A stretch of 64,000 bases of DNA from Sulfurimonas sp. (GCF_029027585.1 NZ_CP093397.1:1167405-1231404), one strand, 5' to 3'; positions 1 through 64,000 are shown, counted from the first letter of the stretch. The notes: generated by a model from the letters alone, not told the origin. Translations and numbers: made by a program.

Positions 1-1
1 A

Positions 2-745
2 GGAATCTCTCACAATTACGAGAGAAACCATGAGTTCAATATTTGGTTTACTCTTGGTATCGCTCCTGATTCTACACTAGGACTTGATAAAACTGTTGAG
101 ATACTTGCAAAACTAACAGAGGCAGATGACTTCATTATGCTTCCAACTCTAAAACTTTTTAAAATTAATGTTAAATTAAACACAACTGGCAAAGATGAGA
201 AAAAAGAAAAAGTTAAAAAAGTTATTCATACTGAGATAGAGATGACACCCCTACATAACGCAATAGTAAGAACGGCACAGTATGATATAGAGATGATAAG
301 TGAGCCATTTAAAAAGATTATTGATGATTTAAATATTGACTATGATAAGTTTTTCTCTATTTTAAGAGAACTTCAAGATGCTGGAATAATGAGAAGATTT
401 GCATCTATACTTAATCATAGGAAAGCTGGTTTTAATGCAAACGCGATGGTTGTTTGGGATGTTGATGAAGGAGAAAAAGGCAAAGCTATCGGAGAAATAG
501 CGGCAGCTTTTAGCGCTGTTAGTCACTGTTACCTTCGCCCAAAATATCCAAACTGGCAATTTAACCTTTTTACTATGGTTCATGGTAAAACAAAAAAAGA
601 AACTAATGGTATAATTGCTGAAATGGCACAGGAAATAGACTCAAAAACTCATATGCCTCTTTATAGCTCAAGAGAGTTTAAAAAGATACGCATAGAATAC
701 TTCACCCCAGCAATTGAAGCTTGGGAAGAACAATATAGTAAATAG
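2..745 (+). CDS. nirDL: Siroheme decarboxylase, fused NirDL type (5' end outside window)
   Basis: The reading frame is open from base 2, so the gene begins before the window; the first internal ATG at 137 is not the start. The visible part holds the end of one AsnC/Lrp-like domain (HNYERNHEFNIWF, then an FTLG strand) and a second complete unit with a winged-helix part (LQDAGIMRRFASILNHRKAGF) and the matching HCYLRPKYPNWQFNLF motif. Two such units in one chain is the NirDL arrangement. The family decarboxylates siroheme to didecarboxysiroheme for haem d1 of cytochrome cd1 nitrite reductase, or for the alternative AhbAB haem route. I favour haem d1, but no nirS or nirJ is visible here. Three small membrane-protein genes follow 9 bases downstream. 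Confidence 0.85.
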   Translation, partial: GISHNYERNHEFNIWFTLGIAPDSTLGLDKTVEILAKLTEADDFIMLPTLKLFKINVKLNTTGKDEKKEKVKKVIHTEIEMTPLHNAIVRTAQYDIEMISEPFKKIIDDLNIDYDKFFSILRELQDAGIMRRFASILNHRKAGFNANAMVVWDVDEGEKGKAIGEIAAAFSAVSHCYLRPKYPNWQFNLFTMVHGKTKKETNGIIAEMAQEIDSKTHMPLYSSREFKKIRIEYFTPAIEAWEEQYSK

Positions 746-754
746 GAAAAATAA

Positions 755-1138
755 ATGGAACTTTTTTTTGAATTAGAGATAGTATATCTTATCATTGGTG
801 CTTTTATATTAACAATAACAGCTATTGTAACTACTAGAGATTTTATGCCAAAGGTTGCTTTTAAAAGAGGCATGTTAGGTGTTGGAGGATTTTTAACTTT
901 GATGATTTCTTTTCACTTCTATATGACAACCACAAGAATGGAAGGCGTAAAAGAGATTTTTAACAACAATGAAACTATCATTTGTGAAAACAAAATGCGT
1001 AGAACTATTTCAAGATCAGTTTTACTTTCTAAAGAATTAGGATGGAGGCTTGAAGGCGATAAGTTTAAAAATGATGGTTATGAGCGTGATTTTCATACCT
1101 CAAGATGTATAGAATTTGATGGAATAGTACCTAAGTAG
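755..1138 (+). CDS. Small two-helix membrane protein, unknown function
   Basis: A 127-residue protein with two N-terminal membrane helices (about residues 7-27 and 38-57) and a polar C-terminal half containing two cysteines (ETIICEN and TSRCIEF). The start follows an AGGAAAA ribosome site. It lies 9 bases after the siroheme decarboxylase gene and touches the next small gene, so it is probably cotranscribed with them. I do not recognise the family. The two cysteines, 40 residues apart in a probably exposed tail, could form a disulphide or bind a cofactor, but nothing in the sequence settles that. Confidence 0.75.
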   Translation: MELFFELEIVYLIIGAFILTITAIVTTRDFMPKVAFKRGMLGVGGFLTLMISFHFYMTTTRMEGVKEIFNNNETIICENKMRRTISRSVLLSKELGWRLEGDKFKNDGYERDFHTSRCIEFDGIVPK

Positions 1139-1300
1139 ATGCTAGCAATTTTAAAACGATACTCAATGGCACTTATTTTTCTTTTCGTTGTTGTTGTTCT
1201 TATGTTAGCTGGAACTTTTGGTGTTATGAGTTTTGCCAACGGCATGGTTAAAGAGATGGGAATAGAGATGAAACCAAGAGGGGAGGATATGACTAAATGA
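1139..1300 (+). CDS. 53-residue single-helix membrane peptide
   Basis: The ATG lies directly after the TAG of the preceding gene and the frame ends in ATGA, which overlaps the start of the next gene by four bases. The peptide has a short basic N-terminus, one hydrophobic helix (about residues 10-33) and a polar tail of MKPRGEDMTK type. A GGGGAGGAT site inside its 3' end serves the following gene. Its position in a chain of overlapping genes is the main reason to call it real; short length makes homology judgement impossible from here. Confidence 0.6.
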   Translation: MLAILKRYSMALIFLFVVVVLMLAGTFGVMSFANGMVKEMGIEMKPRGEDMTK

Positions 1301-1590
1301 GTTTAAATATTATACTTGTTATTGGTGTTATTTTAAGTATTGGTTTTCACTTTATTGGTGTTTATGCAAATGCAAAAAAAACAATATGGTTGATGCTTGT
1401 CATTATGTGGGCAGGTTCTTTTAGCATAGCAATGAATGAAGTTAAACCAAGTGCTTATGATGAAGTTAAAAAAATAAAAGGTCAATTTGAAGACACAGAT
1501 AAACTCATCCAAGATGCTGGAACTGAGATGTCTTTATATGATTTTTTACTAATTAAAAAAAGTTACATTAAAAATAATCCTAAAAAATGA
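1297..1590 (+). CDS. Small two-helix membrane protein, unknown function
   Basis: A 97-residue protein with two membrane helices (about residues 4-22 and 29-46) and a charged C-terminal segment. It overlaps the preceding 53-residue gene by four bases and has a GGGGAGG ribosome site 10 bases upstream. It also overlaps the next gene by four bases. Coupled translation of these genes suggests a shared task, perhaps a membrane complex linked to the nitrite-reductase cofactor genes upstream. The family is not recognised. Confidence 0.7.
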   Translation: MSLNIILVIGVILSIGFHFIGVYANAKKTIWLMLVIMWAGSFSIAMNEVKPSAYDEVKKIKGQFEDTDKLIQDAGTEMSLYDFLLIKKSYIKNNPKK

Positions 1591-2282
1591 TACAGCTTAA
1601 AAGCATCTCTATCATTGGTTGCGGTTGGTTGGGTAAACCGTTAGCTAAGACTCTTGAAAAAGAGTCTAGAGTCCAGTGTTTTGATAGAGAAAAAACTTCA
1701 GACAACTCCTCTTTTTGGCAAAACGACACAATAATAATTGCAATAAATACAAAAGATAACTATCTAAAAACTCTACAGAAAATCGCAAAACTCAGCTCTA
1801 CTTCTTCAAATATCATCTTGTTAAGTTCTATCTCTGTATATAGAGAATTTAACTCTATCTTAGATGAAAATGTAGATATAACACAAAAAAATCTTCAAAA
1901 AGAAGCAGAAGAGTTAATGCAAAATTTAAGAAAAAATCTTCTTATTTTACGACTTGGCGGTTTGATGGGCGAAGATAGGATCTCTGGAAAATGGAAAAAA
2001 GTATCTTCGTTTAAAGATGGACCTGTAAATTATATACATCGTGAAGATGTTATAAACATAATAAAAAAGTTGCTTAAAAGTGATGTGAAAAATGGGATTT
2101 TTAACCTTGTCGCACCACAACATCCCCTTCGTTCACTTGTACATGAACAAAATGCAAAAAACTTTGGTTTCATGCTAGGGAGTTTTAAAGAAAAAACTTC
2201 TAAAATAATCAACTCTGATGCTATCATCAAAAAACTAAACTATACTTTTTTATATCCAAATCCATTAAAGTTTTGGAACTAA
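1587..2282 (+). CDS. NAD(P)-binding epimerase/dehydratase-like protein
   Basis: A 231-residue protein beginning with a Rossmann motif (IIGCGWLGKPLA, residues 9-20), followed by a strand ending LLSSISVYRE, as in atypical short-chain dehydrogenases of the YeeZ type. A KDGPVNYIHREDV segment (about residues 142-154) matches the late binding region of that superfamily. The substrate is unknown. The gene overlaps the preceding membrane-protein gene by four bases and so closes that operon. Confidence 0.7.
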   Translation: MIQLKSISIIGCGWLGKPLAKTLEKESRVQCFDREKTSDNSSFWQNDTIIIAINTKDNYLKTLQKIAKLSSTSSNIILLSSISVYREFNSILDENVDITQKNLQKEAEELMQNLRKNLLILRLGGLMGEDRISGKWKKVSSFKDGPVNYIHREDVINIIKKLLKSDVKNGIFNLVAPQHPLRSLVHEQNAKNFGFMLGSFKEKTSKIINSDAIIKKLNYTFLYPNPLKFWN

Positions 2283-2365
2283 TCATAAAACTTGAGCAAA
2301 CTCAGCATAATTATAATAAAATTATATTATAATTATAAATATTGATTATCTAAAGGAAAGATTTT

Positions 2366-2620
2366 ATGAAATTTTTTTTTATACTACTTATGACACTAAG
2401 CTCCATTTTATTAGCTTCAGATACTACGCAAGAAACAAAAATGGATAAAGAAATTCAAAAACAGATAGAAAAAGAAAAGAGGTATGCAAAAGAGCAAACT
2501 TTTTATAAAGGCAAGGATTATAATCTAAAAAGTTTTGAAGTAAATCCTGATGCCATAAAATCTATCCCAAAATCAAATATTGACTACTCTGACGGTGATA
2601 ATGTTTTAGAGATGGACTAA
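2366..2620 (+). CDS. Small secreted protein, unknown function
   Basis: An 84-residue protein with a typical signal peptide (about residues 1-18) preceded by an AAAGGAAAG ribosome site. The mature part is lysine- and glutamate-rich, then ends in NIDYSDGDNVLEMD. No family is recognised. The last 102 bases of the gene (2518-2619) occur again at 3482-3583 with one mismatch, on the far side of a toxin-antitoxin pair, so the gene end has taken part in a duplication or integration. Confidence 0.7.
   Translation: MKFFFILLMTLSSILLASDTTQETKMDKEIQKQIEKEKRYAKEQTFYKGKDYNLKSFEVNPDAIKSIPKSNIDYSDGDNVLEMD
2518..2619 (+). repeat. Direct repeat copy 1 (102 bp)
   Basis: These 102 bases form the 3' third of the small secreted-protein gene. 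They match 3482-3583 at 101 of 102 positions; the only difference is C at 2524 against T at 3488. Similarity stops at the stop codon on the right. The 862 bases between the copies hold the toxin-antitoxin pair. Confidence 0.95.
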
Positions 2621-2670
2621 AAGAAATATTTTAAAAAAGGTGATACTATATATATTATTACATAATACTT

Positions 2671-2997
2671 TTATATCTCATCACGAATAATCTCTTTTAG
2701 TTTATGAGTCAAAATTGTATCTCTATCACTCTTTGCATACATTGTAACAAGATATAAATTATCTCCATTGACATAGTATGTCACAACTCTAAAACCTGCT
2801 CTTTTACCCGTTGGTATAGATGAGTTTTGAAGTCTTACTTTATATAGTCCACTTTCAAGAGCTATCCCTAATTCTGGATTCTTACTAAGTTCTTCGATTA
2901 GAAGAGATAAATCTTCTTTTATTTTTGGAAATCGTTTCTTTAATTTTTTAACATCTTTATCAAACCGAGGAATGGTTTCAATGCTATAATTCATCAA
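2671..2997 (-). CDS. RelE/ParE-superfamily toxin
   Basis: A 108-residue basic protein with the RelE/ParE layout: an N-terminal helical pair (RFDKDVKKLKKRFPKIKEDL), a central strand region (GLYKVRLQN, GKRAGFRVVTYY) and a final YLVTMYAKSDRDTI strand-helix. The last motif is typical of RelE-like mRNA interferases. It overlaps the upstream antitoxin gene by 14 bases. The target, ribosome-bound mRNA or gyrase, cannot be told from the sequence. Confidence 0.8.
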   Translation of the reverse strand: MMNYSIETIPRFDKDVKKLKKRFPKIKEDLSLLIEELSKNPELGIALESGLYKVRLQNSSIPTGKRAGFRVVTYYVNGDNLYLVTMYAKSDRDTILTHKLKEIIRDEI

Positions 2998-3202
2998 GTA
3001 GTTCTTTTACAGGTCTTGAATGTAAATCGCCATTATTAACAGCTTTAATTTCTTCTAATCCTTCTCTAAAATTACTTATTACTTCTTTTTCATTTTGAGA
3101 ATTTAATTTTAAAACTTCTACGCCATCGCTTTTAAAATGTTCTAACATCCACAGAACTTTATCTGCGATAGATTCATTTTTAATATCTATTGCTAATTGC
3201 AT
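2984..3202 (-). CDS. Antitoxin of the RelE/ParE-type pair
   Basis: A 72-residue acidic protein directly upstream of the toxin gene, overlapping it by 14 bases. It has a strong AAAGGAG site just before its ATG and a good promoter upstream. The sequence begins MQLAIDIKNESIADKVLWML and ends with a charged stretch likely to wrap the toxin. The gene order antitoxin-toxin and the sizes fit a type II module; the antitoxin family itself is not clearly recognisable. Confidence 0.7.
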   Translation of the reverse strand: MQLAIDIKNESIADKVLWMLEHFKSDGVEVLKLNSQNEKEVISNFREGLEEIKAVNNGDLHSRPVKELLDEL

Positions 3203-3235
3203 GAGGTCTCCTTTTTGAATATTTTTATAATTTAG

Positions 3236-3264
3236 ATTATAGCATGTTAGTCATTTCACTACAA
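3236..3264 (-). promoter_or_regulatory. Promoter of the toxin-antitoxin operon
   Basis: On the minus strand TTGTAG (3264-3259) and TATAAT (3241-3236) are separated by 17 bases, 33 bases before the antitoxin ATG. This is a near-consensus vegetative promoter. Confidence 0.6.
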
Positions 3265-3274
3265 CAAAATACAC

Positions 3275-3339
3275 ATTACCCGTTCCACTATCCACGATAT
3301 TGCTTTCCCGTATCGGGTGGAGTCATTGGAGCGGTTAAT
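3275..3339. repeat. Imperfect inverted repeat in the inserted block
   Basis: The left arm at 3275-3295 and the right arm at 3317-3339 pair with a few mismatches and a 2-base length difference, around a 21-base loop. The stretch is less AT-rich than its surroundings and lies between the toxin-antitoxin promoter and direct repeat copy 2. The rest of 3203-3473 shows no convincing gene on either strand. The fold is attC-like in outline, but the integron core sites are not seen. Confidence 0.5.
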
Positions 3340-3473
3340 TGGTATGTGAGTATCATCTGTCTCATGAGTGGAGTTAATAATTAAGATAGTGATTTTAAAG
3401 AGTTTAAGAGGTACAGAAAGTCAACACAGTTCTATTATTTGTTAAATAGTATATAATGTTGATTATGATTAGC

Positions 3474-3584
3474 ATGAAGGCTTATAATTTAAAAAGTTTT
3501 GAAGTAAATCCTGATGCCATAAAATCTATCCCAAAATCAAATATTGACTACTCTGACGGTGATAATGTTTTAGAGATGGACTAG
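3474..3584 (+). pseudogene. Truncated 3' copy of the small secreted-protein gene
   Basis: Direct repeat copy 2 leaves a 36-codon frame (ATG at 3474, TAG at 3582) whose last 34 residues equal the C-terminus of the protein at 2366-2620. The signal peptide and promoter-proximal half are missing, and the stop is TAG rather than TAA. It is a duplicated gene tail, not a likely functional gene. Confidence 0.75.
3482..3583 (+). repeat. Direct repeat copy 2 (102 bp)
   Basis: This is the second copy of the 102-bp repeat that also ends the gene at 2366-2620, with one mismatch. It ends 22 bases before the 3' end of tRNA-Ser, so the repeat and tRNA form one boundary of the inserted block. Confidence 0.95.
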
Positions 3585-3605
3585 AAACTAATAAGTATTT
3601 ATCTA

Positions 3606-3695
3606 TGGTGGTCGAGGTGAGATTCGAACTCACGGTGGATTTGCACCCACACAACCTTTCCAAGGTTGCACCATCGGCCACTCGGACACTCGACC
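3606..3695 (-). tRNA. tRNA-Ser (anticodon GGA)
   Basis: The acceptor arms GGTCGAG and CTCGACC pair fully and the 3' CCA is encoded. The anticodon stem CAACC/GGTTG encloses the loop TTGGAAA, giving anticodon GGA (3659-3661 on the plus strand), which reads UCC and UCU. The long variable arm and the GTTCGAATC T loop are both typical of serine tRNAs. The gene is 90 bases long and its 3' end faces the toxin-antitoxin block. Confidence 0.96.
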
Positions 3696-3795
3696 ATATA
3701 TTAAAAAGAAACCGCATCTTACCTTTATCATTCTTAAAAATCAAATTTTTATCTTATTTTAGATAAAATCACATATTATTTCACAAAGGATAGGA

Positions 3796-5721
3796 ATGCT
3801 AAGCATTGCTTCATTTTTAAAACTCTTAAAAGAATCATTTAGAGATTTATTGCCTATCATTCTTGTTATTATGTTTTTTCAACTTGCCATCATTCAAAGT
3901 GTACCTGAAAACTGGTTAAGCACTTCTATTGGACTTGCTATTGTTGGTGTTGGACTTGCTGTTTTTCTTTTAGGGCTTGAAGTTGGTATCTTTCCTGTTG
4001 GGGAAGGTCTTGCTAGTGAGTTTGCAAGAAAAGGCTCCACAAAATGGATAATAATATTTGCTTTTATGATTGGTTTTGGTACTACTATCGCCGAGCCTGC
4101 CCTTATTGTCATCGCACAAAAAGCTGCTAGTATTAGTGCGGGGCGAATAGATGCTACATTTTTAAGACTCGTTGTTGCTTTTTCTGTTGGCTTTGCCATT
4201 GTTGTTGGTGTTTGGCGGATTATAAAAGGTCATCCTATCCACTACTATATCATCTCTGGATACATCATGGTTGTAGCTGCAACAGCCTTTGCACCAAAAG
4301 AGATAGTTGGTCTTGCTTATGATTTAGGTGGAGTTACTACTTCAACCGTAACCGTTCCCCTTGTAGCAGCTCTTGGGATCGGTCTAGCATCTACCATAAA
4401 AGGTCGAAATCCTGTTTTAGATGGTTTTGGACTTATTGCATTTGCTTCTTTAACTCCTATGATATTTGTACAGTTTTATGGAATTTTCGTATATGAGTTT
4501 GTAGATGCAACTACAGCTATAACCACTCAAATAACAGAAATTCCAAAAACACCCTTAGCATTTGACTTTAAAATTCTTAGTATTTTGCAAGGTCTTATAG
4601 ATGTTATCATTGATGTTCTGCCCATCTTGGGAATTATAATCTTTTTTCAATATGTAATCCTTAAACAAAAAATCGACAATCTAAAAGAAGTTATTATAGG
4701 TTTTGGTTTAGTTATTCTCGGTCTAGATGCTTTTGTAGTTGGCTTAGAAATGGGTTTATTTTCTGTTGGTGAAACGATGGCGTTTGAGCTAACTCAATAT
4801 GACAACAACTTTATCATATACTCTTTTGGTTTTCTTATTGGTTTTTCTACAACTATGGCGGAACCTTCCCTAACTGCTATTGCAAAAAAAGCAAAAGAAA
4901 TTAGTGATGGCAAGATAAATGACTTTGTTCTTCGTCTTTTTGTTGCGCTTGGTGTTGCTATTGGTATTTCCCTTGGAGCATACAGAATTGTTGTTGGTGG
5001 AGAAATTGTTTACTATATCATGGCAGGTTATCTTTTTGTAATAGCTCTTACTTTTATTGCACCAAAATATATCATCCCCATAGCTTATGATAGTGGTGGT
5101 GTTACAACATCAACTATCACTGTTCCTCTTGTTGCAGCTCTTGGTCTTGGACTAGCTACAAACATAGATGGAAGGGACCCACTTATTGATGGATTTGGTT
5201 TGATTGCTTTTGCTTCACTCTTTCCTATGCTTACCGTTATGCTCTATGGTATCATCACCGACAGGATGGGAATAAAAGGTGTTCAAGAGATAGAGGAAAT
5301 GCATAAACATGAGCTCCAAGATGCCATCGAACATGCTTATGATATGGGGCTCTCAACTATCAACATAGAAGGAACGGGAGAACGGCACTCCTATAAAATG
5401 CCTTTTTCAGCAGTTCATGTCATAGTACCTAAAAAAAATCAAGATAAAGCTCTTATGGCCGCTCGTGATGCAGGTGCTGGAGGAGTGACTATTATGGATG
5501 CTCACGGTATGGGACTTCTTGAAATGGACAACTTTTACAAACGACTTTATAGTGAGCCAACAGATGTAAATCTAATGTTTGTCGTTCCTAGCAAAAAAGT
5601 TGATGCTATTATACTTGCTGTGATGAGAAAACTAGATATTGTAGGAAAAGGAGATGGTGTATCTTACTCTTACCCAGTATCGCATCTTAAAGGCTTAACT
5701 CTAAAAAGTAGTGATTTATAA
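3796..5721 (+). CDS. Tandem DUF1538 membrane protein with PII-like C-terminus
   Basis: A 641-residue membrane protein made of two DUF1538 repeats (about residues 1-235 and 255-485). Each repeat carries GLEVG/GLEMG, a GF-TT-AEP motif and a [17 protein letters not shown] motif, which look like paired re-entrant transport elements. After the second repeat comes a soluble domain (about 505-641) with strands and turns like nitrogen regulator PII ([32 protein letters not shown]). A sensory domain on a transporter-like core suggests regulated ion or solute movement; the substrate is not known. An AAGGATAGGA site precedes the ATG. Confidence 0.8.
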
Positions 5722-5724
5722 GTT

Positions 5725-6351
5725 TTATTTTAAAAGGTCCTTGTAATCATATTTAGTTAAATTGATATAGTATTTTTTCCCTATTCTTATGATTCTACTA
5801 TCAGATTTAGCTACCTTTTTAAATCTCTCTTTTATCTTTAAACTCTTCTTTTTTGAAATATTATTATTTTTTAGATAACTTTTTAGAGAAATCGGTGTAC
5901 CTTCTTTTTCAGCTTGTGCTTCTATTTCTACTTCTACTAACTCTTCTTCATCTGGAGCATTAAGTAAAAACTTTGATGAGATAGTATTTAGTATATTCTT
6001 TAACTGCTCATCTTTATCTTTATAAATTTGTTCTATTTTCTCTCGCTCAGATATTAGCATCTGCTCTTTTTGATCTCTTAGCGTTTTTGTTTCACCTTCG
6101 AGTTTTTCAACTTTTGTTTGTAACTTTTGGTTTTGTTCTTCTAAAAACTTATAATACTTAGCATCTGTATGAACAACAGATACTCTTCTTGTACTTGTTT
6201 TGTTAGTTGTTTGAGAACTTTTTGTTATAAGGACATACTTTATGCCATCTTCAACAACACTCTGTAAAGAGCCTCTTCTTATGCGGTTATGAATTGCCTC
6301 TTTTGATACACCAAGTTTTGTAGCAGCATCTGCTATACTCATTTTACTCAT
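5725..6351 (-). CDS. HTH coiled-coil DNA-binding protein
   Basis: A 208-residue protein. Residues 1-45 form a MerR/excisionase-like helix-turn-helix (SIADAATKLGVSKEAIHNRIRRG) with a wing-like strand (GIKYVLI). Residues 65-125 are strongly coiled-coil, and the C-terminus is a lysine-rich helical part with a second short strand pair (IIRIGKKYYINL). It lies five bases after yajQ and is likely the last gene of that run. The target is unknown. Confidence 0.65.
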   Translation of the reverse strand: MSKMSIADAATKLGVSKEAIHNRIRRGSLQSVVEDGIKYVLITKSSQTTNKTSTRRVSVVHTDAKYYKFLEEQNQKLQTKVEKLEGETKTLRDQKEQMLISEREKIEQIYKDKDEQLKNILNTISSKFLLNAPDEEELVEVEIEAQAEKEGTPISLKSYLKNNNISKKKSLKIKERFKKVAKSDSRIIRIGKKYYINLTKYDYKDLLK

Positions 6352-6356
6352 ATCTA

Positions 6357-6854
6357 TTACCTCATATTTTCAAAAACAAGTGGTGCTTCCCACTCACCTG
6401 AACGAATCTCTGCCATTACTTTTTGCAAGTCATCAAGATTCTTGCCCTTAACTCTTATAGCATCTCCTTCTATTTGAGCGTTCACCTTTAACTTCATCTT
6501 CTTTATCTCTGCTGTTATTTTTTTAGCTTCTTTAGACTCTATATAATCAACAACCTTAAAGGTCATTTTTCTATTGTTTCCAGAAGAATCTTCAACTTTC
6601 AACTCTTCTAAAACTTTTGAAGAGAGTCCTTGTTTTAAAAATTTTGCTACAACTATATCTTTTAAAGCATCAAGTTTATTATCACTAGATGCTATTAGAA
6701 TAAGCGTTTTAGCTTTTTCGTTATATGTAACTTCATATGTAGTTCCCTTAAAATCGTAGCGATTAGCAACTTCTCTATCTACCATATTTATAGCATTTTT
6801 AAAATTTTGCATATCTATTTTTGCACTAATATCAAATGAGTGTTCTTTTGCCAC
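6357..6854 (-). CDS. yajQ: YajQ family nucleotide-binding protein
   Basis: A 165-residue protein of normal family length. It opens with SFDISAKIDMQNFKNAINM, contains NRYDFKG and ends GEWEAPLVFENMR, all hallmark YajQ segments. Members bind cyclic di-GMP in some bacteria and nucleic acid or nucleotides in others. The gene lies about 70 bases after sdhB and five bases before the HTH gene, so it may share their transcript. Confidence 0.93.
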   Translation of the reverse strand: MAKEHSFDISAKIDMQNFKNAINMVDREVANRYDFKGTTYEVTYNEKAKTLILIASSDNKLDALKDIVVAKFLKQGLSSKVLEELKVEDSSGNNRKMTFKVVDYIESKEAKKITAEIKKMKLKVNAQIEGDAIRVKGKNLDDLQKVMAEIRSGEWEAPLVFENMR

Positions 6855-6923
6855 AGTAATTCCTTAATTTTATTTCATAACAGTTTTTATTATTATAACA
6901 TATTACTAAGTTTGTTAGTCGTT

Positions 6924-7625
6924 TTAAAAACTAGGACTTCCATCAAAAGAGCCAAAACTACCAAAAGAAGCAAAACTTGGGTCAGTGTATCCTAACATCA
7001 TAGACTTTGAACGAAGTTTTTCTATATCTGCTTTACTTGAAATATCTTGTGGACAAACAAGCGTACATTCATTACAAAGCGTACAATCCCAGATACCATT
7101 TTTCTGCAAGGCATCTATCTTAGAAACCTCATCATTATCTCTAACATCACTCACATATCTCCAAACTTTTGTTAGTGAGAATGGTCCTAAAAACTCTGGA
7201 TTTACTTCATACACGGGACAAGCACTATAACAAGAACCACATAAAATACAGTCACTTTGAATCTCATTTATTTTTTCATTTTCTTGAGTTGGTTTTACAT
7301 CTGAAAGAAATGGATTTTGCCAAGCTTTTGCTTTTTTGTTAAACTCGTACGCCTTGTCCATATTCACAACTAAGTCACGAATTACTAAAGAGTTTTTAAG
7401 TGGTTCTATAAAATCATCTTCTTGTATTTTATATGAACAAGCTAAAACTTCTCTACCATTGACACGCATGGCGCAACTTCCACAAACACTACTTCTACAT
7501 CCACTAGCAAAACTTAAACTTGCGTCTTGAGTCGTTTTTATCTTTTGTAAAACTTCTAAAAGAGTGGCATTTTGCATCTGTACTTCGTACTCTACTTTAG
7601 TTTGTCTTTGTATAAAAATCTTCAT
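6924..7625 (-). CDS. sdhB: Succinate dehydrogenase/fumarate reductase iron-sulfur subunit
   Basis: A 233-residue protein with a [2Fe-2S] ferredoxin domain (CRSSVCGSCAMRVNGREVLAC, cysteines about 43-63) and a second domain with CILCGSCYSACP and CTLCNECTLVCP. In ordinary SdhB/FrdB the last motif lacks the second cysteine and binds [3Fe-4S]; here it is present, as in archaeal and class E-type enzymes, so a [4Fe-4S] centre is likely. The C-terminus is a Phe/Ser/Gly tail. It overlaps sdhA by four bases. No membrane-anchor gene is adjacent. Confidence 0.88.
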   Translation of the reverse strand: MKIFIQRQTKVEYEVQMQNATLLEVLQKIKTTQDASLSFASGCRSSVCGSCAMRVNGREVLACSYKIQEDDFIEPLKNSLVIRDLVVNMDKAYEFNKKAKAWQNPFLSDVKPTQENEKINEIQSDCILCGSCYSACPVYEVNPEFLGPFSLTKVWRYVSDVRDNDEVSKIDALQKNGIWDCTLCNECTLVCPQDISSKADIEKLRSKSMMLGYTDPSFASFGSFGSFDGSPSF

Positions 7626-9154
7626 TTTAGCCCTCCATCTTCATATGGAAAATCTACTCTAAAATGAGCACCTCTACTCTCTTTTCTACTCATGGCACCA
7701 ACTAAAATTAACTTAGCTATCTCTAACATATTTTTAAATTCTAAAAATTCTATAAGATTTGTATTATAAGTTTGTGAGTCATCTTCTACTCCCATTTTTG
7801 GAAGTTGCGATATGTACTCCTCAACTTCACTTAAAACCTCTTGGAGTCCTTTTTTATCTCTTGAAATACCAACATTTTTATAAAAAGAATTTCCTAGTTT
7901 TTCCTTTATCTCATAAAAATTTATCTCTATTTTTTTATGAAAACTTTCAAGTTTTATCTCTTTTTTATACTCTTGTGAAAGAGCAACATCTCTGTCATAT
8001 TTAGCAGCATTTTCTCCCGCTTGTTTTCCAAAAACAATTAACTCCAAAAGAGAGTTTCCTCCAAGTCGATTTGCTCCATGGACTCTATGATTAGCACACT
8101 CTCCAACTGCAAATAAACCTTTTATGTTAGTCATAGAGTTTTTATCTACCACTATGCCTCCCATGGTATAGTGAGCTACTGGTTTTATAGGGATTAAATC
8201 ATATACTGGGTCAATATTTTCATAAAATTTTGCTAACTTTCTCTCTTGTGGCAACTCTTCATCTATAAATTCTTCTCCCAAATGACGAATATCTAAAAAA
8301 ATATCTTCACCTTTAGAAATCTCATCATTGATAGCTCTAGCTACCTCATCGCGAGGTAAAAGTTCATCTACAAACCTTTCATTTTTTGAATTTAGTAGAT
8401 GCCCACCAGCACCTCTAGCACTCTCAGAAATCAAAATAGCTGTGTTTTTCAAAGCTGTTGGATGAAACTGCACAAATTCCATATCACTGACTTTAGCTCC
8501 TGCTCTTATTGCACTTGCTATTCCATCACCTGTCGTAGAAGTTGAGTTTGTAGAGAACTTGTCATAGATGCGACTATATCCACCTGTTGCTATTATGACT
8601 GATTTACTTTGGTATTGTTCTTGGATGCCGCTGCGTATATTTAAAATATTTGCTCCACTCACACCATTGGCATCTACACAAACATCAAGCAAATATCTCT
8701 CATTTAAAATCTCTATATCCAAACCAAGACAAACATCATAAAGTGTATGAAGAATTTTTAGTCCCGTATAGTCTTGGGCGTAACAAGCACGAGGGGCAGA
8801 TGCGCCGCCTAGTGTTCTTTGTGCTATTTTTGCATCTTTAGTTCGTGAAAAACATACACCAAGTTTGTCTAACCATTCAACTGCTTCTTTTGCATTTTCA
8901 CATAAAAATCTTACTGCTTCTTCGTTTGCCAAACCATGAGCAGATTTTAAAGTATTTTGTACATGTGCCTCAACACTATCATCTCCAGCATTACCAAAAG
9001 CCGCATTTATGCCACCCTGAGCCATACAAGTTTGACTTCTTGTTGCATACTCTTTTGTGACAATCACAACCTTAGCACCTTTTTTGTGAGCGTTTATTGC
9101 ACTTACCAAACCTGCGCCTCCTGCGCCTATAATTAAAACATCACACTGTATCAA
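7622..9154 (-). CDS. sdhA: Succinate dehydrogenase/fumarate reductase flavoprotein
   Basis: A 510-residue flavoprotein with an N-terminal FAD site (IIGAGGAGLVSA). Catalytic segments are intact: FHPTAL, ESARGAGGHLLN, HYTMGGI and NRLGGNSLLE. The residue that normally holds FAD covalently (His in TRSHT-AQGG) is glutamine here (TRSQTCMAQGG, Gln41), so the flavin is probably non-covalent. There is no Tat signal, so it acts in the cytoplasm. The gene overlaps the end of a sensor kinase gene by 14 bases. The direction, succinate oxidation or fumarate reduction, cannot be decided from sequence. Confidence 0.88.
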   Translation of the reverse strand: MIQCDVLIIGAGGAGLVSAINAHKKGAKVVIVTKEYATRSQTCMAQGGINAAFGNAGDDSVEAHVQNTLKSAHGLANEEAVRFLCENAKEAVEWLDKLGVCFSRTKDAKIAQRTLGGASAPRACYAQDYTGLKILHTLYDVCLGLDIEILNERYLLDVCVDANGVSGANILNIRSGIQEQYQSKSVIIATGGYSRIYDKFSTNSTSTTGDGIASAIRAGAKVSDMEFVQFHPTALKNTAILISESARGAGGHLLNSKNERFVDELLPRDEVARAINDEISKGEDIFLDIRHLGEEFIDEELPQERKLAKFYENIDPVYDLIPIKPVAHYTMGGIVVDKNSMTNIKGLFAVGECANHRVHGANRLGGNSLLELIVFGKQAGENAAKYDRDVALSQEYKKEIKLESFHKKIEINFYEIKEKLGNSFYKNVGISRDKKGLQEVLSEVEEYISQLPKMGVEDDSQTYNTNLIEFLEFKNMLEIAKLILVGAMSRKESRGAHFRVDFPYEDGGLK

Positions 9155-11744
9155 TATTTTCTTTTTCCTCTATTTTAATTTTTATAGTAAAAACCGCTCC
9201 ATTTTCACTATTTTTTACATCAATACTTCCATCTAGATGCTCTTGAATAATTTTTTTAGACATATAAAGTCCTAAGCCTGTTCCATTTTTTTCCATTTTT
9301 GTCGAAAAATACGGATCAAACACTTTGGATATTATTGATTCATCTATTCCACCTGCATTATCACTTATCTCTAAAGTGAAAAAATCATTTTCTTCATAGC
9401 TTTTAACTTTGATTTTTTTATCTTGTATATTATTTTGTTCCAGCTGTTCTCTTGCGTTGTTTAAAATATTTAACACCACTTGCATAAATTCATTTTCATA
9501 AAGTTTTACAAAACTTTTTGCATCTAGACTTAAAGTCACATCTATTGCACAATTTACCAAATTATCCTCTATCAAACGACATGCTTTTACAATAGCTGCA
9601 TCAACATTTAAAATTTTTGATTTTTTATCTGATTTATAATAGTCTGAAAAATCTGAAATAATCTGGCTTAAATTTTGAGTATATGCGCCTATCTTATCAA
9701 GTTTTTTATCTAAAAATTTTATAAATTCTTCTCTTTGTATCTTATCATCTAAATCATACTTTTCTAACTCTAATGTCATCTTTAATGCTATTTGAGTGCT
9801 TGAAATTGCTCCTAAAGGTTGTTTCCACTGATGTGCTATCATACTTAACATCTCTCCCATTTGGGCAAGTCTTGACTGGTGTAGCATATAAGCATCTTTT
9901 TTTACTATCTCTTGGACTGTATTTTCAACCTTTGTTTCTAAGGATGCATTTAATTCGCTAAGCTTATTTTGCAATTCTTCAAGTTCAAAATTTTTCTTCT
10001 TTAAAAGATATTGTCTATATAAAAATATAGCACCAGCGATAAATATAAATATAAGAAGTTTTTTTACACCTTCGTACTCTTTTTGTGTTGTATAATTTAT
10101 AGAAACCCACTCTTTTAAAATCTTTTGAATATCTCTTGCTTCAAGGCTCAGCGCTACTTTTTCAAATATTGAAAAAAGTATCTTATCTTCTTTTATAACA
10201 CCAAAACTGCTTGTCACACTATCATCAAATCGCCCAGAAATCTTTAAATCAAGCTTTGAATATTCTTGCATATAGTAAGCAGCAACCATCATAACATCTA
10301 TAAAACCATAGTATTCTCCACTTTCTACTCCTTTATACGCTTCAGCTCTTGAAGAAACTAAATTTAATTTAATTTTTGGATATTTTAAAAGTAAATTTTC
10401 TACATACGAATTTCCCTCTACTACTACAAATTCTTTGTCTAAAACTGTCTGTATGTCTAATATATAATTTTGCGAATTGTTTGTCACAACAACAAGTGGA
10501 TCATGGTGATACGAGGTTGTAAAATTAAGATATTTTCTTCTTGATGGAGTTGGTTCTACAATAGGAAGTAAATCGCACTCGCCTTTTTTTGATTTTTCTA
10601 AAGACTGTTGCCAAGTACCTGTTTTAACAAGTTTAAATGATACTCCTAAGCTTTTCTTTGCAATATTTAAAATGCCTGAGCCAATGCCAATAAACTTACC
10701 ATCAACAACTCCGCTGTATGGTAAATAATCTGGCGGGACACAAACTCTTATCTCTTTTTTATTTTTAAGATACTCTTTTTCTTTGGCAGTTAAAAAAATC
10801 GAATGATTATCAAAAATAAAAGTAGATACATCTAGCTCATATTTTGTTAATCCCATTATTTTATAAACATCAAAAATTCTTATGATTTTTTTCTGCGTGA
10901 TTGTTCCTAACTCTTGCTCATTTGCGTATGCTAGTTTTTTTAACTCTTTTGCCTCAAATTTTAGCGCATCTAAGGTTTTATTCTGAGTATTGTATTTTTC
11001 ATATATGATTTTTACGGCTTCATCGATATGCTCAAAAGCGTATCTCCACCCCTTTAGTGAAGCCTCTTTAAAAGCATCTACTCTTAAGGGATTTCTTTGT
11101 GCCTCTTTCTCAGATGTAAATAAAATATCGCTATAAAAATCAAAACCAACTTTTTTTGGAGAAAATATTTTATACGCTATGCCTCTTTTTTCTAAAATAT
11201 ATGGTTCATTTGAGATATAACCTGCATATAAATCAATCTTTCCATCTATAAACTCTTCAAGATCAAAATTATGCTCTTTAAAAGTCATATCACTTTCACT
11301 AACTCCATTTGAAAGAATCATGGCATGTATAGATGCCGTTTCAACAACATTTTTTATAAGCATGAGTTTTTTACCTACAAAATCTTTAATACCTTTTATA
11401 TTTGATGACTCTAGAGCTAAAAGGGTAAAGGGTGAAGACTGAAAGATAGCAGATAACAAAACTATCTCTTTACCTCTTGAGCGTTCTCGTATAAGACTTG
11501 AACGACCTACTCCATAAGTAGCGCGAGAACTTAAAACTTCTTCAATTGTATTCATTGAATACTTAAATCTTTTAATCTCTACATCAAGTCCCACATCTTT
11601 ATAATAACCTTTTTCTTTTGCCATATAATAACCAGCAAATTGAAACTGGTCTAACCAAACAAGTTGCAGTGATACTTTGTCTAAAGGCTTTTGTGCAGCA
11701 GATAAAGACAAAAAAACTATTAATAACAGGGTAAAATATTTCAT
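9141..11744 (-). CDS. Sensor histidine kinase with NMT1 and PBPb input domains
   Basis: An 867-residue protein. After a signal peptide come an NMT1/THI5-like binding domain (about 20-235; QLVWLDQFQFAGYYMAKEKGYYKD) and a second periplasmic SBP_bac_3 domain (about 325-545). A membrane helix (about 565-585), a coiled coil and a kinase core follow. The phosphoacceptor is His638 in MIAHQWKQPL, and the ATPase domain has DNAGGI and GTGLGLYMSKKI. Two binding-protein modules suggest sensing of one or two small ligands. No response regulator is next to it. It overlaps sdhA by 14 bases and follows the DedA-like gene by six. Confidence 0.9.
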   Translation of the reverse strand: MKYFTLLLIVFLSLSAAQKPLDKVSLQLVWLDQFQFAGYYMAKEKGYYKDVGLDVEIKRFKYSMNTIEEVLSSRATYGVGRSSLIRERSRGKEIVLLSAIFQSSPFTLLALESSNIKGIKDFVGKKLMLIKNVVETASIHAMILSNGVSESDMTFKEHNFDLEEFIDGKIDLYAGYISNEPYILEKRGIAYKIFSPKKVGFDFYSDILFTSEKEAQRNPLRVDAFKEASLKGWRYAFEHIDEAVKIIYEKYNTQNKTLDALKFEAKELKKLAYANEQELGTITQKKIIRIFDVYKIMGLTKYELDVSTFIFDNHSIFLTAKEKEYLKNKKEIRVCVPPDYLPYSGVVDGKFIGIGSGILNIAKKSLGVSFKLVKTGTWQQSLEKSKKGECDLLPIVEPTPSRRKYLNFTTSYHHDPLVVVTNNSQNYILDIQTVLDKEFVVVEGNSYVENLLLKYPKIKLNLVSSRAEAYKGVESGEYYGFIDVMMVAAYYMQEYSKLDLKISGRFDDSVTSSFGVIKEDKILFSIFEKVALSLEARDIQKILKEWVSINYTTQKEYEGVKKLLIFIFIAGAIFLYRQYLLKKKNFELEELQNKLSELNASLETKVENTVQEIVKKDAYMLHQSRLAQMGEMLSMIAHQWKQPLGAISSTQIALKMTLELEKYDLDDKIQREEFIKFLDKKLDKIGAYTQNLSQIISDFSDYYKSDKKSKILNVDAAIVKACRLIEDNLVNCAIDVTLSLDAKSFVKLYENEFMQVVLNILNNAREQLEQNNIQDKKIKVKSYEENDFFTLEISDNAGGIDESIISKVFDPYFSTKMEKNGTGLGLYMSKKIIQEHLDGSIDVKNSENGAVFTIKIKIEEKENIDTV

Positions 11745-11750
11745 GGTAGA

Positions 11751-12155
11751 TTATACCACAAGTGTTAAAAAGTAGTACCTTAGCACTCTAAGTGTTCCTG
11801 CAATTATAACAAACCAAACAAACTTCAAACGCACAAGACCACTAACAAAAGTTAAAGGATCACCAATGATTGGAAGCCAAGAGAGTAAAAGTGCGAAGTA
11901 CCCATACTTATGTCCATACTCTAAACTTTTTGTTCCGATTTTAGATGTTAGTAGTTTGTTTTTTGTTTTATCATAAAGTAAATATCCAAGCCAGTAGTTC
12001 AAACATATGGCTAAAACATTTCCAATAGATGCAACTATTACTGCTCTGCTTGGAGGCATATCAGATGCCAAAGCACTCACAAAAGCTAGTTCTGAAGAAA
12101 AAGGGAGAATCGTTGCCGCTAAAAAAGCAGCTAAAAAAAGAGCTACTTCAACCAT
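11751..12155 (-). CDS. DedA/YqaA-like small membrane protein
   Basis: About 134 residues from the ATG at 12155 (MVEVALFLAAFLAATILPFSSE). The frame can be extended upstream to 12233, but that would overlap the dehydrogenase gene by 73 bases. Four or so membrane helices and the pattern NYWLGYL...YGHKYGYFALLLSWLPIIGDPL...GLVRL place it in the SNARE-associated/VTT (YqaA) family, whose members affect membrane homeostasis and lipid scrambling. It lies in the purT-sdhB run. Confidence 0.8.
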   Translation of the reverse strand: MVEVALFLAAFLAATILPFSSELAFVSALASDMPPSRAVIVASIGNVLAICLNYWLGYLLYDKTKNKLLTSKIGTKSLEYGHKYGYFALLLSWLPIIGDPLTFVSGLVRLKFVWFVIIAGTLRVLRYYFLTLVV

Positions 12156-12160
12156 AATGA

Positions 12161-13087
12161 CTAAAGATTTTCTTCTTCTATATTTTGAACTATTGATGCA
12201 ATAAGGGTAGCCCTGGCCTCTATAGATGCCCAAGCGATATGAGGAGTGATATATAGATTTTCTTTATTTTTAACACTTAAAAGTTTATGATTTTTACTCA
12301 TAGGCTCTTTACTTAAAACATCTAAAGCAAAAGAGATGTTTCTTTCATCAATGATTTTAACAATAGCGTCTTCATTCACGATACCCCCACGCCCAAGGTT
12401 TAAAACAACTGCTCCATCTTTACATATTAACAACTGTTCATAGTCTAAAAGATTGTTTGTCTGCTCGTTTAAAGGTGCGTGAATAGAGATTATGTCACAA
12501 GTTTTCAAAAGTGCATCTAGCTCAACTCTTTTGTATGGCTGTGAATTGTTTTTTCCACTTGTTGAGTAGTAAAGAACTTCAGCTCCAAAAGCAGATGCTA
12601 TACTTGCAACACCTTGACCAATATTTCCAAGTCCAATAATTCCCCATTTTTTATTTTTAATCTCAAAAAATGACTTTGATACATTTGTAAAAATAGGACT
12701 TTTTGAATAGTCTTCATTTTTTACATATTCATCATAATATCTTGAACTTCCAAGTAGATAAAAAAGCATAGAAAAGGTATGTTGTATAACTGAAGCGGTT
12801 GAGTAGCCTGCTACATTTTTTACTTTTATATTTCTATTTTTTGCACTCGCTAAGTCTATATTATTCATGCCAGTAGCTGCTACACAGATAAGCTTTAAAC
12901 TTAGTGCATCTTTCATGTGAGCATCTGTTATAACAACTTTGTTTGTTACTATAACATCTGCATCTGTTATACGCTCTTGCACTTGCTGGGGAGATGTTGT
13001 TTTATAAACTTTTACATCGCCAAGATTATCAAAAGCATTTAAATTTGTTTCGCCAAAAGTTAAGGCATCTAAAAGGACTATATTCAT
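12161..13087 (-). CDS. D-2-hydroxyacid dehydrogenase
   Basis: A 308-residue protein with an N-terminal catalytic-domain half (TNKVVITDAHM), the NAD site GLGNIGQGVASIASAFG and the NLGRGGIVNEDA loop. The catalytic residues appear as the Arg in that loop, a Glu in the following helix region and His in TPHIAW. The order and length fit glycerate/lactate/hydroxypyruvate dehydrogenases of the D-isomer family. The exact substrate is not evident. It lies eight bases after purT. Confidence 0.88.
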   Translation of the reverse strand: MNIVLLDALTFGETNLNAFDNLGDVKVYKTTSPQQVQERITDADVIVTNKVVITDAHMKDALSLKLICVAATGMNNIDLASAKNRNIKVKNVAGYSTASVIQHTFSMLFYLLGSSRYYDEYVKNEDYSKSPIFTNVSKSFFEIKNKKWGIIGLGNIGQGVASIASAFGAEVLYYSTSGKNNSQPYKRVELDALLKTCDIISIHAPLNEQTNNLLDYEQLLICKDGAVVLNLGRGGIVNEDAIVKIIDERNISFALDVLSKEPMSKNHKLLSVKNKENLYITPHIAWASIEARATLIASIVQNIEEENL

Positions 13088-13095
13088 TTTTTCTC

Positions 13096-14259
13096 CTAAG
13101 CGTCAGTTATTTTTTCTATAAGCTCACGAGATTGTTTCAACGCACTTTGTGCTTCACCAAAGACAAGAGCAACAGCCAAGCGTCTGCCCTCATGTGCTTC
13201 AGGTTTTGAGAAAACTCGTACAAAGGAGTTCTCACTAAAAAGACTATCATCTACATCCACAACAGGAGCATAGTTATGCTTTGTTGTTTTAAAAGCGGCA
13301 GATGCCCCATCTCCATAAAATGTAAAACCTAAAGGAAGTCCTAAAACTGCTCTCATATGAAGAGCAAATTCACTTTGAGATTGAGTTATTAGAGTTACCA
13401 TTCCTGTATCATGAGGACGAGGACTTACTTCACTAAAATATACTTCATCACCTTTGATAAATAGCTCAACGCCAAAAAGACCACGACCACCAAGCCCGTC
13501 TGTGATAGTTTTTGCCATCTCCTCTGCGCGTTGTTTTGCAATTTCACTCATTTGCATCGGTTGCCATGAAAAAACATAATCTCCATCTTTTTGCTCATGC
13601 CCTATTGGCTCACAAAAAACTGTTTCTTCTCCATTTCTAACAGTTAGCAAAGTTATTTCATAATCAAAATCAACAAAAGCTTCAACTATTAACTCACTAG
13701 CATCCCCTCTTGCTTCTTTTGCTATCTCCCAAGATTTACCTACATCTTCTTCACATTTAAGAACACTTTGTCCATGTCCAGAAGAACTCATAATTGGCTT
13801 AATTACGCAAGGGTAACCCATACGCTTAGATGCTTCTCTAAGTCCTTCCTCGGTTGAAACAAACTCGTAAGGACCTGTTTGAAGACCTAAAACTTCAGCA
13901 GCAAAAGTACGAATATTTTTTCTATTCATAGTTTTACTAACTGCAGATGCATTTGGTATAACATTGTAACCTTTATCTTCGGCAGCAAACAAAGCATCTA
14001 TACTAAGAGCTTCTATTTCTGGTAAAATATAATCAGGTTTTTCACGATATATGATTTCTAAAAGAGCATCTTTATCTTGCATATTTACAACATAAGAGCG
14101 ATGTGCTACATGGTGTGCGGGAGCATTTTGATATCTATCAACTGCTATAACTTCAAGACCTAGCCTTTGAGCTTCAATAGCGACTTCTTTTCCAAGTTCA
14201 CCAGAACCTAGTAACATTACTTTTTTTGAGTTTGATTTAAGGGGAGCGGAGAATTGCAT
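13096..14259 (-). CDS. purT: Formate-dependent GAR transformylase PurT
   Basis: A 387-residue ATP-grasp enzyme. It begins with a nucleotide-binding fold ([23 protein letters not shown]) and contains the ATP-grasp loop [12 protein letters not shown], an [13 protein letters not shown] strand and the [15 protein letters not shown] motif near the metal site. It uses formate and ATP to formylate GAR in purine synthesis, independent of folate. It is the first gene of the minus-strand run that continues through the dehydrogenase to sdhB. Confidence 0.95.
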
Positions 14260-14321
14260 ATAACTTCCTAATGTAAAATATTAGAAGAATTATATCGTAA
14301 AATTTGTTTGCAAGAGAGTTC

Positions 14322-14337
14322 CACCTCTCTCGAGGTG
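14322..14337 (-). terminator. Hairpin after flgE
   Basis: On the minus strand CACCTC and GAGGTG pair around a GAGA loop, 16 bases past the flgE stop and before purT. There is no strong U tract, so it may be a weak terminator or an RNA end-stabilising hairpin. Confidence 0.4.
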
Positions 14338-14352
14338 TAACTAGTCTTTTAC

Positions 14353-16482
14353 TTAGTTTTTCAACCCAATTAAGGTCTGAAGAAGTTGATCAGAAGTGGT
14401 AATTGTTTTACCATTTGCTTGGAAACCTCTTTGAATGATGATTAACTGAGTCAACGCTCGTGAAAGATCAACATTTGAAGCTTCAAGAGCAGCAGCTTGA
14501 ATAAAACCACGACCTGCCGTTGCAGCTGTTCCAATAATAGGATCACCTGAATTGGCTGTTTGAATAAAGATATTTCCACCTTCTACTGATAAACCTTCAT
14601 TGTTTGTAAACTTTGCCATACCAATTTGAGCTAGACCAAACGAACGACCATTTGAAAATGAACCAACTAAAGTACCACTTTGATCAATACGAATACCAAT
14701 TAAATCTCCACCAGTAAAACCATCTTGAGAGATTCCAGAGGTTGCTGACTTAGAGTCAAAACTTGTCATTCCATCAAAAGAATTTGCAGTACCAAAGCTT
14801 AAATTTACTTGTTGGTCTGGCGCAGAACCATTATTTCCTGAAAAAGAAATATTTGGAGGGTTATAAGTTGCTAGAGAACCGTCATTGTTAAAACGAATAG
14901 AACCTATTTTTTCATTAAATGGTGCGATTGTGTCAATTGTCGCTGGGACAGGAACACTTACTCGCATATCCCATGTACTACCAGTTGAAATATCAAGTTG
15001 AGTTTTTCTAAATTCCATTCTAAGAGTATGCTTTGAACCCAACGAATCAAAAAGATCTATTGAACTAGAATGTGTAGCTGCATTAAAACTTTGAGAAAAA
15101 GCTTGTCCTCCACTAGCTTTAGTAAGAGTAGAATTTAAAGCTTCCATATTTCTCGTAAATCTAGTATTTGCAATTATAACTGCACCTGATGTTTTATTTC
15201 TATATGCTGTAATTTTAAGATTTATATCAAAATCATCAACACCATTATTTGGGTTTTTAACAACAAATTTTCCAGCGTCATTAACTTCAACCGTAATACC
15301 ATTGGTTAAGGTACCACCACTAATAAAACCTTGATTCCTAGCTTCATCTTCCATCCATTTTCTCAAATCTGCCATGGATGTAAAAGTTTTATCTCCGCCG
15401 GCAATATTAGTAGCCGAAGATTTATTATACTGATATCTATGCGCAGTAACATTGGTGCCTGACGCCAACCCTGAACCAGTAGCAACAACAAAATCTATAT
15501 TATGAGAAGCTGTACCTGAACCATTTAAATTAACAAATGTTATTTCATTAGCAGCATTTACTGAAGCTTTAACGCCCGTTATTGCAATTTTTGCATTAAT
15601 TGCATTTACATAATTATTTGCTGTCTCTGCTACCGTTGCTCCTGCAGCTGCTGTAATTTGCACAGCATTACCAGGGATCCCCAGTTCTGGGTCTACATTA
15701 AAAGTTACATCTAATGCTGTATTAGCTACAACTGTTCCTGCTGTTAATTTTGAGCTTAAGAATGAAACCCAAACTCCCTGATCTTCTTGAATAGAAAAAG
15801 CTTTTCCTACTCCATTAAACATTACACCTATATTTCCTGCAGAAATTGCATTTCCATTTGCGTCAACAGCCGCTGGTTGAACATTTGTGCTTCCTGAACT
15901 TATTTGATAAGCTGGAGAAAAACTCTGAACGAGTGGACCAGAGTTTAAATTTGCTTTTAAAACGACCTCTTGTGTTGCGCTTGCTGGGGTTGTTAATCCT
16001 GGAGGAATATTAATATTTGTAATTGGTGCCGTTGCGTTAACTTTACCAGTTGATGAATCACGCAACCAACCTTGAACGATAAATCCATTATTATCCACAA
16101 AGTTTCCCCTTGCATCAAATTTGAAGTCACCTGCACGAGTATATTTATATGTGTTTCCTCCATCTGGAGAAACTATATAAAAACCATCTCCTTGAATTGC
16201 AACATCTGTGTTTTTATCGGAATTTTGAACTGAACCTTGTGAAAAAATACGAGTCATTGAAGAAACAGTAGAGCCAAGTCCAACTTGAACAGGATTTTTA
16301 CCACCTAACGCTCCCTGAGGAGCCGTTGAAATAGCCCTTGTTTGAGCAAGGAGATCTGAAAAATTTGCACGAGAGTATTTAAAACCTACTGTATTTACAT
16401 TAGCAATATTATTTGCTTCTACATCCATTGCCACTTGATGCGATTGTAGTCCGGATACACCGGAGAATAATGATTTAAGCAT
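14353..16482 (-). CDS. flgE: Flagellar hook protein FlgE (long)
   Basis: A 709-residue hook protein. The N-terminus (MLKSLFSGVSGLQSHQVAMDVEANNIANVNT) and the C-terminus (ALEASNVDLSRALTQLIIIQRGFQANGKTI) are the coiled-coil ends that pack into the flagellar rod/hook core. Between them lies a long variable region of serine, threonine, alanine and asparagine, which gives surface D-type domains typical of Campylobacterota hooks. It has its own sigma-54-type promoter and follows a second hook-type gene. Confidence 0.92.
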   Translation of the reverse strand: MLKSLFSGVSGLQSHQVAMDVEANNIANVNTVGFKYSRANFSDLLAQTRAISTAPQGALGGKNPVQVGLGSTVSSMTRIFSQGSVQNSDKNTDVAIQGDGFYIVSPDGGNTYKYTRAGDFKFDARGNFVDNNGFIVQGWLRDSSTGKVNATAPITNINIPPGLTTPASATQEVVLKANLNSGPLVQSFSPAYQISSGSTNVQPAAVDANGNAISAGNIGVMFNGVGKAFSIQEDQGVWVSFLSSKLTAGTVVANTALDVTFNVDPELGIPGNAVQITAAAGATVAETANNYVNAINAKIAITGVKASVNAANEITFVNLNGSGTASHNIDFVVATGSGLASGTNVTAHRYQYNKSSATNIAGGDKTFTSMADLRKWMEDEARNQGFISGGTLTNGITVEVNDAGKFVVKNPNNGVDDFDINLKITAYRNKTSGAVIIANTRFTRNMEALNSTLTKASGGQAFSQSFNAATHSSSIDLFDSLGSKHTLRMEFRKTQLDISTGSTWDMRVSVPVPATIDTIAPFNEKIGSIRFNNDGSLATYNPPNISFSGNNGSAPDQQVNLSFGTANSFDGMTSFDSKSATSGISQDGFTGGDLIGIRIDQSGTLVGSFSNGRSFGLAQIGMAKFTNNEGLSVEGGNIFIQTANSGDPIIGTAATAGRGFIQAAALEASNVDLSRALTQLIIIQRGFQANGKTITTSDQLLQTLIGLKN

Positions 16483-16499
16483 CTTCTATCCTTTATTTA

Positions 16500-16518
16500 A
16501 CTATCTAAAAAAGATAGT
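16500..16518 (-). promoter_or_regulatory. Hairpin in the flgE leader
   Basis: On the minus strand ACTATCT and AGATAGT pair around a five-base U loop, between the sigma-54-type promoter and the flgE ribosome site (AAAGGATAG). It could tune translation or stop read-through from the upstream hook gene. Confidence 0.4.
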
Positions 16519-16534
16519 ATTAGTAAAGAATATA

Positions 16535-16552
16535 TAGCATTTAGTGTGCCAA
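16535..16552 (-). promoter_or_regulatory. Sigma-54 promoter of flgE
   Basis: The minus strand reads TTGGCACACTAAATGCTA. The GG and GC pairs are ten bases apart, as required for the -24/-12 elements, and TTGGCAC matches the consensus fully. It lies 53 bases before the flgE ATG. RpoN control of hook genes is the rule in Campylobacterota. Confidence 0.8.
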
Positions 16553-16566
16553 CTTTAAACTGCTTA

Positions 16567-17826
16567 TTAAGCGTCCATTTGCAATGCTTTTTGCATCATT
16601 TGATCAGCTGTTGTTATTGATTTTGAATTTGCATCATAAGAGCGTTGAAGGATTATAAGCTCGGTTAAAGCATTCGTCATAGTCACATTTGAGCCTTCAA
16701 GGTTGAAGTTTACTATATCTGTTCCTATAATATTTTTACCATTTGCATCTTTATAAAATATTGGTGCGCCACTGTTACTTCCTTCAAAAAATCTTACTCC
16801 ACTTGCGCGTTCAAGTCCTTGCTCATTTCTAAAATGATAAACAGCAATTCGACCAACACTACTTTGTAAGCCATTTGTAAAAGTTGCAATAACTTCTCCA
16901 TTTTTATTTACACTATAACCTCTTAAATCACCGCCTTGTGTTCCATCTGATACAGAAGAGGCACTAATTGGTAAGCTTGTTATAGCTGTTACACCATCAA
17001 ATCCACTTCCTAAATCAATAGCAACACTCGCACCATTGTTATCAATATTTGTTAAGGTAGTGTTTATCAAAGCACCGCTTGAATCAAAGTTTGCAACACC
17101 AAGCTTGGTGTCATAGATAGTAGTTCCATCTAAAGTTTGAGTTGTAGCTTTTACATCCCATTGGCTTCCCGGTGGTGTTTGTACAGCCTTTTTTGTAAAC
17201 TCTAACCTCAAATGATTCTTATTGTTTTGTGGGTCAACTACACCGGCACCAATCGTTCTTACTTTTGAATCAAAACCTATATTTCCAATAAATTTTGCCT
17301 TAGTAGATGCTTCTGCTGGATAAGTTAAACTCTTTGGAAAACGAAGTTTTTGCTGAGAAGCAACTTCTCCAAGAGGAACTTCTGCTAAAATTTTTGTAAG
17401 TACATTATCTTTACTAATATTTCCACCCATCGTTCCAAGAACATAATATCCATCTGGTGTCACCAAGTCACTTTCTCTATCAAAAGTAAAGTTACCTGCA
17501 CGAGTATACTGTACATCTGCTTCACCTTGAACACCAAACCAACCATTACCAATAATCGCTAAGTCTGTACTTCTTTCTGATAAAATAATCACACCCTTAT
17601 CTCTATTCATTGTAGATGTAGCTACTTTAACACCAGAACCTATAGAAGAAGTCACTACTGAAGTGGCTGCTGTATTCATAGACTCTTCAAACATAGAAGA
17701 AAACTCTACATTATATCCACGAAAACCAACAGTTGAAATATTTGCTATATTATTTGAAAGGATATCTATTCCTGTCTGATTAGATTGTAAACCAGATATT
17801 CCTGTATAAAAAGCTTGAGTCATCAT
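16567..17826 (-). CDS. Second FlgE-type hook/basal-body protein
   Basis: A 419-residue member of the FlgE/FlgF/FlgG family. It shows the conserved N-terminus (FYTGISGLQSNQTGIDILSNNIANISTVGFRGYN) and C-terminus (NLEGSNVTMTNALTELIILQRSYDANSKSI) but a much shorter middle than the 709-residue FlgE. It lies 17 bases after flgD and 84 bases before the longer hook gene. Length resembles classical enterobacterial FlgE. It may form a hook cap-proximal or junction segment, or be an alternative hook subunit. Confidence 0.88.
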   Translation of the reverse strand: MMTQAFYTGISGLQSNQTGIDILSNNIANISTVGFRGYNVEFSSMFEESMNTAATSVVTSSIGSGVKVATSTMNRDKGVIILSERSTDLAIIGNGWFGVQGEADVQYTRAGNFTFDRESDLVTPDGYYVLGTMGGNISKDNVLTKILAEVPLGEVASQQKLRFPKSLTYPAEASTKAKFIGNIGFDSKVRTIGAGVVDPQNNKNHLRLEFTKKAVQTPPGSQWDVKATTQTLDGTTIYDTKLGVANFDSSGALINTTLTNIDNNGASVAIDLGSGFDGVTAITSLPISASSVSDGTQGGDLRGYSVNKNGEVIATFTNGLQSSVGRIAVYHFRNEQGLERASGVRFFEGSNSGAPIFYKDANGKNIIGTDIVNFNLEGSNVTMTNALTELIILQRSYDANSKSITTADQMMQKALQMDA

Positions 17827-17843
17827 AACGAACTCCTTTATAT

Positions 17844-18539
17844 TTAATAAATTTCTTTTATCTTATTTAATGGGACATAGTTTGAACCGAGTTTAACTTG
17901 TACATCACCATTTTCAAACCTTACAGCTGTTATCGGATAAGTTCCAAGTCTTGTAGTTTGAGCTTCTCCCTTTGGATTCTTATAACTAACAGTCACATAA
18001 TATATTCCACTTTCAGCAGCAGCTCCACTTTTAAGTTTACCATCCCAATCAAACTTATACACACCAGAAGCCTTTTTATCTAAGACTTTACCATCTTTAT
18101 CCTTCATGTCAATAGGCATAGTAGCAATTATTTTACCTTTACTATCTAGAATTTCTACAGTACCAACTTTTATCTCTTGTGGAAAATAAACTTCAAATGT
18201 ACTTGTAGAACTTTTTTTATGTCCAATAGCATTGCTCCCTAAATCTGCTGTTTTACCAATCGCTGCAACTGATGAAAAGTTTTGTGAGGACTTTAAAGAA
18301 GCTGCTAAACTTGCTAAAGCTTTATTGGTATTTGCTGATGCTTCTAAGGTTGCTAGCTGAGAAGTCTGCGTTAAAATAGTTTGACTATCCATAGGCTCTG
18401 TCGGGTCCTGATGCTGGAGCTGGACTAAGAGAAGTTTCATAAAATCATCTTTACCTAAAATACCTTTATTTTCAACTTTTTTATTAGCATTCACTTCACC
18501 ATTTGTTGCTAGGTTTTGACCTACTGAATTAATAGCCAT
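17844..18539 (-). CDS. flgD: Flagellar hook cap protein FlgD
   Basis: A 231-residue protein. The N-terminal part has the FlgD signature DDFMKLLLVQLQHQDPTEPMDSQ (about 31-53), which is the part that directs capping, and the C-terminal half has the FlgD Ig-like fold with GVYKFDWDGKLKSG and an Ig strand ending GTYPITAV. FlgD forms the scaffold on which hook subunits assemble. It lies ten bases after fliK. Confidence 0.93.
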   Translation of the reverse strand: MAINSVGQNLATNGEVNANKKVENKGILGKDDFMKLLLVQLQHQDPTEPMDSQTILTQTSQLATLEASANTNKALASLAASLKSSQNFSSVAAIGKTADLGSNAIGHKKSSTSTFEVYFPQEIKVGTVEILDSKGKIIATMPIDMKDKDGKVLDKKASGVYKFDWDGKLKSGAAAESGIYYVTVSYKNPKGEAQTTRLGTYPITAVRFENGDVQVKLGSNYVPLNKIKEIY

Positions 18540-18549
18540 TTCATATCCT

Positions 18550-20034
18550 TTATACGTAGTTAGGAACTACAATTTCTAAAGAGCTTAAAACCTCTTCATT
18601 TGTTTCTTCATTATCATAATAGTTATATTCTTCATCAGCTTTTCGCTCATTTTGGCGGCTTTGCTGTTGTTGTGAAGCTTGTTGTTCTCCATTTTGTGAA
18701 GAGTTATTAAAGTTTAATGTAGCATTATTTATTCCATTATTAGCAAGCTGAACTTTTAAATCATTTACATTCATCGAGAGAGTATTTATCGCTGCATTGT
18801 TTGAGCTAATATTTACATGCAAATTTTTACCTCTTTGCACTATTGTTAAATCAACCTCTCCAAGTTTTTGTGGGTTTAGTTGAATCTTGATTCTAGTAAA
18901 TGGAGATTTATAATCTTCTATCGCCGTTTTTACATCAGCAGAAATATACTTAATCATTTGCTTTGCTTCATTTAACTTTACTTCAAAACTATCTGATTTA
19001 TGAGTTGTAAGAGCATCTGTTTTTGTAGTAGTTGAGGATGCCTCATGTTTTTCACCATGAAGTAATGCTTCTAATGACCTTGTTGTTTCACTTGGAGCAA
19101 TTACTCTAGCAGTTGCCACAGAAAAATCAGCAGTCATTGAACTATGAAATGGTTTTTCGCCACGAAGAAGTAGCTTTAAAGTATCATCTGCTTTTTCTTT
19201 TGGTGTTTTTACTTCCATCTTAAACTGCTTTACTTGAACTATTTGCTCTGTTGTATGCTCTTTTGTATCTTGTGCTTTAAAAAGTAAAGTTGGTTTTACT
19301 TCTTGGGTACTTTTACTTACTACTTGTTTTTTATCTTCTACAACATTATCTTGTTGAGTATTTGTTTGAGCCTTTATTGCTTTTGAACTCTGAATTTCAA
19401 ATTTAGCACTTGGTACAATCTCTGTTTTTTGCACCTTTGTAGTTTTATCATCTACAACGTGTTGCTCTTTAGTGTCTGTAATTTTTACTTCTTTAGCATC
19501 TATCTCTCTAACTTTCATATCACTTTTTAAGTTGATATTTTTTATTACTCTTATTTCTTCCATACTAATTTTAGAAATATCAATCCCAATTTTTTGAGCT
19601 AAAGTTGCTAAACCTTTAAGAGTTCTCGGAAGGTTTTGTAAATCTAATTTTTTATAACCCTCACTATTAATGATTTTAGATTTTAAGTACTCTTTAGCAT
19701 CTGCAATTAAAATTTTCAACTCTTTTGAGCTTAAATTATGCATCAATTTTGGATTTAATTCTACAATCTCTTTAGTTTGTGTTTTGGACAAGTCATCATT
19801 TTTTAACAAAGAAAGAAGGGTATCTTCTTGTTTAGTTGATTTTAAAGTGACTTTTATTTCTTTTTCTTCTTTTGCTAAAGATAAAACCAAAGCTCCATTT
19901 TGAATTACTTTGTCATCTTTCTTACCAGCTCCTCTAAGTAGCTCTGAAAAAGATAGTGTCGGCTCTTCATCTGGAGTAGCTAAACTTAAAGGGGAAGATG
20001 GAGTTACATCAGTTTTTGTTTCTAATGAAATCAT
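18550..20034 (-). CDS. fliK: Flagellar hook-length control protein FliK
   Basis: About 494 residues from the ATG at 20034, chosen because AAGGAG stands seven bases upstream; the frame is open to 20073. The long N-terminal part is hydrophilic and low in structure, as expected for the ruler. The C-terminal part holds the export-switch domain (RIKIQLNPQKLGEVDLTIVQRGKNL and NVNDLKVQLANNGI), followed by a Gln/Asn tail. It measures hook length and switches the export apparatus from hook to filament. Confidence 0.9.
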   Translation of the reverse strand: MISLETKTDVTPSSPLSLATPDEEPTLSFSELLRGAGKKDDKVIQNGALVLSLAKEEKEIKVTLKSTKQEDTLLSLLKNDDLSKTQTKEIVELNPKLMHNLSSKELKILIADAKEYLKSKIINSEGYKKLDLQNLPRTLKGLATLAQKIGIDISKISMEEIRVIKNINLKSDMKVREIDAKEVKITDTKEQHVVDDKTTKVQKTEIVPSAKFEIQSSKAIKAQTNTQQDNVVEDKKQVVSKSTQEVKPTLLFKAQDTKEHTTEQIVQVKQFKMEVKTPKEKADDTLKLLLRGEKPFHSSMTADFSVATARVIAPSETTRSLEALLHGEKHEASSTTTKTDALTTHKSDSFEVKLNEAKQMIKYISADVKTAIEDYKSPFTRIKIQLNPQKLGEVDLTIVQRGKNLHVNISSNNAAINTLSMNVNDLKVQLANNGINNATLNFNNSSQNGEQQASQQQQSRQNERKADEEYNYYDNEETNEEVLSSLEIVVPNYV

Positions 20035-20078
20035 CTTTTGCTCCTTGTTTCCCCTGTAAATAGGGATTTTCATATATT

Positions 20079-20096
20079 AAAGCATAAATTATTCCA
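20079..20096 (-). promoter_or_regulatory. Sigma-54 promoter of the fliK operon
   Basis: The minus strand reads TGGAATAATTTATGCTTT. GG and GC are ten bases apart and the TGGAA start fits the Campylobacterota RpoN consensus. It lies 45 bases before the fliK start. Confidence 0.65.
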
Positions 20097-20134
20097 TTAT
20101 TTAGATTTTAAAAAACTTGATCTTTGTCGATACT

Positions 20135-20392
20135 ATGCTCATGATTAAACTGTTTTATATTTTTGTACCTTTTTTACTCTTTGCCTCAAGCCCCTTTGAT
20201 ACACAAGAGCCAAAAAAATTTGACCTTTATGTTTTTGAGAAAAAAAAGAGTATTGAAAATAAAGAGGCTATTGAAAATAAAAAAATAAAATGTAGGTTAG
20301 TGTGCGATAAAAAGGTTTATAAAGAACAGAAAATATCTGAGGCTATAGAGTTTTATAAAAACTCTAAGGACTACTTTAAAGAATCTAAGTAA
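20135..20392 (+). CDS. Small secreted protein, unknown function
   Basis: About 85 residues from ATG 20135 (a TTG at 20117 could extend it). It has a signal peptide (MLMIKLFYIFVPFLLFASS) and a lysine/glutamate-rich mature part with two cysteines (CRLVCDK). It is divergent from the fliK operon and its 3' end overlaps the convergent gene by 22 bases. No family is recognised. Confidence 0.55.
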   Translation: MLMIKLFYIFVPFLLFASSPFDTQEPKKFDLYVFEKKKSIENKEAIENKKIKCRLVCDKKVYKEQKISEAIEFYKNSKDYFKESK

Positions 20393-20781
20393 TCTAAATC
20401 TTTTTTACAAAAATGTTTTACACTAGTTTGTAATACTCCTATAAGCTCATCTGCGTTTTCCCCATCTGAGGGGTAGCTAATAAGAAAAGAGTTTATAAAA
20501 TTACCAAAAAAATCATCAAATAATTTTTTTACAATTTCTGCTCCATACTTGTCGGTATAAGGAAGAACGAAAAAATAATCTGCGGAGTTGTTGGCTATGG
20601 TGTCAGAGGTTCTTAGTATTTTTTCTAATGCTTTTGCGACTCTATCATCTTTTTGAGAAGAAAAATCACAATATAAAATTGTAAAACTTTCTGCTCTGTT
20701 TTCATCTAGTCTATCAGCAATACCTATATTTAAACGAAGAAGTTGTTTAAAATCTTCAAATTCAAAGTGAATACCAGCCAT
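20371..20781 (-). CDS. Degenerate GGDEF-like domain protein
   Basis: A 136-residue protein. The order of segments follows a GGDEF domain: SFTILYCDF (first strand), ALEKILRTSDTIANN, then ADYFFVLPYTDKYGAEIVKKLFDDFF, FLISYPSDGENADELIG and a last helix. The signature loop itself is NSADYF rather than GGDEF, so no cyclase activity is expected. It could bind cyclic di-GMP or act as a structural partner. It lies between the flagellar genes and dnaG. This is a fold-level inference. Confidence 0.5.
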   Translation of the reverse strand: MAGIHFEFEDFKQLLRLNIGIADRLDENRAESFTILYCDFSSQKDDRVAKALEKILRTSDTIANNSADYFFVLPYTDKYGAEIVKKLFDDFFGNFINSFLISYPSDGENADELIGVLQTSVKHFCKKDLDYLDSLK

Positions 20782-20836
20782 CTGTTCTTCCTTAATTTTA
20801 TTTTATTGTATCAGTATATCTAAAATTTGTAAAATA

Positions 20837-22495
20837 TTAAGCTTCAAAAGGGACTAATTCCCCCTGCTTTAGCTTCATTATTTTGCCACGAAACTTACGA
20901 ATATAAAATGCTTTTTGCTCAAAAGAAATAGAGTTTTGAAGGTTTACTCTTTTTAACTCTCTTTCATAGTATCTTGTTAAAAAAGTAATGAGCTCTGCTT
21001 TTAAAGCTTTTTCATCTTTTAGTGCTTTTATCTGCTCATCAACCATAATCGCCATTATTTGCGGTTCATCTGTTTTTCCTAAAAGAGCAAGTGAAAACTC
21101 TTGTGAATGAAACTGCAACAAAGATGCGTCTATAGCATCTAAGATTTGATTTACTAATTCTGGCTGTTCTATAACTGTTTTTATAAGACTTAATTCCCAC
21201 ATATCTTTATGAGTATTCTTTTGAAGAAGAGGAGCATTTTGATTAGTTTGTGTGATTTTTACTAAAGATGGGCTAACACCTAAACCACCAAGCCTAGATG
21301 CTAAAAAAGTTTTATACTCTTCTTGTAAAAGAGGGGAGAGAGTTTTAAGGTAAGACACTCCATCTTGCATACAGTCTTCTTTTGCCTTTGGATCACGAAG
21401 ATTATATAAAGATAAAATCTCTTCTAAAACAAATTCTATAAAAGGTTTAGCTTCTCTAAACATTATAGATAGTTCTTCTATCGCACCATTATTTACCATA
21501 TCTGCGGGGTCAAGTCCATCTGAAAAAATTACTACACCACCTCTAAAGCCACCAGCACTCAAAAGTCTGGATGCCTTAAGAGCAGCAGTTCGACCTGCTT
21601 TATCCCCATCATAAGCCATAACAATTCTTGGCTCACCCTTTCGTAAAAGGGGTAGATGCTCTTGTGTTAGTGCTGTTCCTAAAGTTGCAACCGCGTTGCT
21701 AAAACCTGCTTGATGAAGCATAATAACATCAAGATAACCCTCTGTAACGATTATCTCTTTTGTTTTATAAAGTGTTTGTTTAGCATGATGATAAGCATAC
21801 AAAAGACGCGATTTATTAAAAAATGCTGTTTGCGGAGAGTTTACATACTTTGCTTGATGTCCGGTTATAGTTCTTCCACCAAAACCAACAATTGAACCAT
21901 TGGCAGAATGAATTGGAAAAGTAACTCGTTCGATAAACCTAGCGTAAGAACTTCTATTGTCTTCATTGTAACCAACAACTCCCATCTCAACTGCTTCATT
22001 CATACTAAATTGCTCAGATGTTATATAGTTGATTGTTGAAGAAGTATCTGGAGCATAACCGATTCCAAACTTCTCTACACTACTCTCATAGATGCCACGC
22101 TCTTTTATATATGTTAGTGCTGTTTGTTTTGATGTTAGTAGGTTTTGATACCATTCATTGAGTTTATCCATTAATTGAGAACGAGGTTTATTATGTTTGT
22201 TATCTGTATATGAAAGTGTAAAGTTATAAGTATCTGCTAACTTTTCTAAGGCTTCTGGATAGTTTAATTTCTCATACTCCATAACAAACTTAATACTATC
22301 TCCACCAGCTCCACAGCCAAAACAATGATATATCTGTTTTTGAGGACTTACTACAAAAGAAGGGGATTTTTCATCGTGAAAAGGGCAAGGTGCTTTGTAG
22401 TTTGCACCTGCCTTTTTTAACTCCACATAAGAACCAACAACATCAACTATATCAAGTCTTGCTTTTAAGGCTTCTATGGAATCTTGCGCTATCAT
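20837..22495 (-). CDS. dnaG: DNA primase DnaG
   Basis: A 552-residue primase. It has the N-terminal zinc ribbon (CPFHDEKSPSF...YHCFGCGAGGDSIKF), the RNA polymerase core with GIGYAPD, GGR and the TOPRIM motifs VTEGYLDVIML and MAYDGDKAGRTAALKA. A C-terminal helical part for helicase contact follows. It makes RNA primers at the replication fork. The usual rpoD partner is not beside it here. Confidence 0.96.
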   Translation of the reverse strand: MIAQDSIEALKARLDIVDVVGSYVELKKAGANYKAPCPFHDEKSPSFVVSPQKQIYHCFGCGAGGDSIKFVMEYEKLNYPEALEKLADTYNFTLSYTDNKHNKPRSQLMDKLNEWYQNLLTSKQTALTYIKERGIYESSVEKFGIGYAPDTSSTINYITSEQFSMNEAVEMGVVGYNEDNRSSYARFIERVTFPIHSANGSIVGFGGRTITGHQAKYVNSPQTAFFNKSRLLYAYHHAKQTLYKTKEIIVTEGYLDVIMLHQAGFSNAVATLGTALTQEHLPLLRKGEPRIVMAYDGDKAGRTAALKASRLLSAGGFRGGVVIFSDGLDPADMVNNGAIEELSIMFREAKPFIEFVLEEILSLYNLRDPKAKEDCMQDGVSYLKTLSPLLQEEYKTFLASRLGGLGVSPSLVKITQTNQNAPLLQKNTHKDMWELSLIKTVIEQPELVNQILDAIDASLLQFHSQEFSLALLGKTDEPQIMAIMVDEQIKALKDEKALKAELITFLTRYYERELKRVNLQNSISFEQKAFYIRKFRGKIMKLKQGELVPFEA

Positions 22496-22535
22496 TCTTA
22501 TATTATACTAAAAAAACATTAAAGGAGTAAAGATA

Positions 22536-22679
22536 TTATTTTTTTATATATAAACTTGATGTTGGGTGATTTGGTTTAGTGATTTGAGGTTTTTTTGTGT
22601 CTCTTGTATCATATTTTACTACATCTTGAGCCTGAAGAGCACCTAAAGTTAAAGCTATTGCTATAATTATTTTTGTCAT
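22536..22679 (-). CDS. 47-residue secreted peptide
   Basis: A short frame with ATG at 22679 and stop at 22536. It has a clear signal peptide (MTKIIIAIALTLGALQAQ), then a short polar segment rich in Lys, Thr and Pro. An AAGGATAAA site precedes the ATG. It is divergent from rpsU. The signal peptide plus ribosome site make it likely to be real; function is unknown. Confidence 0.6.
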   Translation of the reverse strand: MTKIIIAIALTLGALQAQDVVKYDTRDTKKPQITKPNHPTSSLYIKK

Positions 22680-22715
22680 TTTTTTATCCTTGGTAAGAGC
22701 GTATTAGACTCTAAA

Positions 22716-22802
22716 TTTTTAAATCAGACAAATTCTATCCGATTTAAAAAACTCACGCATTGACATAAATCAATAAAGGACAAATTTTGTCTGATTTAAA
22801 AA
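22716..22802. repeat. 17-bp inverted repeat upstream of rpsU
   Basis: A 17-base arm at 22716-22732 is the perfect reverse complement of 22786-22802, 53 bases apart, between the divergent 47-residue gene and rpsU. Each arm contains TCAGACAAA and both sites are partly palindromic in themselves (22724-22742 and 22778-22794). Paired operator sites for a dimeric regulator are the simplest reading. Confidence 0.7.
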
Positions 22803-22805
22803 AAT

Positions 22806-22833
22806 TTGCATTTTTGAAAAATTTAGCTATAAT
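22806..22833 (+). promoter_or_regulatory. rpsU promoter
   Basis: TTGCAT (22806-22811) and TATAAT (22828-22833) are separated by 16 bases, about 50 bases before the rpsU start. Confidence 0.65.
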
Positions 22834-22842
22834 TCCACTCTA

Positions 22843-22858
22843 AATGTCTTCGGGCATT
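22843..22858 (+). promoter_or_regulatory. TTCG-loop hairpin in rpsU leader
   Basis: AATGTC and GGCATT pair (with one U-G) around a TTCG loop in the 5' leader of rpsU, 28 bases before the ATG. It may be a translational control element. Confidence 0.5.
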
Positions 22859-22886
22859 ATATTTTAAAGAAAGTGGGTGATGTGAT

Positions 22887-23099
22887 ATGCCAGGAATAGT
22901 ACTTCGTTCAGATGATAATTTTGATGCATCTTACCGCCGTTTCAAGAAGCAGACTGACCGTAACTTAATCGTTACAGAAGCTCGTGCTCGCCGTTTCCAC
23001 GAAACTGAAACTGAAAAGCGTAAGAAATTCAAAATAGCTTCTCGTAAGAAAATGCTTAAGCGTCTTTATATGATGAGACGCTACGAATCACGCCTATAA
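22887..23099 (+). CDS. rpsU: Ribosomal protein bS21
   Basis: A 70-residue very basic protein with the bS21 pattern ([24 protein letters not shown], then a helix ending RRYESRL). The internal codon use is more GC-balanced than neighbours, as for highly expressed genes. GTGGGTGATGTGAT precedes the ATG; the ribosome site is weak. bS21 sits near the anti-Shine-Dalgarno site of the small subunit. Confidence 0.96.
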
Positions 23100-23101
23100 G
23101 A

Positions 23102-23119
23102 TTAAGCCTTCGGGCTTAA
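23102..23119 (+). terminator. rpsU terminator hairpin
   Basis: TTAAGCC and GGCTTAA pair around TTCG directly after the rpsU stop. The U tract is broken, but the position between convergent genes fits termination in one or both directions. Confidence 0.6.
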
Positions 23120-23129
23120 CTTACTTCTC

Positions 23130-24353
23130 TTAAAACTCAACTCCCAAACCTACTAAAAATTGAAAATCACTCTTTGCAGGAATAATTCCAGCTTCTGTTT
23201 TTTCAGGACGCAATAAATAATCCCATATAAGACTAAAATCTAAGTCTAGCCAACTTGTAAGTTCATTTTCAAGCGTAGAAATCATGTGATGCTTATATGT
23301 TCCAGACTTTTCATCTGAATATGTCAGCTTATAATTAAACTTAAAATCTACTTTTGTATTTAGCTCAATATTTGCCTTTGTGCTTATTTCTAGCGCAGGA
23401 GAAGTAGTTATTTTTTCACCCTTTTGAACTGATATATACTCTATGCGTGTATATGCTGGACCACCTGACACATCCCACTCTGCTCTATCATTATTTACAA
23501 GAGTATAGCCTATACCAGCCCCCGCAGTAAATTGATTTTTTATATTTTGAAACTCATCTCTATAAAACTCTGAAAAAAGAGGTGTCCAAAAAAAGTTTCG
23601 TGTTATATACCTATCATATTTTTGATTGATACGATGGTCATTTGCTGTTGTTTCATTATCTTTAGAAGATATACGACCTAGATAATCAAAATAAAGATTA
23701 CTACTGCTCGTTCGTCTTTTTAAATTGATACTTGCTATATAATCATACTGTTCTTTATTTCCTGTGCGTATATCCAAATTAAATGATATTTTTCCTGACC
23801 AATAATTAAACTCTTTACTACCTTCTGGGGCAAAAGCTATTATCTCTGTTCTTGTAAATGTAAATTTTTTATCGCCTTGAATTATTGTGATTTCATCGTT
23901 TTTAAAGCGTATGATTCCTGAAAATTCTGCAACATCTTCAATATTCACACCTATTACATAAAAACTTTTTATTTGAGAAATATCTTTAAAGTCAAAAGTA
24001 TAAAGTCCCATCTCCTTACTGTCAAATTCTAACTTATTGTTATACATGGCTTTTATTTCACCCTTAAACCACTCTCCTTTTTTTGTTTGAATCCAATCAT
24101 ATGCTTTTGCTTGAGGGGAGAGATCTTCCCATGGAGCTTGAAAGATAGAAACATTTTTTTGTTCCTCTTTTTTAACTGCCTCGCGAACTTCTTCTTGGGA
24201 TAAACCTGAAGTATCTTTTATCTCTATTAGTGTTGAATCATCTTTTCTTTCAAGTTCTATTGGCTTCTCTTGCTCTACTTTCTCCGTATTTTGAAGTTCC
24301 TGCGCAAAGAGAGGAAAAAGAAGTATAAGAAGTATAAATATTATATTTTTCAT
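23130..24353 (-). CDS. DUF481 outer-membrane protein
   Basis: A 407-residue protein with a signal peptide (IIFILLILLFPLFAQ). The middle part (about 85-180) is beta-rich and reads like a small strand domain (GEWFKGEIKAMYNNKLEFDSKEMG). The C-terminal ~220 residues are alternating amphipathic strands of the DUF481/YdiY type, ending LVGLGVEF with the terminal Phe usual for outer-membrane barrels. Function of the family is unclear; some members relate to acid or salt response. Confidence 0.8.
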   Translation of the reverse strand: MKNIIFILLILLFPLFAQELQNTEKVEQEKPIELERKDDSTLIEIKDTSGLSQEEVREAVKKEEQKNVSIFQAPWEDLSPQAKAYDWIQTKKGEWFKGEIKAMYNNKLEFDSKEMGLYTFDFKDISQIKSFYVIGVNIEDVAEFSGIIRFKNDEITIIQGDKKFTFTRTEIIAFAPEGSKEFNYWSGKISFNLDIRTGNKEQYDYIASINLKRRTSSSNLYFDYLGRISSKDNETTANDHRINQKYDRYITRNFFWTPLFSEFYRDEFQNIKNQFTAGAGIGYTLVNNDRAEWDVSGGPAYTRIEYISVQKGEKITTSPALEISTKANIELNTKVDFKFNYKLTYSDEKSGTYKHHMISTLENELTSWLDLDFSLIWDYLLRPEKTEAGIIPAKSDFQFLVGLGVEF

Positions 24354-24398
24354 ATCAATTCAACCATTATATATTTTATTATATACAAAACTATATAG

Positions 24399-25466
24399 TT
24401 ATAGCTTCCCGTACATTTCATTGTAAAAACTAAGTGCATATCTGTCACTCATAGATGCTATGTAATCCGCCACTACACGGTGTTTATGTCTTTTTTTTAA
24501 CTGCTCAAAATAAAACTTTGGTAACATCTTTTGCTCTTGCATTAAAGCACTATAAAGACCTTTTATAGCCTGTTTTCCTGCAAACATGCGTATAACTATC
24601 TCTTTATGTTGATATAATTTGTTTAAAAGTAGCTTTTTAAGCTTTTTAATTTTTGTTTCTAATACGGCATCAAAACCTATGGGAATCTCATCTTTAACAT
24701 CTACCTTTTCTCTTGAATAATCTAAAAGAGAATAAACCAAATGATTTATAAAGTGGGAGCTAAATCTATAACGAAACATCTCATCTTCTTCTAAAGATAT
24801 ATCTTCATCATAAACTTTTTGAAGTATCTCTTGGATTAGTTCACTTTCTTTTAAGTCTTCAAAGCTAATAAGTCCCGAGTTGATACCATCATCTATATCA
24901 TGACTCATATAAGCAATCTCATCAGCCCTATCAACTATCATAGCTTCTACCGATGGATGCGTATCAAGATTAAACGCTCCATCAATCCAAGAAGGTAAAA
25001 AACTTTTTTTATACGGATAAGAGTGTTTTAAAATTCCTTCTAATGTAGCAAAAGTTAGGTTTAATCCATCAAAATTTTTATATCTTTTTTCTAAAGATGA
25101 AACAACTCTAAAGCTTTGAAAATTATGCTCAAAACCATTTTTAAACCCATCTTCTTTCAAACACTCATTTAAAGTATCTCCACCAATATGTCCAAAAGGA
25201 GTATGCCCTAAATCATGTGCTAAAGCTATCGCTTCAGCCAAAGATTCTCTTAGTCCAAGGTGTGAAGTAATAGAACGCGCGATTTGTGAAACTTCTAAAG
25301 AATGCGTTAAACGAGTTCTAAAAAAATCACCCTCTTGATTTAAAAAAACTTGCGTTTTATACTCTAATTTTCTAAATGAACCTGAATGAATTATTCTATC
25401 TCTATCCCTCGCAAAAGGGTTTCTAAAATCTTTGTCTATTTTGTGAAATCGCTCATTTGCTAACAT
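24399..25466 (-). CDS. dgt: dGTPase-like dNTP triphosphohydrolase
   Basis: A 355-residue HD-domain protein. Metal ligands are seen in RLTHSLEVSQIARS, AHDLGHTPFGHIGG and a later ADEIAYMSHDIDD. The N-terminus RDRDRIIHSGSFRKLEYKTQVF is typical. It hydrolyses dNTPs to nucleosides plus triphosphate, so it controls nucleotide pools. It follows the phnA-like gene by five bases and both start on the same transcript. Confidence 0.93.
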   Translation of the reverse strand: MLANERFHKIDKDFRNPFARDRDRIIHSGSFRKLEYKTQVFLNQEGDFFRTRLTHSLEVSQIARSITSHLGLRESLAEAIALAHDLGHTPFGHIGGDTLNECLKEDGFKNGFEHNFQSFRVVSSLEKRYKNFDGLNLTFATLEGILKHSYPYKKSFLPSWIDGAFNLDTHPSVEAMIVDRADEIAYMSHDIDDGINSGLISFEDLKESELIQEILQKVYDEDISLEEDEMFRYRFSSHFINHLVYSLLDYSREKVDVKDEIPIGFDAVLETKIKKLKKLLLNKLYQHKEIVIRMFAGKQAIKGLYSALMQEQKMLPKFYFEQLKKRHKHRVVADYIASMSDRYALSFYNEMYGKL

Positions 25467-25471
25467 CTATA

Positions 25472-26032
25472 TTAAGACTTTTTAAGAAATTTTGTAAGTA
25501 TGTGAATTTTAACGCCATTTACACGACCTTCAATATGCTCAACATCATTTAAAACAAGGGTGATATTTCTAACTGCTGTGCCTCGTTTTGCTGTAAAACC
25601 TGTTCCTTTTACATCTAAATCTTTTGTGATTACAACAGTATCGCCCGCTTTAAGTGTTACTCCATTAGCATCTTTATACACAAGAGCATCTGCATCTACT
25701 CCGATGCTTTGTGCATCTGCGTATGTTTTAACATCTTCTTCCATATACATCATATCAACTAAATCTTGGCGTCCAAGAGCATTTAAAAGACGATAAGACA
25801 TAACTACAACCGCGGGAACTTCACTCCACATACTATCGTTTAAACAGTTAAAATGATTTTCATCAAAGTCTGTTTCTTTCGCTAGCTCACTAGAACATTT
25901 TTCACAAATATAGATGGCTTTATCCGCACTTCCATCAGATGGAGCAACCTCAAAAACATTTAAACCTTCACTACTTGAACAAAGTTCACACTTATTAGAA
26001 CTTCTTGATATTAACTCTTTTTCTATACTCAT
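25472..26032 (-). CDS. PhnA/YjdM-type zinc-ribbon protein
   Basis: A 186-residue protein. The N-terminal part has two CxxC pairs (NKCELCSSSEG and YICEKCSSE) for one zinc site. The C-terminal part is the PhnA domain (VYKDANGVTLKAGDTVVITKDLDVKG and a final KVHILTKFLKK-like strand). Despite the old name it is not a core phosphonate enzyme; the role is unclear. It is the first gene of the pair with dgt. Confidence 0.88.
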   Translation of the reverse strand: MSIEKELISRSSNKCELCSSSEGLNVFEVAPSDGSADKAIYICEKCSSELAKETDFDENHFNCLNDSMWSEVPAVVVMSYRLLNALGRQDLVDMMYMEEDVKTYADAQSIGVDADALVYKDANGVTLKAGDTVVITKDLDVKGTGFTAKRGTAVRNITLVLNDVEHIEGRVNGVKIHILTKFLKKS

Positions 26033-26119
26033 AGATGCTACCTTGATAATTATTAACCAAATTATACCTTCTTGATTTGTATTAATAACTTAGATTTTGA
26101 CTTATGCTAAAATCCACAT

Positions 26120-27250
26120 ATGAAAAAAGTAATATACATAACCCTACTCCTTCTAATATCTTCATTTTCTTATGCAAATGAAAGTAAAGTTTGTCAAAAA
26201 TGTCACCCTATCATTTATGATGAATACTATAAGTCTTCTCACCGTAAAGCTTCAACTGTGAATAACCCTATCCACAAAGCTCTTTGGGACAAACATCCAA
26301 AAGATGCCGATGGATACAGTTGTGCTAAGTGTCACTCTCCTAGTGATAAAGAGTTAATGGCAACTGGTATCTTAAAAGAAAACAAAATTCAAAAAGAAGA
26401 ACCTATCTCTTGTGTTTATTGTCATACGATAACAGATGTAAAAGAAGGAACTAACTCAAACACTAACCTAATAACAAACAAAAAAAGAGAGTTCTATACA
26501 GCACAAGCTGATAAAAAGGGTTCTAAAAAAGCTGAGTATCAAACAAAAAGCTCATTCTTTGGTTTGGTTAAAGTATCGCAAAATTCCCCTTTTCATAAGA
26601 TAGACTATAACAACGAAAATTATTACAACGGTAATGTTTGTATGGGATGCCACTCTCATGTAAATAATGAGCATAGTTTTGATATAACAATGCTAGATGC
26701 CATGATTGATAAAAAAGATAAAAACAACTGTGTAACTTGTCATATGCCTCAAGTTAGTGGAACAAAAGTTACTCTAAATGAGAGTAAAACTCATGCTTTT
26801 CACGGGATTGCTGGCATCTATCATATGAATAAAGAGATGGGCAAATATATTGATTTTAGCATAGATAAAAAAGACAATAATTTTATCGTTAAGATCATAA
26901 ATAAGTCAAACCATGCTCTTTTTGGTCAAGCTTTTAGAGAAGGTGTTTTACAAGTGACTATCTTAAGAAATGGTAAAACTATTAGTTTAAAACCTTTTAT
27001 ATTTACAAGAATTTTAGCAAAAGATGGCAAAGAAGTTATGCCTTGGTTAGCAAATGAAACATTAAAAGATACTCTAATCTATGCAAAAAAAGATGTGATT
27101 TTTGAGAGTAAAATTTTAGACGGGGATAAAATAACACTAACACTAGGAGTTAGAAGAATCTCTAAAGAAGCATCTAAAAAACTAAACCTTCAAAACAACA
27201 AAGAAGTAACAAAATTAAAAATTCTAAAAAACCAATCTTTTAATTTTTAG
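26120..27250 (+). CDS. Periplasmic pentahaem cytochrome c
   Basis: A 376-residue protein with a signal peptide and five CxxCH haem sites: CQKCH (about 25), CAKCH, CVYCH, CMGCH and CVTCH. Extra histidines such as YKSSHRKAS and MHPTA-like HPKD may be distal ligands. The haem part resembles cytochrome c554 and a C-terminal beta part (NHALFGQAFREGVLQV) matches the last domain of the hexahaem protein at 58748-62101. Role is likely electron transfer in the periplasm. Its partner is not evident. Confidence 0.88.
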   Translation: MKKVIYITLLLLISSFSYANESKVCQKCHPIIYDEYYKSSHRKASTVNNPIHKALWDKHPKDADGYSCAKCHSPSDKELMATGILKENKIQKEEPISCVYCHTITDVKEGTNSNTNLITNKKREFYTAQADKKGSKKAEYQTKSSFFGLVKVSQNSPFHKIDYNNENYYNGNVCMGCHSHVNNEHSFDITMLDAMIDKKDKNNCVTCHMPQVSGTKVTLNESKTHAFHGIAGIYHMNKEMGKYIDFSIDKKDNNFIVKIINKSNHALFGQAFREGVLQVTILRNGKTISLKPFIFTRILAKDGKEVMPWLANETLKDTLIYAKKDVIFESKILDGDKITLTLGVRRISKEASKKLNLQNNKEVTKLKILKNQSFNF

Positions 27251-27461
27251 TCTTGTTAAACTTTAGGGCTTCGTCTTTGCTCTCTTGTTTATGTTTAGTC
27301 TGATTAAAAGCTTTGTCCGCTTCTTTTTCATTGTAGTTTCTGCATTCCTCTGGCACCACAGTATTTGGTTCAGAAGCTATTTTGTCACACATAGATGCAT
27401 TGATGGTGAAATGAGAACAACCGCTAAATAAAAATACTAAAATTAAACTATATTTATACAT
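27240..27461 (-). CDS. Small lipoprotein
   Basis: A 73-residue protein with a lipoprotein signal (LILVFLFSGCSHF, Cys15). The mature part is Lys/Asn/Glu-rich and contains two more cysteines (SMCDK, EECRN). It is convergent with the cytochrome gene, overlapping by 11 bases, and lies directly after thyX in the same direction. No function is apparent. Confidence 0.6.
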   Translation of the reverse strand: MYKYSLILVFLFSGCSHFTINASMCDKIASEPNTVVPEECRNYNEKEADKAFNQTKHKQESKDEALKFNKTKN

Positions 27462-27467
27462 AATATT

Positions 27468-28295
27468 TTATTTCTTTTTTACAATCAAGTCTAAATATTT
27501 AGTTGGGGTAACTCTCATCATCTCTTGAGCTAACCAACGAATCTGAAAATATGCAGCACCACTATCTCTAAGTGTAAAATAATTCTTTAGACTTCTAAGA
27601 TTAAAAGTAACAACCATATCTACTTTTACATTATCAGTGATAATATGCTTAAAAGCATCTCCAACATTTCTTTTTTTCTTTCCACTTTGAAGTGCCACAA
27701 AAAGTCCCTCTGAGTCATTGTTAAAATCCGACAAAAAGCCAAGTGAACTTTTAGCAATAGCGATGGAGTTAAAATTTTCTACCTTTGTTTGCTGATACAC
27801 TAGTTTATCAAACATAGAAGCTATCTCAACTCTGTTATAACCTTCATCACAAGTAACAAACATATCAAAACTCAAAATCTTACTTATAAAAAATTCTTTA
27901 TCACCCTGTGCTGCAACAAAAGCATTTATAATAGAACTCATTGTATAACGGGTACTTCGTACACTTATAGCTTGGATGCGATGACGAGCATGTTCTTGAA
28001 GTACTCCTCTTGAAGTTCCTCTTATTAAAAAAGACAAATTAGCATGTTCTAAAATAGAGTGATGAAAATATGTCCAAGATAAATCTCCTAAAAGACTTGA
28101 TTCTTCAATAGCGTTTATATCAGTACACATCTTTGAATCTGGGAGATTATTTTCTATATAATTTATAACTTCATTTTCGCTGTTTGAAAAAGAGTCATAA
28201 CAAGTTCTAGCTGCTGTTTCTGCAACACCTATACCTGTATCTTGAAGTAAAATCACCTCTGGTTTAGAATACTCGATGCCATACATTTGTTCCAT
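27468..28295 (-). CDS. thyX: Flavin-dependent thymidylate synthase ThyX
   Basis: A 275-residue protein with the ThyX core: ILEHANLSFLIRG followed by the RHR-type signature QEHARHRIQAISVRSTRYT (about 100-118), and the C-terminal NLRSLKNYFTLRDSGAAYFQIRWLAQEMM. It makes dTMP from dUMP with FAD and methylenetetrahydrofolate. ThyX in place of ThyA is usual in Campylobacterota. Confidence 0.96.
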   Translation of the reverse strand: MEQMYGIEYSKPEVILLQDTGIGVAETAARTCYDSFSNSENEVINYIENNLPDSKMCTDINAIEESSLLGDLSWTYFHHSILEHANLSFLIRGTSRGVLQEHARHRIQAISVRSTRYTMSSIINAFVAAQGDKEFFISKILSFDMFVTCDEGYNRVEIASMFDKLVYQQTKVENFNSIAIAKSSLGFLSDFNNDSEGLFVALQSGKKKRNVGDAFKHIITDNVKVDMVVTFNLRSLKNYFTLRDSGAAYFQIRWLAQEMMRVTPTKYLDLIVKKK

Positions 28296-28347
28296 ACATC
28301 TTCCCTAAATTTAATTATCGATATTTTACTATAATTTGTCTTTACTC

Positions 28348-29430
28348 TTATCTTGATATACTAAAACCAATTCCGATTTTATCTACTTTGTTGTCATAAT
28401 CTATCAAACTCTCGCCATAACCACTAAAGCCTTTTACATATAAAAACAAATCTTTTCTACCAAGAACAGGATAACTATAATTTAATTCTATCGCGCCATG
28501 ATTAGAAAAATTATGCCTAAGTTTTACCTCTGCTAAATGCTTTTTATATGGAAACATAAACTTTAGATGCCCATGTCCAAGATAATCCAAAAGTTCTGGA
28601 TTATAGTCAAAATTATCAGAAAGTCTATACCATAGCTTTAACTCTGTAAACATATATTTATATTGAAAATATAAACTACTGCTTAAAGAATTCCATGACC
28701 GCTCTTCCTCACCACCTCTGCCATTTGACTCATGTTCAAATGAAAATTTCACAGCTTTTAAAAATTTACCATCATTAAATTCGGAGGTAGGAATCATAAT
28801 GTAAAGCTCTGGATTATAGTTGGTTTCTCTAAAATATGCCGAGTCTGTGTAGAGTTGCCAAAAAGCAAGTTGAGTATATGCAACAGAGTATATCTCTCCA
28901 AATCCCAATAAATCTGAAGCAAAATCAAACTTTATACTGACTTGAAACTCTGTTTCCATATCTTTTGCTTCATGGTTATTCGTATCAGCATATACTCCAT
29001 TAGCCAAATAACTAATCGGTAAAAAATAGTTTGCTTTATAGGCTTTTATATTATAAAGAGATTGTGTATATTGTCTTATTGTATCTTGAGTTTGAGAGTC
29101 ATTAGATTTTTCTATGCTTTTATATAGTTCGCGTTGTTCTTTGTCTATATCTCTTCTTGAATCATATTTTATTTGCTCATAGTAACTTTTTGAAGAAATT
29201 TTATACCATTTAGCAGAAAGTTCTTTGTCTTTGTCGCAACCCTCTCCATTTTCATACATTTTACCTAGAAAATAAGCAGCATCTGAATCTCCTTTATTTG
29301 CTAAAGTATCAAACATAACAAAGGACTTCTCGAAGTCACCATTTTTATATAGCGTATAAGCATCTTCAAACTTCACAGAAGAAGAAAAAAGAAGGGTTAT
29401 TAAAAGAGTTAGTGTTACTAATATTTTCAT
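28348..29430 (-). CDS. pldA: Outer-membrane phospholipase A with Sel1-like N-terminus
   Basis: About 360 residues from ATG 29430, chosen because a signal peptide starts there (MKILVTLTLLITLLFSSS); the frame opens further to 29478. Residues about 20-75 contain a Sel1/TPR-like repeat (GDSDAAYFLGKMYENGEG). The barrel part has TQLAFWQLY and FEHESNGRGGEEERSWNS, which carries the His-Ser catalytic pair and the Asn of OMPLA. It hydrolyses phospholipids misplaced in the outer leaflet. It follows pcm by eight bases. Confidence 0.9.
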   Translation of the reverse strand: MKILVTLTLLITLLFSSSVKFEDAYTLYKNGDFEKSFVMFDTLANKGDSDAAYFLGKMYENGEGCDKDKELSAKWYKISSKSYYEQIKYDSRRDIDKEQRELYKSIEKSNDSQTQDTIRQYTQSLYNIKAYKANYFLPISYLANGVYADTNNHEAKDMETEFQVSIKFDFASDLLGFGEIYSVAYTQLAFWQLYTDSAYFRETNYNPELYIMIPTSEFNDGKFLKAVKFSFEHESNGRGGEEERSWNSLSSSLYFQYKYMFTELKLWYRLSDNFDYNPELLDYLGHGHLKFMFPYKKHLAEVKLRHNFSNHGAIELNYSYPVLGRKDLFLYVKGFSGYGESLIDYDNKVDKIGIGFSISR

Positions 29431-29438
29431 GTTAAGCC

Positions 29439-30086
29439 CTACTTTTGGATTCCATCTAAGATAGGAACAAACAAACACGATTCAAGTTCACTAACTTGGA
29501 TTGAGCTTCCGATTTTTTTAAAACTGGTTATGACTTGTTTGTTTGCCTGTTGGATAGGAGCAATTAAAATTCCACCATCCGATAGCTGTTCAAACAACTT
29601 TTGTGGGATTTCTTTGGTAGAAGCAGAAAGAAGAATCCTATCATAAGGAGCGTACTGAATCCATCCATTTTGTCCATCATCTGTTCTTGTGTGAATATTG
29701 TTAATATTTAAATCTCTAAATCTTTTTTTTGCTTCTAACATCAAGGATTCTATCCTCTCTATACTAAAAACTCCACGAAAAAGATGTGAGAGAACTGCCG
29801 CTTGGTAACCACTTCCACAACCAATTTCTAAGACTCTATCTGCCCCTTTTGGCTCTAAATATTGAGTCATTTTGGCAACTGTTAATGGAGAACTTATATA
29901 TTGGGCAGCACCTATTGGCAAAGCATCTAATTTATAAGCATTATGCTTAAATCCAGCTGGAACAAACTCTTCTCTATTTGTTTTAGCGATGGCATTTTTT
30001 ACCTCATTACTTAAAGAAAAATTTTGATGACACTCATCTGCCAATCTTTGTGTTTTACTCGCGGTTATTCTATCCAATACTAACAT
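29439..30086 (-). CDS. pcm: Protein-L-isoaspartate O-methyltransferase
   Basis: About 215 residues from ATG 30086; the open frame to 30113 would need TTG. Motif I is VLEIGCGSGYQAAVL, preceded by the characteristic LPIGAAQYISSPLTVAKMTQYL, with RTDDGQNGW as the next binding element and a hydrolase-like ILLSAS strand. It methylates isoaspartate in ageing proteins to start repair. Confidence 0.94.
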   Translation of the reverse strand: MLVLDRITASKTQRLADECHQNFSLSNEVKNAIAKTNREEFVPAGFKHNAYKLDALPIGAAQYISSPLTVAKMTQYLEPKGADRVLEIGCGSGYQAAVLSHLFRGVFSIERIESLMLEAKKRFRDLNINNIHTRTDDGQNGWIQYAPYDRILLSASTKEIPQKLFEQLSDGGILIAPIQQANKQVITSFKKIGSSIQVSELESCLFVPILDGIQK

Positions 30087-30216
30087 CCATATTTTAAAAT
30101 CTATTAGATGCAATTATATCTTAAAACTCATATTTGCACTATGCTTTGACTTTCTTGGATTTGCATTTTTAATACATATTAAATAAAGTAGTTGATTATT
30201 CAAAATTAAGGATATT

Positions 30217-31550
30217 TATAATGCCCCTAAAAATCAAGACAACATTTCTAAAGATTTAATTTCATAAGCAACTGCTACTTTATCCTACACTTTTTAAATA
30301 ATCAAGATAGACATTCATAGGTTTTCTATAATCTAAACTTGAATGAAATCTCTTAAAATTGTATTTGTAAATATATGATTTTACTCCTTCTTTTAAATCT
30401 CGAATTGTCTCATAATCGTTGATGTAAATATTGCCATGCTTGAGAGTTCTAAAAAATCTTTCAATTACAATATTATCTATACTTCTGCCTTTGCCATTCA
30501 TAGATATTTTTATGTCATGATTCTTAAGTACCTGAGTATGCTCATAACTTGTATATTGACTCCCTTGATCGGTGTTAAATATTTTTGGTTTAGGATATTT
30601 AGCAAGTGCATCTTCAAGAACATCAGTTGCTAATGTCGTATCCATAGAGTTTGAAATTTTATAGGACAAGATAGCTTTAGAGTGCCAGTCTATAACAGCA
30701 GCTAAGTACATGAAGCCACCATTGATACGAATATAAGTAATATCGCCACTCCACACTTCGTTTGGAGTTGGTACATATACAGTTTTTCGTCTTCCAATTT
30801 TAGTCCAATATTGTTTGAGTAGATATGCATAAATTGGATGTGCTTGATTTTTGAGGCTAGTGAGTTTCCTCTTCATTGGATATATCGCCTGTATGCCAAG
30901 GATACCCATATATTTTAACACTCTATTTCTACCGATGGCATAGCCATCTTCTTTCAGTTATTCATAAATAAATCTATAACCATACTCAGAATTCTCAGTA
31001 GCTACTTCATCAATCCTATGAAGTAACTTTATCTTCTCTTGACTCATTGGCACTGGTTGATAGTAGTAACTACTTCTACTGATACCAAGACTTTCACACT
31101 GCTCTAACACAGATATTTTATTATGCTTAGACTCTATTAGAGACTTTTTATTATCAAAGTCCAAGCTCTTTAACTTTCCCGTTGCCCACTCCGCTTTGAT
31201 AGTTGCTTTTCCAAGTGCTTTAGCTAGTCCATCATTTTCAGTTTTCAGTTCTTCTATCTCATCTCTATATGCTTTAGTTGCTCCAGCTACATCAAATGCT
31301 AAAGATGCATTTTCTAAAAATTGAGTTTTCCATTTCCCCAAAGACTGAGAAGTGATTTTATACTTAGTTGCAATCTGACTTGTTGTCATCTCTTCTTTTA
31401 ACATTTCTAAGACTATTTTTGTTTTTTGTTCGGCAGTATAAGTTTGCCCTTTTTTTCTACTCATAATTTATCTCCATATTTCTTACTTATTTTAGCTTTT
31501 TTGAAAATAAATCTTACTGAATTTGTGTCTTAGATTTTAGGGGCATTATA
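30217..31550 (-). mobile_element. IS3-type insertion sequence with interrupted transposase
   Basis: Both ends show the same inverted terminal sequence: the left starts TATAATGCCCCTAAAA at 30217, and the right end at 31550 is its reverse complement. The TG...CA tips expected of IS3 ends lie at 30222 and 31545. One transposase frame on the minus strand is split by a stop codon. No target duplication is visible, so adjoining sequence may have been lost. Confidence 0.85.
30280..31464 (-). pseudogene. IS3-family transposase with in-frame stop
   Basis: The frame runs from 31464 to 30280 but holds a TAA at 30960-30958, after RFIYE. Upstream part: a helix-turn-helix (TYTAEQKTKIVLEMLKEE, SQIATKYKITSQSLGKWK), a leucine-zipper-like helix and HTH_21 start. 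Downstream part: the DDE integrase core (VWSGDITYIRINGGFMYLAAVIDW, IFNTDQGSQYTS and IERFFRTLKHGNIY). The two halves are in the same phase, so one nonsense change explains the break. Both the catalytic and binding parts remain but would be made separately. Confidence 0.85.
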
Positions 31551-31551
31551 A

Positions 31552-31911
31552 GAAACTTACATAAAGTATATTAGAGATAACAAAGATGACATACTGTTTG
31601 AATATTTCAAACTTAATTATTGTAATTACACAGAAAAATACTTTGATGTTGTATATGAGACAATGAAACTTGATAGAAGTTTGATAATTGAAAATTTTGA
31701 GACTATTGGTAAGAGTATTTTGGTACTTGATTGGTGGGATATCAATGAACTATTAGAAGAAAATAATCTTAATGAAAATAAAAAAGACTACTATAAAACT
31801 TTATATTATATGCAAAAACTAAAACTTGATAATAATCAAATAAATGAACTTATAGATAAACAGAATTCTGTGATTAATATTGTAGAAAATAAAAAATGTA
31901 CATTATGGTAA
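31552..31911 (+). pseudogene. Gene fragment truncated at 5' end by the IS element
   Basis: The frame is open from 31552, directly beside the IS end, through the internal ATG at 31663 to a stop at 31909. There is no start codon or ribosome site at the left edge, so the N-terminal part was probably lost. The remaining 119 residues are acidic, helical and rich in Asn, Asp and Leu. No homologue is recognised and no 5' half is found left of the IS. Confidence 0.5.
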
Positions 31912-31962
31912 TTATGTAAATTTATTGACTCAAGTCAACCACTATCTCTAATCTAATAAAAC

Positions 31963-31991
31963 TTGACTAAGCGTACTATATTTGGTACTAT
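31963..31991 (+). promoter_or_regulatory. yefM-yoeB promoter and probable operator
   Basis: TTGACT and TACTAT are 17 bases apart, 18 bases before the yefM start. Two GTAC palindromes at 31973-31976 and 31985-31988 lie 12 bases apart centre to centre, which matches the spacing of the two TGTACA cores in the E. coli yefM operator. Confidence 0.55.
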
Positions 31992-32008
31992 TATAAAAAG
32001 GATTGATT

Positions 32009-32254
32009 ATGACAAAGGTAATGACAGTGAGTCAAGCTAGAATAAACATTTATAAAATAATGGATGAAACGGCCCAAACACATCAACCTATTATGATTAC
32101 TGGAAAAAGAAATAATGTTGTAATGCTTTGTGAAGAAGACTGGAATGCAATTGAAGAGACCTTATTCTTAAACGCTATACCAGGTATGGCAACTTCTATA
32201 AAAGAAGCTATGGATGCTCCTAATAGCGAATTTAGTGAAGATATTGAATGGTAG
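32009..32254 (+). CDS. yefM: Antitoxin YefM
   Basis: About 81 residues. ATG 32009 is chosen over a TTG at 32003 because AAAAGGA stands eight bases ahead. The Phd/YefM fold is seen in MTVSQARINIYKIMDETAQTHQPIMITGKRNNVVMLCEEDWNAI, and the C-terminal acidic tail wraps the toxin. It overlaps yoeB by seven bases. Confidence 0.92.
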   Translation: MTKVMTVSQARINIYKIMDETAQTHQPIMITGKRNNVVMLCEEDWNAIEETLFLNAIPGMATSIKEAMDAPNSEFSEDIEW

Positions 32255-32517
32255 CCTACAAAGTTACTTATTCAAAACAAGCTTTAAAAGATGCAAAAAA
32301 ACTCTCATCTGTTTCTTTAGATAAAAAAGCCAAAGAATTAATTGAACTTATTAAAAACAATCCATTTCAAAAAGCACCTCCATATGAAAAACTAGTTGGA
32401 AACTTAAGCGGTTCATACTCACGCAGAGTAAATATTAAACATCGAATAGTTTATGAAATTATTGAAGATGAAAAACTTGTAAGAATATCAAGAATGTGGA
32501 CTCATTACGGAGAATAA
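32248..32517 (+). CDS. yoeB: Toxin YoeB (Txe type)
   Basis: An 89-residue basic protein of the YoeB family, a ribosome-dependent mRNA interferase. Key family segments are PPYEKLVGNLSGSYSRRVNIKHRIVYEI, with the catalytic Glu and Arg region, and the C-terminal RISRMWTHYGE with the catalytic His. Family length is normal, so it looks intact. Confidence 0.94.
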   Translation: MVAYKVTYSKQALKDAKKLSSVSLDKKAKELIELIKNNPFQKAPPYEKLVGNLSGSYSRRVNIKHRIVYEIIEDEKLVRISRMWTHYGE

Positions 32518-32535
32518 CAAAACTTTAGAGTTATC

Positions 32536-33258
32536 TTACGCTATCCCAACATCCATATATTTTCTCATTACTTTTATCTCTTTGGGGCTATATTCAAGGC
32601 TTAAGCAAGGGTTATCTATGTTTCTTTGTACCATTCCATGAGGGCTTATAATTCCGCTCATTTTTGTACAATCTTCATTTAAAGAATCACTTGCAACTAC
32701 ATAACATTGGTTCATAATAGCTAAGGCTTGAGTTAGATTGGCAAAATGCTCCGTTCTTAAAACTCCCCACCAAGATGGGACTGCTATAACATCTGCCCCT
32801 TGTGACTTTTGCCATAACTCTTTAAAACGAAGTTCAAAACATATAAAAATGGCTATTTTAATTCCATCAACCTCTACTATTTTGATGTTCTCATCACTTC
32901 CTTCACTCATATACTTATGCTCATCACCAAAACGAAAAAGTCTTGCTTTTGCTCTTTCATAAACTATTTTACCGTTATGAAAGATTTTTGCAAAATTAAA
33001 AACTTCTGTACCTCTTCGCTCTAAGATTGTAAGTATAATTATTTTAGAAAAAGAAGCTTTTTTAATCTCCCTTATTGCTTCATCAGCAAAATCTAAAACC
33101 TTTTCAAAGTTTTCATAATCATAACTTGTTAGACAAACTTCTGGAGCAACTATCAGCGAGTTTTTATCACACGCATCTATGAGTTTTAAAAGTGTTTGTA
33201 AGTTAGTGTTATAGTCATCTGTTGTTGTGTCAAAGAGCAAAGAGTTTAGCGTGTACAA
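32536..33258 (-). CDS. Nitrilase-superfamily amidohydrolase
   Basis: A 240-residue carbon-nitrogen hydrolase. The Glu-Lys-Cys triad is seen in SLIVAPEVCLTS, YERAKARLFRFGDE and IAIFICFELRFKELW. It starts with TTG directly after the TAG of the upstream gene, and an AGGGGAA site supports that start. The substrate is not known; members cleave omega-amides or similar amides. Confidence 0.85.
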   Translation of the reverse strand: MYTLNSLLFDTTTDDYNTNLQTLLKLIDACDKNSLIVAPEVCLTSYDYENFEKVLDFADEAIREIKKASFSKIIILTILERRGTEVFNFAKIFHNGKIVYERAKARLFRFGDEHKYMSEGSDENIKIVEVDGIKIAIFICFELRFKELWQKSQGADVIAVPSWWGVLRTEHFANLTQALAIMNQCYVVASDSLNEDCTKMSGIISPHGMVQRNIDNPCLSLEYSPKEIKVMRKYMDVGIA

Positions 33259-33789
33259 CTATTCCCCTAAAGCAAAAACATTTGAAAGAGTATTTATATA
33301 ATTAAAATAACCTGTTATTGCAACAGCTTCTATAACTTGGACATCACTATAACCCATCTCTTTAAGAGCGGTTATTTCTTCTTTTAAGATTTTATAATTA
33401 TCTTTTTTAGAAGCTTTTATACAAAAGTTTAAAAGTGCTTTTTCTTCTTTTGTAGTGCTTATAGCATCTACACCTTTTAAAACTTCTTCTATTCTTTGCT
33501 CTGTTAGTCCAAGCATTTTTGCGATGCTTTTATGTACATCTACGCACATCTTACAACCATTTTCTACTGAAATAAGAAGTGCTATAGATTCTTTGATGTC
33601 ATAAGATAGTGAAGTCTCATCAAGAAGATACTTTTGAATCATTACATCAGTTGCAAAATATACTTTCTCATCAATTGCTAAGAGTTTAAATATCTCTCCT
33701 AGCTTTCCTGTTTTTTCTAAAATTGGTCTAGCTTTACCTTGAATTGCTGGACTCATTTGCTCAAACTCTGGTAAATCTATATGTGCCAT
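33259..33789 (-). CDS. AhpD/CMD-family peroxidase-like protein
   Basis: A 176-residue protein with the CMD-domain signature ENGCKMCVDVHKSIAKMLGL, where the Cys-x-x-Cys and His act in AhpD-type peroxidases. It is immediately upstream of the nitrilase-like gene, with which it is translationally close-packed. An alkylhydroperoxidase role is the best guess. Confidence 0.82.
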   Translation of the reverse strand: MAHIDLPEFEQMSPAIQGKARPILEKTGKLGEIFKLLAIDEKVYFATDVMIQKYLLDETSLSYDIKESIALLISVENGCKMCVDVHKSIAKMLGLTEQRIEEVLKGVDAISTTKEEKALLNFCIKASKKDNYKILKEEITALKEMGYSDVQVIEAVAITGYFNYINTLSNVFALGE

Positions 33790-33812
33790 CTTTGCTCCTT
33801 TAATTTTATTTC

Positions 33813-34835
33813 TTAAAAATCATCATCAAAAGTTAAAGAACCTTTTGAGTAGTTAGTTACAGTGCCTTCAAAAAAATTAGTTTTTTGATCGTTAAATTTT
33901 GCAAAATCATCAACCCACTTAATAGGGTTATCTACATTATAAAGTTTCTCAAATCCGACTGCGTTTAATCTTTCATCTGCTAAGAACTGTATATATTGTT
34001 CAACTATTTCATCTGTTAAACCTAAGATTTGACCTTGAGTTATATATTTACCCCAGTCACTTTCAAGTTTTACGGCCTCTTTAAACATCGCTATCACTTC
34101 TTCTTTAAGCTTTGAGGTAAAAAGGTCTGGTCTTTCTTTACGAAGAGTGTTTATGAGGTTTTGAAAAAGTACAAGGTGTGTTACTTCATCTCTTTGTATA
34201 AAACGAATCATCTGCGCACTTCCTAGCATCTTTCCTGAACGAGCAAGAGTATAGATATAAGCAAAACCACTATAAAAATAGATGCCTTCTAAAATTTGAT
34301 TTGCAAAACATGCTTTTACAAAGTTGTGTTCAGTTGGGTTTGCTGCTAACTCTTGATATATAGCGGCAATTGCATCATTTTTACTCTTTAACATCATATC
34401 TGTACGCCAAAGTTCATAAATCTCTTCAGAGTTTGTGGAGATGCTATCAACCATTACTGCGTAAGATTGTGAGTGAAGCGCTTCTTCAAATGATTGACGA
34501 ACTAAAATAAGATTTATTTCTGGAGAAGTCACATAAGGGTTTACATTGTCAATAAGATTATTTGTTTGCAATGAGTCCATGAAAATTAACTGCGAAAGAG
34601 CCTTATCATAAGCTGCTTTTTCAGCCTCAGTAAGGTTTTTATAATCATTTATATCACGAGTCATATCTACTTCTTTTGGAAACCAAGTGTTGTTTAGCAT
34701 CACTTCCCAAAGATTATATGCCCATTGATATTTGATATTATTTAACTCAAATATACCAGTTGGATCTCCACCAAATATTTTTCTATCGTTTACATCTTCT
34801 GTTGATTCTGGATTATATATCTTTTTTCTGTTCAT
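33813..34835 (-). CDS. nrdB: Class I ribonucleotide reductase beta subunit
   Basis: A 340-residue R2 protein. Iron ligands and the radical tyrosine appear in [11 protein letters not shown] (Asp), EEALHSQSY (Glu-x2-His-x3-Tyr), [12 protein letters not shown] and [10 protein letters not shown]. The C-terminus ends in acidic DDDF, used to bind the alpha subunit. It generates the radical for deoxynucleotide synthesis. nrdA is not in this window. Confidence 0.95.
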
Positions 34836-34893
34836 ATTAAAGCCTATTTTTATAAGTTATTGATTATATCTAAAACTTCGCTAAACTTCTATT

Positions 34894-35886
34894 ATGATTA
34901 ATCAATTTAAACCTTCTTTTTTACTAAAAAACGAGCATGTTCAAACGCTCTATTCATCTATGTTTACTAGGTGCCCTTGGGGTAGAAAAATCAAATCACA
35001 TAAGTTTGAGATAGAGCGATTTGAGTTAAGTGATGGAGATTTTATAGATTGTTACTGGTATAACTTCCAAGAAATAGAATCCAAAAAACCTATTGTTATG
35101 CTTTTTCATGGTCTTGCTGGTTCCTATAAATCTCCCTATATCCAAGGAACAATGCAAGAACTAGATAAAAATGGTTTCAATAGCGTTGTTGTACACTTTA
35201 GAAGCTGTTCTGGAGTTATGAATAAAAGTCCTAACTCTTATCATAGCGGTAAAACAGATGATGCTTTAGAATTTATAGATAGCTTGAAAAACAGGTATAA
35301 AAATAACAAACTTTTTTGTACAGGCTACTCACTTGGTGGAAATATGCTTTTAAAACTTTTAGGTGAGTTAGCTGAGCAGTCCCCTATTACAGCAGCCATT
35401 TCAGTATCTGCTCCAATGCAGTTAGATATTTGTGCAGATTACATAGATAATGGTTTTTCAAAATTTTACCAATACATCCTTGTAAAAAATCTAAATGATT
35501 CTTTAAGAGAAAAGTTTAAAACACATGATTTTAAAACTCTCATAAATTTAGAAGAAAAAGATATAAAAAACTTAAAAACTTTTTGGGATTTTGATGATGC
35601 TTATACTGCTCCTATTCATGGTTTTGCATCTGCACAGGACTACTACACAAAATCAAGTTCAAAACAGTTTTTAAAACATATACAAACTAACACTCTTATT
35701 ATTCACTCTTTAGACGACCCTTTTATGACACCAAAAATTCTTCCAAATAAAGATGAAATATCTCCATGTGTAAAACTAGAAGTACATCAAAATGGCGGTC
35801 ATGTTGGTTTTATACAAGGCTCCTTTTTTAAACCTAAATACTATCTTGAAAAAAGAGTAGTAGAATTTTTTAAGCACTTTATTTAA
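34894..35886 (+). CDS. YheT-type alpha/beta hydrolase
   Basis: A 330-residue hydrolase. It starts FKPSFLLKNEHVQTLYSSMFTR, has VMLFHGLAGSYKSPYIQG near the oxyanion region, the nucleophile elbow FCTGYSLGGNMLLK and the late HQNGGHVGF with the catalytic His. These are the hallmarks of YheT/ABHD1-3 proteins, probable lipid esterases. It is divergent from nrdB. Confidence 0.88.
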   Translation: MINQFKPSFLLKNEHVQTLYSSMFTRCPWGRKIKSHKFEIERFELSDGDFIDCYWYNFQEIESKKPIVMLFHGLAGSYKSPYIQGTMQELDKNGFNSVVVHFRSCSGVMNKSPNSYHSGKTDDALEFIDSLKNRYKNNKLFCTGYSLGGNMLLKLLGELAEQSPITAAISVSAPMQLDICADYIDNGFSKFYQYILVKNLNDSLREKFKTHDFKTLINLEEKDIKNLKTFWDFDDAYTAPIHGFASAQDYYTKSSSKQFLKHIQTNTLIIHSLDDPFMTPKILPNKDEISPCVKLEVHQNGGHVGFIQGSFFKPKYYLEKRVVEFFKHFI

Positions 35887-35932
35887 AACTTCTCTCATAT
35901 AATAAGTAAAATTATAAATTAAGGAGCGTGGT

Positions 35933-36859
35933 ATGAAATTCTTTATTTCTTTTATACTACTACTAACTATGATGAATGCAATGGATTTGAAGCCTTGGAA
36001 GGGCAAAATAGATACACTCAGTGATGAAGAAAAATATGTACTTATAAGCAAAGGTACAGAGTCTCCATACTCTGGTAAATACACAAATGAAAAGTCAAAT
36101 GGCGTTTATACTTGTAAAATATGCGAAACTCCTCTTTACAAATCTAGTGCTAAATTTGATTCAAATTGTGGTTGGCCAAGTTTTGATGACGCGATAGAGG
36201 GAGCAGTTAAAAGAGTTCCAGATGCAGATGGAAGACGCGTAGAAATTGTTTGTGCTAAATGTGGTGGACATCTTGGTCATGTTTTTGAGGGCGAAGGTTT
36301 TACAGATAAAAACACTAGACACTGTGTAAATTCTATCTCTTTAAATCTAGATGCTAAAAAAGAGAAAAAAGATTCTGCTCTGTCTTACGCTTACTTTGCT
36401 GGTGGATGTTTTTGGGGAGTTGAGTATTACTTAGAAAAACTAGATGGAGTTAAAGAAGTTCGCTCTGGTTTTATGGGTGGTCATGTTAAAAATCCAGGAT
36501 ACTATGAAGTTGTTGCTGGAAAAACTGGGCATCTAGAGGCTGTTGAAGTTGTTTATGACAAAAGTCAAATCTCTTTTGAAAAAATTGCAAGAACATTTTT
36601 TGAGATTCACGACCCAACTCAAACAAATGGTCAAGGTCCTGATATTGGTGAACAATATTTAAGTGCGGTTTTCATAAACAATGAAGATGAAAAAAACACT
36701 ATTAAAAAACTCATAGCTCTTTTAGATGAAAATGGATTTGACATTGCAACTAATATTCTTCCATCTGTAGAGTTTTATAAAGCAGATGAAGGTCATCAAA
36801 ACTACTATAACAAAAAAGGCTCACAACCATACTGCCATGGTTATAAGAAAAGGTTTTAA
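35933..36859 (+). CDS. msrBA: Secreted MsrB-MsrA methionine sulfoxide reductase fusion
   Basis: A 308-residue protein with a signal peptide (residues 1-16). The MsrB part (about 25-145) has two zinc CxxC pairs (CKIC, CAKC), NCGWPSF and the catalytic TRHCVNS. The MsrA part (about 155-305) has AGGCFWGVEYY, GHLEAVEV and QPYCHGY. Order MsrB-MsrA is the reverse of the PilB-type fusion. It repairs both sulfoxide forms in periplasmic proteins. Confidence 0.93.
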   Translation: MKFFISFILLLTMMNAMDLKPWKGKIDTLSDEEKYVLISKGTESPYSGKYTNEKSNGVYTCKICETPLYKSSAKFDSNCGWPSFDDAIEGAVKRVPDADGRRVEIVCAKCGGHLGHVFEGEGFTDKNTRHCVNSISLNLDAKKEKKDSALSYAYFAGGCFWGVEYYLEKLDGVKEVRSGFMGGHVKNPGYYEVVAGKTGHLEAVEVVYDKSQISFEKIARTFFEIHDPTQTNGQGPDIGEQYLSAVFINNEDEKNTIKKLIALLDENGFDIATNILPSVEFYKADEGHQNYYNKKGSQPYCHGYKKRF

Positions 36860-36879
36860 AGGCTAAAACTAGCCTTTAA
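36856..36879. terminator. Bidirectional terminator between msrBA and nnrS
   Basis: TTAAAGGCT (36856-36864) pairs perfectly with AGCCTTTAA (36871-36879) around a six-base loop. The stem contains the msrBA stop and abuts the nnrS stop, so it serves convergent transcripts. Confidence 0.65.
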
Positions 36880-38116
36880 TCCCATCTGCTCTTTCATTTA
36901 CCAAGAATTTAGAAAACTGTACCATATAGATAACAAAAGGTAAGCTCCATATTAGCGAAGAGTATAGATATAATTCGCTTGTGTACTCATCAAAAAATGG
37001 AATCAAACCTCTCATAAATGTTGCTAAAATAATTAAAAAGACCATTAGATGCGTATATATATTTGATGTTAGCTTTCGTCCTGTGTGTACCCAAGAGATT
37101 ATTAACATAACTACTATATAGGAAAGTCCGATTCCTCCACTTGTTATAAAGTGTCTAAAGTGATTAATACCATTGATATCAGGGTTCAATAAATCCCAAG
37201 CCATAAGTACATAACCAATACTAAACAAAACATATATAGATGCTAGATATATAACATAGGGCTGATTAAGTATAAATTCATCTTTAAGTTTATACTCACT
37301 TGTTATGCCTAATATCGCGGTTCCCGCTCCAAAACCAAGCCAAGCTAAAGCTGAGTTTTGAGGGTACAAAAATTCAACAGTTGTAAAAATAATAACCATA
37401 AAAATAGCTAAATTTGTTTTTGGAGGACGAGATATAAAAACATCATCAATGCCTTTGTCTTCCATAAGTTCATTGATAGCTTCCATATTTACTCGTCTCA
37501 GAGCTAACAAAACTATAACTACAATTGCCCCAAGTGCTACTTTTAAGATATCCAGTCCTGTCGTTTGCACAAAACCAGCCTGAGATGCAAAAAACCATAC
37601 TTCTATAATAAACAAAGCAACTGCCGTATAACCGATAGATGCATGTCTTTGAAGTTTATCTAGAACTGCATCTTTAGCAAACCAAATAATCCAACCAAGC
37701 ATCGCAAGGTTTAAAAATGCTGTTAGATAGATGCCCGTAATATCTATAAGCCAAAAACTAACGCGTCCTGCTAACCAAAGCATAACAACATACTTTAGTC
37801 GTTTTCCAACTAATGGAACAAGTCCAGGGAAAAGTTCAGGAAGTCCTGTTGCAAGAAATGCCAAAACACCTGCTGTTATAAGTCCATATAACATCTCATA
37901 AACATGCCAAGTTAAAACATCTTGCATAAAAGGAATACTTAAAGTTCCACTCCAAACAAGCCCCCAAAGAACCATACTAATAACTATGTATGGAGCTAAA
38001 AGTAAAAATATTGGTCTAAATCCATACGCTAAATATGGGGGAACATTTTTTTCATCAGGATAGTAAAGATAATGGTTTGTAGCTCGTAATTTTTCTTCTT
38101 GTTGTTTTTCACTCAT
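36869..38116 (-). CDS. nnrS: NnrS family haem-copper membrane protein
   Basis: A 415-residue protein with about twelve membrane helices and NnrS segments: YGFRPIFLLLAPYIV, TWHVYEMLYGLITAGVLAFL, and HFITSGGIGLSYIVVMLIISWVHTGRKL. NnrS proteins bind haem and copper and ease nitric-oxide stress. It shares one base with the ABC ATPase gene, so here it belongs to a transporter operon with a Fur-like box upstream. Confidence 0.9.
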   Translation of the reverse strand: MSEKQQEEKLRATNHYLYYPDEKNVPPYLAYGFRPIFLLLAPYIVISMVLWGLVWSGTLSIPFMQDVLTWHVYEMLYGLITAGVLAFLATGLPELFPGLVPLVGKRLKYVVMLWLAGRVSFWLIDITGIYLTAFLNLAMLGWIIWFAKDAVLDKLQRHASIGYTAVALFIIEVWFFASQAGFVQTTGLDILKVALGAIVVIVLLALRRVNMEAINELMEDKGIDDVFISRPPKTNLAIFMVIIFTTVEFLYPQNSALAWLGFGAGTAILGITSEYKLKDEFILNQPYVIYLASIYVLFSIGYVLMAWDLLNPDINGINHFRHFITSGGIGLSYIVVMLIISWVHTGRKLTSNIYTHLMVFLIILATFMRGLIPFFDEYTSELYLYSSLIWSLPFVIYMVQFSKFLVNERADGIKG

Positions 38117-38853
38117 TACTTTAACTCCAATTCAAATGTATCTATGATCTCTTCATCTTGCAATATTTTAGCACTCTCATTATAAACATATTTATCATCT
38201 CTTTTCTTTTGAGCAAGTGCATATGAAAACTTTTTAACAATATGTCCTGGGTCGGCTTTTAAAAGGAGTATTTCATCGCTAAGTCTAATCGCTTCCATCA
38301 AATCGTGTGTTATAAAAAGTATGCTTATCTCTTTTTTTTCAATCATTTCTATAAGTATGGCTTGAAGTTCTTTTTTTAGCCCTATATCTAAAGCAGAAAA
38401 AGGTTCATCAAGAAAAAGAAGAGATGGCTTTAGAACTAAGGCTCTTGCAAAACTAACGCGTTGACGCATTCCTCCACTTAAGTCTTTTGGAAATTTTTCA
38501 AAGTCACTCTCTTCAAGACCAAACTTTATAGCAATCTCTCTTGAGCTAGCTATTGCCTCTTTTTTATTTACACCTGCACCTAACAAACCTAAAGAGATGT
38601 TATCTATAACATTTTTCCAAGGGAGAAGTCTTGCATCTTGAAAAGCAAAAGCACTACTTTTAAATGTGTTAATCACACTTCCTTCTTCTACATCTAACAA
38701 GTTTGCACAAAGATGCAAAAGTGTAGTTTTTCCACCGCCACTAGGTCCAACGATAGATAAGACTTCACCTTTATGTAGAGTAAAATTAATATCTCTTAAT
38801 ATCTCTGTAAAACCAAAATGATGATTTAACTTTTTTACCTCTAACTTCTCCAT
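38116..38853 (-). CDS. ABC transporter ATP-binding protein
   Basis: A 245-residue ATPase of the nitrate/sulfonate/taurine (SsuB/TauB) group. Walker A is GPSGGGKTTLLH, the signature is LSGGMRQRVSFARAL and Walker B is LLFLDEPFSALD, followed by the switch His in LFITHDLMEA. It overlaps the permease gene by 13 bases. Confidence 0.92.
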   Translation of the reverse strand: MEKLEVKKLNHHFGFTEILRDINFTLHKGEVLSIVGPSGGGKTTLLHLCANLLDVEEGSVINTFKSSAFAFQDARLLPWKNVIDNISLGLLGAGVNKKEAIASSREIAIKFGLEESDFEKFPKDLSGGMRQRVSFARALVLKPSLLFLDEPFSALDIGLKKELQAILIEMIEKKEISILFITHDLMEAIRLSDEILLLKADPGHIVKKFSYALAQKKRDDKYVYNESAKILQDEEIIDTFELELK

Positions 38854-39623
38854 AGTTCAACCTCTCTTTTGATTGGCTCTAGCACTATGTACTCTATAAA
38901 CATAAGTGAACCTATCATAATGACAACAAGAGCAAGCGCGGTTGGAGTGTCTAACTGACTTCTTGCAACTGCAAGTGTTGCGCCGATGCCATCACTTGTA
39001 GCTAAAAGTTCAGCCATTACAACTATCTTCCAAGCCATACCTAGCGCACTTACCCAAGCAGGAAAAACATAAGAAAATATATGAGGAAAATAAACATCTA
39101 AAAACTTCATGTGCCAAGGTAGCTTAAAACTATCAGCCATCTCCTTTAAGTCGCCATCAAGTGTTCGTGTCCCCTGAAGTGCACCAACAAAGATTATGGG
39201 AAAAGAGGCAACGATAACAGTAAAGATAACAGTCTCATCTCCCATACCAAACCAAATCATCGCTAAAACTATCCATGCGATAGGAGGCATTCCAACCAAA
39301 ATAGTAACAATAGGACGACTCATCATAGATGCTGTTACAAAGAAACCTGCAATAAGTCCAAGAGTAGAACCAAGAAGTAAAGAGATACCAAAACCAACAG
39401 AAGCACGATACAAGGTTATATTTATCTGCTCTAAGATTTCTTTATCGCCAAGCATTATATAAAGTGTTCTAAAGGTTTCTTCTGGAGATGGAAGAACCAA
39501 ATCTCCATAAATTTGATTTCCCATATCCCAAACAGCTATGAAAAGAAAGATAGATGCTATTGACCCCCAACCACTCCACAAGTAAGCTGGAAAATCTTTA
39601 AGTATTTTTAGAGCAAATTTCAT
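38841..39623 (-). CDS. ABC transporter permease
   Basis: A 260-residue permease with six or so membrane helices. The coupling loop reads GALQGTRTLDGDLKEMADSF and the next segment WKIVVMAELLATSDGIGATLAVARSQLD, as in TauC/SsuC-type permeases. It is adjacent to the binding-protein gene (no gap). Confidence 0.9.
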   Translation of the reverse strand: MKFALKILKDFPAYLWSGWGSIASIFLFIAVWDMGNQIYGDLVLPSPEETFRTLYIMLGDKEILEQINITLYRASVGFGISLLLGSTLGLIAGFFVTASMMSRPIVTILVGMPPIAWIVLAMIWFGMGDETVIFTVIVASFPIIFVGALQGTRTLDGDLKEMADSFKLPWHMKFLDVYFPHIFSYVFPAWVSALGMAWKIVVMAELLATSDGIGATLAVARSQLDTPTALALVVIMIGSLMFIEYIVLEPIKREVELWRS

Positions 39624-40610
39624 CTAAGGAGCTTTGTAATAAAAACTATCTTGAGGAAGTTTGCCACCAATACTCTTCGGGTCCTCTTCTTTTAAAATAT
39701 TGAAAAAGAATTCCATTTTTTCTTTAGAATCTCGAGCTGATATACTTTTCATATTTAAATGTGAAATAGAATCAGCTACACCATCTTCGCTTAGCATTTT
39801 TATCTCTTTTGCTACTAAAACACCTGCTTGCTTAGGGTTAGACATATACCACTCAAGTGATTTATCATACTCTTGCATAAATCTAGAAATAACATGAGCA
39901 TCTTTCATTCTACCAAGTACAGCCATTCCAGCCTGAGGAACATTGTTGTCTGTATTAAAGACTTTTGCCCACTCATCTTGCAAGTTTACACTTCTATATA
40001 AATCAGGAGCGACTATACTAATAGGGAATGATTTTGTTTTACGAAGAGCCACTGAAATCGCAGGTTCAGCGAGAAGAGAGTGGTCTATTCTTCTCATTAT
40101 TAACATCTGCATAGCATCTATAGGACTAGCTACATAGACTAACTCAAAATCTTTTTTAGGGTCTAGACCTTGTTTTTTTAGAAGTTGTTTAAAGACGATG
40201 TCTGGCATATCTGCACGAAAAGGAATCGCAATCTTTTTACCTTTAAAATCTTTTAAAGTTTTCAGATTTTTATCTCGACTTATCATGCCAAGAATTCCCC
40301 AGACAGAAACATTTAAAAGTTTTACATCTACACCCTTATTGTTTAAAATCGCTGCTGTATTTGTAGGAATTGCTACAAAATCAACATCCCCTTTTATAAC
40401 GATTGCTCTAAGTTCATCAGGGTTTTTCCATAATCGAAACTCAACTTTTTTTGCAACATCTTTTAATGCACCTCTCTCAATCATATGTAAGATAGGATGA
40501 GATACAGATGCAAAAGGTCCTGCAATAACAATCTTTTCTAATTTCTCATTAGCTTGAAGCAAACTAATTGTTAGCGTTAGTAGTAAAAAAACATTTATAA
40601 AGTTTTTCAT
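39624..40610 (-). CDS. NMT1-type ABC substrate-binding protein
   Basis: A 328-residue periplasmic protein with a signal peptide (residues 1-20). The fold follows the NMT1/SsuA group: IVIAGPFASVSHPILHMIERG, VDFVAIPTNTAAIL, DFKGKKIAIPFRADMPD and MRRIDHSLLAEPAISVAL. Usual ligands are sulfonates, nitrate or pyrimidines, but the Fur-type box and haem-use neighbours suggest an iron-related ligand. It is the first gene of the operon with the permease, ATPase and NnrS genes. Confidence 0.85.
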   Translation of the reverse strand: MKNFINVFLLLTLTISLLQANEKLEKIVIAGPFASVSHPILHMIERGALKDVAKKVEFRLWKNPDELRAIVIKGDVDFVAIPTNTAAILNNKGVDVKLLNVSVWGILGMISRDKNLKTLKDFKGKKIAIPFRADMPDIVFKQLLKKQGLDPKKDFELVYVASPIDAMQMLIMRRIDHSLLAEPAISVALRKTKSFPISIVAPDLYRSVNLQDEWAKVFNTDNNVPQAGMAVLGRMKDAHVISRFMQEYDKSLEWYMSNPKQAGVLVAKEIKMLSEDGVADSISHLNMKSISARDSKEKMEFFFNILKEEDPKSIGGKLPQDSFYYKAP

Positions 40611-40648
40611 TTTATTTCCTCAAATATTAATTATTGCATCATATCAGT

Positions 40649-40667
40649 AATGATATTAATTATCATT
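40649..40667 (-). promoter_or_regulatory. Fur-type box before the NMT1-ABC-nnrS operon
   Basis: AATGATA and TATCATT form a perfect inverted repeat around five bases, 39 bases before the binding-protein ATG. It closely matches the Fur consensus. Confidence 0.65.
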
Positions 40668-40696
40668 GACTTTAATCAACATTTGAGTTTTTTTCT

Positions 40697-42631
40697 CTAA
40701 AATGAGTAGTTTAATCTAGCATATACATATCGTCCTCTAATATAATACTTATTTTGTCCCTCACCAATATGTTTTACATCACTTAAGTTTTCAGCTCCTG
40801 CTCTAAGTGTTAAATCTTCTAGAAACTCTTTAGAAAATTGCAAACCTAAAGTAGCATAGTCATCTATAGTTGCACCATCAGATGCTTTTTGACTTCCTAC
40901 ATAGTTAACTCTAAAATCACTACCAATCTCCCATGGAAGGTCAATTGAAAGCTTTAAGTTAGCTGTGTGTGCAGGTCGATTATGCAATTCCTTTTTTGTA
41001 TCTTTATTTTCAGTGTCAAGGAATGTATAGTTTAAATTAAAATCAAGTGTATCAAAGATTTTATTTTGAGTAAATTCCAATTCAACACCATCTATTCTAG
41101 CTTTACCTACATTTGAGTAAAGATACTCTCTGTAAGTCATTGGTCCAACTATTGTATCTCCTGTATGAAGATTATCTATGAGATCTGTTAGTTCAGTATG
41201 AAAATAAGTTGCTACAAATGTTATCTGATCTTTTTCATAATCATATCCTATCTCAAATGTATCAGATTTTTCAGGTTTTAGATTGTCATTACCATGAAAC
41301 CTATGAAAAGTTTTAGGCATTCCATTAAATGGAGGTCCTGCTGGATAAAATTCTACAGGAATTGCAACACCGTACTCACTTGAGTTCTGCGTAACCGTTG
41401 GGGCACTAAAACCATGACCATATCCAGCCTTAAGTCTGCTATTATCACTCAACTTATATACAAGGTTTGCCTTAGGGGAAAACTCTCCACCAAACCTCTC
41501 ATGCTTGTCATATCTAGCACCTATGGTAAGGATTGTACTACTTCCTATTTCAATTTCATCTTGCAAATATACAGAAGCATAGTTTATTGAATCTTCAAAC
41601 CCTTTACTTGTGTCATCTGCCGCATCATCATATTTTTTTCTATACTTTTCTTTTCTATACTCCCCGCCAAATACTATGAAATTATTATCAAACGAAGCAA
41701 TTTTTAATTCTGCATTAAGTGTATCATCACCCATTTTATGAGTATATTCAAACTGATCGGTATGAGAATCTGAAGTATTTTTGTAATATTTTACATTTAA
41801 ACTAATATCGCTAAAGTCTTTTTGATAACCTATCGAATAGTGAGTTTTATCAATGTTATATAACTCTTTATACTCATTAGTCTCTCTTATTTCATTTCCT
41901 AAAATTGCAAATGCTGTTATTTGCTGAGTAGCATCTATATCAAACCAAGCTTTTAACATCAAGTTTTTAATCTTTTTACCCTCTACTTCTGTAGTTTTAT
42001 CTACATCTTCAGGTTTTGTGGTTTTAGAATTTGCATACCCAATTATTGAAAAGCTGTCTGTTATTTTACCGCCTCCTGAAACTGAAAAATCTATATTTTC
42101 CCCTCCATCTCTTGAGCTATCTCCTCCTTCTAAGGTTATATCTCCCTGAATTTTTTCTACTGGTTTTTTAGTTATTATGTTAATAACTCCACCAATTGCA
42201 CTTGAACCATAAAGTGCACTCATTGGTCCACGAATCACTTCTATCTTTGAAATAGCATTAATAGGTATCCAGTTGTACTGAAAATCACTATGACCAATCT
42301 GTGCGTCACTTCCAGAAATTCTCTCTCCATCCACCAAAATAAGTGTATCTTTAGAGTCGGTACCACGAATACTGATATTTTGTCTACCGTTAATAGAGGA
42401 GTCATTCATTCCCATATTTAAACCAACAACACCTTCTAAAATTTCTTGTATTGATGACGCCCCTGTTTTTTTTATGTCTTCTGCTGTAATAACAGAAAAA
42501 CTCCCTGCTGTATCTAGTGCTGTTCTTTGTGTTTTTGCTGTTACAATAACATCTCTTAAATCATCAGCTGCATTTATAGAATTTATTAATATACTACTTA
42601 CTAACAAACTTAAATATATTTTATTTTTCAT
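40697..42631 (-). CDS. TonB-dependent outer-membrane receptor (HmuR-like)
   Basis: A 644-residue receptor with a signal peptide. There is a TonB box-like DVIVTA (about 28-33), a plug domain (SSIQEILEGVVGLN, IRGTDSKDTLILVDGERI, IEVIRGPMSALYGSSAIGGVINIITKKP) and a barrel with FSAPTVTQNSSEYG and NDNLKPEKSDTFEIGY, ending RYVYARLNYSF. The latter two match the FRAP and NPNL regions of haem receptors only in part. It follows the tonB-exbB-exbD genes and has its own Fur box. Substrate could be haem or another tetrapyrrole. Confidence 0.88.
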   Translation of the reverse strand: MKNKIYLSLLVSSILINSINAADDLRDVIVTAKTQRTALDTAGSFSVITAEDIKKTGASSIQEILEGVVGLNMGMNDSSINGRQNISIRGTDSKDTLILVDGERISGSDAQIGHSDFQYNWIPINAISKIEVIRGPMSALYGSSAIGGVINIITKKPVEKIQGDITLEGGDSSRDGGENIDFSVSGGGKITDSFSIIGYANSKTTKPEDVDKTTEVEGKKIKNLMLKAWFDIDATQQITAFAILGNEIRETNEYKELYNIDKTHYSIGYQKDFSDISLNVKYYKNTSDSHTDQFEYTHKMGDDTLNAELKIASFDNNFIVFGGEYRKEKYRKKYDDAADDTSKGFEDSINYASVYLQDEIEIGSSTILTIGARYDKHERFGGEFSPKANLVYKLSDNSRLKAGYGHGFSAPTVTQNSSEYGVAIPVEFYPAGPPFNGMPKTFHRFHGNDNLKPEKSDTFEIGYDYEKDQITFVATYFHTELTDLIDNLHTGDTIVGPMTYREYLYSNVGKARIDGVELEFTQNKIFDTLDFNLNYTFLDTENKDTKKELHNRPAHTANLKLSIDLPWEIGSDFRVNYVGSQKASDGATIDDYATLGLQFSKEFLEDLTLRAGAENLSDVKHIGEGQNKYYIRGRYVYARLNYSF

Positions 42632-42646
42632 TACTTTCCTTTACAT

Positions 42647-42669
42647 ATGATAATAATAAGCATTATCAT
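42647..42669 (-). promoter_or_regulatory. Fur box of the TonB receptor gene
   Basis: ATGATAAT and ATTATCAT form an eight-base perfect inverted repeat around seven bases, 16 bases before the receptor start. It is the best Fur match in the window. Confidence 0.8.
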
Positions 42670-42750
42670 TAAACAAATATAAAAAAGTTATCTTACTTTT
42701 TTATAAAACTACTTACCCCTTATTTCCCTCTCCTTATAAATTAAATTTTA

Positions 42751-43137
42751 CTACTCCTCTTGTTTTGTTATCAATGCCAATTTATTTAAAGAGTGTGTTT
42801 TTAACAAGTCTAAAATTCGTACTACTCGAGAATATGGAACATCTTTATCAATGTAAAACATTATCATCTTTCCATCTTTTGCTAAAGGCAGTACCTTGAA
42901 CATTATCTCTTCATAACTTACTTTATCTCCATTAACTGCAAGTGAGTCTTTTGATAATTCAATACTAAGAGTTTTTTTCTCTTGTACTTCTTTACTTGCT
43001 CCCGCGTTAGGAAGTTCAAGCATAAGAGCGAGTTCCTCTTTTTTAAAAACAGAACTCACTAAGAAAAAAATCAATAAAATAAATATAATATCAACCATAG
43101 GAGTCATATCTAACCCTAAGGGCTCACGACGCTTCAT
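42751..43137 (-). CDS. exbD: ExbD
   Basis: A 128-residue protein with a short charged N-terminus, one helix carrying the essential Asp (TPMVDIIFILLIFFL, Asp16) and a periplasmic domain. It forms with ExbB the proton channel that drives TonB. It overlaps exbB by 14 bases. The receptor gene follows after 119 bases with its own Fur box. Confidence 0.92.
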   Translation of the reverse strand: MKRREPLGLDMTPMVDIIFILLIFFLVSSVFKKEELALMLELPNAGASKEVQEKKTLSIELSKDSLAVNGDKVSYEEIMFKVLPLAKDGKMIMFYIDKDVPYSRVVRILDLLKTHSLNKLALITKQEE

Positions 43138-43591
43138 AAATTCCTGCTATTTTTTGTATTAATATCTGCTCTGTTTTATCTAATTCACCGATAAAATAAT
43201 TGTAAAATATATAAGCTGGAATCGCTACAACTAATCCACCAACCGTTGTGATTAGTGCAGTTGAAATACCTTTTGCAAACTGTGTTGGGTCGCCAAGTCC
43301 ATGAATCATAATCCCTTCAAATGCCATAAATATCCCAAGAACCGTGCCAAGAAGCCCTAAAAGTGGTGATATCGTTGATACAATCTTAAGAGTTGTAAGC
43401 CCCATCTCAAGTGGTGCAATTAAAGCGGCTGCTCTTAATTCTGCTCTATCTGATGGTAAATCAATATTTCTTGTACGAAATTTAAAAAGCGTAATAGAAG
43501 CTATTTTCCATATTATTATTATCGTTCCTACTATTGCCATAGCGAATAATATATACATAATTACTCCACCTTTATCTAAATAGTATTGCAT
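43124..43591 (-). CDS. exbB: ExbB
   Basis: A 155-residue protein of the MotA/TolQ/ExbB family with three helices and the loop PLLGLLGTVLGIFMAFEGI, then ISTALITTVGGLVVAIPAYI. It lies three bases after tonB and overlaps exbD. With ExbD it converts proton flow to motion of TonB. Confidence 0.93.
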   Translation of the reverse strand: MQYYLDKGGVIMYILFAMAIVGTIIIIWKIASITLFKFRTRNIDLPSDRAELRAAALIAPLEMGLTTLKIVSTISPLLGLLGTVLGIFMAFEGIMIHGLGDPTQFAKGISTALITTVGGLVVAIPAYIFYNYFIGELDKTEQILIQKIAGIYEAS

Positions 43592-43594
43592 TTT

Positions 43595-44290
43595 TTAATC
43601 CTTTAGTGCATATATTATTGGCACATTTAATTCCCATTTATCTAAATTTTGGGGTAGTGGCTTAAAACGATTCAGTTCTACTAAAAGCATTTTTGCCGCC
43701 TTATTTAATCTATTATATGGGCATGGGGAGTCTATCTTTACTGACTTAATATGTCCATATTTTGTAATAATAAAGGAAATTTTAACAACTCCTTGTTGAT
43801 TCATTCTTCTTGCATGTCGTGGATATTTTAAGTGTTGTTTTATCCATGCTGCTAACTCTGAGAGATAAATATCTTTTTGTTCTTCAAGAAGATTTTTTCT
43901 AGCTTGTTGAGTTTTTCTAAACTCTTCTTCTCTTGCAAGTTTTTCTTTTTGAAGTTGCTCTAATATCTCTTGTTCTAACTTTTCTTTTTGTGCTAGTTTT
44001 TCTTTTATTTGAGCATCCTCATCTACAATCTGAGGTTTTTTTACAATTTTTTTTTCTACCTTCTTTACTACTCTTTTTCTAGGTTTCTTTATTGGTTTTT
44101 TAGGTAGCTTTTTTTCTGTCTTTATTCTTGTATTAACTATAGTCACATAATGTATGGACTCTGTTTTTGAAGCACTTAATTTTAAAGTATCAGTCTTTTT
44201 AATATTTTGAGCCAATAAAATTGATGCCATTAAAAGCGTACTAACAATGGCACCAATTAAAAAACTAAAATCTTCACTTCTTTTTATCAT
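43595..44290 (-). CDS. tonB: TonB
   Basis: About 231 residues from ATG 44290, chosen because the helix starts there (MIKRSEDFSFLIGAIVSTLLMASILLAQ); the longer frame to 44374 would run into the chelatase gene. A Lys/Pro/Glu-rich linker (LPKKPIKKPRKRVVKKVEK) is followed by a helix rich in Glu, Lys and Gln and the C-terminal domain (KYPRHARRMNQQGVVKISFIITKYG). It transmits energy from ExbBD to the outer-membrane receptor. Confidence 0.9.
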   Translation of the reverse strand: MIKRSEDFSFLIGAIVSTLLMASILLAQNIKKTDTLKLSASKTESIHYVTIVNTRIKTEKKLPKKPIKKPRKRVVKKVEKKIVKKPQIVDEDAQIKEKLAQKEKLEQEILEQLQKEKLAREEEFRKTQQARKNLLEEQKDIYLSELAAWIKQHLKYPRHARRMNQQGVVKISFIITKYGHIKSVKIDSPCPYNRLNKAAKMLLVELNRFKPLPQNLDKWELNVPIIYALKD

Positions 44291-44295
44291 AACTT

Positions 44296-47200
44296 TTACT
44301 TTAAACTTTGCTTCTTGTTGCTTCGCATCTCTAAAAGAACACCAAGCAAGACTAAAAATAAAATAAACATCCACATTGCAACAGAATCATAGTTAACCTT
44401 TTCTTTTATATCTTTTTTTACTTCTTCAAGTTTTTGACCTTTAACTTTAGCTTTTACTTTTACTACTGGCTTGCTTTGTGCTTTTAGGGCATTTGCAACA
44501 GGAGTGGCAATAGGTATGCTTAAACCATAACCAGCCGCTTTTTGGGCCTTGATAAAGTCTTTTAGTTTATTATTTAGAGTTTTATGATTGTGTTTCTTAG
44601 ATATCTCTTCTAAAGTTTCCACAAGCTTTTTAATTGTTTTAGCATCTGTTTGAAAGTACCCCTTTCTAACAGCTTCTAGCATCACCTCCGCCATTTGTGC
44701 ACGAGCAGTAGGATTTGTTTTTTCAAACCACTCATCCATATTCATATCATACTTATCATCATAGTAAATCTCTACAAATTCTTGCCATTGGTCTGAACGA
44801 ACACCATCGGGATAAACCACCTGCCATCCCCAAAAATTATTTACTACATCTAAAACACGAGTAGCACCACTATAACCGCTATCTTGCATCTCTTTTATCC
44901 ACTTAGGATTATAGTACCTTGAACGCAACTCATTAGAAATAAATTCACTAACATCTTGCATCTTTGCATTATTTGGATCTCTTAGATTCGAGATTAGCAT
45001 CTGTGGACTTTTACCATCTAAATGACGAATAGCAAGTGCGATTGAGCCAAAATATCCATAAGGGTCATCAGATGTCATCATCCCATACAGGTTTGATGTA
45101 CGGCTAAACATTACAGCATCTGTGCCTTTTAAGTTTTGTGCAAACATATCTATATCTTTTACTCTTGTTCCCCATCTAGATTCATCAGAACCATAAATAT
45201 AACCTGAAGTTCGAATAAAATTCTCAGCAATCCTCGTCTCTTTATCCCATGTCTCTGAAACGGACACAGTGCCTGAAACACCATTCCCATATTTACCTTG
45301 TGCTGCAGAGAACATACGAATGGTAGATAGATACTGAGCTTCTTTTTTATCATATCCCTTATCTAAGAGCATTTTTTTCAAAGATAGAGCATGTAGGCGA
45401 ACATAATTATGCTCTTCTTTGAGAGCTGCAATCTTCTCAACTCCTTCATTGATTACTCTCATAACATTAGGAAAAGTATCACGATAAAGACCTGTTGCTT
45501 GTATAACCACATCTATGCGAGGTCTTTTTAACTCACTATAAGAGATAACTTCAACACCACTTATTTTCCCACGACCCATTTTCATCCCAGCATAAAACAT
45601 CTCTTTCATCTTAGTAGGCATTAAAAAATCAAACATTTTAATTCTCTGGACTGTAACAAATGAAGCAATCCATTTGGCAAAATCTTCGCCAAACATCCCT
45701 GCTAACATTCCTTTTGCCATACTTTGAACCATCTCATCACTTATGCCACCTTCACTCCAAAGAGGTCTAATACCCATTGCATAAAGTATTTGGGATTCTA
45801 GTACACCAAAATGGCGCATAGTTTCTAGTGACCATAAATTAAAAGTTATCTTTTGAGGGTATTTCCCATGTTTTGCATAGTAGTTTTCAATATAATCTTT
45901 CATAATTTTAGAGCCTGTCTCATAGGCGGCCTCTGTTGGGATACGCTGGGGGTCAAAGCTATACATATTCATACCAGTAGGGATAGATTCAGGGCTTCTT
46001 ACAGGATCACCACCTACGCTAGTTTCTATATATCCAGCATCTAAACCTTTTAATAAATTTTGCATCTCTTTATTGTTTACAAAATTATCTCTATAAATTC
46101 TTGCCGTTTGTATAAATGGTCTTAATCCACCATCGAGCGAATCCAGACTTTTGTTTTGTATAACATGCTTTTGTAGCATCTTATAAACTTTTGTTTTATT
46201 TAAATCTTTGTAGTTTATACCTGCTAGTCCATTTTCACCCTCAACAGTTTTTATAAAAGTATCTCCTAGCATTGACATGAGCGTTTGTACCATATGGTCA
46301 TCTTTTGGATATGAACCATATTTATGCATACCAAGAGGAGTTAAGGTTGAACTTAAACCATTTAGATAATCATACAAATCTGACACAAAAACATCTGTCT
46401 CATTTTCCATCATCTCTTTAGTATATTTCATATCTTTATGTAAGCTCATCTTTATAGTTAAAGCTATAAGTTGCTTTTTATTGTTTTGTTTTACAGCATC
46501 ACTACTCTGCTTATACTGGTTTATCAAATCCATAATATCACTTAACTCTTTGTAAGTTCCACTAACACCAAATGGCGGTGTTTGATGAGAAATCAATGTT
46601 GCTCTACCGCGTCTTTTTGCTTGGATGCCCTCTGCAAGATTATTTGTAATATATGGATATATATTTGGTAGTTCTCCAACACTAAGAAGAGGTGAATCGT
46701 AGATGCTAAGACCTCTCTCTTTTCCGTAAGTCCACTCATAAGTTCCGTGTGTACCTAGATGCACAATCGCATCATTTTGCTGTCTTACATATAGATATAC
46801 TGCAAGGTAATGATGGGGTACTGGCGAGGCAGTATCATGATAGATTCTTCCCTCATAAATTTTTCTTCCCATTCTGTCTTGCCCAATATTGGAGCGACTA
46901 GGTTGTGGGAGTAAAGTAACCTTTCCTTTTTTCAGTCTTGGGATTATGAAGTATTTTTTTCCATCTTTGGTATGAAGAAATTTACTTTTTCTTGGATGTC
47001 CCCATTTTTTATTTATCTGATTTCGAGTCTCTTGTGGAAGTGTTAAATACCACTCATAATAGGTATCATAAGATAATAAATCAGCATATTTTTCATTATA
47101 AACACTATCTTTATAATAATATGCCATAGACTTAGGAAGCGTCTTGATAAAGTAATCACTACTCTCACTCTGAGTCTGATACCCTGCTTCTTTCATACTA

Positions 47201-48393
47201 GATAAAATACTAGACAAAGATTCTGGAAACTGCATATATGAAGCCCCAAAGTTATTTACACCTGGAGGATAGTTATAATAAAATATAGCTATATTTTTCT
47301 CTTTGTTTTGCTTTTGTTTTAGCTTAGAGTTATTTATAGCTATTTTCATAAACATATCTAACTGATAAGATATCGGTATTGTTTTTTTCGTAATTGGGTC
47401 TAAGGCACCCACTATTAACTGATCAGTATAACCGATATGTTCGGGAATAGTATAAGTCATCGGTATCCAGCTCATAGATATACCCTGCTTATCTTTTTCC
47501 CAAACTTCTTGTGAACCCTGACGATAAATAACACCATGCATAACTTTAAGACCTATTCTTGCATAGTCTTTTCTAAGTTGTTCTTGATCCATTATCATAA
47601 CCTGAAAAGAGATTATCAAATCTATAAGTTGTTTTCCATCTTTTGTAAAAAAACGCTCTCCTGCAAAATCTTCTTCACCTACTTTTGTGTAAAAAACGAT
47701 AGGAGTTATACCAGCACTTGTGAGTTGTTTAATTGCTGTATCTACAATTACAGTATCGTCAGAAGATATATTTTCTTTATGTATAACAATCCCAACCATT
47801 GGACTATTTTTTTCATCATCACTTAAAGTTTTCCAGTATTCATCTAAATTTTCAAAAGTACCCTTTCCTTTATTTGGATGATATATTCCCGTATTACTCA
47901 TTTTGTGAACAGGTTGAGGATTCGTTTGTGTGGAAAAATATGCTCTTGCTAAAAAAGCAGCTCCTTGAGCATAGTTATATTTACCAGCTTGAGAGAAATA
48001 ATCTAATATAGTAGAAGCAAACTCTTCATCCATATTTCCAAACTTTTTATACTCTAACTTTAAAGCGATATATGGTGTTTTAGTATCTTCTAAAATATCC
48101 TCATACCTGCGTAAAAGTGAGGCAACACCGTGTTTACCATCTAGTGCATCTATGATTACTAATCTTCTGTCTTTAAAAGTTTCTCTCGCTTTATCTTCAT
48201 CTAGATTAAATATAATCTCTGAAGATATACTATATGGAGCAAGTTGCTCTTTTAAAAGTTCCGCTTTTCTCTCTTGGCGATTTTTACCCATATTTGTTGA
48301 TAAGATAAGAATATCACTTTTGATATTCACCCCTTCATCCGCTTGAACAAATGGCATAAATAACAAAAGTGCCAATAATAAACAGCGTATCAT
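44296..48393 (-). CDS. CobN-like periplasmic chelatase (HmuS type)
   Basis: A 1365-residue CobN/BchH-family protein. Residues 1-18 form a signal peptide (CLLLALLLFMPFVQA) and about 1338-1356 form a membrane helix (MWMFILFLVLLGVLLEM), so the large domain should be periplasmic and tethered. Core motifs are VHLGTHGTYEWTYGKERG, LPNIYPYITNNLAEGIQAKRRG and SHQTPPFGVSGTYKEL. Soluble CobN works with the CobS/CobT ATPases on cobalt insertion; neither is here. In Bacteroidetes the HmuS homologue removes iron from haem. I infer a dechelatase role. It overlaps the DUF2149 gene by four bases. Confidence 0.88.
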   Translation of the reverse strand: MIRCLLLALLLFMPFVQADEGVNIKSDILILSTNMGKNRQERKAELLKEQLAPYSISSEIIFNLDEDKARETFKDRRLVIIDALDGKHGVASLLRRYEDILEDTKTPYIALKLEYKKFGNMDEEFASTILDYFSQAGKYNYAQGAAFLARAYFSTQTNPQPVHKMSNTGIYHPNKGKGTFENLDEYWKTLSDDEKNSPMVGIVIHKENISSDDTVIVDTAIKQLTSAGITPIVFYTKVGEEDFAGERFFTKDGKQLIDLIISFQVMIMDQEQLRKDYARIGLKVMHGVIYRQGSQEVWEKDKQGISMSWIPMTYTIPEHIGYTDQLIVGALDPITKKTIPISYQLDMFMKIAINNSKLKQKQNKEKNIAIFYYNYPPGVNNFGASYMQFPESLSSILSSMKEAGYQTQSESSDYFIKTLPKSMAYYYKDSVYNEKYADLLSYDTYYEWYLTLPQETRNQINKKWGHPRKSKFLHTKDGKKYFIIPRLKKGKVTLLPQPSRSNIGQDRMGRKIYEGRIYHDTASPVPHHYLAVYLYVRQQNDAIVHLGTHGTYEWTYGKERGLSIYDSPLLSVGELPNIYPYITNNLAEGIQAKRRGRATLISHQTPPFGVSGTYKELSDIMDLINQYKQSSDAVKQNNKKQLIALTIKMSLHKDMKYTKEMMENETDVFVSDLYDYLNGLSSTLTPLGMHKYGSYPKDDHMVQTLMSMLGDTFIKTVEGENGLAGINYKDLNKTKVYKMLQKHVIQNKSLDSLDGGLRPFIQTARIYRDNFVNNKEMQNLLKGLDAGYIETSVGGDPVRSPESIPTGMNMYSFDPQRIPTEAAYETGSKIMKDYIENYYAKHGKYPQKITFNLWSLETMRHFGVLESQILYAMGIRPLWSEGGISDEMVQSMAKGMLAGMFGEDFAKWIASFVTVQRIKMFDFLMPTKMKEMFYAGMKMGRGKISGVEVISYSELKRPRIDVVIQATGLYRDTFPNVMRVINEGVEKIAALKEEHNYVRLHALSLKKMLLDKGYDKKEAQYLSTIRMFSAAQGKYGNGVSGTVSVSETWDKETRIAENFIRTSGYIYGSDESRWGTRVKDIDMFAQNLKGTDAVMFSRTSNLYGMMTSDDPYGYFGSIALAIRHLDGKSPQMLISNLRDPNNAKMQDVSEFISNELRSRYYNPKWIKEMQDSGYSGATRVLDVVNNFWGWQVVYPDGVRSDQWQEFVEIYYDDKYDMNMDEWFEKTNPTARAQMAEVMLEAVRKGYFQTDAKTIKKLVETLEEISKKHNHKTLNNKLKDFIKAQKAAGYGLSIPIATPVANALKAQSKPVVKVKAKVKGQKLEEVKKDIKEKVNYDSVAMWMFILFLVLLGVLLEMRSNKKQSLK

Positions 48394-48719
48394 ATTTTCA
48401 TATCCTTCTCTGGAACATATACAAATGAGCCATCTTCCATCTTGTATGAAATACCAGCTTTCTTTCCATTTCCTTCACCAATATTTCCTGTTGACTTAAA
48501 AGTTTTTATCTCTTTGCCTTTTTTAACCATTATTTCCATATTTTTCTTTCCAGCATTTTTTATAACCGTCACATCCTCGCTACTAAAAGGATTCAGTGGA
48601 TTTTGAGATATGATAATCAACAAAGCAGCAATCACAACTAAAAATATATCTATCAAGTTTATGACAGAATTCATCGGATTGTTATCGTCATCATCATCAT
48701 TTAGTAATCTAACAGCCAT
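48390..48719 (-). CDS. DUF2149 protein, ExbD-like (HmuV type)
   Basis: A 109-residue protein. A charged N-terminus (DDDDDNN) leads to one helix with an Asp near its start (NPMNSVINLIDIFLVVIAALL, Asp24), in the same place as the essential Asp of ExbD. The periplasmic end has the DUF2149 pattern GEGNGKKAGISYKMEDGSFVYVP. With the upstream MotA/ExbB-type gene, from which it starts one base in, it could form a dedicated proton-driven motor. Confidence 0.82.
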   Translation of the reverse strand: MAVRLLNDDDDDNNPMNSVINLIDIFLVVIAALLIIISQNPLNPFSSEDVTVIKNAGKKNMEIMVKKGKEIKTFKSTGNIGEGNGKKAGISYKMEDGSFVYVPEKDMKI

Positions 48720-49207
48720 TAAGTTGCCTTTGCAACTTCGATGATATGTAATTCATCTGCGTACCATCTCTTTTTAATATTACCTATCCAGTAAGTAAGT
48801 GAAGCAGCAATAAGCCCTAGCGTTACTCCAGAAAAAGCTAAAATCAAACCATCACTCATACCTTGAATATTTCCATCTGTTAAAGCTTTAAGTGCAGGTC
48901 CAAGAGGGATAAGAGTTGCGATAAGACCCATCATTGGAGCAATTCTTGAAACATTACGAACATTCTCTAGTTTTTTAAATGCAAAAAGTTCTAACTTCTC
49001 CATACTTATCTGCTTGTCAGCGTTATAGTGTCGTAAAATAGGATATGCCCCATTTGTATTTAACTGCATAATATTCTTTCTACGAGATATACCCTCATAG
49101 ATAAATGAGCCTAAAGCTATAAACGAATAAACAAACATTAGTAGTATTAAAACTAGTGTTGGAGTTAAGAAGAGTTGTGAAACTGTGTACATGGTAGTAT
49201 CAATCAT
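48719..49207 (-). CDS. MotA/TolQ/ExbB-type proton channel (HmuU type)
   Basis: A 162-residue protein with three helices and the family loop IAPMMGLIATLIPLGPALKALTDG, GLILAFSGVTLGLIAASLTYWIG. It is the first gene of the chelatase-TonB operon, behind Fur-like boxes. It is distinct in sequence from the exbB further down, so the operon has two channel subunits, one for each single-helix partner. Confidence 0.88.
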   Translation of the reverse strand: MIDTTMYTVSQLFLTPTLVLILLMFVYSFIALGSFIYEGISRRKNIMQLNTNGAYPILRHYNADKQISMEKLELFAFKKLENVRNVSRIAPMMGLIATLIPLGPALKALTDGNIQGMSDGLILAFSGVTLGLIAASLTYWIGNIKKRWYADELHIIEVAKAT

Positions 49208-49233
49208 TTGAATCCCTTTTATTAAAGCTATAT

Positions 49234-49251
49234 TAATAATAACTATTATTA
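49234..49251 (-). promoter_or_regulatory. Fur-like inverted repeat before the chelatase operon
   Basis: TAATAATA and TATTATTA form a perfect repeat around two bases, 27 bases before the first gene of the operon. Confidence 0.5.
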
Positions 49252-49293
49252 TCGATATAATAGCTATTAATTAATTAATTCAGTATTAAATTG

Positions 49294-49314
49294 ATAACGA
49301 TTATCGATTGTTAT
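49294..49314 (-). promoter_or_regulatory. Fur-like box overlapping the RND gene end
   Basis: ATAACGATTATCGATTGTTAT is a near palindrome with a Fur-type core. It overlaps the last codons of the RND gene and lies 87 bases upstream of the chelatase operon's first ATG. Confidence 0.55.
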
Positions 49315-52300
49315 ATTTATTTTTGAAACTATATAGAATAGGTAAGTAATATAGATTAATTATAGTTGCGTAGATAAGTCCAAACCCAATACTAACTGCT
49401 AAAGGTTGCATTAAAAGAGATTCTCCAGATGCAAAAAATATTAATGTACTTAAACCAACTATAGTAGTAATAGAAGTAAGAAGTATGGGTCTTACTCGCA
49501 AAGAAGCATTTTGAAGTAATTCACCTATATTTTCTGATTTTTTGATCATGCTCAGCATTATAAGTGTGTCGTTAATTACAATACCTATAAGTCCAACAAA
49601 TCCAAGTAAAGATGAAAAAGAGATATCCATACCCATAACTTTATGACCTATAAGCACTCCTAAAAGAGAGAGCGGAATAACACTCAGGGCGAAGAAAGAG
49701 AGTCCAAGTGAAGAGAATAACCATGTTAAAATAATTAAAATTCCAAATAAAGCGAATAATAAAGATACAAAAATATCTTTTTTTATTTGATTATTAGTTT
49801 TTTGCTCTCCTTTTATAAAAACTTCTACTCCACTGTTTTTAATCATTTTAATTGTTGGTTTGAGCTTCTTATAAAAGACTCTAGAAGAAATTTTGTCTTT
49901 ATCAAAACTGGCACTAAGTGTAAATATCTTTTGTAAATCATCTTTTTTTATTGTAGTAATATCTTTAGAAAAACTTACAATAGCTATATCTTTTAAACAT
50001 ACATTGTAGCTTTGATTTGGTACTTCTAAAGATAAGTTATAAAGTGAGTATAAATTATCATGGTTTGAGAAATCTATTCTAAGCTCTATAAGTTCAGCAT
50101 TTGTATCTACAATTTTTGAAAGTTTTTGCATCGAAATAAAATTTCTCACTTTTGAAATAATTATTTTTTGGGTAAATCCAAGACTATTTCCAAATGTATT
50201 TAATGTAATTTCTACTTTTGACTCATCATATTTCATATCATCTTTAATACTATGAACACCCTTTATCTTTTTTATAGCTTCTTGCAGACTCTCCAAGGAG
50301 TTTTTAATCATCTTATTATCTTTGTGTGAAAGAGATATCTCCACATCATTTTTTACAACACCTGTTTGAGGTATATTTATACTAAATTCTAAAAAATTCT
50401 CTTTCAGATTATGTTTTTGTATTAAAGATTCTATCTTGTGTTGAATCTCTTTTGCATATAGAGTTCTTGTTCTATTTGAGTTTTCTGGCTCTTTATATGG
50501 TGCAAATATTGGGTTTATAACTCTGTTAAAAAAATCTTCATGTTTTTTTTGTTTTAGATTGATTGTTAATGTAAAAAGATTATCACCTTTTTCATGCATG
50601 GAACGACCATCACTATTCATGCCTATTATCATAGAAATTGAAGCTACATTTTCTGAGTCCAACTCTTTGATTAAAATATTTTCCAATTCTTTTATTTCTT
50701 GAAGTGTATAGCTGATAGCACCATTTTTAACTTTGCCAATTAGATTTATAGTCATAGCATCAAACTCTGGGAATAGCTGAAACACACTTGACTTTGCCAA
50801 ATTATATGTTGTAAAAAGAGTAAAAAATATAATCACAAAACCCCATATATATCGTCTTTTTATGAAAAAAGATAGTGAGCTCACATAGAGTCCACTTAGC
50901 TTATTCCACATTCTATCCCTGATTCCATTTTTTTTGTCATTTAAGAACTTAAATGACAACTCCTTATAATGAAGCGGTAAAAATATAAAACTTTCAACAA
51001 ATGAGCTAATCACCAAAATAATTACAATTAGAGGGATTATTTTAATAAAAACACCTAGTCCACCAGAGAGCATCGTTAAAGGTAGAAAAGCTATGATGGT
51101 TGTAAGCATAGATGCGAAGAGAATTGGCATCATCTCATTGGTTCCGTCTATACAGGCTTGTTTAATATTTTTACCCATGTTCGAATGACGATGAATATTT
51201 TCACTCACAACAATTGCCTCATCAACCAGTATCCCCAGACTTAGTAAAACTCCTATCATAGATAAAGTATTTAAAGATCCTTCAAAAAAATCCAAACCTA
51301 TCAACCCAAAAGCAAAACTAACAGGAATTCCTAGGATAACAACAATAGCAATCTTTAAAGAGATAAAAAACCAAATGGAAAAAAATAGTAAGGTCAAGCC
51401 GATTATAATATTTGAGCCAATAGTATTAAGTCTTGTTTTTATCCAAAAAGAGCTGTCACTTAGAATTTTAAAATCAATATCTTGATAGTTGTTTTGATAT
51501 GTTGAGATGATTTTTGTGATTTTTTTAGAGAGTTCTATACTATCCCCAAGTTTTGCTTTTTTTATGTTAATTATTACACTCTCTTTAGCATTTGTACGAG
51601 TAATAACATCTCTATCTTCATAATCATACTTTATATCTGCAATATTTTTAACATATATCAGTTTATCATCTATTTTTATCTCAGACTCAAGAAGCGTATT
51701 TATATCTATATTATCATTTTTACTTTCAACATAATATTTCTGTTTTTTAGAACTAATAGAACCTATGGGATACAGGGAGTATAAACCCATAAGTGCGTCA
51801 TAGGCTTTCTCGTTTGATATACCATAAGCTATGAGTTTTTGCGGATTTAATGAAATGACAAGTAAAGAGTTATAATCTCCATCAAGAGTCACGCTATAGA
51901 GGTTTTTTAATTTTTTAATATCCTCGCTCAAATCTTTTGCAACTTCAATATACTCCATATTTATATTAGAAGATATAGATATATTGATAAGAGGAAAATA
52001 ACTTTCCAAGATATCAACAGTTGGAATATCCATATCTTTTGGCAAATCTTGTTTTAAATTTTCAATTGAATTTTTTATATTATTAACTATTTGTTGTTTT
52101 GAAGTTTTATTTTTTATCTCGGCATTTATATGAAAAGTACCATTTGTAATAATCGTTTGTATATCAGTTAAGTTTTGATTATTTTGTAGAATACTCTCGA
52201 TATCTTGAACAATTAGTTTATCTAGTATTGTGCTATTTGCGCCGTTATAGTGACCTTTTACACTTATCATATCCTGTGCACTAGGAGGAAACATCTCCTT

Positions 52301-52405
52301 AGGAATCTTGCTATAAGAAATAAAAGCAAGCAGAAGTAAAAATATAAAAAGTATATGGTTTAGCGATCTGTTTTCAAGACTCATGCTTATAAATTTTTTT
52401 ATCAT
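49301..52405 (-). CDS. RND (HAE1-type) efflux transporter
   Basis: A 1034-residue RND pump with a helix, a large periplasmic part, five or more helices and a second repeat of the same plan. The proton-relay region reads LSLGILVDEAIVVSENIHR, with Asp-Glu where AcrB has Asp-Asp. Further conserved parts are GIPVSFAFGLIGLDFF and GFVGLIGIVINDTLIM. No membrane-fusion or outer-membrane channel gene adjoins it. It is divergent from a TonB receptor across an AT-rich region with Fur-like sites, which suggests an iron-linked role such as siderophore export. Confidence 0.88.
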   Translation of the reverse strand: MIKKFISMSLENRSLNHILFIFLLLLAFISYSKIPKEMFPPSAQDMISVKGHYNGANSTILDKLIVQDIESILQNNQNLTDIQTIITNGTFHINAEIKNKTSKQQIVNNIKNSIENLKQDLPKDMDIPTVDILESYFPLINISISSNINMEYIEVAKDLSEDIKKLKNLYSVTLDGDYNSLLVISLNPQKLIAYGISNEKAYDALMGLYSLYPIGSISSKKQKYYVESKNDNIDINTLLESEIKIDDKLIYVKNIADIKYDYEDRDVITRTNAKESVIINIKKAKLGDSIELSKKITKIISTYQNNYQDIDFKILSDSSFWIKTRLNTIGSNIIIGLTLLFFSIWFFISLKIAIVVILGIPVSFAFGLIGLDFFEGSLNTLSMIGVLLSLGILVDEAIVVSENIHRHSNMGKNIKQACIDGTNEMMPILFASMLTTIIAFLPLTMLSGGLGVFIKIIPLIVIILVISSFVESFIFLPLHYKELSFKFLNDKKNGIRDRMWNKLSGLYVSSLSFFIKRRYIWGFVIIFFTLFTTYNLAKSSVFQLFPEFDAMTINLIGKVKNGAISYTLQEIKELENILIKELDSENVASISMIIGMNSDGRSMHEKGDNLFTLTINLKQKKHEDFFNRVINPIFAPYKEPENSNRTRTLYAKEIQHKIESLIQKHNLKENFLEFSINIPQTGVVKNDVEISLSHKDNKMIKNSLESLQEAIKKIKGVHSIKDDMKYDESKVEITLNTFGNSLGFTQKIIISKVRNFISMQKLSKIVDTNAELIELRIDFSNHDNLYSLYNLSLEVPNQSYNVCLKDIAIVSFSKDITTIKKDDLQKIFTLSASFDKDKISSRVFYKKLKPTIKMIKNSGVEVFIKGEQKTNNQIKKDIFVSLLFALFGILIILTWLFSSLGLSFFALSVIPLSLLGVLIGHKVMGMDISFSSLLGFVGLIGIVINDTLIMLSMIKKSENIGELLQNASLRVRPILLTSITTIVGLSTLIFFASGESLLMQPLAVSIGFGLIYATIINLYYLPILYSFKNKYNNR

Positions 52406-52498
52406 TTTGAAATAGTATAAAAATATAGCTTTTATTAATATTAATAATTAATATCATTTTAACCATCGATTAAGTTAAAATAACCTACAATTTTAATT

Positions 52499-52516
52499 AT
52501 TATCAATTTTGATTAT
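52499..52516 (+). promoter_or_regulatory. Fur-like box between RND and TonB receptor genes
   Basis: ATTATCAATTTTGATTAT is an 18-base palindrome with four mismatched positions, 32 bases before the receptor ATG. It also contains the start of a perfect 11-base palindrome TTGATTATCAA. Confidence 0.5.
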
Positions 52517-52547
52517 CAATTTTAATATTAATTTATAAAGGGAAAGA

Positions 52548-54668
52548 ATGAAGAAAATAACAATTAGCGCATCATTAGCATTGTTAATGAGCTATTCTGC
52601 TAGTGCAACGGATAATATGAATGCTATCGAAGTCATAAGCATTGCAACTAAAACTCAAAAGAGTATAGACGGGGTTGCAGCCACTGTTGAAGTTATCACA
52701 CACAAAGAGATAGAAAAGATGGGAGCGGCAAGTCTCAAAGATATTTTAGAGATGACTCCTGGGTTAACTATGCAATATGGAACATTTCCAAGTTCAAGCT
52801 CAAAAAGTAAGTCTTCTATCTCTATTCGTGGTATGGGTGCAAATGGAACACTATTTTTACTTGATGGCAGAAGACTCTCGGGAGAAGTTAAAAATCCTTA
52901 TGATTTAGAGCGTATTCCAGCATCTATTATTCAAAGAATTGAAATTGTAAAAGGACCTATGAGTTCACTTTACGGTGCAGATGCGGTTGGTGGTGTTATC
53001 AATATCATTACAAAAAGACCAACTGATAAAATGAAAATTGATGTAGGGGCTAGATATGGTGCGAACAAAGATGGTGATGCACAAAATATCAACCTATCTT
53101 TCAGTATTCAAGGTAAAACTGGTGGTTTTGGTTATAGTGTATATGCAGGTTTAACAAAAACCGACCCTTACACTCAAACAGAAGTAGCAGACACTTGGGT
53201 CCCCATGGGAAGAAAACCATCTCAAACACCTTTTGCTGTTCTACCAGATATGACAAGTATTAAAGACAACTATGGTGTTGATACAACCTATAGAGAAGAG
53301 AGTACTATCTATACTTTAGGCACAAGCCTTTCCTATGATTTTACTTCTACTTTTACAGCAAGAATGGATGTAAACTACTTTAAAGAAGAAAGAGATGGAG
53401 TTTATATAGGCTATGCTCATCCATCAAACTTTAAATTTGTTGCAGGACCGAATGCAGGTAAAGATATTCCAACTTGGAATGCTCCGGTTAACTCACATGA
53501 TGAAAACAACCGTCTTGATTTAAGTGTTGATATTGATTACTCTCCAGTTGAAGACTTAAATATAAAAGCTCGTATTTATAATTCTAGTTATAAAAAAAGA
53601 AATACAACAACCCTTAAATATTGGGCTGATTATAACTATGCTAACGAAGATGCTTCTACAAATGCAGCAATGAATGCTGATGTTGATGTTACTGTTTATG
53701 AAGCTTCTGCTACATATTTAGCAAGTGAATCGCATCTTCTAATAGGTGGTGCAGAATATCGAAATGAAAAAAGAAAATCTTCTGTATTTAATAATAATAT
53801 CAGTGTTACAGAGAAAAAAGTTAATTACACATCAGTTTATTTTCAAGATGAGTGGGAAATTACTCAAGAATTTAATACAATTTTTGGTGCTAGGTATGAA
53901 GCCATAAGTAATGCTGAGAATAGACCAACATTTCGTGCAGGCGGTATCTATGCCTTTGATAAGTTAGCTAAACTTCGTGTAAATTTCGCACAAGGTTTTC
54001 GTACACCAGATATTCGTGAAATGTATATTAATATGAATACACCAAATGGTCCTCAAAAAGGTGCTGATGTAATGGGCTATGATTTAAAACCAGAATCTAC
54101 TAATGCTTTTGAAGTGGGATTAGGTGGTCGTAATTCTAAGCTTAAATACGATCTTGTAGTTTTTTATAATCAAATAAAAAATAAAATTGAGCAAGTTCAA
54201 AGCGGAGCAATCACTACATTTGAAAATGTTTCAGATGCAAACACAAAAGGTATGGAACTATCATTTAATTACCAACTTCTAGAAAACTTAGATAGTAAAT
54301 TCTTTTGGACTGAACTAAAAACTGAAAATGAAGATACAAAAAAAGATTTAGAATTTAATCCAGAAAGAACTTTTTTACTTGGTTTTGATTATCAAGCTAC
54401 AAAAACACTCAACTTCGGAGTAACTGGAAAATATATAGGACAACAACACTATACGCAAATCATGAATAGAGGGGCTCCTACCCAAACTTCAGATTCAGAT
54501 GCTAAAACAGATGCCTTTACAGTTGTGGATATTACTGCTAATTACACCATAAATAAAATGTTTGAGGTTTATGGCGGAGTAAACAATGTAAATGACGCAA
54601 AAATTGATGATGTCTTAGGTTCTAATGTTGGTAGATACTACTTTGCTGGTATCAGAGGTCATTTTTAA
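52548..54668 (+). CDS. TonB-dependent outer-membrane receptor
   Basis: A 706-residue receptor with a signal peptide (residues 1-20). TonB box-like EVISIAT follows, then the plug (ASLKDILEMTPGLTMQYG, IRGMGANGTLFLLDGRRLSG, IEIVKGPMSSLYGADAVGGVINIITKRP). The barrel has QGFRTPDIREMYINMN and DLKPESTNAFEVGLGG, ending YYFAGIRGHF. A GGGAAAG site precedes the ATG. Substrate unknown; the FRTP and LKPES parts are the usual receptor hallmarks. Confidence 0.9.
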   Translation: MKKITISASLALLMSYSASATDNMNAIEVISIATKTQKSIDGVAATVEVITHKEIEKMGAASLKDILEMTPGLTMQYGTFPSSSSKSKSSISIRGMGANGTLFLLDGRRLSGEVKNPYDLERIPASIIQRIEIVKGPMSSLYGADAVGGVINIITKRPTDKMKIDVGARYGANKDGDAQNINLSFSIQGKTGGFGYSVYAGLTKTDPYTQTEVADTWVPMGRKPSQTPFAVLPDMTSIKDNYGVDTTYREESTIYTLGTSLSYDFTSTFTARMDVNYFKEERDGVYIGYAHPSNFKFVAGPNAGKDIPTWNAPVNSHDENNRLDLSVDIDYSPVEDLNIKARIYNSSYKKRNTTTLKYWADYNYANEDASTNAAMNADVDVTVYEASATYLASESHLLIGGAEYRNEKRKSSVFNNNISVTEKKVNYTSVYFQDEWEITQEFNTIFGARYEAISNAENRPTFRAGGIYAFDKLAKLRVNFAQGFRTPDIREMYINMNTPNGPQKGADVMGYDLKPESTNAFEVGLGGRNSKLKYDLVVFYNQIKNKIEQVQSGAITTFENVSDANTKGMELSFNYQLLENLDSKFFWTELKTENEDTKKDLEFNPERTFLLGFDYQATKTLNFGVTGKYIGQQHYTQIMNRGAPTQTSDSDAKTDAFTVVDITANYTINKMFEVYGGVNNVNDAKIDDVLGSNVGRYYFAGIRGHF

Positions 54669-54697
54669 TATTTAGCATGTGTAAGCATGTTAAATAT
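54668..54697 (+). terminator. Hairpin after the TonB receptor gene
   Basis: The 12-base arms ATATTTAGCATG and CATGTTAAATAT pair with one mismatch around six bases, overlapping the receptor stop region. The lack of a U tract suggests partial termination before the Fur-family gene. Confidence 0.45.
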
Positions 54698-54719
54698 ATA
54701 AATAATTGAATGAGATGAA

Positions 54720-55124
54720 ATGGGCATAAACAAACTAAATGATTGTATAACGAGAAACAGAGCAAACAGATCAAGAGTTAGAGAAGCAATTTATACTCTA
54801 TTAATGAATAGTCATGAATGCTTAAATGTATCTCAAATCATTAAAGAACTTTCTATTTCATATCCTAAAAAACTTTCTCAAAATACTATATATAGACATC
54901 TAAATTTTTTTATAGAATGTAAATTAGTTATTGTCATACAAGATGATTTTAAAAGAGCATACTACTATCTCAAAGAAGATGCTCTTATGTTTTTTTGTGT
55001 TTGTACAGTTTGCACTCGTGTTACCAAGATAAATATGGATAATTCTATAGAGTTAGACGACTTTAAAGACACAGAATTTATTACAATACATAAAATATGT
55101 AATGAATGTAGTTCAAAACCATAA
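54720..55124 (+). CDS. Atypical Fur-family regulator
   Basis: A 134-residue protein with the Fur winged helix (NRSRVREAIYTLLMN, LSQNTIYRHLNFFIECKLV). The dimer domain keeps the four-cysteine structural zinc site (CVCTVC and CNEC), but the usual His-rich sensing motif between them and the winged helix (HHHH-type, before the first CxxC) reads ALMFF instead. It may sense metal another way or be constitutive. It follows the receptor gene by 51 bases and is followed by a Fur box. Confidence 0.78.
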   Translation: MGINKLNDCITRNRANRSRVREAIYTLLMNSHECLNVSQIIKELSISYPKKLSQNTIYRHLNFFIECKLVIVIQDDFKRAYYYLKEDALMFFCVCTVCTRVTKINMDNSIELDDFKDTEFITIHKICNECSSKP

Positions 55125-55143
55125 ATGATAATGATTACCATTT
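55123..55143 (+). promoter_or_regulatory. Fur box before the porin gene
   Basis: AAATGATAATGATTACCATTT is palindromic at all but the centre and one symmetric pair. It overlaps the regulator's stop codon and lies 72 bases before the porin ATG. Confidence 0.65.
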
Positions 55144-55215
55144 TAAATAAATAATAAGTTTTCCTTTGTACAATTATGATATTAATTTTCAAAATTATAA
55201 TCATAAAGGGAAAAA

Positions 55216-56463
55216 ATGAATAAATTCATTAGATTAAGTTTAGTAGCGGCACTAGCAATTAGCACATCAGTATTTGCAGATGAGTCAAAAGAAGCAAATA
55301 GCATTCAAGAAATGTTTAGCAAGGGTACTGTAAGTGGGCAAATACGCTTAGGTTATGCTGCAAATAAGACGGAAACTGCTGGTGCAAAGGACACATCAGC
55401 AACTGCGATTGGTGGTCAACTAAAGTTTGAGACTGCAGCCATTAAAGGCTTTAGCCTAGGTGTTGCAATGTATACTTCTCACGCTATATCTGGACTAAGT
55501 GGCGATGCTAAGGATGGTGAATTCAATGGTGAACTAACTTCAGATAATGGTCAATATACAGAAGTAGCAGAGTCTTATATTAATTTTGATTACGAAGGTT
55601 TTAACTTTCGTGGTGGTCGTCAACTTATAGATACCCCACTAGCAGATAGTGATGATATTAGAATGACTCCACACACTTTTGAGGCATATATTGCTTCTTA
55701 TACGCTAAAAGATTTAGGTTTGTCTTTTATTGCAGGAAGTGTACTAAATTGGCAAGGTGTTGATTCAGACTACGCTAATGTAACAAATGGTGTTTGGGCA
55801 AAAACTGGCGAAGATGGCACTTATGTCGGTGCGGTAACATATTCAAATGATATTATTGAAGCTAGCGCTTGGTACTATGATGTAACAAAGGCTGCTTCAG
55901 CAATATATACAGATGTAACTGGAACTATTGCAATTAATGATGATATTGAAATTGTTGTTGCTGCTCAATATCTTGGTGAAAGTGAAAAGGATAATGCGGC
56001 CGGTGCACCTAGTACAATTGAAGGAAGTATTATAGGGGCTATGGTTGAAGCTGGAATTTATGGCGCAACTTTATCAGTAGCTTACGATAGCGTAAGTGTA
56101 AAAGATGGAAACCAAATTTTTGAAGGATTTGGTGGTGGTTCTTCATATACCAACATCGATACTATGACAGCGGGTACTCTTCATGATGGTACTGTTGGTG
56201 ATGGTAGTTCTTATACTATTGGTGCTGCTTATGAGATTGCTGGGGTAAACATATTTGGTGTTTATGGAGATTATCAAGCCGATGCTGTTACTGGAGGGGT
56301 AAAAGCCCATGTAACTGAAATAAATGTAGGTTTAGAATATGAGTACAATGAAGGTGAAGCTGATGTAGCATTTATTTATGTTATAGGAGAGGATAAAGAA
56401 TCTTCTGCTAAAACAGACTTTGATAATGATCGTATTCAACTAGTAATGAACTACAACTTCTAA
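55216..56463 (+). CDS. OprD-like porin
   Basis: A 415-residue outer-membrane protein with a signal peptide (residues 1-22) and a start behind AAAGGGAAA. Segments SGQIRLGYAANK, FNFRGGRQLIDTPLADSDDIRMTPHTFEAY and LIFIYVIGED fit the Campylobacterota OprD-like porins, and the last residue is Phe (QLVMNYNF). It would admit small solutes. A terminator follows. A Fur box upstream suggests iron control. Confidence 0.85.
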   Translation: MNKFIRLSLVAALAISTSVFADESKEANSIQEMFSKGTVSGQIRLGYAANKTETAGAKDTSATAIGGQLKFETAAIKGFSLGVAMYTSHAISGLSGDAKDGEFNGELTSDNGQYTEVAESYINFDYEGFNFRGGRQLIDTPLADSDDIRMTPHTFEAYIASYTLKDLGLSFIAGSVLNWQGVDSDYANVTNGVWAKTGEDGTYVGAVTYSNDIIEASAWYYDVTKAASAIYTDVTGTIAINDDIEIVVAAQYLGESEKDNAAGAPSTIEGSIIGAMVEAGIYGATLSVAYDSVSVKDGNQIFEGFGGGSSYTNIDTMTAGTLHDGTVGDGSSYTIGAAYEIAGVNIFGVYGDYQADAVTGGVKAHVTEINVGLEYEYNEGEADVAFIYVIGEDKESSAKTDFDNDRIQLVMNYNF

Positions 56464-56467
56464 AACC

Positions 56468-56483
56468 ATGCCCTTCGGGGCAT
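56468..56483 (+). terminator. Porin terminator
   Basis: ATGCCC and GGGCAT pair around TTCG just after the porin stop, followed by a U-rich stretch (CTTCTTTT within 12 bases). It is a good rho-independent signal. Confidence 0.75.
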
Positions 56484-56576
56484 ATATTCTTCTTTTACAC
56501 ATTTACTTAGTCAAAAATCTTGACACTTTTGATTAAGTTTATGTATTAAATAAATTTATAAAATAAAGGTATTAAA

Positions 56577-58601
56577 ATGATAAAACAAAAAAAATTAACA
56601 TTATCTATCGTAGCTTCTTTAGCAGTAGTTTCTTTAGCAATGGCCGCGCCATATGCAAATACTAAAACTACTGTTTTAGATAAAACATTCAAAACAGCAG
56701 GAGCAATGTTTGCTTATACTGAATTTGAACTCTCTGGTGAACCATTAGCTGAGGCATTAGGACTTGATCTTGATACATTAGATCCAAATGCAATAAATGA
56801 ACCTACTGAATTTGACTACACAACAGGTATTGAAAGTTATGAGTATAGCGAAGAAGCTATGTATGCTCTAAACTACCAATCAAAAATGGGACCTCACTTA
56901 GTAAATGGACTACTAAACAAACAAAGGGGTGGGAATATGCAATCTCTTGCAAAAAGATTTATTCATTTTGCCAAAGTTACAGGGAATGACCCTGAAATAA
57001 TTCCTCTAAATATGCACCCTACTGCCCTTCCATATATCTCTGGTCTTCCAGAATTTGCCTCAAAAGTTGATACTACTACTGTAAATAGTGATGAAGTTAT
57101 AGTATTTAGACATGGTAAAGAAAAAAAAATCAGAACTTCTGTTCCTGCTTATTTAAGAGATTATAAAACTCTGTCTTGGAAAGAAAGTGGTATGGATAAA
57201 ACTTTTAATCCTGCAGCCTTTGGTGGTGCTTTACTTAAAGATATTATGTGGGCTCAAGATTTCTTAGGTGGCATGCATGTAACTCTAACAGATGAAGAAG
57301 TAGAAGCTTCAAGTTCTACTATGGACCATGATGGGAAACATACACTAGGTGTATCTTCAGCAGATGGAGTAAACGGTGCTATATTAACTGAACTTTCGCA
57401 TGAAAGAATTCTTTATATGCAAGAAAAACTTGGATTTAATGGTCAAAAACTAGGTGTAACTATAACTCCTAAATATAATGCTAAGAAAAATCCAATTTGG
57501 TTTGCTAACAAAGTAGCAGTTACTGAAGGTAAACGAAATGGCACGAAATCAGTTAAAACTTTAAAAGTTATTGAGTCTCACTCAAGTTTAAGAGATACTT
57601 GGGGTGTACTATGGCCAATGAGTGAATTTTATGCATTTAGTGACCAAAGAAAGAACAATAAAAATCAAAACCCAGCATTTTCAAGCGTGTTTGATGGTGA
57701 TCCATTCAAAAAAGCACCATCTAAGAATACAGATGCTAACACAAAAAATAATATTAAGAGTGATGATGCTTTCTCAGTAGCAAGCAACTTATCTAATATG
57801 CTATTTCAAAATATGACAACTTTGCACTTTAACAAAAAAGCTGGAACACTTGTAGATAGATATGATGGAAAACAAGGAGCAAGAGTTACAACTTTTGATG
57901 CAGCTTATTCTATGGAAGCTTTAAGAATTTTTCAAAGAGTTACAGATGCACTTCCAGTTGGATATGGCTCAGGAGAAGGTGCAGCATCTCTTGAAACAGC
58001 ACAAGGTAAAAAAGCAATTAAGCTTATTAAAACACAAGCAAACTTCTTAATCAGTAACCTTAAATGCAAAGATGGTCTCTACTTTGATGGTTATATTTTA
58101 AATAAAGGTGTTGTAAAAACTAAATCAATTGGCACACAGTTTGCAGTAGTAAGAGGTCTTACATCAGCATACTTAGCAACTCATAACAAAAAGTACAGAA
58201 AAGAAGCAAGAGCTCTTATGGTAGCAATTGAGAAAAATATGTATGATAAAGATATTGGTACTTATGTAGATGCTTCTAAAGAATATACACCTTATTCTAT
58301 TGGTGCGACGAGTGGTGGACTAAGAGATGCAATGCAACATCTTAAAAATACTGGTAACGAGAGTGAACCATCACTAGAACTTAAAAACCTTACAGATAGA
58401 TTTACAAGATGGTTCCAATTGGTTATAAATGGAAACTCTACAACACAAGGTGCTCAACTTTCAGAATGGTTACTTGATACTGGTGAGTTTGTAGATGCAG
58501 CAAACAAAAGCGACAACAATAGTGATAAAGATAATGTTACCTCAATCACAGGAAACAATACAGCTATGACTATGGCAGCAAAAGTTAAACTGTCAAAATA
58601 A
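56577..58601 (+). CDS. Secreted 674-residue alpha-helical protein, unknown function
   Basis: A signal peptide (residues 1-23) is followed by about 650 residues I do not recognise. The C-terminal half has repeated helix pairs (TFDAAYSMEALRIFQRVTDAL, AIKLIKTQANFLISNL, GLYFDGYILNKG, FAVVRGLTSAYLATH, YRKEARALMVAI, IGTYVDAS), like an alpha/alpha toroid. The N-terminal half has several Met/His-rich spots (PLNMHPTALPY, GGMHVTLTDEE, MDHDGKH) that could bind metal. It has one cysteine (NLKCKDG). The AAAGG site precedes the ATG. It ends at a perfect terminator, but is in a run with FTR1, so an iron role is plausible. Confidence 0.65.
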   Translation: MIKQKKLTLSIVASLAVVSLAMAAPYANTKTTVLDKTFKTAGAMFAYTEFELSGEPLAEALGLDLDTLDPNAINEPTEFDYTTGIESYEYSEEAMYALNYQSKMGPHLVNGLLNKQRGGNMQSLAKRFIHFAKVTGNDPEIIPLNMHPTALPYISGLPEFASKVDTTTVNSDEVIVFRHGKEKKIRTSVPAYLRDYKTLSWKESGMDKTFNPAAFGGALLKDIMWAQDFLGGMHVTLTDEEVEASSSTMDHDGKHTLGVSSADGVNGAILTELSHERILYMQEKLGFNGQKLGVTITPKYNAKKNPIWFANKVAVTEGKRNGTKSVKTLKVIESHSSLRDTWGVLWPMSEFYAFSDQRKNNKNQNPAFSSVFDGDPFKKAPSKNTDANTKNNIKSDDAFSVASNLSNMLFQNMTTLHFNKKAGTLVDRYDGKQGARVTTFDAAYSMEALRIFQRVTDALPVGYGSGEGAASLETAQGKKAIKLIKTQANFLISNLKCKDGLYFDGYILNKGVVKTKSIGTQFAVVRGLTSAYLATHNKKYRKEARALMVAIEKNMYDKDIGTYVDASKEYTPYSIGATSGGLRDAMQHLKNTGNESEPSLELKNLTDRFTRWFQLVINGNSTTQGAQLSEWLLDTGEFVDAANKSDNNSDKDNVTSITGNNTAMTMAAKVKLSK

Positions 58602-58605
58602 ATAT

Positions 58606-58650
58606 ACTACTTAATATTGATATTTATTTTCAATATTAAGTAGTCTTTTA
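58606..58650 (+). terminator. Strong hairpin terminator after the 674-residue protein
   Basis: ACTACTTAATATTGA pairs with its 15-base exact complement across a 9-base loop, followed by CTTTTA. This suggests that the propeller-cytochrome gene has its own promoter. Confidence 0.8.
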
Positions 58651-58688
58651 CTATTATTTCTATATAATTGATACTGATTATTAATATA

Positions 58689-58751
58689 ATGGAGTTTCTA
58701 TTGAATAGACATAATACAAAAATCTACACGAATAAAAAAACTACAATATGA
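58689..58751 (+). CDS. Possible 20-residue leader peptide
   Basis: An ATG at 58689 starts a 20-codon frame whose TGA overlaps the ATG of the next gene (ATGA). Alternatively a TTG at 58701 could start it, with GGAG six bases ahead. The main gene has no clear ribosome site of its own, so coupled translation is possible. The evidence is only positional. Confidence 0.35.
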   Translation: MEFLLNRHNTKIYTNKKTTI

Positions 58752-61700
58752 AAAGTATTTACATAGAGATATCAGTTATTCTCATGTTTTTGACAGGCAT
58801 ACTGCAATGGGATATTTTAAATATAGAATGGGAATATTTTACAACGCTACAAGCTATACATATTATAAGTTCTGTTTTCGTATCTGTTATTCTTATTATT
58901 CCATTTGTAAATATGCATCTATACAAGTATAGAAACAATATCCTAGCAAATAGAAGAAATTCTACAAATGGTATGATACTTGGTCTAACACTTTTTCTCA
59001 TAATCTTAAGTGGTGGATATCTGTTTTTTATTGGAAATCGTGGTGGTGATACTATTGGTAATTACGCATTTTTAGTCCATCTCTACGGTTCTTTCGTTTT
59101 AGTATTTTTTCTTTGGTATCACACTGCTTTTTCAAAAGCAAATAAACGAAGAAAAAAGAAATCTGCTCAAAACAGAGCTAGGCTACAATCTATTGCTGTT
59201 AGTCTATTTATTTTAGGGCTACTTTTCCCAGCTTACCTATACTCATCTGTCAGTAGTTCAGCTATGTACTTGACAAATGACAATAAGTTTATTTATAGTG
59301 CAAACGGGGATGGAGGTAGTGTTACTAAGATAGATGCTCTATCAGGAAAAGTAATCTTCGAAATAACTCTTGGAGAAGATATAAGAACTATTGCTTTTAA
59401 TGATGACGAATCTATATACGGCATTACAAATTACAAACAAAATAAAATTACATTTTTAAACAAAAAAAATAAAATTATTAAAACTATTAAAACAAAAAAT
59501 AGACCTTACGCCATAATTTATGATAAAAAAAATAGATACTTTTTTGTAACTATTTTTGAAGATAATGAGCTTTTAATTATAGATGATAAAAATTTTAAGA
59601 TTATTAAAACATTAAAAACTGCAAAAACACCAAGAGGTATGGCTCTGACTGATGATGGTAGGCTTTTGGTAACTCATGCGATGATAGGTGAAGTGAGTAT
59701 TTATGATAGTAGAACATTTATAAAACTAAAAAGTATTTCCTTACAATCCACAAAAAATGATGATGAGTTTATACCACAGGGACTACCAAAATACTTAGAT
59801 AACATAAAAATAAAACCAGATGGGAGCGAAGCTTGGATTCCACATATTTTATGGAACTTTGACCATCCATTTCAATTTCAATCAACAATTTTTCCTACAA
59901 TTTCTATTATCTCATTAAAAAAAGGCGATGAAAAAGAGTTAGATAAAAAACGAAAAAATCTCTTTAAAGAGATAAATATACTTACTAATGATAATAAAAC
60001 AATGATTGTGTCAAACCCTTTTGATATAGCTTTTAATAAAGATGGAAGTAAAGCTTTTGTTACACTAAGTGGTAGTGAAGATGTTATGGTTTTTAATATA
60101 GGAAGAAGTAGCGGTAGAAAAAATAAAAAACTTCATAGAAAAAGAGGTAAAAGAAAAGGCAATGGGGCAAAAGTTACCCAAATATTTAGAGCATACCCTA
60201 ACAATACAAATCCAAAATATATACTAGCCAACCCAACAAATGATAATCTTTATGTTCAAAATGCTTCAAGACTTGACATGACACTATTAGATAGTGGTGG
60301 CGCGCATCCTTTTGCAAGAGTAACTTTGAAAAAAGACAAATTTGCACAACTTGTTAAGAATGATCCATTGGAAAAAGATTTACGACAAGGAAAGATGCTA
60401 TTTAATAATGCAAACACAAATACTCATAAATCTACTCCTATGACTGGAGATTTTTGGATGAGTTGTAACTCTTGTCATTTTGAAGGATTTAATTTTACAA
60501 ATGGTTTTCTTTTTGAAGCTACAAAACTAAAAGACAAAAGTAAAAAAGCAAATGTTGGACATGACAGACTAGATGGTTTTGTATCAAAGGCTCCGTTAGC
60601 TGATTATATAAGGTTTGCCACAGATGCACAAGGTGGAATGGGGTTTGACAAAAAAGCGAAACTACCTTTAGTTGATCCTAAAAATATGGGTAAAGAACTA
60701 GAAAAAAAGATGGAAAACTTACATAAATATGTAACAAGTAAAGAAAATCTACGATACTTATCTTCTTGGATAAAACTTGAAGATGATGTAGAAAAATACC
60801 ATGTAGAGGATTGGACAAATTCTGCAAAATGTAAGTCTTGTCATAATGAAATCTTTAATCAATGGGCAGATTCAAATCATAAAAATTTAGTAGGAACAAA
60901 TCCCTACTATATGGTACTTGAGAATGTAGCAGCACAGGTTGAAGGCGAAGGCTTTAGAAAATGGTGCATGAGTTGCCATAACCCATCTGGTGTAACCACA
61001 GGACTCTCTCATACTACCGACACGATGGAAAATCTTTTCCAAAGTGGCGCAACTACATTAATAGATGAACTAGAAAAATATGGAAATACAAAACTTGAAG
61101 AGGGTGTTAGTTGCGTAGCTTGTCACAGAATTACAAAAATTGAAGATGCTGGAGGGAATGCTGCATATACGCTAAATCTAACCGAGCGACGAAAATACGC
61201 TTTAGAAGATAGTAATTCAGATGTAGGACAGTGGCTAAGTGAGAAATTTATAAATTCTAAACCAAAAGAGCATTTAGAGAGTTATATGAAACCGATATAT
61301 AAAGATCCTGTTTATTGTGCTAGTTGTCATGATGAATTTTCTCCTGGTAAAGGAAGTAAGATAGTATCAACCTACAAAGAGTGGCAAAACTCACCATTTA
61401 ACAATCCAGATGATCCAACTAAGCATAAAACTTGTATTGATTGTCATATGACAAATATGAGTGATGGTAAATATTCACCTTTGGTTGGTCGTTCAACTGA
61501 TGGCGGAAAAATAAAAAAAGATGTAAAAGTACATTATTTTAGTGGTTCAAATCATTTCTTATCAGGACTCAAAAACAAAGTACATGAAGACCAAACAATA
61601 CAACTACTAAGAACTTCAGCAAAACTTGGAGTTGACATAAAAGACAACCAAGTAAAAGTATTTGTTACAAATGTTGGCGCTGGTCATCATCTTCCTACTG

Positions 61701-62101
61701 GTGTTGCAGATTTTAGGGAGCTATGGCTTGATATAACACTTAAAGATAGAAACTCAAATATTATTTTTGAAAGTGGAAAATTAAAAGAAGATGGAAACCT
61801 AGGTACAGATGCAAGACCTTTCATGAAGGTTTTTGGAGATGAAGATGGCAAACCTGTTGGACTTTTATTTTGGAAATATAAAAAACTTTTAAGTGATAGC
61901 AGAATTCCCGCTGGCCAAACAAGAGTTGAGAGTTATGATATACCAAATATCAAATCACTAAAGTATCCATTAACTGTAGAAGTCAAGTTAAATTTTAGAG
62001 TATATCCGCAATGGGTAACAGATGCTGTACGAAAAGCATATCCAAAATTACCAAATCCACCAGTTATTGAACTAGAAAAAATAATAAAGGAATTTAATTA
62101 A
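58748..62101 (+). CDS. Membrane-anchored beta-propeller hexahaem protein
   Basis: A 1117-residue protein. Residues 1-170 hold about five helices; helix 2 and helix 4 carry His pairs (AIHII...NMHLYKY and VHLYGSF...WYHTAF), which may bind b haems. Residues about 170-520 are a YVTN-type beta-propeller (KIDALSGKVIFEITLGEDIRT, KTPRGMALTDDGRLLV, GSEDVMVFNIG). From about 570 come six CxxCH sites (CNSCH 573, CKSCH 695, CMSCH, CVACH, CASCH, CIDCH) and a beta C-terminus like that of the cytochrome at 26120. It could pass electrons from the quinone pool to periplasmic metal. It overlaps FTR1 by one base. Confidence 0.85.
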   Translation: MKSIYIEISVILMFLTGILQWDILNIEWEYFTTLQAIHIISSVFVSVILIIPFVNMHLYKYRNNILANRRNSTNGMILGLTLFLIILSGGYLFFIGNRGGDTIGNYAFLVHLYGSFVLVFFLWYHTAFSKANKRRKKKSAQNRARLQSIAVSLFILGLLFPAYLYSSVSSSAMYLTNDNKFIYSANGDGGSVTKIDALSGKVIFEITLGEDIRTIAFNDDESIYGITNYKQNKITFLNKKNKIIKTIKTKNRPYAIIYDKKNRYFFVTIFEDNELLIIDDKNFKIIKTLKTAKTPRGMALTDDGRLLVTHAMIGEVSIYDSRTFIKLKSISLQSTKNDDEFIPQGLPKYLDNIKIKPDGSEAWIPHILWNFDHPFQFQSTIFPTISIISLKKGDEKELDKKRKNLFKEINILTNDNKTMIVSNPFDIAFNKDGSKAFVTLSGSEDVMVFNIGRSSGRKNKKLHRKRGKRKGNGAKVTQIFRAYPNNTNPKYILANPTNDNLYVQNASRLDMTLLDSGGAHPFARVTLKKDKFAQLVKNDPLEKDLRQGKMLFNNANTNTHKSTPMTGDFWMSCNSCHFEGFNFTNGFLFEATKLKDKSKKANVGHDRLDGFVSKAPLADYIRFATDAQGGMGFDKKAKLPLVDPKNMGKELEKKMENLHKYVTSKENLRYLSSWIKLEDDVEKYHVEDWTNSAKCKSCHNEIFNQWADSNHKNLVGTNPYYMVLENVAAQVEGEGFRKWCMSCHNPSGVTTGLSHTTDTMENLFQSGATTLIDELEKYGNTKLEEGVSCVACHRITKIEDAGGNAAYTLNLTERRKYALEDSNSDVGQWLSEKFINSKPKEHLESYMKPIYKDPVYCASCHDEFSPGKGSKIVSTYKEWQNSPFNNPDDPTKHKTCIDCHMTNMSDGKYSPLVGRSTDGGKIKKDVKVHYFSGSNHFLSGLKNKVHEDQTIQLLRTSAKLGVDIKDNQVKVFVTNVGAGHHLPTGVADFRELWLDITLKDRNSNIIFESGKLKEDGNLGTDARPFMKVFGDEDGKPVGLLFWKYKKLLSDSRIPAGQTRVESYDIPNIKSLKYPLTVEVKLNFRVYPQWVTDAVRKAYPKLPNPPVIELEKIIKEFN

Positions 62102-62913
62102 TGTTAGCAAGTTTTTTAATTACATTTAGAGAAGGGCTTGAAGCTTTTTTAATAGTAGGAATCATCATTTCTTATTTAGGAAAACTACAAGCTACAAAAT
62201 ATAATAAATATATTTATCTTGGAGTAACACTAGGAGTAATAGTATCTCTTATTATCGCTTATATTTTTCAAGTAGTATTACTTGGGATTGATGATGCAAA
62301 TTTAAAACACTATTTAATGATAGGTATTTTACTTTTTGCAACAATTGTTTTATCATACATGGTTGTTTGGATGGCGAATCAATCAAAAAATATTAAAGGT
62401 GAAATTGAAGAAAATTTAAATAATCTTGTAACTACTGGAAATATCTTAGGAATGGTTTTTTTAGCATTTCTTGCCGTATTACGAGAAGGCTTTGAAACTG
62501 TATTATTTTTCTCAAGTTTAAGTTTAAGTCAAAATATCACGATGCAAGATGGTGCTATAGGTGGTGGTTTAGGACTTGTTTTATCTGTTATATTAGTCTA
62601 TTTAATTATGAAAGGTGCAAAAAACATACCTCTTAGAGAATTTTTTAAATGGACTGGACTACTTATCCTTATCATAGCAGGTGGACTTTTTGGTAGTGCA
62701 GTTTCTATGATGCAAGCGAGTGAACTGCTCCCTACCTTTGTACCTGTGGTGTATGATATCTCAGGCATACTTGATGACAGAGGTTTATTTGGAACATTTT
62801 TAAGAGCTTTGTTTGGCTACAACTCATCACCTACCCTACTTCACTTACTTTCATGGAGTTCTTACATGATAGGTGCTATTTATTTATGGAGAAAAACTTA
62901 TAGTGCAAAATAA
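62101..62913 (+). CDS. FTR1-family iron permease
   Basis: A 270-residue permease with seven or so helices and the two iron-binding REGxE motifs, REGLE (10-14) and REGFE (128-132), typical of FTR1/EfeU/FetM. It lies directly after the propeller-hexahaem gene with a one-base overlap. In other Campylobacterota FTR1 (FetM) is paired with P19; no P19 is in this window. It overlaps the next gene by 11 bases. Confidence 0.92.
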   Translation: MLASFLITFREGLEAFLIVGIIISYLGKLQATKYNKYIYLGVTLGVIVSLIIAYIFQVVLLGIDDANLKHYLMIGILLFATIVLSYMVVWMANQSKNIKGEIEENLNNLVTTGNILGMVFLAFLAVLREGFETVLFFSSLSLSQNITMQDGAIGGGLGLVLSVILVYLIMKGAKNIPLREFFKWTGLLILIIAGGLFGSAVSMMQASELLPTFVPVVYDISGILDDRGLFGTFLRALFGYNSSPTLLHLLSWSSYMIGAIYLWRKTYSAK

Positions 62914-64000
62914 TGATATAGTTATAATTGGTGGCGGTGTCGCAGGATTAATTGCTGGTATTGAGCTAATTAAAAGTGGCAAATCTGTTACAATTTTAGA
63001 AAAAGAGTCAACTGTTGGTGGACAATGTAAAACAGAAGTATTAAAAGTAGGTGATAAAGAGTTTAGATTTGATTATGGTGGTCATAGATTTATAACAAAC
63101 AATCAAAAACTTTTAAATTTCGTTGAGGAGATACTTGATGATGACTTACTAACATCACAAAGAAGTTCAGTTATACTGCATCAAAATAAAGTTTACGAAT
63201 ATCCCTTAAATCTTAAAAACCTTTTGAGAGTAGCACCTTTAAAACTTTTAATCGGTGCTTCTTTTGATACTATAAAAATAATACTTAAAATCACTCCAAG
63301 AGATGATACAAACTTTAAAACTTGGATAAGTTCAAGGTTTGGTAAATCTTTATATGAACATTTTTTTGGTCCATATACTCAAAAACTTTGGGGAATCAAA
63401 CCAGAGCTTTTAAGTGCTGACTGGGCAGGACAGAGAATATCATTAATAGATTTAAAAGATGTAGTTAAAAAACTATTTGCAAAAAGTAAAAAAACTGCTA
63501 GAACTTATGCAAGAAGTTATAGATATCCAAAGTATGGCTTTGGTCAACTACCACTTAAAATGGCAGAACAATTTAAAAAACTAGGTGGTAAAATATTTGT
63601 TGATGAGGAAGTTTTAAGTTTTGTAGTTGTGGATAATAATATAGATACTATCCGAACAACTAATCATACTTTCAAAGCAAACAAAGTCATCTCAACAATG
63701 CCACTAAATGAAATATCAACTAAGCTTGGCTTTGATTCAGGTTTAGGATTTAGAAGTTTAAGATTTTTATGCTTAGGACTTAGTGTTAAAGATTTTTCAC
63801 CACATACTTGGCAATATGTAAGTGATTACAACTTACTCCCTACAAGAATACAAGAACCAAAGAGAAGATCGCCTTTTATGGCTCCATCTGGTGAGAGTTC
63901 TATAATGTTAGAAATTCCATGTAATAAAGATGATGAAATCTGGAAGATGAATGATGAAAAACTTTTGGAGATAGTAAAAAAAGATTTAAAAAAACTAAAC
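62903..64000 (+). CDS. FAD-dependent amine oxidase-like protein (3' end outside window)
   Basis: The frame opens with a GTG at 62903, ahead of which lies GGAG; an ATG at 62912 is in another frame and stops at once. The protein starts with an FAD site (IVIIGGGVAGLIAGIELIKSG, then EKESTVGGQCKTE) and has FGGHRF-like GGHRFITN and FFGPYTQKLWGIKP, typical of amine-oxidase/protoporphyrinogen oxidase-UDP-galactopyranose mutase type flavoproteins. It continues to the window end without a stop. It is in the FTR1 operon, so a porphyrin or quinone substrate is possible. Confidence 0.75.
   Translation, partial: MQNNDIVIIGGGVAGLIAGIELIKSGKSVTILEKESTVGGQCKTEVLKVGDKEFRFDYGGHRFITNNQKLLNFVEEILDDDLLTSQRSSVILHQNKVYEYPLNLKNLLRVAPLKLLIGASFDTIKIILKITPRDDTNFKTWISSRFGKSLYEHFFGPYTQKLWGIKPELLSADWAGQRISLIDLKDVVKKLFAKSKKTARTYARSYRYPKYGFGQLPLKMAEQFKKLGGKIFVDEEVLSFVVVDNNIDTIRTTNHTFKANKVISTMPLNEISTKLGFDSGLGFRSLRFLCLGLSVKDFSPHTWQYVSDYNLLPTRIQEPKRRSPFMAPSGESSIMLEIPCNKDDEIWKMNDEKLLEIVKKDLKKLN

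Follow-up and report, generated by a model that had tools for sequence, protein, structure and literature searches.

A putative ExbB/DUF2149 motor encoded with a membrane-tethered CobN-like chelatase in Sulfurimonas sp.

The locus described here raises the question of what an ExbB-type channel protein and a DUF2149 protein do beside a large CobN-like chelatase that is predicted to reside in the periplasm. The three genes (the trio) lie on the minus strand of a 64,000-nucleotide stretch of the Sulfurimonas sp. genome (GCF_029027585.1 NZ_CP093397.1:1167405-1231404; the window). They are an ExbB-type gene of the MotA/TolQ/ExbB family (ExbB2, HmuU-like; 48719–49207, 162 aa), a gene for an HmuV-like DUF2149 protein of ExbD-like layout (48390–48719, 109 aa), in which a membrane helix (residues 15–39) precedes a small predicted beta domain, and the gene for a CobN-like periplasmic chelatase or dechelatase (44296–48393, 1365 aa). 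Pfam assigned them to MotA_ExbB (E = 1.1e-7; 32 bits against a cut-off of 22.9), DUF2149 (3.1e-28), and CobN-Mg_chel (7.6e-285), respectively. The ExbB-type and DUF2149 genes overlap by 1 base and the DUF2149 and CobN-like genes by 4 bases, in agreement with the tight coupling noted in a preliminary description of this DNA. In the order of transcription, an RND-type (AcrB family) efflux gene (49301–52405) precedes the trio, which is followed by tonB (43595–44290, with a likely ATG start at 44290 in an ORF that runs from 44374 with GTG), canonical exbB (ExbB1; 43124–43591) and exbD (42751–43137), a gene for a TonB-dependent receptor resembling CirA and haem receptors (40697–42631; below the cut-off of all subfamily models), genes for the NMT1/SsuA-type binding protein, permease, and ATPase of an ABC transporter (38116–40610), and nnrS, all on the minus strand. 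The spacing is probably 5 bases between cobN and tonB and is 3 bases between tonB and exbB1, and exbB1 and exbD overlap by 14 bases.

Two of these neighbors recur beside the trio in other genomes. The RND efflux gene was found there in Campylobacterota and Cupriavidus (L014, L015, L018, L021, L022, L044, L047, L049, and L050), and our guess is that its product could export the emptied porphyrin ring. The NMT1/SsuA-type ABC transporter with NnrS (36869–40610 in the window, where Fur-like boxes precede it) recurs in six places, including L036, L045, L063, L011, and L138, across Campylobacterota, Beta- and Gammaproteobacteria; this transporter could import the ring once freed, or else a small molecule related to it.

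No CobS/ChlI-like ATPase gene was found beside the trio, and no CobT anywhere in the genome. One of the AAA genes of the genome was read by eye as MoxR-type (L147, adjoining a DUF58-like gene), and further AAA_5 matches are untyped. The earlier claim that no CobS/CobT ATPase is encoded nearby was thus upheld for the neighborhood, and for CobT it extends to the whole genome.

The predicted topology of the CobN-like protein is that of an enzyme tethered to the inner membrane. Its N-terminus, MIRCLLLALLLFMPFVQA-DE, looks like a signal peptide (residues 1–18, 48340–48393, minus strand, VQA/DE; judged by eye and hydrophobicity), and a hydrophobic helix (residues 1338–1354, 44332–44382, minus strand) is followed by a Lys/Arg-rich tail. 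Both elements had been noted before and were seen again here by hydrophobicity only; by the same measure, membrane anchoring with a periplasmic body, a feature of HmuS, is predicted for the window protein. Where complete, the DUF2149-linked CobN-like proteins had an N-terminal signal or anchor and a C-terminal helix, a clear C-terminal helix being present in 0 of 30 other CobN/BchH proteins, although this call was made from hydrophobicity only and the weakest linked value was 1.49 against 1.41 for the highest control.

The body of the protein is of the CobN/ChlH type, with HFG(T/A)HG present as HLGTHG. The superfamily active-site motif, as defined in PMC12583661, is HLGTHGTYEW (46732–46761, minus strand), in which His549 corresponds to His538 of HmuS, and the best PDB match was HmuS (9d26). 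A second HmuS motif, LSLDHxxEFMGG (His1209 and Glu1212), which is kept in three Bacteroidota proteins, is missing from the window protein, which has MTSDDPYGYFG instead; SNLYGMMTSDDPYGYFG (45046–45096, minus strand) occupies the position of SLDHxxEF, with Asp1110 for His1209 and Gly1113 for Glu1212. In a FastTree phylogeny of 115 sequences, the DUF2149-linked CobN-like proteins, including HmuS, formed one clade (support 0.987) that excluded canonical CobN, haloarchaeal CobN, and BchH, with HmuS as sister to the remainder; the window protein also scored below all NCBIfam CobN cut-offs and is not a canonical CobN. Because TSDDPYG replaces SLDHxxE, we place the window protein beside HmuS and not within it, and the parallel with HmuS drawn in the preliminary description does not amount to orthology by the published active-site motif. 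The CobN-like enzyme probably sits on the outer face of the inner membrane and pulls iron from haem-like rings.

Several known systems resemble parts of this locus. The hmu operon of Bacteroidota (HmuS/HmuU/HmuV) shares with it a periplasm-anchored CobN-like chelatase of the sister clade, an ExbB-type protein, DUF2149, an adjoining TonB-dependent receptor, and iron regulation, but the window lacks HmuY and HmuT, has its own TonB-ExbB-ExbD, carries TSDDPYG for SLDHxxE and an ExbB2 without the second channel threonine, and HmuU and HmuV have been published as energizers of HmuR. PA1922–PA1925 of Pseudomonas aeruginosa, likened here from its description in the literature, likewise combines a receptor, a CobN-like protein, an ExbB/ExbD-annotated protein, and DUF2149 in one operon, but is regulated by zinc (Zur) and not by iron (PMC9431628, PMC4542158). 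BtuS1/BtuS2 of Bacteroides fragilis differ in that their authors saw undiminished protoporphyrin IX (PPIX) formation in the double mutant and discussed no motor. CobNST and ChlHID/BchHID have the same large-subunit fold and HxG(T/K)HG motif, but are cytosolic, untethered, driven by AAA+ ATPases, and metal-inserting.

The trio is far from a chance arrangement. DUF2149 is rare in Campylobacterota, scoring over the cut-off in 5 of 298 genomes, and in each of the five, exbB, DUF2149, and cobN adjoin in that order. A scan of genome contigs with a CobN-like alignment gave 79 loci from Campylobacterota and Beta-, Gamma-, and Alphaproteobacteria; since these were chosen by similarity to the query, the presence of ExbB-type and DUF2149 genes in 72 of the 79, before or after cobN, holds within one subfamily. 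The remaining seven loci were cut by contig ends or rearranged, and DUF2149 was found elsewhere in all seven genomes. In an independent, evenly drawn sample of 249 Pseudomonadota genomes, a CobN-family gene was present in 72 and DUF2149 in 7, a count that overlooks at least one diverged DUF2149 (G390, a separate protein above the Pfam cut-off). All seven DUF2149-positive genomes also had CobN-family genes (hypergeometric p = 1.4e-4), within about 1.2 kb of DUF2149 in six. The co-occurrence check proposed earlier thus came out positive, and the 79 loci, the 249-genome sample, and the tree together support the earlier picture of a tethered periplasmic chelatase that stands alongside ExbB/DUF2149 and has no dedicated ATPase.

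Some loci depart from the common layout. In Catenovulum (L037, 7875–16442), two tandem CobN-like genes lie behind a single ExbB/DUF2149 pair. The ExbB-type gene adjoins a gene for a NicO/DsbD-like protein in Runella (L134, 7524–8150), and in the same place DUF2162 in Trichlorobacter (L135, 7552–8253) and HmuT in Bacteroides (L132, 7537–8250); the three are possibly interchangeable inner-membrane metal permeases, and their shared place would suggest a role for HmuT. At L154 (4411–8601), a CobN-like protein with a signal peptide, 68% identical to the L153 chelatase, has lost the linker, helix, ExbB, and DUF2149, while the reading frame is kept and receptor and B12-type ABC genes remain on either side. 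We considered this loss of the tether as a clean natural experiment and rejected it, because the 3' end of cobN, exbB, and duf2149 are contiguous and one deletion suffices, which makes L154 weak evidence either way. A chelatase body without the motor can evidently persist and may work unaided.

With regard to the substrate, the window points to iron. Fur-box-like sites were found on the plus strand upstream of the receptor gene (42649–42667, 17/19), upstream of exbB2 (49235–49311; 15/19 at 49235, 14 and 13/19 at 49287 and 49293), and in front of the ABC transporter genes, where overlapping sites (40646–40670) each match at 15/19. At a threshold of at least 13/19, the Fur consensus matched 19 sites spread over five intergenic regions of the window island, against 1.7 expected from composition-matched sequence, and sites of at least 15/19 occurred near trio genes in 17 of the 79 loci, against 2 of 79 in the highest-scoring of ten shuffles. 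A consensus search for Zur boxes around the trio found none in excess of shuffles, and an Rfam search of the window gave no riboswitch at the gathering thresholds and hence no hint of B12 control. FeoB is present in the genome. Among relatives, a ChaN haem-binding family protein lies beside the trio in 10 beta-proteobacterial loci and an HmuY-domain protein in 5 gamma-proteobacterial loci (in each case one member Pfam-checked, the others assigned by similarity), and flavodoxin (3 Campylobacterota loci), bacterioferritin, and imelysin also occur there (one member per cluster compared with Pfam); neither HmuY nor HmuT is found in the window neighborhood. In the window genome, haem or an iron ring resembling it is the likely substrate, as judged from the Fur boxes and from the ChaN and HmuY neighbors in relatives, with the second active-site histidine of HmuS missing.

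That missing residue, together with Glu1212, leaves room for the CobN-like protein to act on a metal chelate other than haem, either another tetrapyrrole or a metallophore. The contexts of relatives are varied: the Runella trio lies inside a hyp hydrogenase (nickel) cluster, the Azospirillum trio two genes' breadth from nikR, and the Trichlorobacter trio and L153/L154 in cobalamin clusters, and PA1922–1925 belong to the Zur regulon according to the literature (PMC4542158, PMC9431628). The Fur-like boxes in the window and the ChaN, HmuY-domain, and flavodoxin neighbors argue for haem instead. We regard another chelate as possible but less likely than not.

Features that would suit a proton-driven motor were seen in both small proteins. 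As in ExbD/TolR, the DUF2149 protein has a single N-terminal membrane helix with Asp at the essential position: Asp24 (codon 48648–48650) lies inside the predicted helix 15–39. It is Asp in all 73 close DUF2149 homologs and throughout a 17-sequence set that includes Bacteroidota, Runella, Trichlorobacter, and Azospirillum, except for Glu in Runella; a lack of conservation here would have refuted the earlier proposal, which thus withstands this check. Homology of DUF2149 to ExbD is only hinted at by sequence comparison: hhalign gave weak matches (probability 6–15%, E 0.002–0.006) with Asp aligned on Asp, and one ExbD/TolR-like protein is a marginal match (9e-4) to the Pfam DUF2149 model. A weak DUF2149 match in G039 was rejected as a trio, since the protein is ExbD/TolR-like and its gene lies in a tol-like cluster. 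In the structure model of DUF2149 (overall pLDDT 74, pTM 0.34), the membrane helix 15–39 has a pLDDT of about 90 and is accompanied by a five-strand beta region of moderate confidence; Foldseek and VIA-align comparisons of this model with the PDB gave no match that surpassed E 0.86 or Z 3.8, most of them pairing helix with helix; an ExbD-type fold may still apply. A profile match to 8qag was set aside as a designed coil protein. A diverged DUF2149 protein at L153 (3629–3925) has kept the Asp in a membrane helix, NLADIMLV, that looks close to the ExbD helix, and its periplasmic part is different.

In ExbB2, T98, equivalent to the first channel threonine of ExbB (T148), is kept without exception. 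At the second position (ExbB T181), V128 is found throughout the window clade and Thr in Bacteroides finegoldii HmuU and Runella, so that the window ExbB2 does not have both channel threonines. Strong TolQ/ExbB matches in the PDB from one profile (A6) were discounted because that profile included true ExbB proteins, and a pure ExbB2 profile gave no TolQ/ExbB matches in the PDB. With V128 at the second channel position, proton conduction by ExbB2/DUF2149 is plausible and not established. The pair resembles the 5:2 motors TonB-ExbB-ExbD, Tol-Pal, and MotAB in combining an ExbB-family channel subunit with a single-helix partner that has a membrane Asp, and differs from them in that the periplasmic part of the partner is DUF2149, not recognizably ExbD/TolR, and in that the proposed client is an enzyme.

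A candidate contact between motor and enzyme was found in the linker between the chelatase body and its membrane helix. This linker is rich in Pro, Ala, and Lys and otherwise unconserved in sequence, except for a motif, VKGQKLEEV in the window protein (residues 1317–1325, 44419–44445, minus strand), which we term the tether box. VxGQKLEKV was found in 75 of 84 linkers by a strict pattern and in 81 by a loose one, where shuffled linkers gave 0.7 and 7, respectively. The pattern was drawn up with the sequences in view, which flatters the exact counts. The difference between motif and flanks is independent of that: among aligned cases Leu is conserved at 94%, Val at 74%, and Glu at 69%, with Gly invariant by construction of the pattern, whereas flanking positions do not exceed 36%. 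The motif is kept in Runella (VKGYKMQEE) and Trichlorobacter (VEGFEMKET); two of three HmuS linkers have a looser form (KGGMVLKK and DKGTVMKRE), and none was seen by eye in the third (L136). A position of this kind is what one would expect of a site where a motor docks. We infer that VxGQKLEKV may bind DUF2149, and it could also bind another partner.

Which client the motor serves can be approached from the surrounding genes. We consider that ExbB2/DUF2149 is a dedicated motor for the periplasmic chelatase, with a probability of roughly 0.58. The published assignment is different: the pair would serve to energize the TonB-dependent receptor, a role put forward for HmuU/HmuV and PA1924 (PMC10100974, PMC12583661, PMC4542158, PMC8456098), with the chelatase as a passive neighbor, and a receptor gene does lie near the trio in most of the 79 loci. 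A separate and complete TonB-ExbB-ExbD, however, is already encoded in the window operon and in the Trichlorobacter plasmid locus, and three kinds of receptor alternate around an unchanged trio among the 79 loci. The trio is also more coherent than its association with the receptor: in 59 loci, the tree-distance correlation of ExbB2 was 0.59 with CobN and 0.37 with the receptor (bootstrap difference 0.15–0.33), and that of DUF2149 was 0.50 and 0.32, respectively, a difference that is not significant (interval −0.01 to 0.40). Methanogenic archaea have no outer membrane. A survey of archaeal families linked DUF2149 to TolQ in these methanogens (PMC9425974), which again speaks against a receptor as the client, and M. 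acetivorans was matched by both families in our control searches, which scored presence, adjacency aside. Energizing of the receptor would also leave the conserved linker motif of the chelatase unexplained. The reading of HmuU/HmuV as energizers of HmuR thus fits the window locus poorly, and we regard the receptor as an unlikely client.

Still less probable is that the pair, with HmuT where present, belongs to a permease that moves haem or the released metal across the inner membrane. Such a role was proposed for HmuTUV of P. gingivalis (PMC13227078), and HmuT, DUF2162, or a NicO-like protein adjoins the pair in Bacteroidota, Trichlorobacter, and Runella, but no such permease gene was recognized in the window or among the recurrent neighbors of the 79 loci. 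Moreover, ExbB-family proteins are motors or channels and not solute permeases. The earlier suggestion that the ExbB/DUF2149 pair powers the chelatase is accordingly favored by indirect lines, namely the operon's own TonB/ExbBD, the swapping of receptors, the tree correlation, and the linker motif, and is weakened by V128 in ExbB2 and by the likelihood that dechelation chemistry needs no energy input.

This last point comes from HmuS. Purified HmuS without HmuU/HmuV converted haem to PPIX using NADH and in the absence of ATP, with only 1–2 turnovers, for which the authors named missing factors or product inhibition (PMC12583661). As HmuS strips haem without a motor, none is needed for breaking the metal–ring bond, and the proton-motive force that the earlier proposal assigns to the chelatase is unlikely to be needed for dechelation itself. 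The motor probably drives release or resetting rather than chemistry. The opposite direction, in which the tethered chelatase inserts metal into a ring in the periplasm, has in its favor that every characterized CobN/ChlH relative inserts metal and that the sequence at the DD motif is like canonical CobN, but is highly improbable given that the sister clade HmuS removes iron (PMC12583661), that the Fur boxes and metal-starvation control (Zur for PA1922–1925, literature) fit scavenging, and that the chelatase genes are receptor-linked.

Taken together, we propose that the three trio proteins would form an inner-membrane machine that strips metal from a periplasmic tetrapyrrole. The TonB-dependent receptor, powered by TonB-ExbB-ExbD of the same operon, would bring the metal–ring complex into the periplasm, where the membrane-tethered CobN-like protein would take the metal out and leave the ring. 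ExbB2/DUF2149 would act as a dedicated motor of the 5:2 type, in which protons crossing at Asp24 move the periplasmic domain of DUF2149, itself presumably docked on the VxGQKLEKV motif of the chelatase linker. By pulling or turning the chelatase, the motor may bring about its opening, the release of ring and metal, and its reset, thus substituting for the CobS/CobT or ChlI/ChlD ATPases of the cytosolic relatives, and Fe(II) would then enter via FeoB.

The protein families themselves were known beforehand, as was, since 2025, the stripping of iron from haem by HmuS; the linker motif and the reading of the pair as a motor for the chelatase are new in the literature open to search. If the motor drives release or resetting, this would be one answer both to the role of HmuU/HmuV/DUF2149 and to the stalling of HmuS at 1–2 turnovers, and metal chemistry in a compartment that lacks ATP would be powered by proton-motive force; the linker motif and Asp24 offer point mutations for a direct test. 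More tentatively, at rather less than an even chance, the locus may represent a general class of periplasmic machines that use protons to strip metals. In these, ExbB/DUF2149 motors would be dedicated to tethered CobN-like chelatases via the linker motif and, with various receptors, would liberate the iron, zinc, nickel, or cobalt of tetrapyrroles in bacteria and perhaps also in methanogenic archaea. No earlier 5:2-type motor would have had an enzyme for its client. Judging from the nickel, cobalt, and zinc contexts, extracytoplasmic ring stripping may be a wider nutrient strategy than haem use by gut Bacteroidota.
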